From IMG/VR virus record IMGVR_UViG_3300040801_004479, positions 1 to 21,303 of that record: DNA of 21,303 nt. One strand, written 5' to 3'. Of this stretch, positions 1 through 21,303 are shown in pieces. The position numbers and the translations under genes are program-made. Each line of letters opens with the position of its first letter. The stretch's first letter is position 1. The notes below the pieces were generated by a model. It worked only from the letters and a program-made list of their open reading frames with translations. It was not told where the DNA came from and made no database searches. The DNA comes from a virus.

Positions 1-692
1 CTTTTGCTAGTCTTTCCACTAAAAATATCTTTCATTTTTTTCTTAGGAAATAACAGTTCAGGTTTTCTAAAAAATGAATGATCGTTTGTAGATTGCCAAT
101 CACTTTGAGACAATTTTTGTTTTTTATTTAAATGGAATCCATAAGCAGTAGTATAAAGTTTATATGATATATTACCTGTAGCTAATACCGCTTTTGGATG
201 TACTATGTCATGAACAGGTGCATGTACATTTAATGTAAATACCGTACTCCTATCTTTAGTAAAAAACTCAACATCAAATCCTGCTGTATCAGGTCTTCTT
301 GCATTCTCTGCTGGATATACCCTTTTCAATTCATAATGAAAATCATAACCACTCATGTCTTTAAAGTATTGTGTAAACACTTCAGGTCTGAAATTTGACA
401 TTAAAGCTGTTTTTACTTGTACTGCTGCTTGTTTATATTTTGCATCAATAGAATCCCAATCAACACCACTAGAACTAGCTGTTTTAGCTTTAGATAAAAT
501 AGCATAAGCATCATTTACATCTTGTGCCATTCTAACATCACCACCTTTATCAGGATGATGCTGCATAGCAAGATCACGATATTTCTTCTTTAATGCTAAC
601 TTATCATTAATTTCAGTAGCACTCATACCAAAAATCTTTAGTGCTTTTTCGAAATCCATTGTACGTTCAATTATATATTCTTGAAATCTCAT
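1..692 (-). CDS. J-domain protein with capsid-targeting-like N-terminus, partial
   Basis: The gene runs off the left edge; 230 residues are visible. It begins MRFQEYIIER, which fits the N-terminal tag shared by many genes here (Tyr-Ile-x-Glu at residues 6-9). A J domain follows at about residues 13-70, with the HPD motif at 46-48 in the context HHPDKGG and the usual helix III ending DAYAIL. J domains stimulate Hsp70 (DnaK) ATPase through HPD; no DnaK is encoded here, so host DnaK is the likely partner. The rest, to residue 230, is not recognised. The ATG overlaps the stop of the upstream 98-residue gene as ATGA, implying coupled translation. The J domain is seen directly. Packaging into the head is inferred from the tag. 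Confidence 0.8.
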   Translation of the reverse strand, partial: MRFQEYIIERTMDFEKALKIFGMSATEINDKLALKKKYRDLAMQHHPDKGGDVRMAQDVNDAYAILSKAKTASSSGVDWDSIDAKYKQAAVQVKTALMSNFRPEVFTQYFKDMSGYDFHYELKRVYPAENARRPDTAGFDVEFFTKDRSTVFTLNVHAPVHDIVHPKAVLATGNISYKLYTTAYGFHLNKKQKLSQSDWQSTNDHSFFRKPELLFPKKKMKDIFSGKTSK

Positions 693-985
693 TTTAGTTC
701 CTTTAGTATATATTCTTTTGCTTTTTTAAAATATTGAAAATCTTTAGTCTTTTCTCCTTTCATAATAATAATCCATTTAGATATATTTGCTTTAGGATAA
801 TTAGGGTCTTTCATGGAGTTTACTTTACCAACCACATTTCCTTGTTTATCAAGAATATCATATTCCCCAGGTTCAGATGCAGAAAATGATGTTATTTTAG
901 TGGTAGATTTACCACCTGTTTTAAGTAAATCATAATTCTTACCTTTCATAGGCTTTGCTTCATTCATATATTCTTTAAATCTCAT
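689..985 (-). CDS. Small tagged putative internal head protein (98 aa)
   Basis: Not recognised as a known family. The N-terminus MRFKEYMNEA is the closest match in the window to the T4 internal-protein targeting peptide, with a Met-Asn-Glu step before Ala at residue 10 as the predicted processing site. The body is Lys-rich (roughly one residue in five). It contains a short stretch resembling a small beta unit (EYDILDKQGNVVGKV, about residues 42-56) and a helical Lys/Tyr-rich end. It lies between the gp15 homologue and the J-domain gene, overlapping the latter by 4 bp. The function of the body is unknown. A role inside the capsid is inferred only from the tag. Confidence 0.7.
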   Translation of the reverse strand: MRFKEYMNEAKPMKGKNYDLLKTGGKSTTKITSFSASEPGEYDILDKQGNVVGKVNSMKDPNYPKANISKWIIIMKGEKTKDFQYFKKAKEYILKELK

Positions 986-1028
986 ATTTTAATTCCTTAT
1001 TCTCAACTGAGAATTAGTTACTGTTCCC

Positions 1029-1793
1029 TCATGGTTCAAATAGTGTGTATCTTGTAATCAATTCTCCATCTTCTATCTTACCTTTAAGTTCAAATGATAA
1101 AGGACCACCTGAAGCACCTGAAGCAAATGTTGATGTAGTATCCAATGTACCATTTTCGGTAGGATAACTTCCATAAATCTTTTTAATAAGACCAATATCA
1201 GTTGTAGGTTTAAAAAACCAAGTTTGCACTTCGAAATCTAATGTATAGTTGATAACCCTATATTCCATATCTGCCATTTCATGAGATATTTCGGGTGTAG
1301 AACTTCTAAAAATCACTTTTACATCATATGATAGATCAAGTTCTTCTATATAGACTCTTATAAAAGCATGTGGACAAAAAAATGGTAATATCTGTTCCAT
1401 TATTTGGTCAATATCTACCATATGCAATGCCCATATATTCATTGTAAAGGTTAAATTATAAGGACATGGATGAAGAAATGTTGCTACAGATGGTGAAGTA
1501 TCTCCTATATTAGCACAACTTGCAGTAAATGAATAAGCACCATTCGCCTTTCTATCTGCTGCATAATCAATAGAACTAATATATGATGTTATCATTGGTA
1601 ACATCTCATCATCTTTTCTTTCATTCAACCAATAATATACCTTCTCTTTAACAGAATGTTTGATAGGAACAGTTATATATCTATCAACTGTTGATCCATC
1701 AGCAGCATATCTTGCTATTTTTATGTCATTGAATGCATCGAAAAACTGTATAATAGTCTTTCTGAACACGTTAAAAAAGAAGTATTGTTTCAT
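1029..1793 (-). CDS. 15: T4 gp15-like proximal tail sheath stabiliser / tail terminator
   Basis: In T4, gp15 forms the hexameric ring that caps the tail tube and sheath and docks the tail to the neck. This 254-residue protein (T4 gp15 is about 272) keeps the family layout. An aromatic N-terminus is followed by FFDAFNDIKIAR (about residues 17-28), then a VPIKHSVKEK step (T4 has VPITYASKEH). In the middle is a run ending QILPFFCPH (T4: QILPYFQPH), and near residues 187-197 is TLDFEVQTWFF (T4: TLTFEVNGWMY). It carries no capsid-targeting tag, as expected for a tail part. Neighbours include gp14- and gp13-like neck genes. Homology is judged by eye from remembered T4 sequence but is convincing over several blocks. 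Confidence 0.85.
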   Translation of the reverse strand: MKQYFFFNVFRKTIIQFFDAFNDIKIARYAADGSTVDRYITVPIKHSVKEKVYYWLNERKDDEMLPMITSYISSIDYAADRKANGAYSFTASCANIGDTSPSVATFLHPCPYNLTFTMNIWALHMVDIDQIMEQILPFFCPHAFIRVYIEELDLSYDVKVIFRSSTPEISHEMADMEYRVINYTLDFEVQTWFFKPTTDIGLIKKIYGSYPTENGTLDTTSTFASGASGGPLSFELKGKIEDGELITRYTLFEP

Positions 1794-1801
1794 TTATAAT
1801 C

Positions 1802-1945
1802 CTATAGTTTAAAATCTTTTAATTTTTTACTAGCTTTTGATTTTCCATGTGTTTTTTCTAACCATTTCATGGATTTTTTTAATGATTTTTGTAAGTCTTT
1901 TTTAGATTCTTTCTTTTCATCTAAATATTTCTCAACTAAATCCAT
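1802..1945 (-). CDS. Very small tagged Lys-rich protein (47 aa)
   Basis: A 47-residue frame fills the gap between the gp15 homologue and the 159-residue gene. It has a near-ideal ribosome binding site (AAGGAG, 5-6 bases before the ATG) and starts MDLVEKYLDEKKE, giving the shared Tyr-Leu-x-Glu tag at residues 7-10. The remainder is highly basic and helical, with about 19 lysines, and ends KKLKDFKL. It overlaps the end of the upstream gene by 10 bp. Short length would normally make it doubtful, but ribosome site, tag and gap-filling position agree. No known family is recognised. A DNA-contacting internal head peptide is a reasonable inference. Confidence 0.7.
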   Translation of the reverse strand: MDLVEKYLDEKKESKKDLQKSLKKSMKWLEKTHGKSKASKKLKDFKL

Positions 1946-2415
1946 ATTTCTCTCCTTTCAACTATAACTTCAACACCCTTCTTTGTAACAAAACCTTTCT
2001 TTCTTTGAATGGTAATAGGAACAATAACTGCTGTTCCTTTTTCTTTATAGTTTTGTTTTAATGCAATCGCCATATTAACATTTGTTGAGTTACTTTTAAT
2101 AGTATACTCAATATTATTATCAGGTATGTCTTGTTTATTCTTACCTCTTTTTTTAGCAATATGCTTTTTAACATCATCAATATCTTTACGTAATTGAGAC
2201 CCCATTTTACTGACAAAAGCATCTAATACAAAATCTAAATCTTTTGTAGTAATAGGTGGTTTGTTTCTAGCATCATTGATTCTTAACTTGTTCATATGTT
2301 TGGAGAATTCAAAGTGTGTCAAGCCAAATGGTTTAAGTTTACTAAGCCATTTTTTCTCAAATGCACTCATATCTCCCATTGAAACGTCTTCATTTATGTA
2401 TTGTAAAAATCTCAT
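1936..2415 (-). CDS. Tagged putative internal head protein (159 aa)
   Basis: Begins MRFLQYINED, with the tag Tyr-Ile-Asn-Glu at residues 6-9. The body is unrecognised. A helical N-terminal half (about residues 15-95) includes a Lys/Arg-rich segment near 82-96 (DDVKKHIAKKRGKNKQ). A C-terminal beta-like half follows with a conserved-looking TAVIVPITIQRKKGFVTKKG stretch. Net charge is strongly basic. A good Shine-Dalgarno (AAGGAG) precedes the ATG. Upstream are two tandem hairpins in the only sizeable gap of this gene run. Localisation to the capsid interior is inferred from the tag; nothing indicates a catalytic role. Confidence 0.7.
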   Translation of the reverse strand: MRFLQYINEDVSMGDMSAFEKKWLSKLKPFGLTHFEFSKHMNKLRINDARNKPPITTKDLDFVLDAFVSKMGSQLRKDIDDVKKHIAKKRGKNKQDIPDNNIEYTIKSNSTNVNMAIALKQNYKEKGTAVIVPITIQRKKGFVTKKGVEVIVERREIWI

Positions 2416-2447
2416 ATAGTCTCCTTAAAAAAAGAAAGATGCTGTTC

Positions 2448-2486
2448 GATAAGTTCCCACTTATCTAGTAAGGGTATCAGCCTTAC
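2448..2486 (-). promoter_or_regulatory. Two tandem RNA hairpins between tagged genes
   Basis: Just after the stop of the 67-residue gene the transcript can form GTAAGG-7 nt-CCTTAC (2486-2468) and then GATAAG-6 nt-CTTATC (2465-2448), both perfect 6-bp stems. The only T-rich stretch (CTTTCTTTTTTT) comes about 10 bases after the second stem and runs straight into the next gene's AAGGAG. This is not a standard intrinsic terminator. It could be a processing, stability or attenuation element. The pairing is seen in the sequence; the role is unknown. Confidence 0.4.
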
Positions 2487-2488
2487 AT

Positions 2489-2692
2489 TTACTCTCCTTC
2501 TTTTTCTGGGATATCTTGTGGAACAATTCTGTACTTAAGCAACGGCTTACCGTTAATAGTGATATCCCCCTTCTCGTTCTTCCCTATCGACTTCACTACT
2601 ATCCTCTTGTTCTTGAACTTACCACCTAAAACAACATCCCCAACATTAATGGGAATGCTTATATCTTCCTTTATATATTTATAGAATTTCAT
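2489..2692 (-). CDS. Small tagged protein (67 aa) with compact beta domain
   Basis: The start MKFYKYIKED carries the shared tag (Tyr-Ile-Lys-Glu at residues 6-9). The remaining residues read like one small beta-barrel unit: GDVVLGGKFKNKRIVVKSIG (about 18-37), a Gly/Asn turn, then a second strand pair around GKPLLKYRI. From memory, similar short VLGGKFKNK...GKPLLK proteins recur in T4-type phages, but I cannot name a family. It ends with an acidic tail (PEKEGE). Base composition is less AT-rich than its neighbours, with more C/G third positions. If the tag is removed by the prohead protease, a domain of about 58 residues would remain inside the head. Confidence 0.7.
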   Translation of the reverse strand: MKFYKYIKEDISIPINVGDVVLGGKFKNKRIVVKSIGKNEKGDITINGKPLLKYRIVPQDIPEKEGE

Positions 2693-2704
2693 ATTATAAT
2701 TCCA

Positions 2705-3181
2705 TTATATTTTTCTAAATGCTAATGTAAATTCTTCATATTCTTTTTTACTTAAATATTTTTTTGCTATTGCTTCAGTTTCTTTACTTAAAATAATATC
2801 TACATTTCTATCGTTAGATATGCCATTCCAATATTTACTTCCAGATAAATATCCTCTTAATGAACCTAAATCTGTTGGCATACTACCAATTTTATTATGT
2901 AATTTAGCAATAGCTATTAATCCTGAAACAGCTTTTGGTTTTTTTCTTTTTATTGCATCAAGAATAGCATATTCTGAATGAAAATTATGATCTTCCAACA
3001 TATCCATAACTTGATCTATTGATAATGTTTTGGCTTTTTCAACACCATATTGTTTTTTTAAAAAAGTTGCTGTTTCTCTATTTGCATAAGGACCATTTTT
3101 CCCTACTAATTCAGCAAATTCCTGTAATGGTTCTTCATCCTCATTCCATTCTCTTAATAAATATTTGTTTATTTTATCCAT
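2705..3181 (-). CDS. Tagged putative internal head protein (158 aa)
   Basis: Begins MDKINKYLLREWNEDEE. The tag is slightly offset compared with the others (Tyr-Leu-Leu-Arg-Glu, so Leu-Arg-Glu is the candidate cleavage step). The body is mostly helical: segments around residues 15-60 (ELVGKNGPYANRETATFLKK) and 65-110, with a Gly/Ser loop near 108-120, then a Lys/Glu-rich C-terminal helix. No family is recognised and no catalytic motif is seen. It follows the gp14-like gene. Internal head location is inferred from the tag. Confidence 0.68.
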   Translation of the reverse strand: MDKINKYLLREWNEDEEPLQEFAELVGKNGPYANRETATFLKKQYGVEKAKTLSIDQVMDMLEDHNFHSEYAILDAIKRKKPKAVSGLIAIAKLHNKIGSMPTDLGSLRGYLSGSKYWNGISNDRNVDIILSKETEAIAKKYLSKKEYEEFTLAFRKI

Positions 3182-3193
3182 TTTTTTATTCTC

Positions 3194-3844
3194 CTAATAT
3201 CCATATATATTTGTGTCATAATCAATGGGATAATCATATATCTCATCACTTTCTTCTTCAAGATCAAGATTATCTCCAAATGCTGACAATGGTTCTGTTG
3301 TAGTATCCTTAATACGATTAGGATCAGTAGGTTGTCTTGTAAACCTTGAAATCCCTCTTGCAGATTCAGATTCATCTGAAAATCTATAAGGTCTAAGGAC
3401 AAAATTCCAAACCATCTTTTTTAATTGGAATATCTTTTCTTCTTCATCAATATCAGCTAATTCATATGCTCTATTATTCCATAGAGTAACAACAGCATCC
3501 CCAGGTTTAGGGTGATACCCTGCTGATACATCTCTTGAGAATGTGAACTTAGGAATGCTTGTAAAGGATATTACTTCTTCAGAATTGATACCAAAACCTG
3601 TTGTAAGAGTAGGTTCTTCTGTAGGTTCATATATTAACTTTGTTTGGTAAGGTCCGAAGTATCTAGTTGCAGGATTTTCGCCATATAAATAATCTTTTCG
3701 CCTTGATTCATCTCTTATATAATACTGACAAATAATACCTGATATATCGGTAAATTCTGATATTACACTTTCAAATAAATCATGCTCTACATTACCTGAA
3801 AGATGATGTAATTCCCATAATGGTTTTGTTGTTTTGATTGCCAT
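3194..3844 (-). CDS. 14: T4 gp14-like neck protein
   Basis: T4 gp14 forms a ring of the neck that joins the filled head to the tail. This 216-residue protein (T4 gp14 is about 256) aligns by eye in several blocks. The GIICQYYIRDE segment (about residues 36-46) corresponds to T4 GVECYYVPRE, and YLYGENPATRYFG (about 52-64) to the LIFGED region. KPGDAVVTLWNNRAYELADI (about 112-131) corresponds to EGDLIYFPMDNSLFEINWV, followed by a matching FQLKKMVWNF strand. The acidic C-terminal tail is Tyr/Asp rich. It has no targeting tag. Its ATG directly follows the stop of the upstream gene (TAA-ATG) with only a weak ribosome site, so translation is probably coupled. Confidence 0.78.
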   Translation of the reverse strand: MAIKTTKPLWELHHLSGNVEHDLFESVISEFTDISGIICQYYIRDESRRKDYLYGENPATRYFGPYQTKLIYEPTEEPTLTTGFGINSEEVISFTSIPKFTFSRDVSAGYHPKPGDAVVTLWNNRAYELADIDEEEKIFQLKKMVWNFVLRPYRFSDESESARGISRFTRQPTDPNRIKDTTTEPLSAFGDNLDLEEESDEIYDYPIDYDTNIYGY

Positions 3845-4066
3845 TTATTTATAAACCTTATTTATTTCTCTTAAAACATCACTAAATTTCATATAAATTT
3901 GATCAGCTTGTTTATCATAACCATCCATTCTCATTTGATTTCTTATAGCTGTAATTTCTGTTTGTAATGTTTTTAACTTTTTATGCATTTGTGGAGAAAC
4001 AATCTCATTAACAACAGGTCTATCTTTTAATGCATTCTCTAAAAATTCATTTAACGTACTTGGCAT
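3845..4066 (-). CDS. Small helical protein (73 aa), possible divergent tag
   Basis: Unrecognised. The N-terminus MPSTLNEFLENALKD contains Leu-Asn-Glu and Phe-Leu-Glu but does not fit the shared tag well, so packaging is uncertain. The rest is predicted to be two long helices (about residues 22-48 and 50-72) rich in Lys, Gln and Met, compatible with a small coiled coil. It is coupled to the gp14 homologue by an abutting stop and start. A TAGGAG ribosome site precedes its ATG. It could be a head-completion accessory or an internal protein. Confidence 0.6.
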   Translation of the reverse strand: MPSTLNEFLENALKDRPVVNEIVSPQMHKKLKTLQTEITAIRNQMRMDGYDKQADQIYMKFSDVLREINKVYK

Positions 4067-4075
4067 AATATTCTC

Positions 4076-4471
4076 CTATTCCATCAATCTTTCATGTGTT
4101 TCCATAACAAGCATCAAAGCTTCTTCTATTTCTTTAACCCTTTTCTTTAGTGCTATAAGCTCTTTTTTTGTACTGCTCATAATAACACCTTCATTAGTAC
4201 CTTTACCACCTTGCATTTTTGATCTTAATGAATCAATTCTTTGCTTCATATAACTATCATGAGCACTATAATCTGTATAATCATCAACTTCAGGTTTCGT
4301 ATGTTCATGTGGCTTAGGTGTCTCATTGATTACATCTCCCAATGGAGTTCCTTGAGCTATACCAACATCAGGTTCAACCACCATTGACATATCTACTTCT
4401 TTAAATGCAGTTCCATCTTTTAACATTTGCTCATATGCACTTCTAATTTTCTTCACGTCTTCTACTGACAT
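4076..4471 (-). CDS. Unknown coiled-coil protein (131 aa), untagged
   Basis: No family is recognised. The first 35 residues are helical (VEDVKKIRSAYEQMLKDG). The middle (about 36-75) is Pro/Asp/His rich and probably disordered. The C-terminal part from about residue 95 is a heptad-like Lys/Glu/Leu helix (KKELIALKKRVKEIEEALML) typical of a coiled coil. It lacks the N-terminal tag that most of its neighbours carry, which suggests a different location or a role in neck or scaffold assembly. It sits between two tagged or semi-tagged genes in the same operon with about 10-bp spacing. Confidence 0.6.
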   Translation of the reverse strand: MSVEDVKKIRSAYEQMLKDGTAFKEVDMSMVVEPDVGIAQGTPLGDVINETPKPHEHTKPEVDDYTDYSAHDSYMKQRIDSLRSKMQGGKGTNEGVIMSSTKKELIALKKRVKEIEEALMLVMETHERLME

Positions 4472-4483
4472 ATTATTTCTCCT

Positions 4484-4750
4484 TTATTTTTTCATATTCA
4501 TAGCAAGAGTATGATTTATTTTACTTGTTATTTTACTTACATTATTCAACATACCTTTTTCTATTTTATCTAAATCTCTTATTACCTTATCTTTCATATC
4601 AAATTCCCATGTTTCACTAACACATGCTCCTACAAATTCCTGCCATGCCTTTTCAAGACTTCTTGCAGCATCACCTACAGTTTTTACTCTTTTAATATAT
4701 TCAGGTTTAGTTATTTCTACTTCATTTAAATATTTATTAACTTTATCCAT
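4484..4750 (-). CDS. Small tagged helical protein (88 aa)
   Basis: Starts MDKVNKYLNEVEI, carrying the shared tag with Leu-Asn-Glu at residues 8-10 as predicted cleavage step. The body looks like a helical bundle: GDAARSLEKAWQEFVGACV (about 26-44), KDKVIRDLDKIEKGMLNN (about 53-70) and a C-terminal amphipathic helix. A single Cys lies in the second helix. The start overlaps the stop of the EncFtn-like gene as TAATG, so the two are translationally coupled and may be made in related amounts. No known family is recognised; a partner role to the ferritin-like protein is possible but only suggested by coupling. Confidence 0.7.
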   Translation of the reverse strand: MDKVNKYLNEVEITKPEYIKRVKTVGDAARSLEKAWQEFVGACVSETWEFDMKDKVIRDLDKIEKGMLNNVSKITSKINHTLAMNMKK

Positions 4751-5094
4751 TATTTTTCTCCTGTTTTTTCCTCTGCTTCTTCTTCACCTTCATCCTCTAA
4801 TTCTTCCCATTGAGGATCAACTTGCTCTAAAATATATTCAAATTCACCTGAATGTACCTTTTCCTCATTAGCAATATCCTGAAGAAGTAATTTTAAATCT
4901 TTGTTTGTTGTTTGTGGTATCATTTGTTCATATAAATTAGCAGCATCTAATTCAGCAATCATAGCTAATCTTGCTATTGCAGCATCTAATGATTTACCTT
5001 TTTTACTTGCTACAAGCTCATTAAATTGAACAAATAATTCATTTAAAGCTTTCGCCTTTCTGCTTTCAGTTATATAATCTTTAAATTTACTCAT
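4750..5094 (-). CDS. Encapsulated-ferritin-like (EncFtn) protein with capsid tag
   Basis: EncFtn proteins are half-ferritins that oxidise Fe(II) at a dimer interface and are cargo of encapsulin shells. Here the ligands line up with Rhodospirillum rubrum EncFtn as I remember it: E48, Y55, E78 and H81 match E32, Y39, E62 and H65, with the same spacing (E to Y 7, E to E 30, E-x-x-H). The block ELDAANLYEQ (48-57) parallels ELEAVDWYDQ, and IANEEKVH (74-81) parallels NRDEEKEH. Residues 1-11, MSKFKDYITES, are the phage-type tag (Ile-Thr-Glu before Ser), in place of the C-terminal cargo peptide used by encapsulins. The C-terminus is very acidic. Likely role: iron oxidation or sequestration inside the phage head; the location is inferred. 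Confidence 0.8.
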   Translation of the reverse strand: MSKFKDYITESRKAKALNELFVQFNELVASKKGKSLDAAIARLAMIAELDAANLYEQMIPQTTNKDLKLLLQDIANEEKVHSGEFEYILEQVDPQWEELEDEGEEEAEEKTGEK

Positions 5095-5461
5095 GTTTAC
5101 CTTCCATTTTTAACAGTCTTGTATAATAATCGGGTAATTCAGCTAAATGATCTAATGCAATTCTTTTAGCAATAGTTTTATTTTTAGTATGTTCCATTTC
5201 TACCTTTATACCCATTTTAAGTTCTTTAGGATCAGCATCTTTTTCTGTAAATTTTTCTTTTTTAGACTTTCCTGTTCCTAAAATAGAACCCAAAACAGAA
5301 TAAATCTTTGCTTCAAAATCATCAGGTTCAAGACCTAATTTTTCTGCAAGTTTATGAACTTCATCATCAGGTGGTGAAGGATTATCTGCAAAAAAATCCA
5401 TTATAGCTTCAAGAACATCTTCTTCATTTCCTTCTTTCATATAATTTATAAAATTTTTCAT
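5087..5461 (-). CDS. Tagged DUF5661-like protein (124 aa)
   Basis: N-terminus MKNFINYMKEGNEE gives the shared tag (Tyr-Met-Lys-Glu at 7-10). A linker-like helical N-terminal half contains the Pro/Asp segment NPSPPDDE. The C-terminal half (about residues 70-119) has the pattern I associate with DUF5661: DPKELKMGIKVEMEHTKN, then IALDHLAELPDYYTRL. This unit, of unknown function, recurs in phage proteins and keeps Glu-x-Glu-His-Thr and Asp-His residues that could bind a metal. It is immediately upstream of the EncFtn-like gene and overlaps it by 8 bp, so the two are co-translated. Confidence 0.72.
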   Translation of the reverse strand: MKNFINYMKEGNEEDVLEAIMDFFADNPSPPDDEVHKLAEKLGLEPDDFEAKIYSVLGSILGTGKSKKEKFTEKDADPKELKMGIKVEMEHTKNKTIAKRIALDHLAELPDYYTRLLKMEGKHE

Positions 5462-5463
5462 TT

Positions 5464-5679
5464 CTATAAGTCCTTAAATATTTTTTTATGCATTCTTTCC
5501 TTCAATTTCTTCTCTAACTTATCAAGTTCTTTTCTTAAAGGAACTAATTCAGTTGTTTTTACATCAATACCCATTTTTCTTGCTGTTGGAACTATTTCAG
5601 AAATCTCTACCCATGCATCAACAAAAGCTGTTTGTAAACTATCTTTTGTTATTTCATTTAAATATTTATCTAATTTCAT
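5464..5679 (-). CDS. Small tagged helical protein (71 aa)
   Basis: Starts MKLDKYLNEITKD; Tyr-Leu-Asn-Glu at 6-9 is the shared tag and Leu-Asn-Glu the predicted processing step. After the tag come two helices: DSLQTAFVDAWVEISEIV (about 13-30) and a Lys/Glu-rich C-terminal one (about 47-70, LRKELDKLEKKLKERMHKK) typical of a coiled coil. No family recognised. It follows the gp13 homologue by 3 bases. Confidence 0.7.
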   Translation of the reverse strand: MKLDKYLNEITKDSLQTAFVDAWVEISEIVPTARKMGIDVKTTELVPLRKELDKLEKKLKERMHKKIFKDL

Positions 5680-5682
5680 TTA

Positions 5683-6564
5683 CTACCCCCAAAGGATTCC
5701 GTAACCTTCATGTCCTTCTTCTAATCTTAATCTTTCTTCAAGTGTTTCCTTTTCTTGGATACCTTCTTGAAGTAAAGTCTCACCATCTAATGCTATACCC
5801 ACATTACCAATTGAATTGAATTGTGAAAATTTGCTTCTTATCCTTCCTAATATAATTTTACATTCAGCTAAGGCATAATCAAATATCCAATCTGATGTAT
5901 AAAAATTTGAATCTGAATCTCCCGAATATAATCCTGTTCTTTTCCATGAAGATTGAGATAAACTTGTTTCCATCCCACCATATTGACTTCCTTCAATCAT
6001 ATATGATCTAACAAGAACAAAGCCAGGTGAATCAACAACTTCATTTTGACCTTGTTCATTTATAAGTTCTAATGAATTTCCTGAAGGTGGAGCAGGATGT
6101 ACTTCTAATTGATTAGTATATTTGTGATATTTATAATTGTAAACTGAAGGAGTATATCTATCTAAGGTCTTTAAATAATCCAATGCTATGTGATAATTTA
6201 AAATAGAGTTACCATATGCTTGTCCATTCCACATAAAATTACCATAAAACCCTCTAGTATACATAAAGTTTTCTAATGTAAATAGAGTATTTATTCCATA
6301 TCCTCTACCTTGATCATCACAATCCATTATATCTACAACACCAATAGGAAGATCATAAAAGTTTTGACCTGCTAATAAAAGAGTTGTGAAATAAGTTTCA
6401 ACTGTAGCATTTCCAACCCCCCATTTAACCCATTTCTGTTTAGCATAATCAATGGCATCATAAATTTGTTGAGTATCTAATTCAACTTTAATAACAGGAG
6501 CACCTAATCTTCTTTTTATAAGTTCAGCTAAATCCCCTTTTGATTGTCTAATATCTAGTGCCAT
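5683..6564 (-). CDS. 13: T4 gp13-like neck / head-completion protein
   Basis: T4 gp13 (about 309 residues) forms the neck ring that seals the portal after DNA packaging and connects to gp14. This 293-residue protein matches clearly at both ends. Residues 13-37 contain AELIKRRLGAPVIKVELD and then QIYDAI, against T4 KDVILRRLGAPIINVEL and QMYDCI. The last 35 residues contain LDGETLLQEG, KETLEERL and GYGILWG, against T4 IDGQRLIEEA, KEALREEL and FGILVG. It has no targeting tag, in keeping with a connector role. A homologous pair with the gp14-like gene is separated by six small genes, unlike T4 where 13 and 14 adjoin. Confidence 0.88.
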   Translation of the reverse strand: MALDIRQSKGDLAELIKRRLGAPVIKVELDTQQIYDAIDYAKQKWVKWGVGNATVETYFTTLLLAGQNFYDLPIGVVDIMDCDDQGRGYGINTLFTLENFMYTRGFYGNFMWNGQAYGNSILNYHIALDYLKTLDRYTPSVYNYKYHKYTNQLEVHPAPPSGNSLELINEQGQNEVVDSPGFVLVRSYMIEGSQYGGMETSLSQSSWKRTGLYSGDSDSNFYTSDWIFDYALAECKIILGRIRSKFSQFNSIGNVGIALDGETLLQEGIQEKETLEERLRLEEGHEGYGILWG

Positions 6565-6882
6565 TTATTTCTCCTTATTTGTACTTACATCCATGCTTGG
6601 AGCACCATGATCAGGAATACCCATAGCTCTTTTTCTCATGGATTTAGCTCTTTTCTTTGCTGCCTTTGCTTGTTTACCTTTATTGGTACTAAACAACCTT
6701 CCTCTTTTAATAGCTGCCTTTTTTCTTTTCTTCTTTTCCCCTGCACTCATCATTACACATTTACCATCTTGAGCTTTCATACCTGCTACAGCACATATAG
6801 TTTTTCTCTTAACTTTACCTGCTCTGATTACTTTTTTTAGTATCTCATTAAGATACATATCTAATTTGTTATCTATATCCAT
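6565..6882 (-). CDS. Tagged, highly basic internal head protein (105 aa)
   Basis: The best start is the ATG at 6882, which has AGAGGA six bases upstream; a longer reading from 6897 would put that ribosome site inside the gene. The protein then begins MDIDNKLDMYLNEI with the shared tag (Tyr-Leu-Asn-Glu at 10-13). After the tag it is extremely basic: a short TICAVAGMKAQDGKCVMM unit with two cysteines (about 29-46), then Lys/Arg/Ala blocks such as EKKKRKKAAIKRGRLF and AKKRAKSMRKRAMG. This composition suits neutralising packaged DNA, like T4 internal proteins. Two TATAAATA motifs precede it. Function is inferred. Confidence 0.75.
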   Translation of the reverse strand: MDIDNKLDMYLNEILKKVIRAGKVKRKTICAVAGMKAQDGKCVMMSAGEKKKRKKAAIKRGRLFSTNKGKQAKAAKKRAKSMRKRAMGIPDHGAPSMDVSTNKEK

Positions 6883-6903
6883 AGTAAATCCTCTCATTGA
6901 ATA

Positions 6904-6929
6904 TATTTATATTCCTAATACTATTTATA
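6904..6929 (-). promoter_or_regulatory. Two T4-type late promoter motifs (TATAAATA)
   Basis: Between the terminase stop and the basic tagged gene, the minus strand contains TATAAATA at 6929-6922 and again at 6911-6904. In T4 this octamer, recognised by gp55 with gp33/gp45, is the whole late promoter. The second copy lies 22 bp before the chosen ATG (6882) and its leader would include the AGAGGA ribosome site. The exact repeats are seen; use by a late sigma factor is inferred because gp55 is not encoded here. Confidence 0.6.
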
Positions 6930-6934
6930 TTTTT

Positions 6935-8503
6935 TTACATATCGAAAACGCTTGATTTAGTTAACCATGACCAATCATCAACATCATCTTCAATATCTGA
7001 AAGAATTCCCCATGCATCATCCTTATCTTCATCTTCATTTCCCTTAAATGACCATTCTTCACTTAGGATATTCATTTCAAATAAATAACAAGCCCAAAAT
7101 AGAGCATCAACCAAATCATCATCCTTGTCTTTACCGAAAAATTTACCTTCTTCTTCAATATAAGAACCTAACTGTTCGATTGTTTCTCTATCTTTAAGCT
7201 CAACAGACCCATCTTCAATCAGTTTCTTCATTAACAATACTGCTTTGGGTTTGGTATTCTTATTTGATCTAATCCCAAGATTCGCCTCTTTAGACCCTGT
7301 ATTAACTAAATTCTCATTCTCCCAATGCCACCATAATTGACTGATAACAGCAGAACCTTCCCCATTATTTTCACATAAAATATATGCATTGTTATAATAG
7401 ATAGATAATCTATGAATTATTTGAGCAAATTCATAAACATCTGTTAGATTGTCTTCAAATGCAGCAACTTGAGTAAGGTCTACAGGAAGTGTAGAATTGA
7501 TTCTAAGGATTTGAATTGTAGAATAATGCTCACCTGTACCTTTAGCAGGATCAACACCTATAACGTATTTACATCCATCTAAAGGTTTTTCCCATATTCT
7601 TAATCTGTCTTTTAAGTCCATAAATCTTGGATCAACATCCATATTAAGCAATGTTCTTAATACTTCAGGATTAATAACAGTATTTGTAGAACCAAGAAAT
7701 TTACATGCAAATTCCTGATTGAATCCATGAATACCAAGATTCTTAATTTGCTCTTTTGCCCACTCTTTATCTCTGCCTGGAACTTTATCCCAAATAACTT
7801 TTTGAGGAACAAAGGAATTACCTTGTTCTCCTTCAGTATTGGCACCCATCCATAGCCTATGGAAGATATTGAACATACCATTTGGAGTTGATATAATTAT
7901 AATTCTTGATTGTGTAGAAGATGAAATAGTAGGATAGTTACTTGCCCAAAATTCTTCTGCTGCATTAGAAGGAACAAATGCAAACTCATCACAAATAACG
8001 ATATTCATAGGCCAACCACGAAATGCATCTTGTGTGGTAGCTGATATAATTATTTTTGTACCATTATCGAATGTTATAGAGGTTTTAGCATATTCTGTTA
8101 CCCCAGGTTTTACCCATGCAGGTAAACTTTCATACATCTTTTTGATATTATCTAAGATTCTTTTAGCTGAAGATTCCTTATTAGATACAATACCAATATT
8201 CTTATTCTCATTGAATATGGCATACCAAAGAGCATAATTAGCAACAATGGTTGTTTTACCTGATTGTCTTGCCCAAAGACCAATAAAAAATCTATTCTGT
8301 TCAAGAAGATTTAATGTATCAATTTGATATGGATATGGATCAAATAATACTTCACCATGATCCAATGTAACGATTTTAACATAATTCTTTGTAAAATATA
8401 AAATATCATCTCTGCATTTTAATAATTCTTGTATCTGTTCATCTGTATATTCTAATTCTGTATTTGGTCTTTTGATGTAATTGTCATCATAACGAATTGC
8501 CAT
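6935..8503 (-). CDS. 17: Terminase large subunit, T4 gp17 family
   Basis: Packaging motor ATPase and headful nuclease. The 522-residue protein has an N-terminal ATPase domain: Walker A ARQSGKTT at about 78-85 (T4 has SRQLGKTT), Walker B IVICDE at about 168-173 with the catalytic Glu after Asp, and the coupling motif STPNG near 205-209. The C-terminal RNase H-type nuclease has its acidic triad in VIGVDPAKG (D318), CENNGEGSAV (E378) and DDDLVDALFWA (D466). An acidic C-terminal tail follows. T4 gp17 is about 610 residues. Its usual partner, the gp16-like gene, is about 7 kb upstream, beyond the prkA module. A terminator and a TATAAATA late motif lie just upstream, so it is expressed from its own promoter. 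Confidence 0.95.
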   Translation of the reverse strand: MAIRYDDNYIKRPNTELEYTDEQIQELLKCRDDILYFTKNYVKIVTLDHGEVLFDPYPYQIDTLNLLEQNRFFIGLWARQSGKTTIVANYALWYAIFNENKNIGIVSNKESSAKRILDNIKKMYESLPAWVKPGVTEYAKTSITFDNGTKIIISATTQDAFRGWPMNIVICDEFAFVPSNAAEEFWASNYPTISSSTQSRIIIISTPNGMFNIFHRLWMGANTEGEQGNSFVPQKVIWDKVPGRDKEWAKEQIKNLGIHGFNQEFACKFLGSTNTVINPEVLRTLLNMDVDPRFMDLKDRLRIWEKPLDGCKYVIGVDPAKGTGEHYSTIQILRINSTLPVDLTQVAAFEDNLTDVYEFAQIIHRLSIYYNNAYILCENNGEGSAVISQLWWHWENENLVNTGSKEANLGIRSNKNTKPKAVLLMKKLIEDGSVELKDRETIEQLGSYIEEEGKFFGKDKDDDLVDALFWACYLFEMNILSEEWSFKGNEDEDKDDAWGILSDIEDDVDDWSWLTKSSVFDM

Positions 8504-8534
8504 AAATCACCCCTTAAACATAAATATCTAAATA

Positions 8535-8542
8535 TATTTATA
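8535..8542 (-). promoter_or_regulatory. T4-type late promoter motif before terL
   Basis: Exact TATAAATA on the minus strand, 32 bp before the terL ATG and directly after an intrinsic terminator. A TTGTCA 16 bp upstream of TATAAA would also make a fair sigma70 promoter, so host polymerase use cannot be excluded. Spacing matches the motif before the scaffold gene (37 bp). Confidence 0.65.
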
Positions 8543-8561
8543 TTTTTAAAGTGTGTTTTGA

Positions 8562-8597
8562 CAAAAAAAAGAGGGAATAAGGTTTCCCTTATCCCCC
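8562..8597 (-). terminator. Rho-independent terminator upstream of terL
   Basis: On the minus strand GGGGATAAGG pairs with CCTTATTCCC (10 bp, one G-T pair, arms 8596-8587 and 8582-8573) around a GAAA tetraloop and is followed by TCTTTTTTTT. It ends the transcript coming from the small genes and the prkA module, separating them from terL. Confidence 0.88.
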
Positions 8598-8632
8598 CTT
8601 AACACAGCTAGGAGCAACTGGCAGTCATGTCA

Positions 8633-8956
8633 TTATATGGTAGAGTTTATTTTCCTTCCTTTTAATTTAATCCATCTACCTTTTTCTGTATCATATATAC
8701 TTCCATCACCATAATAAAGAAACTTTTTATTGAAGAATTTTCTGTTTTCGATTTGTTGATATCTTTCAATCAAAGGTTTTATATAATTATATGCATCTTG
8801 AATAATAACAAATTTAGCAGAATTACCACCTTTATCAGGATGATATTTCATAGCAAGAATACGGTATCTCCTTTTAAGTTCAGCCATAGAGATATCAGAA
8901 ATCTTATTGATTTTAAAAATTCTGAAATATTTATCAGTATTCATTGACATATTCAT
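8633..8956 (-). CDS. Small J-domain protein (107 aa)
   Basis: A minimal J-domain co-chaperone. Residues about 8-60 form the domain: YFRIFKINKISDISMAELKRRYRILAM precedes HPD at 39-41 in the context KYHPDKGGN, and helix III is AKFVIIQDAYNYI. The C-terminal 45 residues are basic and aromatic with no known motif. J proteins recruit and stimulate DnaK, presumably the host's. It lacks the capsid-type tag carried by the other J protein at the left edge. Starts at 8956, 8950 or 8944 are all possible; none has a strong ribosome site, and the gene overlaps the preceding zinc-type gene. A strong terminator follows. Confidence 0.85.
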   Translation of the reverse strand: MNMSMNTDKYFRIFKINKISDISMAELKRRYRILAMKYHPDKGGNSAKFVIIQDAYNYIKPLIERYQQIENRKFFNKKFLYYGDGSIYDTEKGRWIKLKGRKINSTI

Positions 8957-9137
8957 CCCATTCTTGAGGATTCCAAGTTCTACCTTTATACCACCTTGTA
9001 CAGCATTCTACACAATAGAAAAAAGGTTCTTTTTCAAGACTGTCAAATCCCTTATAATGGGAAAAATCATTTCTAACTTCATGAGAACATATATCATGTT
9101 TCTTTTCCCATGTCAACATTTGATTTGATTTAGGCAT
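8934..9137 (-). CDS. Small Cys/His protein (67 aa), possible zinc ribbon
   Basis: I take the start at 9137 because an AAAGGA ribosome site lies 8 bases upstream and everything before it in this frame overlaps the neighbouring gene. The protein begins MPKSNQMLTWEKKHDICSHE. It has Cys-x-His (about 17-19) and later CVEC-C (about 43-47) followed by TRWYKG, a set able to bind one zinc ion. The end is acidic (NPQEWDEYVNEY). No family is recognised. It overlaps the upstream gene by 8 bp and the J-domain gene by up to 23 bp. Confidence 0.6.
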   Translation of the reverse strand: MPKSNQMLTWEKKHDICSHEVRNDFSHYKGFDSLEKEPFFYCVECCTRWYKGRTWNPQEWDEYVNEY

Positions 9138-9504
9138 TACACAATTCCTTTGCCCATTTATTTTGAATTTCATAAGACAGACCATGACCCCAAAAGAAAT
9201 ATTGAAGATCATATTCGTTAAATTCAAGACCTTCACCTTGAACCAACCATTTGATAGCAGTTTCACGATCAGCAGCACCATAATTAATGGTACGTTTGAT
9301 AAGAATCTCAAATTGCACCAAAGCTTCAGATTCACGTTTAGTATCTGCAAGGTAGTTATCCTCACAGATAGCGGATAAACGCTTATATTCAGCCTCTAGC
9401 TCATCCTTAGACCACCATTCTTTATATGTACGACAACGAAACCCATAAGCATCTTTAGAGAAATCAGAAAGATCAGTTTCAGAAAAATGGATAAGTTCAG
9501 TCAT
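9130..9504 (-). CDS. Hypothetical phage protein (124 aa)
   Basis: Not assigned to a family. The N-terminal part contains SKDAYGFRCRTYKEWWSKDEL (about 16-36), an aromatic segment I have the impression of seeing in small proteins of many phages. A helical middle follows, with RTINYGAADRETAIKWLVQ (about 71-89), and the C-terminus is aromatic (YDLQYFFWGHGLSYE). No membrane segment, signal peptide or catalytic motif is visible. A good ribosome site (AAGGAGAATCC) precedes the ATG. It belongs to the short operon between spoVR and terL. Confidence 0.7.
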   Translation of the reverse strand: MTELIHFSETDLSDFSKDAYGFRCRTYKEWWSKDELEAEYKRLSAICEDNYLADTKRESEALVQFEILIKRTINYGAADRETAIKWLVQGEGLEFNEYDLQYFFWGHGLSYEIQNKWAKELCNA

Positions 9505-9535
9505 TGGATTCTCCTTGAAAGGGTTTATTCGCCTG

Positions 9536-9557
9536 AAGGGGAGGTTTACCCCCCCTT
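9536..9557 (-). other. Strong hairpin without T tract
   Basis: AAGGGGGGG-TAAA-CCTCCCCTT forms a 9-bp stem (one G-T) just after the 51-residue gene and before the 124-residue gene. No T run follows, so it is unlikely to be a standard intrinsic terminator. It could protect or separate transcripts. Confidence 0.45.
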
Positions 9558-9569
9558 GTTTGGGATTGA

Positions 9570-9725
9570 TTATTTCATAATGCCTTTCAGCATATAATCA
9601 TCAATCCGTTTCTGCCAATAAGGTTTCTTGACCTTTGCTGCCTTGGAACGGTTTTTCTGAAGTTTTTCCAAGTAAGCAGCACCCTCTTGACGTTTGCGTT
9701 CAATTTCTTTCAGATCAAAATACAT
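9570..9725 (-). CDS. Small basic protein (51 aa)
   Basis: The start is taken at 9725, where AAAGGAG lies six bases upstream; the longer frame to 9776 overlaps the neighbouring gene and lacks such a site. The protein (MYFDLKEIERKRQEG...) is a basic helix-rich peptide with KNRSKAAKVKKPYWQKR near the middle and a C-terminal YMLKGIMK. No family is recognised. It lies between the 106-residue gene and a strong hairpin. Confidence 0.6.
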   Translation of the reverse strand: MYFDLKEIERKRQEGAAYLEKLQKNRSKAAKVKKPYWQKRIDDYMLKGIMK

Positions 9726-9738
9726 GGTAAACTCCTTT

Positions 9739-10059
9739 CTACAGTTGAGTGGTTTTTCCTGTAAGGACGTTAACAACCTTTACACCTTCCCCAAATGCTG
9801 CTCTCATTTCAAACAATTCTTCAGGAGAAGGTTCATAATTTTCCATCTGTTTCCGATATTCTTCAAAAAACTTTTCCGTATCAGCTTTTCTTGCATATAT
9901 GCATTTCTGCAAGGTTAAAAGATCAAGATTCCAACACAGTAACATGTCTTCAAAAGGAACATTATTATTGGATTTCCATCTCCAAACACCATGAACATCT
10001 TCATATGCTTCACTTTTCATTGCTGCATTTTTTTCTTTTTCTTTTTGTTTCCAATCCAT
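9739..10059 (-). CDS. Hypothetical protein (106 aa), first gene after the spoVR gap
   Basis: Unrecognised. It begins MDWKQKEKEKNAAMKSEAYEDV with a charged helix and contains GVWRWKSNNNVPFEDMLLCWNLDLLTL (split here by a turn near 38) that may be a small folded core. It then has a Glu/Tyr-rich helix and ends with a beta-like GVKVVNVLTGKTTQL. The AAAGGAG ribosome site is good. It is the promoter-proximal gene of the operon behind the sigma54-like sequence and the TATAAGTA motif. Confidence 0.65.
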   Translation of the reverse strand: MDWKQKEKEKNAAMKSEAYEDVHGVWRWKSNNNVPFEDMLLCWNLDLLTLQKCIYARKADTEKFFEEYRKQMENYEPSPEELFEMRAAFGEGVKVVNVLTGKTTQL

Positions 10060-10089
10060 TTTGATCTCCTTTGCTGCATCGAATTTACT

Positions 10090-10097
10090 TACTTATA
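10090..10097 (-). promoter_or_regulatory. Late promoter variant TATAAGTA
   Basis: One mismatch from TATAAATA and 31 bp before the ATG of the 106-residue gene, the spacing seen for other late motifs here. It abuts the sigma54-like sequence, so only one of the two may be real. Confidence 0.4.
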
Positions 10098-10098
10098 G

Positions 10099-10115
10099 AG
10101 CAATAGGTGTGCCAA
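10099..10115 (-). promoter_or_regulatory. Sigma54-like (-24/-12) promoter sequence
   Basis: The minus strand reads TTGGCACACCTATTGCT. Compared with the RpoN consensus TGGCACG-N4-TTGCW, only one position differs (A for G), and the GG to GC spacing is the required 12 bp. The predicted start would be near 10088, about 28 bp before the gene. Eleven matched positions are unlikely by chance in 21 kb. No enhancer-binding protein is encoded in the window. See the dyads at 10222-10257. Confidence 0.45.
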
Positions 10116-10176
10116 GAATGGATAAAAAGTGAAAAAAAATATAAGTGGTTGTTTTGATTAGATATTTTGAATTTAT

Positions 10177-10210
10177 GCAGGGGGATCAGATAAAATTCCA
10201 ATCCCCCTGC
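10177..10210 (-). other. Strong 10-bp hairpin downstream of spoVR
   Basis: GCAGGGGGAT and ATCCCCCTGC pair perfectly over 10 bp around a 14-base loop. It is followed on the minus strand by ATAAATTC rather than a T run, so termination is possible but not canonical. It closes the prkA-yeaH-spoVR transcript or stabilises its 3' end. Confidence 0.5.
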
Positions 10211-10221
10211 TATGTAAATAA

Positions 10222-10257
10222 TGACAAAAATTGTCAAACATATGACAAAATCTGTCA
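10222..10257. promoter_or_regulatory. Tandem 15-bp dyads (operator or enhancer-like)
   Basis: Two near-identical palindromes, TGACAAAAATTGTCA (10222-10236) and TGACAAAATCTGTCA (10243-10257), have centres 21 bp apart, two helical turns. The pair ends directly at the spoVR stop codon. They lie roughly 140-160 bp upstream of the start predicted for the sigma54-like promoter, a usual distance for enhancer-binding sites. As RNA each could also form a 5-6 bp hairpin. Confidence 0.5.
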
Positions 10258-11784
10258 TTAAGTATCATTGAGATTCATTCTTAATTCGGGAATCCCTTCT
10301 GTTTTAGGCTTACTTGCAACATATTTGAATTTACGCTTATTCTTAATGGTCTTCAAAGTACATTTCTCACCCCATAAGAATTGGACATGATTCAATGTTT
10401 TTTGTGCATATTCAGGTTCAAGATCAACTCCAATATGTTCATGAGTCAATAAAAGCTCATTTCTTGAGAAATAATTTCCATTAGTTACGAACACTTTAGG
10501 AATTCCACTATGAGAAAAGCTTCTAATAATGATATCTCTGATTTCTTCATCTGTTTTATCAGCCACAACTAATTCTTCATAAAAAACATTCCCTACTTTA
10601 ACATATAGATATAGATTAAGTTTTCTAACAAGATCAGTAGTTAAGAAATTGTTCATAAACATCCAATCACTAGATGTTCTAACAATTTCAAACATTTTTT
10701 CTATACCCTTCATAGATTTATCATTATAATTTATTTTTTCTTCATGATTTTGGACTTCATCCCAATCATTACCATGTCTACCCGTATCCCATCTTTCAAT
10801 AATATCATTAAACATTTCACATCCAATAAGATAAGGATTCATAGAATAAGGATTTTCTGCTTTAACGAATGAATTGGAATAATTTGTTTCTGCATGTTCT
10901 GTTGCATTTAAATATCCCTCATTGAATAATTGTCTTAAAATGGTCTCATGTATATAGGTAGCAAATCCTTCATTCATATATTTGGTTTTAATACTAGGCC
11001 AAATATATTGACCCCATGATCTAATAGTTTCAAGAATGTCTTTCTGCCAATCGGAAAGTATTCTAGAATTATCTATAATATACCTTAGAAGGTCTTCAGT
11101 TGGTTCAATAGGAGTTTGATTTTTTAATTGCATATATAGATCATGATTCCATCTTTCCCTATCAATTTGAGCATCATCATCACTTTCAAAAAAATCATTA
11201 AATTCTGTTACTGATTTATCATGCTTTTTTTGCTTCATCCTTTCAAAAATTCTTTCAAGTTTTTCTTGTTCAGTTTCTTCAGTTAACCAAGGATTTGAAT
11301 GCCACATAAGCGCATGAGCAGCATCAACTGTCTGTTCAACAATATCAATTCCATATCTTCTTTCATATTCTTCAAATCTTTTAGAAGCAAGAGAAAGCTT
11401 ACTTGAAATATTTGAATCGTTTTCAAAGTGATATTTATTCATTTTAAAAAAGGCAACATGACCCACAACATGAGCAATAATCAATGCCTGTAAAGCAATA
11501 GTATTGTCTATCATTAAATATGCTCTTGCAGGAACAGTATTTACAACAACCTCATAAGGCAATCCTTCACCTGATTTTTCATATAAAGTTCTTACTCTTT
11601 CATAATCCCTTCCAAATTTCCAATTTGAAATTTGTCCAGGCATATTATATGCCATTATTTCAAACATCTTTTCTTTAGGAATGATATCAAATTCAATATC
11701 ACAAAAATCAAGACCCATCCCTTTTGCAATTTCATAAATACGTTCTTCTATTTTTTTAAGTCTAGGTAGTTCTTCTATTCTCAT
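10258..11784 (-). CDS. SpoVR / YcgB family protein
   Basis: SpoVR-family proteins act with PrkA (YeaG) and DUF444 (YeaH) in bacterial stationary-phase, nitrogen-stress and sporulation responses; the biochemical role is not settled. This 508-residue protein is full length for the family. Signatures include ISNWKFGRDYE (52-62), AHVVGHVAFFKMN (104-116, where cellular members usually have ACYGHNSFFK), MNEGFATYIHETIL (270-283), and NPYLIG followed by the ERW segment (316-332). The conserved His/Glu residues H105, H109, E272 and H279 could form a metal site. It overlaps the yeaH-like gene by 4 bp (ATGA) and ends the three-gene module. A C-terminal basic extension after about residue 475 is divergent. 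Confidence 0.9.
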   Translation of the reverse strand: MRIEELPRLKKIEERIYEIAKGMGLDFCDIEFDIIPKEKMFEIMAYNMPGQISNWKFGRDYERVRTLYEKSGEGLPYEVVVNTVPARAYLMIDNTIALQALIIAHVVGHVAFFKMNKYHFENDSNISSKLSLASKRFEEYERRYGIDIVEQTVDAAHALMWHSNPWLTEETEQEKLERIFERMKQKKHDKSVTEFNDFFESDDDAQIDRERWNHDLYMQLKNQTPIEPTEDLLRYIIDNSRILSDWQKDILETIRSWGQYIWPSIKTKYMNEGFATYIHETILRQLFNEGYLNATEHAETNYSNSFVKAENPYSMNPYLIGCEMFNDIIERWDTGRHGNDWDEVQNHEEKINYNDKSMKGIEKMFEIVRTSSDWMFMNNFLTTDLVRKLNLYLYVKVGNVFYEELVVADKTDEEIRDIIIRSFSHSGIPKVFVTNGNYFSRNELLLTHEHIGVDLEPEYAQKTLNHVQFLWGEKCTLKTIKNKRKFKYVASKPKTEGIPELRMNLNDT

Positions 11785-13142
11785 GATTCATTCCTTTCAG
11801 GATGGTTGATACCAAGCATATGCTGTAAACAAGGCCAAATTTGAGATTTATCTTTAATAATAGAAAGAAGGAATCTTTTTTCATTATTAATCCAAAATTT
11901 TCCTTGGTTTTTATCACTTCCTATTGTAGTTTCTTTAAACTTCCATTTCTTTAGACATTCAGGAAGTAATGTTGAATATCCATAACTATACATTATATCT
12001 GAATCGAACATATCATGATAGGGTTTTATTTCAACATAGGATAACATATTTATACCTTTTTCTATCATATCTTCCATTGCACTTACTGCATCTAATGGTT
12101 CAAAATCTTCACCATCAGAACAATAAATGCTATAGATATTCCATTCATTTAATGGATATTCTGTATCAATTATATAGTTAGCTTTTTTAAAAGCTGAACT
12201 TGCAAGTGTTCCACCTGTCAATCCCCCATAAAAGAAAGTATCTTCATCTACTTCAGTAGCTACTTCAGTATGTTGAATAAATCTGATATCTACAAATTCA
12301 TATTGTTTACGTAACCATGATACCATCCAAAATAAAAGAGACTTAACAAGATATTTTTTATCAGGAGTCATAGATGCTGATACATCCATCATAGCAAACA
12401 CAACAGCTTTAGAACATATTTCAACATCTTCTTCAATCTGTTTGAAACGTAAATCGTCATCATGAATCAAGAATCCTATAGGTTCATCACCATTGAGTTT
12501 ATCTTCATTGATTATTTCAATGGCTTTTTCTATATCACCTTTAGCTTGATTTAATGCTTTACCTGCTAATGTTTGAGCTTCTTCAAATTCCATATCCTTA
12601 AGTTTGGTATTTCGAATAATCTCTTGAATAAAAAGAACCCCTCTTTTTATTGCTTCTTTCATGGTTCTTTTTTTATGGATTCTTGAAAAAACACCTTTTT
12701 TAGATATGGATTCGAACTTCCATCCTTTGGGAATTTCAATAGAATTTTTCTTCTTTTCATCTAACCAAGGAAGTCCAAGGTCTTCAAACATAACATCAAG
12801 TAGATAGTCAATATCAACTTCTACTTCCATGTCTTCTCCATGACCTAAACTTCCTCTTTGTGGTGGTCCTTGTTTCTGTTTTCTTTTGATGATATCTCCA
12901 GGCTTACTACCCCCTTGCCCTACACCTGCACCACCACCACCTGTACCACCATGAATAAATCTCCAATCTTTCAATCCTTTAACTGAAACACGTACTTTTT
13001 TCTTTCCATTATCAGTAATGATATCTTCATTTCCAATAACATCTCTTACGTTTTTACGTATTGCTTCATCAATCTTATCTTGATGCCTTTTAGCATCTTT
13101 AAGACCCTTTTCAGTTTCCCAATTATCATGATATACAATCAT
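11781..13142 (-). CDS. DUF444 / YeaH family protein with VWA-like MIDAS
   Basis: The family partner of PrkA in bacteria (YeaH in E. coli, about 427 residues). The 453-residue protein has the typical start (RHQDKIDEAIRKNVRDVIG at 19-37, then KGLKDWRFIHGG at 55-66). A Gly-rich linker (67-82) with GDIIKRKQKQ follows, then an acidic/hydrophobic segment (102-125) and a C-terminal von Willebrand factor A-like domain. The metal-binding MIDAS residues are visible: DVSAS at 253-257, T312 in TGGTLASSAF, and D343 in CSDGED. VWA proteins often work with AAA+ ATPases, consistent with the PrkA gene upstream. The start has AAAGG six bases upstream; the end is coupled to spoVR. Confidence 0.9.
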   Translation of the reverse strand: MIVYHDNWETEKGLKDAKRHQDKIDEAIRKNVRDVIGNEDIITDNGKKKVRVSVKGLKDWRFIHGGTGGGGAGVGQGGSKPGDIIKRKQKQGPPQRGSLGHGEDMEVEVDIDYLLDVMFEDLGLPWLDEKKKNSIEIPKGWKFESISKKGVFSRIHKKRTMKEAIKRGVLFIQEIIRNTKLKDMEFEEAQTLAGKALNQAKGDIEKAIEIINEDKLNGDEPIGFLIHDDDLRFKQIEEDVEICSKAVVFAMMDVSASMTPDKKYLVKSLLFWMVSWLRKQYEFVDIRFIQHTEVATEVDEDTFFYGGLTGGTLASSAFKKANYIIDTEYPLNEWNIYSIYCSDGEDFEPLDAVSAMEDMIEKGINMLSYVEIKPYHDMFDSDIMYSYGYSTLLPECLKKWKFKETTIGSDKNQGKFWINNEKRFLLSIIKDKSQIWPCLQHMLGINHPERNES

Positions 13143-13167
13143 AGGTAGCCTTTCTATTAGATGTAAA

Positions 13168-13216
13168 GGTGATTCTACATACTTATCTTTATTGCTCTTT
13201 TATTACCAGAATCACC
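13168..13216 (-). repeat. 9-bp inverted repeat between tRNA and yeaH-like gene
   Basis: GGTGATTCT (13168-13176) and AGAATCACC (13208-13216) are perfect inverted copies separated by 31 bases. They lie just after the tRNA 3' end in transcription. Possible RNA stem affecting tRNA release or yeaH translation; low certainty. Confidence 0.35.
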
Positions 13217-13239
13217 AAACCGAAATCTCAAGAGCTTAT

Positions 13240-13318
13240 TGGTGGAGCGTGTGGGAATCGAACCCACCTGATTTCTTCGGTGCAAGCGAAGTGACCACCC
13301 CTTGCAGTCCCACGTCCC
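13240..13318 (-). tRNA. tRNA-Ala (anticodon UGC) with encoded CCA
   Basis: The minus strand folds as a cloverleaf. The acceptor is GGGACGT with ACGCTCC, discriminator A and encoded CCA. The D stem is GACT/GGTC with a 9-base loop. The anticodon stem CTTCG/CGAAG is perfect around loop CTTGCAC (U33, anticodon UGC, A37). The variable loop is 7 bases, and the T stem GTGGG/CCCAC encloses TTCGATT. The G3-U70 pair, the alanine identity element, is present. One A4-C69 mismatch lies in the acceptor stem. It sits in the 187-bp gap between the prkA-like and yeaH-like genes on the same strand, so it is probably cut from the mRNA. Function is likely but the mismatch and long variable loop leave some doubt. 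Confidence 0.85.
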
Positions 13319-13329
13319 TGATATTATTA

Positions 13330-15321
13330 TCAATTTTCACGTCTAAGGATTTCTGAAACAAACCCTAAAGTTGCATTTGCACAATGAGCACAATAACCTT
13401 TTTTCTTCAAGGTCTTTAAAGCTCTTGAACGTCTTGCTTTAACCTTTGAAGAAGTAGATACTGTATTAGCAATTGAAAGAGTAACAACATTTTTAAGGTC
13501 ATCCATGAGCTTCTTTTCAATTGCATCCTTCAATGGTTTATATGTATCCCATTTCCATTCTTTACCTTGCTCAAGGCAATCAGATTTATAAACATAAACA
13601 CCTTTACGGAATTCACGTTTAGTCTCATTAGGAACAGGAATCAATTCTTCAACTGCTCTTAGAATCTTCTCATCAGGTTCATGATATTCACCTGTAACTT
13701 CATCTAGAACAGTCTCATCTTTACATGATGCCTTACAGTTGATATCATAGCGTTCAAAAAGTTCTGCTGCTTGATCATCAAAGGCATGAACAAAAGCTTT
13801 ACTTACTTCTTTTTTAGCAAATTCTTTATATTCTGCAATAACAGAATCTTCACCTGCTGTTAAAAGGTTCATAAATACTTCTTTGTCTTTATCATTTCCA
13901 CCCATATGATGATCAAAATTATCTCTTAATGATCTAATCATATCAAGTGGTGTAATACATCCTTTATATCTTTCATCTTCAGTTTCAACATGTTCTTTTT
14001 GACCAAGAACAATATTGATAGCATTAGTGATAAAACGTGGATCAATACCACTCATACATTCCCCATTTTTTCTACCTTCTTGCCTGATAATTTTGATATC
14101 TTTATCTTTACCCTTGCTGAATTCTTCAAGAAACTCATCATTGTAAAGTTTCATCTTCTTAATAAGACTGATCTTTTTAGAAGGAGCAAGTCTTGTAAGA
14201 ATTGCGAATTGAGCAGCAACTTCAAGAGTACCTGGGGCAATATGAATATCAGAAAATTCAGATTCAGCAATGAGCTTTTTATAAATTTCAATTTCATCTT
14301 TAATAGTATCATTCCAAGGAACTTTAACATGATAAATACGGCTATGCAAAGCTTCATTGGATTGATCATTTCGAAACTTATCAAATTCAGTTTGGTTTGT
14401 ATGAGATAAGATAAGCTCATCAAGATACATTTGAGGAAATCCAGGTGCTTTAATAACCTGCTCTTGGGCAAGTGTAATAAGAACATGATGAAACTTAAGA
14501 TCAGCTTTCAAGATTTCAATATATTCAATAAGACCACGATTAGCAACCTGAAGTTCTCCATCAAATTGATATGCTCTTGGATCACTTTCACCATACATAT
14601 GCAATTTTGACATATTAACCTTACCAATCAGTTCAGTAATATCCTGACTTTTAGGATCAGAAGGAGTAAATGTTCCAATACCACAACGTCTTTGTTCTGA
14701 AATTTTAATCATTTCAACAGGTATTTCATGCCATTTTTCAATGCCTGTATCTTTAGAAGTATAGTCTTCCATCAAATTTAATTGACAGACAGGGCATAAT
14801 TCTCCTTCAATACGAACACCAAGTCTTTTATTCCATTCTTCACGAAATCTTAAAGGAACTGCATGAAGTGGTTCTTCATGAATAGGACACCCTTTAATGG
14901 CATAAATAGGTGAATCATCCATTTCCAATCCTCTTTTAATAAGGGAAGCAATGGTAGATTTACCTGAAGAAACTGGCCCCATAAGCATCAAAATACGTTT
15001 ACCTGTTTCAGTACGTCTTGCTGCTGCCTTAAGAAACTTCATCATATCATGAATTGGTTCATATGCTCCAAAGATTTTACCATTGAAAAAATTATAGGAA
15101 ACAAGGTCTTCATATCCCCTAGTTTTTCGATTTTCAGCAATAGGACTTACACCCTTTTTCATGATCATGTTGTAGATTCTTGCAGCAGAAGTCATTGAAA
15201 TGCTAGGGTCATCCATAACCAACTGCATGTAATCAATAACAGTACCTTCCCATTTAGTAGGACCAACTTCTTCTTGCTGTTTTAGAATAATTTCTCTAAA
15301 ATCCTGATTCAAAACTTCCAT
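13330..15321 (-). CDS. PrkA / YeaG family AAA+ serine protein kinase (or protease)
   Basis: PrkA proteins combine an N-terminal AAA+ module with a C-terminal kinase-like domain. They were described as Ser kinases; Bacillus PrkA has more recently been reported as an ATP-dependent protease. This 663-residue protein is about the cellular length (around 640). The start region TKWEGTVIDYMQLVMDDPSI (22-41) is typical. ARIYNMIMKKGV (47-58) and FGAYEPI (84-90) follow, then Walker A GPVSSGKST at 115-123. Further on are CPIHEEPLHAVP, a CPVC pair, and FTPSDPKSQDITELIG. The C-terminal kinase-like part holds GVYVYKSDCLEQGKEWKW, and the end has YCAHCANATL. The tag-free start and AAAGGAG site indicate a cytoplasmic enzyme. 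It is the first gene of the module. Confidence 0.92.
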   Translation of the reverse strand: MEVLNQDFREIILKQQEEVGPTKWEGTVIDYMQLVMDDPSISMTSAARIYNMIMKKGVSPIAENRKTRGYEDLVSYNFFNGKIFGAYEPIHDMMKFLKAAARRTETGKRILMLMGPVSSGKSTIASLIKRGLEMDDSPIYAIKGCPIHEEPLHAVPLRFREEWNKRLGVRIEGELCPVCQLNLMEDYTSKDTGIEKWHEIPVEMIKISEQRRCGIGTFTPSDPKSQDITELIGKVNMSKLHMYGESDPRAYQFDGELQVANRGLIEYIEILKADLKFHHVLITLAQEQVIKAPGFPQMYLDELILSHTNQTEFDKFRNDQSNEALHSRIYHVKVPWNDTIKDEIEIYKKLIAESEFSDIHIAPGTLEVAAQFAILTRLAPSKKISLIKKMKLYNDEFLEEFSKGKDKDIKIIRQEGRKNGECMSGIDPRFITNAINIVLGQKEHVETEDERYKGCITPLDMIRSLRDNFDHHMGGNDKDKEVFMNLLTAGEDSVIAEYKEFAKKEVSKAFVHAFDDQAAELFERYDINCKASCKDETVLDEVTGEYHEPDEKILRAVEELIPVPNETKREFRKGVYVYKSDCLEQGKEWKWDTYKPLKDAIEKKLMDDLKNVVTLSIANTVSTSSKVKARRSRALKTLKKKGYCAHCANATLGFVSEILRREN

Positions 15322-15334
15322 ATTGTGACTCCTT

Positions 15335-15805
15335 TCACGTTTGGTTTGTTATTTCCTTTGGCTTTTTGTCCTGCAACATTTTAAGAAGTTCTTCTCTTGA
15401 TGTTACAAGGACATTGGTTTGGTTAGTTGGTCTAACCCCTCTCATCTCTTTAATATCCAATTCTTTTGCTTTTAGTTGTACCAATGCCCTTCTTACTTCC
15501 ATATATTCCCCATAGTTTTCATCAGAAAGAATCTCTTTTGATGCTTGGGTAATGGAATTAATAATTGTACTTGCAACTTCAGCTAACCTAGCGGAAAAAT
15601 TACCATTATTCATTTCATGTTGTATTTTCTCCAATAATTGGTTTGCATTAAATATGTTGCTTTCCAATGTCTTTACTGCATCACTATAGTCTATATCGGT
15701 CTGAAAGTCAACCCTTTTTTGATCCATGTCCCTATCAAGATTATCAGTTTCTTGAAAAATCTGATCTAAATTGTCTAAGTTTAATTCATTATTATGTCTT
15801 GGCAT
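15335..15805 (-). CDS. 16: Terminase small subunit, T4 gp16-like
   Basis: The start is taken at 15805 (MPRHNNELNLD...), preceded by AAGGGGGA; the frame extends to 15883 but that would run into the divergent promoter. The 156 residues compare with 164 in T4 gp16. A central helical hairpin (DYSDAVKTLESNIFNANQLL, then ARLAEVASTIINSITQASKEIL) lines up with T4 [20 protein letters not shown] and [20 protein letters not shown]. The C-terminal NVLVTSREELLKMLQD parallels T4 ATVFMGSPTELMDEIG. Gp16 recognises DNA and stimulates the gp17 ATPase. The match is moderate by eye but covers the whole length. It is followed by prkA rather than by gp17 as in T4. Confidence 0.78.
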   Translation of the reverse strand: MPRHNNELNLDNLDQIFQETDNLDRDMDQKRVDFQTDIDYSDAVKTLESNIFNANQLLEKIQHEMNNGNFSARLAEVASTIINSITQASKEILSDENYGEYMEVRRALVQLKAKELDIKEMRGVRPTNQTNVLVTSREELLKMLQDKKPKEITNQT

Positions 15806-15843
15806 ATATACAAATTCCCCCTTATAAATGGTATTTCTGTATA

Positions 15844-15851
15844 TATTTATG
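15844..15851 (-). promoter_or_regulatory. Late promoter variant CATAAATA before terS
   Basis: One mismatch from TATAAATA, 39 bp before the terS ATG, within the divergent intergenic region. It would drive terS and the prkA module as late genes. A TTGACT upstream has no good -10 at 17 bp. Confidence 0.4.
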
Positions 15852-15883
15852 GTTTCTTTACCAAAAAAAATTAAAAAAGTCAA

Positions 15884-15912
15884 TTAACATTTTGGGATTC
15901 TTGTGGTATAAT
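15884..15912 (+). promoter_or_regulatory. Sigma70 promoter of the plus-strand cassette
   Basis: TTAACA (15884-15889), a 17-bp spacer and TATAAT (15907-15912) preceded by TGG (extended -10). Transcription would begin near 15919, just before the AAAGGAG ribosome site of the epimerase gene. This is the best host-type promoter in the window and suggests early or middle expression. Confidence 0.88.
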
Positions 15913-15932
15913 GTAATAAAAAAGGAGTCGAT

Positions 15933-16907
15933 ATGAATATATTAGTTACAGGAGCAGCAGGTTTAATAGGGTCTCATTTATGTGATTTGCTGTTAAATCA
16001 AGGACATACGGTTATTGGTATTGATAATCTATTAAATGGTAAAAGAGAAAATATACCATCTGATGTTAGGTTTTTTAATTGGGATATAGTAAATAAACTT
16101 GATTTTGATTATTTTAATTCTATGCATGTAAATAAATATGGTGATATTATTAAAAATATAGATCGTTTATACCATTTAGCATGTCCTGCATCACCAGTAC
16201 ATTATCAGAAAACACCAATTCAAACAATGTTATCTAATATTGTAGGAACATATAATATGCTTCAGCTTGCTTATGATTTTAATGCAAGATTTTTATTTAC
16301 TTCAAGTTCTGAAGTATATGGGGATACTAAACTACAACCTATCAATGAAACACAAATAGGCGAAAACATAAATATTCTTTCTGATAGGTCTTGTTATGTT
16401 GAAGGAAAAAGAGCAGCAGAAACATTGATTTGGAATTATATAAAGGTAAAAGAAGTTGATATTAGAGTTACAAGATTATTTAATTGTTACGGTCCAAGAA
16501 TGGCAAAGGATGATGGAAGGGTTATAGCAAATTTCATTCATAATAGACCTATTACTATTCATGGAACAGGTGAACAAAAAAGATCATTCTGTTATGTTAC
16601 TGATACAGTTGAAGGGATAAACCTATTAATGGAAAGCAATGTTAAAAAACCAATTAATATAGGAAACCCATCAGGATATATCTCAATAAATAAATTAGCT
16701 GATATGATTATTGAATTAATGGGAGAAGATAAAGAAAAATATGAATTATATAATGAAAAAATATTTATAGAAGATAGATCAGATTCAGAAGTATATCAAA
16801 GAATTCCTGATATATCAGAAGCAACATATTATTTAAAATGGAGTCCAAAAGTAGGACTTGCTGAAGGATTAAAGAAAACAATAAAGGAGATAGAAAATGA
16901 TAAATAG
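15933..16907 (+). CDS. UDP-glucuronate decarboxylase-like NAD-dependent epimerase (UXS type)
   Basis: Extended short-chain dehydrogenase of 324 residues. The NAD-binding Rossmann motif GAAGLIGSH is at 7-15. The segment YHLACPASPVHYQKTPI (80-96), the FTSSSEVYGD stretch (122-131) and the catalytic pair Tyr155-Lys159 in SCYVEGKRAAET all follow the UDP-xylose synthase pattern. So do the later FNCYGPRM, DDGRVIANFI and RSFCYVTDTVEG. These enzymes convert UDP-glucuronate to UDP-xylose; a related 4,6-dehydratase or epimerase activity cannot be ruled out. The gene has AAAAAGGAG before the ATG. It could supply a sugar for DNA, virion or surface glycosylation, but no glycosyltransferase lies in the window. 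First gene of the cassette; overlaps the next by 11 bp. Confidence 0.88.
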   Translation: MNILVTGAAGLIGSHLCDLLLNQGHTVIGIDNLLNGKRENIPSDVRFFNWDIVNKLDFDYFNSMHVNKYGDIIKNIDRLYHLACPASPVHYQKTPIQTMLSNIVGTYNMLQLAYDFNARFLFTSSSEVYGDTKLQPINETQIGENINILSDRSCYVEGKRAAETLIWNYIKVKEVDIRVTRLFNCYGPRMAKDDGRVIANFIHNRPITIHGTGEQKRSFCYVTDTVEGINLLMESNVKKPINIGNPSGYISINKLADMIIELMGEDKEKYELYNEKIFIEDRSDSEVYQRIPDISEATYYLKWSPKVGLAEGLKKTIKEIENDK

Positions 16908-17529
16908 TTATACTGTGGATATGGAAAATCCCAAATCATGGGATGAATATTTTTATAATATTTGTAAAGTGGTTGCATCTAATTCAAAATGTCTTTCAAG
17001 AAAAATTGGAGCAGCAATTGTATTAGATAATACAGTTATTTCAACAGGATATAACGGACCACCTAGAGGGGTAAGAAGATGCGATGAAAGATGGTTAGTT
17101 GATACTGATATAAGAAAAGTTGCTATTGATAATTCTATTAAACATTCAGGAAATGATGGAGAAAGTCAATTTAGTTATATATCACCAATAGGCGATTTTT
17201 TTGAAAATTATTTGAAAGGTAAATGCCCAAGATATGTACCTGAAATGGGATTTAAATCAGGACAAGGATTGGAATGGTGTGTAGCAGGACATGCAGAAAG
17301 AAATGCTATTGTTAATGCTGCAAGATTAGGTCTTCATGCTTTGAAAGGAACTAAAATATATATGACGTGTGGTGTACCTTGTACTCCTTGTCTTATTGAA
17401 ATTATTAATTCAGGTATTGAAGAAATTATTGTAACTAAACTTGATGGATCATTTTATGATCAATCAGCACCCTATCTTTTAAAAGAAAGTGGTATTGCAA
17501 TTAGAACTTATGATTTTATTGAGGAATGA
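16897..17529 (+). CDS. dCMP deaminase-like zinc deaminase
   Basis: The cytidine/deoxycytidylate deaminase fold is recognised from the zinc site: HAE at 132-134 (CVAGHAERNAI, with the proton-shuttle Glu134) and PCTPC at 161-165. The N-terminal strand pair is typical (KIGAAIVLDNTVISTGYNGPPRG, residues 36-58). dCMP deaminases make dUMP for thymidylate synthesis. At 210 residues it resembles T4 Cd (193) in length. Between the GPPRG loop and the HAE motif lies about 70 residues with Cys62 and Cys110, which may bind a structural zinc. The start at 16897 has AAGGAG seven bases upstream inside the epimerase gene. Substrate is inferred, not visible. Confidence 0.85.
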   Translation: MINSYTVDMENPKSWDEYFYNICKVVASNSKCLSRKIGAAIVLDNTVISTGYNGPPRGVRRCDERWLVDTDIRKVAIDNSIKHSGNDGESQFSYISPIGDFFENYLKGKCPRYVPEMGFKSGQGLEWCVAGHAERNAIVNAARLGLHALKGTKIYMTCGVPCTPCLIEIINSGIEEIIVTKLDGSFYDQSAPYLLKESGIAIRTYDFIEE

Positions 17530-17532
17530 TTT

Positions 17533-17907
17533 ATGGTATATTGGATTACAGGATGTTCAAGTTCAGGGAAAACAGTATATTCTAAACGATTAAAAAGACA
17601 ATTTGAAGAATTAGGTGGAAAAGTATTGCTTTTAGATGGAGATACTGTTAGAGATATGTTTGGTAATCAAGGCTATGAAGATGAAGATAGAGAAAAGCAT
17701 ATAATGACTGTTGCTAATTATGCTGCTATAGCTGAAAAACAAGGATTCATTGTTATTATAGCTTTGATTTCACCTAAAAAAGAATGGCGAATGAAAGCAA
17801 GAAAAAAATTTGACAAGTCAATGTTGATTTATTTACCTGATGGTATTTTATGGGAAGGAACAGAATATGAAATACCTGATCATGAAGAAATGATGGCAGA
17901 AGGATAA
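17533..17907 (+). CDS. Short APS-kinase-like P-loop kinase
   Basis: Resembles adenylylsulfate kinase (CysC), which phosphorylates APS to PAPS. The P-loop GCSSSGKT is at 7-14, LLDGDTVRDMF at 33-43 matches the CysC LDGDNVR motif, and a helical part (HIMTVANYAAIAEKQGFIVIIALISP, split around residue 63) corresponds to the CysC NIRRIGEVA...GLIVITAFISP region. At 124 residues it lacks the last 70 or so of cellular CysC, including most of the lid and the usual FVDTPL segment; instead it ends IPDHEEMMAEG. The real substrate may differ (nucleotide, sugar or modified base). It is expressed with the deaminase gene (3-base gap, ribosome site GAGGAATGA). Confidence 0.75.
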   Translation: MVYWITGCSSSGKTVYSKRLKRQFEELGGKVLLLDGDTVRDMFGNQGYEDEDREKHIMTVANYAAIAEKQGFIVIIALISPKKEWRMKARKKFDKSMLIYLPDGILWEGTEYEIPDHEEMMAEG

Positions 17908-17910
17908 TTT

Positions 17911-18273
17911 ATGACAAAAAAAATAACTGATTTAAAACGTGAAGATAGAAATGCAATAGAAGAACAATTAGAAACTATATCTTCTTCTTTGGGAATGGAA
18001 GCATGGAATTCTCATGGTAATAATAGAAAAGGATTATTAGAAGATTTAATTGGAATGTGTTATAATTGCAGAAATCTTAATTATTGTAAAACTGAATTTG
18101 GTAATGTATTTGCTAAATGTGCTGAATATGATATTAAATTAAGTGGTCAAAATAGAATTACTGAATGTAATTCCCATTCTCCTATATATATTATGTCACT
18201 ACAAGAGATGTATGCTATAGCATATCTTATTGATAATGATAAAAAAGATAAAATTGGATTTGTTAAAGAATAA
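17911..18273 (+). CDS. Cys-rich hypothetical protein (120 aa)
   Basis: Last gene of the plus-strand cassette. The centre (about residues 49-87) holds a Cys cluster, MCYNCRNLNYCKTEFGNVF then AKCAEYDIKLSGQNRI and ECNSH, with CxxC, further single cysteines and a final Cys-x-x-His that could bind zinc or an Fe-S centre. The C-terminal part is helical with MYAIAYLIDND. I have the impression that this type of protein is common in phages, but I cannot name a family or function. It ends two bases before a strong bidirectional terminator. Confidence 0.7.
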   Translation: MTKKITDLKREDRNAIEEQLETISSSLGMEAWNSHGNNRKGLLEDLIGMCYNCRNLNYCKTEFGNVFAKCAEYDIKLSGQNRITECNSHSPIYIMSLQEMYAIAYLIDNDKKDKIGFVKE

Positions 18274-18304
18274 AAAAAAGGGGGAATTCCTTCCCCCATT
18301 TTTT
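18272..18304. terminator. Bidirectional Rho-independent terminator
   Basis: GGGGGAA (18280-18286), a TTCC loop and TTCCCCC (18291-18297) form a perfect 7-bp stem with eight A before and TTTTTT after. It therefore works on both strands, ending the plus-strand cassette and the minus-strand capsid gene, which converge here. Confidence 0.9.
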
Positions 18305-18322
18305 CATATATATAGTCTATCC

Positions 18323-19558
18323 TTATTGAGGAATATTTGCCAACTGAATCAATTGGTAATATTCTCTTGCCCCGAACAAGTGGTTATGAATAGCATATCT
18401 ACTCATCAATCCAACAGTAGGTTGAAATGAATTTTCAAATACTGCTCTACTAGCCAATAATTGAATATAAGGTAGATAAATAACACCCGTATCATATTCA
18501 CTTGGTCCCTTATAACCAACAATCAATTGATCTCTACTCTCAAAGGTATCTCTATAAACAACAAGTCTACCATCAAGTGAACCAATTCTGCTGACACCCG
18601 TAGGTTGTGTGGTCACGTCACCTGGGACAGGTGCAATAGCGAAAGCTGCCAATGTTTCAAGAATAGCAACGGCTCTTGGATTACCGACTAACCAATTACC
18701 ACTACCACGTCTTGTATTGATAGCAATGTCTTGAGTTCTACGGATAATGTTGTGATACAGTTCTCTATATCTTTCCATTTCCCATCTACCCTTGACCCCT
18801 TGAGCACTTGCAAGGAAATCCCATGTGGTATCATACCCACTAACCCCTCTTACGGTAGCATCAATAGCTGACATAAGTTCACGGTCAATTTCTTGGGTAA
18901 TCTCGTAGGCAAGAATATCCATCATTTCTTCCTCAAGATTCAGTCCATGCATAGCTTTAAGGTCTTGAGCAATCTCAAGAGACCATCTGCTTCTCAACTT
19001 TCTTGTTTTTGCTTCTACTTGAGTCTTTTCAACGGTCAAGTTCACTTCACGGATATGTGTACCCGCACCAATTCCTAAACCGATATCATTACCAACACCT
19101 GAACCTGCTTTAGAACCTAAAGCTTCACCTGCTGATGTAATATAAGACCCTGAATAACTTGAATCAATATTATTGTATCCAAGTTCTGTAGAGTTTGCGG
19201 TATAAGTTCCTGCTGTAGTTCCTGCTCTAAATCTCAAAGCGAAAGCAAGTCCAACAGGTCCAGTCAAAGGCTGTACACCAACTAATTGATGAGCAACCAA
19301 TTCAGGAAAAGTTCTACGAACCATAGGAACAGCAATCTTATGAAACATACCTGATGTAGGATAAGTAGCACCATCAATACCTCTACCATCTCCTGCACCT
19401 AAAGAATCTGCACCAGTACCCCAACCTGTAGTTTCCATAAGGAAATTATGTTGGTTTTCAAGCATAATAGCTGTAGACTTTTTAACGCTATCAGATGTAA
19501 TCTGTTTCCCCTCTTGAAGAACAGCATCCCACTTTTTAACTAAGTCTCTAATATTCAT
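18323..19558 (-). CDS. 23: Major capsid protein, T4 gp23-like
   Basis: HK97-fold shell protein of 411 residues (T4 gp23 is 521). Recognisable blocks are AVPMVRRTFPELVAHQLVGV (76-95) followed by QPLTGPVGLAFALRFRA, then KTQVEAKTRKLRSRWSLEIA (about 188-207) with QDLKAMHGLN, and WLVGNPRAVAILE near 288-300. These match the T4-type family. An N-terminal propeptide is expected: LME at 40-42 before Thr43 fits the T4 prohead-protease rule (I/L-x-E), and T4 gp23 loses 65 residues similarly. Ribosome site AGGAGGA is strong. A TATAAATG motif lies 32 bp before the ATG. High expression as the main late product is expected. Confidence 0.92.
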   Translation of the reverse strand: MNIRDLVKKWDAVLQEGKQITSDSVKKSTAIMLENQHNFLMETTGWGTGADSLGAGDGRGIDGATYPTSGMFHKIAVPMVRRTFPELVAHQLVGVQPLTGPVGLAFALRFRAGTTAGTYTANSTELGYNNIDSSYSGSYITSAGEALGSKAGSGVGNDIGLGIGAGTHIREVNLTVEKTQVEAKTRKLRSRWSLEIAQDLKAMHGLNLEEEMMDILAYEITQEIDRELMSAIDATVRGVSGYDTTWDFLASAQGVKGRWEMERYRELYHNIIRRTQDIAINTRRGSGNWLVGNPRAVAILETLAAFAIAPVPGDVTTQPTGVSRIGSLDGRLVVYRDTFESRDQLIVGYKGPSEYDTGVIYLPYIQLLASRAVFENSFQPTVGLMSRYAIHNHLFGAREYYQLIQLANIPQ

Positions 19559-19589
19559 ATTGTGTTTCCTCCTAATTATTTTTTTAATT

Positions 19590-19597
19590 CATTTATA
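19590..19597 (-). promoter_or_regulatory. Late promoter variant TATAAATG before capsid gene
   Basis: One mismatch from TATAAATA, located 32 bp before the capsid ATG in the 52-bp gap after the scaffold stop. The spacing agrees with other late motifs in the window. Confidence 0.45.
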
Positions 19598-19610
19598 ACA
19601 AAATTACATC

Positions 19611-20435
19611 TTACAGTTTGTTCTCTTTTAAAACATTAAGATATCTGTTCAGATGAGCTTTAAACGGGGAATCGTCATCTTCATCAAGATCAATATCTTC
19701 ATTCATAACTTTTCCTTTGCCCTTCTTCCCTTCATCTACGTCATCATCGTCATCATCGTCATCTTTTTTCTTATCTTTTTTCTTCATTTTTTTCTTATCA
19801 TCATCGTCATCATCGTCATCATCGTCATCATCGTCATCAGCTTTATAAGCTTCGACAATAACAGTAAACTTACGATCAATTTCATTTCTGTCTTTGATAC
19901 CTTCTAACATAGCCATGACATGATTAGATTGTTCCACGGTTAGCCCATCGCACTTTCTACGAACATACAGTTCAGCAGCAAGTTCTTGTGCATCACCCTT
20001 TACTTCAAGCTTTTCAGCAATGTTTTCATCAAGCTTATCTCTCAAAGTTTGAATCTCTGCTTTAGCTTCTTTCAATAAGGCTTTAACTTCCTCATCCAAA
20101 AGTCCTTCATCTACACCAAGTCTAACTTTGAATTGCTCAATCAGATCGGAATAAAGCTCACCCTTTCTTGCATATTCCAAAACCTTCTCAGGAATTGTCA
20201 TTTGCTCGTCAAGAATCTCATCAACAAAATTTGAAAATTTTGAAGTCATGTCTTCTTTATAAGCTTCAAATTTTTCCTCATATTGTTCAATCAGCTTTTC
20301 TTTTTCTGCTTTAAGCATTTCATCTACGATTTCTTTAGACTTAAGTTCAATCAAAGTTTCTAATTTTTCTTTGATTGCATCTTGTTCCTTTTCATCTAAC
20401 TTGTGAACACCAAGCATTTCCAGAAGTTTATTCAT
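19611..20435 (-). CDS. 22: Prohead core scaffold, T4 gp22-like, with poly-Asp tracts
   Basis: Position directly before the capsid gene and composition identify the prohead core protein (T4 gp22 is 269 residues; this one 274). It is nearly all helical and rich in Glu/Lys/Leu, with coiled-coil segments over about 12-160 (KEKLETLIELKSKEIVDEML and others). A conserved-looking domain follows (ELAAELYVRRKCDGLTVEQS and later MLEGIKDR, about 154-184). From about 203 come 14 consecutive Asp, a Lys-rich spacer, 8 more Asp, and a C-terminal segment (SPFKAHLNRYLNVLKENKL). Several L-x-E sites suit proteolytic clearing. Ribosome site AGGAGGG. Confidence 0.85.
   Translation of the reverse strand: MNKLLEMLGVHKLDEKEQDAIKEKLETLIELKSKEIVDEMLKAEKEKLIEQYEEKFEAYKEDMTSKFSNFVDEILDEQMTIPEKVLEYARKGELYSDLIEQFKVRLGVDEGLLDEEVKALLKEAKAEIQTLRDKLDENIAEKLEVKGDAQELAAELYVRRKCDGLTVEQSNHVMAMLEGIKDRNEIDRKFTVIVEAYKADDDDDDDDDDDDDDKKKMKKKDKKKDDDDDDDDVDEGKKGKGKVMNEDIDLDEDDDSPFKAHLNRYLNVLKENKL
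19739..19839 (-). repeat. TCATCATCG microsatellite encoding Asp runs
   Basis: Two blocks of a 9-bp tandem unit (TCATCATCG on the plus strand; GAT/GAC codons on the minus strand), about 19739-19763 and 19798-19839, encode 8 and 14 Asp within the scaffold gene. They flank a Lys-coding A-rich spacer. Multiples of 3 bp keep the frame when copy number changes. Confidence 0.85.
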
Positions 20436-20471
20436 AAGTGTAACCCTCCTATAATAGTGTTTTCTATATAT

Positions 20472-20479
20472 TATTTATA
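20472..20479 (-). promoter_or_regulatory. T4-type late promoter motif before scaffold gene
   Basis: Exact TATAAATA, 37 bp before the scaffold ATG and right after an intrinsic terminator, so it is positioned as an independent start for the scaffold-capsid transcript. Confidence 0.68.
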
Positions 20480-20498
20480 ATATTAATAAGTTAGGTAC

Positions 20499-20539
20499 AA
20501 AAAAAGCCCAAAAGTAAGAGTATTTCTTACATTTGAGCT
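20499..20539 (-). terminator. Rho-independent terminator upstream of scaffold gene
   Basis: On the minus strand a 15-bp stem (arms 20539-20525 and 20519-20505, one T-T mismatch and one T-G pair, 5-base loop) is followed by TTTTTTT. It ends transcription from the tagged 168-residue gene. Confidence 0.88.
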
Positions 20540-20566
20540 TCATTTTTTCTTCTATCTAACTATCTG

Positions 20567-21073
20567 TTATAACTTATTTTTTACCACTTTAATATGATAA
20601 TCAAGAAGATTATCTTTGTTGTCTTTTAAAACCTTCTTCATCTTCTTGAAATAACCATCAAAATGCTGAATCATCTTATCAGGTGTAGCAGTTTTCTTTC
20701 TCCATCCTATCTTAGCCCTTCCTTGTGCCATATAAGAACCTTCTTCAGGTCTTACAGCTAAAGACCCCCCTATTGAAAGTTCTGCTGGAATTTTATCTTT
20801 GGTAAATCCATTATCTTGAAATGATTCCCATCCAATCATCCATACATGAAATAAAGGATCATTATGTATAATTCCACTATTCCATTCTGATTTATCTTTA
20901 CCAAGTGCAAATTTAAAAGTTATAGAAGAACCTAAATTCTTACCTGAATATATTTGTATAAAAGATTTAGGAAAAATCCTTTTAACAGTATCTTCTAATT
21001 TTTTTATGAATTCATCTACTGTCATTAGTCCTGATGCTTCATTTAAATCCTTCATAAAACTATTGAATCTCAT
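20567..21073 (-). CDS. Tagged putative internal head protein (168 aa)
   Basis: Begins MRFNSFMKDLNEASG. The tag is a little longer than in others, with Leu-Asn-Glu at 10-12 before Ala13 as predicted processing site (Phe-Met-Lys-Asp precedes). The body has a helical segment (VDEFIKKLEDTVKRIF, 19-34), then beta-like strands (SSITFKFALGKDK, FHVWMIGWESF), a Gly-rich SIGGSLAVRPEEGSYMAQGRAKIGW stretch (split near 118), and a basic helical end (HFDGYFKKMKKVLKDNK). No family is recognised and no catalytic set is evident. It lies far from the main tagged cluster, next to the scaffold and capsid genes, which supports a head role. Confidence 0.7.
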   Translation of the reverse strand: MRFNSFMKDLNEASGLMTVDEFIKKLEDTVKRIFPKSFIQIYSGKNLGSSITFKFALGKDKSEWNSGIIHNDPLFHVWMIGWESFQDNGFTKDKIPAELSIGGSLAVRPEEGSYMAQGRAKIGWRKKTATPDKMIQHFDGYFKKMKKVLKDNKDNLLDYHIKVVKNKL

Positions 21074-21081
21074 AATATCTC

Positions 21082-21303
21082 CTATAATCCAATTGCTGCT
21101 ATATCAACCCATCTTACGTTCTTATCACTCATTATTTTTTTAAGGTCTGTCTTTCTAACTCTTATATTAGGTGTATTGAATTGATCCATAAAATTAACTA
21201 TAACGCCATGTATTCCATCGAATATTACTTGTTTATCAACTTTATATGTAGTATTTTTAAATAGTTTTTCAACAAACTCTTTTACATAGGGATCAACATC
21301 ATC
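21082..21303 (-). CDS. Unknown protein, C-terminal 73 residues only
   Basis: An open frame enters from the right edge and stops 8 bp before the ATG of the tagged gene. The visible part contains YVKEFVEKLFKNTTYKVDKQ, IFDGIHGVIVNFMDQFN and a basic RVRKTDLKKIMSDKNVRWVD end. No family is recognised. In T4 the prohead protease and portal precede the scaffold, but nothing here identifies this as either. The N-terminus, and whether it carries the tag, are outside the window. Confidence 0.65.
   Translation of the reverse strand, partial: DDVDPYVKEFVEKLFKNTTYKVDKQVIFDGIHGVIVNFMDQFNTPNIRVRKTDLKKIMSDKNVRWVDIAAIGL

What the first reader, a model, noticed from the sequence alone, without database searches (positions are those of the whole stretch)
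4750..5094. Encapsulated-ferritin homologue carrying the phage capsid tag
Ligands E48, E78 and H81 and the neighbouring Y55 match the EncFtn set E32, E62, H65 and Y39 with identical spacing, and flanking words (ELDAANLYEQ; EEKVH) agree. Encapsulins are HK97-fold shells related to phage capsids, and EncFtn is their iron-oxidising cargo. A phage that delivers an EncFtn-type enzyme into its own HK97 head by a prohead-targeting peptide would be a functional parallel to the encapsulin system. It raises questions on iron in virions, DNA protection from Fenton damage, and the origin of encapsulins.
Basis: partly seen in the sequence, partly recalled or inferred. Interest (0 to 1): 0.93.

Follow-up and report, generated by a model that had tools for sequence, protein, structure and literature searches.

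The report
Capsid-tagged ferritin-like protein in T4-like phage
A T4-like phage from a metagenome encodes a small iron-oxidising-type protein of the encapsulated-ferritin kind that begins with the short address tag T4 uses to load proteins into its own head, so this virus probably carries a ferritin-like enzyme inside its capsid, much as bacterial encapsulin compartments do.

Summary
The gene lies on the minus strand (5094 to 4750, 114 aa). Its best solved relative is the Pyrococcus furiosus EncFtn domain (phmmer E 1e-13). E48, Y55, E78 and H81 align without gaps to E32, Y39, E62 and H65 of R. rubrum EncFtn and are invariant in 25 viral relatives. The AlphaFold model (pLDDT 89) ranks EncFtn structures first.

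The N-terminus MSKFKDYITE has the register of the T4 IPIII capsid-targeting sequence MKTYQEFIAE and ends in the gp21 site (L/I)xE. This tag starts 8 of 30 window ORFs and 78 of 383 non-redundant ORFs of the phage group (1.2 expected). It is on 0 of 77 cellular EncFtn relatives. A related 81-kb contig carries the gp21 protease.

Best explanation: a di-iron protein packaged in the prohead as a T4-type internal protein, then cleaved.

Two corrections. The nearest cellular kin are free-standing 93-95 aa proteins, and none of 50 genomes holding them has a detectable encapsulin shell, so nothing here bears on encapsulin origin. The gene is accessory cargo (11 of 46 related loci).

Other phage lineages fuse the same domain to the portal or give it other shared N-terminal words. 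Packaging, iron binding and activity are untested.

The parts
4750..5094 (-). EncFtn-like ferritin-family protein, 114 aa
   Evidence: phmmer to 5n5e E 1e-13; Pfam, NCBIfam; AlphaFold and fold searches
5065..5094 (-). Capsid-targeting tag MSKFKDYITE, predicted gp21 cut after E10
   Evidence: Same register as T4 IPIII; group-wide tag enrichment
4951..4953 (-). E48 codon, equivalent of Rru EncFtn E32
4930..4932 (-). Y55 codon, equivalent of Y39
4852..4863 (-). E78-x-x-H81 codons, equivalents of E62 and H65
5087..5461 (-). Tagged DUF5661 protein (MKNFINYMKE), directly upstream; overlaps the EncFtn start by 8 bases
   Evidence: Pfam PF18905 E 7e-15; strict tag
4484..4750 (-). Tagged small ORF MDKVNKYLNE
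   Evidence: strict tag
5464..5679 (-). Tagged small ORF MKLDKYLNE
   Evidence: strict tag
2489..2692 (-). Tagged small ORF MKFYKYIKE
   Evidence: strict tag
1936..2415 (-). Tagged ORF MRFLQYINE
   Evidence: strict tag
689..985 (-). Tagged ORF MRFKEYMNE
   Evidence: strict tag
3..692 (-). Tagged DnaJ-domain protein MRFQEYIIE (runs off the window end)
   Evidence: Pfam DnaJ E 9e-8; strict tag
5683..6564 (-). Head-tail adaptor Ad2, one border of the cargo island
   Evidence: PHROG 211 E 6e-22
3194..3844 (-). Head closure Hc2, other border of the cargo island
   Evidence: PHROG 679 E 1e-7
6935..8503 (-). Large terminase, T4 type
   Evidence: Pfam Terminase_6N E 3e-21
18323..19558 (-). Major capsid protein gp23
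   Evidence: Pfam Gp23 E 8e-92
19611..20435 (-). Scaffolding protein of gp22 type
   Evidence: Pfam T4_CASP E 1e-11, PHROG 237 E 4e-11

Best explanation
The gene encodes an EncFtn-type ferritin-like protein (one two-helix hairpin per chain, so its di-iron site of E48, E78 and H81 should form only between two chains) that is a T4-type internal head protein. Its first ten residues act as a capsid-targeting sequence that docks it on the scaffold core during prohead assembly. The gp21 protease then cuts after I-T-E10 and leaves a mature enzyme of about 104 residues in the head with the DNA. There it probably binds and oxidises Fe(II), consuming O2 or peroxide and lowering Fenton damage to packaged or freshly injected DNA. 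Shown in silico: homology, ligand conservation, fold, the tag and its group-wide use, and the protease gene in a relative. Inferred: incorporation, cleavage, dimer or decamer, ferroxidase activity, and benefit to the phage.
For: EncFtn homology and ungapped ligand match; E48, Y55, E78, H81 invariant in 25 viral relatives; AlphaFold pLDDT 88.8 with EncFtn structures as the top 11 rows, 5n5e Z 11.1 over 91 residues at 2.4 A and Foldseek TM 0.68-0.69. Tag in the IPIII register, on 8 of 30 window ORFs and 78 of 383 group ORFs, absent from 77 cellular relatives, and specific for ipII and ipIII in the T4 stretch tested. The tag is kept on the EncFtn gene in 10 of 11 loci where the gene is found. gp21 protease on the related 81-kb contig, E 5e-32. 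Purifying selection, dN/dS 0.02-0.26. In other phages the domain is fused to the portal C-terminus or carries a shared N-terminal word.
Against: No proteomic or biochemical data. The window itself does not reach a gp21 gene. Curated EncFtn models score under their cut-offs. The gene is absent from most related loci (35 of 46). One EncFtn copy, in L161, lacks the strict tag. Unrelated helical hairpins score only 0.4-1.5 Z below the EncFtn structures, so the fold comparison alone is weak. Only a monomer could be modelled.
Confidence: 0.68

Rival explanations
1. It is packaged, but as an injected effector: a rubrerythrin/EncFtn-like iron or peroxide scavenger that works in the newly infected, probably anaerobic, cell rather than in the virion.
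For: T4 internal proteins such as IPI are injected with the DNA and act in the host (PMC3012670, PMC9026906). Nearest cellular relatives come largely from anaerobic lineages and several sit beside ORFs that look like oxidative-stress genes (the neighbours were read by eye).
Against: EncFtn decamers are 7-8 nm wide (PMC11202242) and the T4 portal channel about 3 nm (PMC9026906), so injection would need dimers, monomers or unfolding. Portal-fused versions in other phages would stay with the particle.
Confidence: 0.2
2. It is packaged, but structural: the hairpin dimer is used as a scaffold-core or head-filling module and the metal site only holds the dimer together.
For: Decamer assembly of EncFtn is iron dependent (PMC11202242). 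Portal fusions in L027, L028 and L030 would suit a structural role.
Against: The conserved Y55 and D50, beyond the ligands E48, E78 and H81, suggest redox chemistry and iron entry. Many related phages do without the gene, so it is not a needed scaffold part.
Confidence: 0.1
3. The tag resemblance is only a coincidence of N-terminal amphipathic helices and the protein stays in the infected cell's cytoplasm as an iron or oxidative-stress protein.
For: No direct proof of packaging. Cellular relatives are stand-alone proteins in genomes without a detectable encapsulin.
Against: Position-exact match to an experimentally defined T4 signal, shared by dozens of unrelated ORFs of the same phages, with a gp21 protease in a relative.
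Confidence: 0.1

Closest known systems
EncFtn family (P. furiosus EncFtn-encapsulin fusion 5n5e/2e0z; R. rubrum Rru_A0973; H. ochraceum EncFtn; M. xanthus EncB and EncC; N. europaea NE0167)
   Same: Hairpin fold with C-terminal helix, ligands E32/E62/H65, Y39 and D/E34 in the same spacing; sequence E 1e-13 to the P. furiosus domain
   Different: N-terminal T4-type head tag instead of a C-terminal encapsulin targeting peptide or shell fusion; encoded in a phage head gene block; below curated family cut-offs
T4 internal proteins IPI, IPII, IPIII and the capsid-targeting sequence
   Same: N-terminal ten-residue tag in the IPIII register, (L/I)xE cut site, accessory and variable cargo set, gp21 protease in a relative
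   Different: Known T4 internal proteins are not ferritin-like; IPI is a restriction inhibitor (PMC3012670). Here the cargo is a predicted di-iron enzyme and the phage group has many more tagged ORFs
Free-standing EncFtn-like proteins of 93-95 aa in archaea, Nitrospirae, Deltaproteobacteria and other groups
   Same: Closest cellular sequences, up to 60% identity over the matched segment
   Different: None of 77 has the tag; no encapsulin found in 50 of these genomes
Rubrerythrin/ferritin-like superfamily (PF02915)
   Same: Passes the Pfam cut-off
   Different: Only profile positions 5-73 of 137 match, with one ExxH in the chain, so half of the four-helix domain

Membership tests
EncFtn-like proteins | Conserved E32, E62 and H65 ligands with the ExxH motif | tested here: met
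   E48, E78, H81 in an equal-length alignment to Rru_A0973; invariant in 25 viral relatives
EncFtn-like proteins | Conserved Y39 and E/D34 | tested here: met
   Y55 invariant and D50 nearly invariant; E34 may be Asp (PMC11202242)
EncFtn-like proteins | Two long antiparallel helices plus a short C-terminal helix in each monomer | tested here: met
   Helices 33-61, 65-92 and 96-111; 5n5e Z 11.1, 91 residues, 2.4 A
EncFtn-like proteins | Score above curated family cut-offs | tested here: not met
   PF22277 24.5 vs 27 bits; EncB_fam 58.6 vs 90 and TIGR04535 45.3 vs 125
EncFtn-like proteins | Inter-subunit ferroxidase centre, D5 decamer, ferroxidase activity | not testable with these tools
   Only monomer prediction was available
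Encapsulin cargo proteins (FLP-TP class) | C-terminal encapsulin targeting peptide L/F-x-V/I-x-x-L/I | tested here: not met
   No match in the tails of nine T4-like copies
Encapsulin cargo proteins | Encoded with, or fused to, an encapsulin shell gene | tested here: not met
   Neighbours are phage head and neck genes; the only capsid gene seen is gp23
T4-type internal (CTS) proteins | N-terminal tag with key residues at positions 4, 7, 8 and 10 | tested here: met
   F4, Y7, I8, E10, against T4 IPIII Y4, F7, I8, E10
T4-type internal (CTS) proteins | gp21-type prohead protease in the same phage | tested here: inconclusive
   Found on the 81-kb contig of a close relative; the 21-kb window is a fragment and has none
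T4-type internal (CTS) proteins | Presence in virions and cleavage after the tag | not testable with these tools
   Needs proteomics
Rubrerythrin/ferritin four-helix domain | Full four-helix domain with two ExxH halves in one chain | tested here: not met
   Profile positions 5-73 of 137 only; one ExxH

The most novel reading that the evidence does not exclude
Several unrelated phage lineages independently load EncFtn-type ferroxidase domains into their HK97-fold heads (by a T4 targeting tag, by other lineage-specific N-terminal tags, or by fusion to the portal), so that the virion head works as an iron-oxidising, DNA-protecting compartment analogous to an encapsulin.
Probability: 0.38. Interest if true: 0.9.

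Novelty: new variant of a known kind. Interest (0 to 1): 0.74.

Why it matters
If true, phage heads carry ferroxidase cargo by a mechanism parallel to encapsulin loading. That bears on whether virions contain iron, on how packaged DNA survives oxidants, and on whether enzyme-loaded phage heads are a plausible step towards encapsulins, all of which become testable with one small protein and the existing T4 packaging system. The large encapsulin survey removed phage-like loci as contamination (PMC8346489), so such cases could have been missed. The same tag also marks dozens of other candidate head cargoes.

Tried and rejected
Close homologues in 50,697 phage records: none at E 0.01. With the portal-fused form as query the only match was weak, in Eggerthella phage LE2-3, a 948-aa 'ferritin-like superfamily protein' about 2 kb before the major capsid gene. 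A query with another viral copy found nothing. The first scan of cellular genomes failed because the peptide patterns lay outside the conserved core; the second worked. PHROGs has no significant family for the protein. Rubrerythrin proper was rejected because only half the profile and one ExxH are present. Descent from encapsulin cargo, or the reverse, could not be tested: the tree of 81 columns is weakly resolved and the EncB and EncC branches are long. A similarity comparison of EncFtn N-termini with neighbours gave no signal for G030, G019 or G032, whereas position-specific patterns found shared words. In G019 the EncFtn N-terminus fits the shared MK[YH][IL]KTFE word only loosely, and in G030 the pattern is weak, so I do not count either. 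Paper searches for phage ferritin-like virion proteins found nothing relevant; most subscription papers are not in that library, so prior description is not excluded.

Full report
WHAT IS THERE. The finding's coordinates hold a complete gene on the minus strand (ATG 5094, stop 4750) of 114 aa: MSKFKDYITESRKAKALNELFVQFNELVASKKGKSLDAAIARLAMIAELDAANLYEQMIPQTTNKDLKLLLQDIANEEKVHSGEFEYILEQVDPQWEELEDEGEEEAEEKTGEK. It lies in a head and neck gene block of a T4-supergroup phage: gp23 capsid (Pfam E 8e-92), gp22-type scaffold, T4-type terminase, head-tail adaptor Ad2 and head closure Hc2. The window is a 21-kb IMG/VR-type virus fragment. No sequenced isolate is near: the best listed capsid matches, mostly cyanophages, are at most about 35% identical, and the protein itself has no match in 50,697 phage records.

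HOMOLOGY AND METAL SITE. Against all PDB chains the best match is the EncFtn domain of P. furiosus (E 1e-13), followed by EncC, EncB, NE0167 and R. rubrum EncFtn. The Rru alignment has equal lengths on both sides, so E48, D50, Y55, E78 and H81 sit on E32, E34, Y39, E62 and H65. Alanine mutants of E32, E62 and H65 lower or abolish ferroxidase activity of Rru EncFtn (PMC11202242). In an alignment of 25 viral relatives E48, Y55, E78 and H81 are invariant and D50 nearly so. AlphaFold2 with those relatives gives mean pLDDT 88.8 and helices 33-61, 65-92 and 96-111. The top 11 rows of the structure comparison are all EncFtn-type entries (Z 11.1 to 10.0), and Foldseek agrees. Unrelated helical hairpins follow closely (Z 9.6 and below), so the fold alone would not decide; sequence and ligands do. 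Curated EncFtn models score significantly but below their cut-offs, so 'EncFtn-like' is the right name. The gene is under purifying selection (dN/dS 0.02-0.26 between close copies).

THE TAG. T4 packages internal proteins with a ten-residue capsid-targeting sequence. Residues 4 and 7 matter for targeting, 8 and 10 for processing, and gp21 cuts after L/I-x-E (PMC9026906). T4 IPII and IPIII begin MKTYQEFIAE. The protein here begins MSKFKDYITE, in the same register. The pattern ^M.{1,3}[FYILVM]..[YFW][ILM].E hits 8 of 30 window ORFs, where the internal rate predicts about 0.08 (P 1.6e-14). In the wider phage group it hits 78 of 383 non-redundant ORFs, where 1.2 are expected, with the consensus M[RK][FL]xxY[LI]xE. 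The pattern was written after seeing the N-termini and related ORFs are not fully independent, so the P values (1e-114 for the group) are indicative only. Independent checks: it picks exactly ipII and ipIII among 35 T4 genes and none of 77 cellular EncFtn relatives. The gp21 protease gene is on the 81-kb contig of a close relative.

GENE CONTEXT. In related phages the interval between Ad2 and Hc2 is a cargo island in which tagged ORFs come and go. EncFtn is present in 11 of 46 loci, in 10 of them with the strict tag (at least three of the 46 have too little DNA downstream to tell). It is thus an accessory cargo, like the internal proteins of T-even phages. A DUF5661 gene directly precedes it in four of these loci (window, L007, L142, L161).

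RELATIVES ELSEWHERE. The closest cellular sequences are free-standing proteins, mostly 93-95 aa, of archaea (Lokiarchaeota, Bathyarchaeota, Woesearchaeota and others), Nitrospirae, Deltaproteobacteria and other groups. None of 50 such genomes gives a Linocin_M18 encapsulin hit, while three control genomes do; some of these genomes are incomplete. Several of the genes lie beside ORFs that look by eye like desulfoferrodoxin, rubrerythrin, ferritin or peroxiredoxin (not tested by profile). This suggests an oxygen-stress background and gives no support for descent from encapsulin cargo. The tree is too weak to say more.

OTHER PHAGES. The domain recurs in unrelated viral contigs. In L027, L028 and L030 it is fused to the C-terminal part of a portal protein (PF06381 E 8e-72, 8e-77 and, just below cut-off, 5.5e-8). 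In G032 the EncFtn-like gene shares an N-terminal word (MTIIKE; MYLIKE) with 8 other ORFs of 30 (P 1.5e-17). In the 411-kb contig G013 it shares MNPRKAFEQALAK with both neighbours and its ORF holds a second copy of that word. These point the same way, towards the virion, by other means. Whether those words are packaging signals is not known.

MECHANISM. Most likely the tag docks the protein on the scaffold core, gp21 removes ten residues, and a mature di-iron protein of about 104 residues stays in the head. Two chains are needed for each di-iron site. EncFtn decamers of 7-8 nm (PMC11202242) would not pass a portal channel of about 3 nm (PMC9026906), so either the protein acts inside the virion or it travels as smaller units. 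Iron oxidation with protection of DNA is inferred from the family, not shown.

VERDICT. The encapsulin-origin implication is not supported. In kind it is a known packaging mechanism carrying a new class of cargo.

Noticed in passing
10258-15321, minus strand: PrkA-type serine kinase (13330-15321, NCBIfam E 8e-82), YhbH/YeaH protein (11781-13142, E 6e-84) and SpoVR/YcgB protein (10258-11784, E 2e-63) in a row: a complete stress/sporulation-type three-gene cluster in a phage; parts of it also lie in related contigs L002 and L004.
   Followed up: partly
window and L002-L010, L142-L183: About one in five ORFs of this T4-like phage group begins with the head tag (78 of 383), far more tagged ORFs than T4's three internal proteins; most have no known function.
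   Followed up: partly
3-692: A DnaJ-domain protein carries the head tag (MRFQEYIIE); a similar tagged DnaJ-like ORF occurs in L002 and L005.
   Followed up: no
5087-5461: A tagged DUF5661 protein directly precedes the EncFtn gene; DUF5661 genes recur in this island in most related phages, also without EncFtn.
   Followed up: partly
L015 7597-8752: In a 411-kb viral contig three neighbouring ORFs start with MNPRKAFEQALAK-like words; the EncFtn-like ORF has a second copy inside, and the next ORF has two copies in tandem.
   Followed up: partly
G032 (L034, L051): Nine of 30 ORFs start M-x-[IL]-[ILV]-[KR]-E (MYLIKES, MTIIKEG), including an EncFtn-like protein: possibly another head tag with an (L/I)xE-like cut site.
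   Followed up: partly
G019 (L048-L050), L014, L024: Another shared N-terminal word, MK[YH][IL]KTFE, on 12 of 64 ORFs in G019 (P 5e-18).
   Followed up: partly
L028 5974-8634: One open frame joins a portal protein, an EncFtn-like domain and a type IB topoisomerase domain.
   Followed up: no
L161, frame starting at 2848: This EncFtn copy starts MSKQDFINIFEAYRKML, without the strict tag but similar to the N-terminus of the conserved neighbour at window 4076-4471 (MSVEDVKKIRSAYEQML); perhaps another head signal.
   Followed up: no
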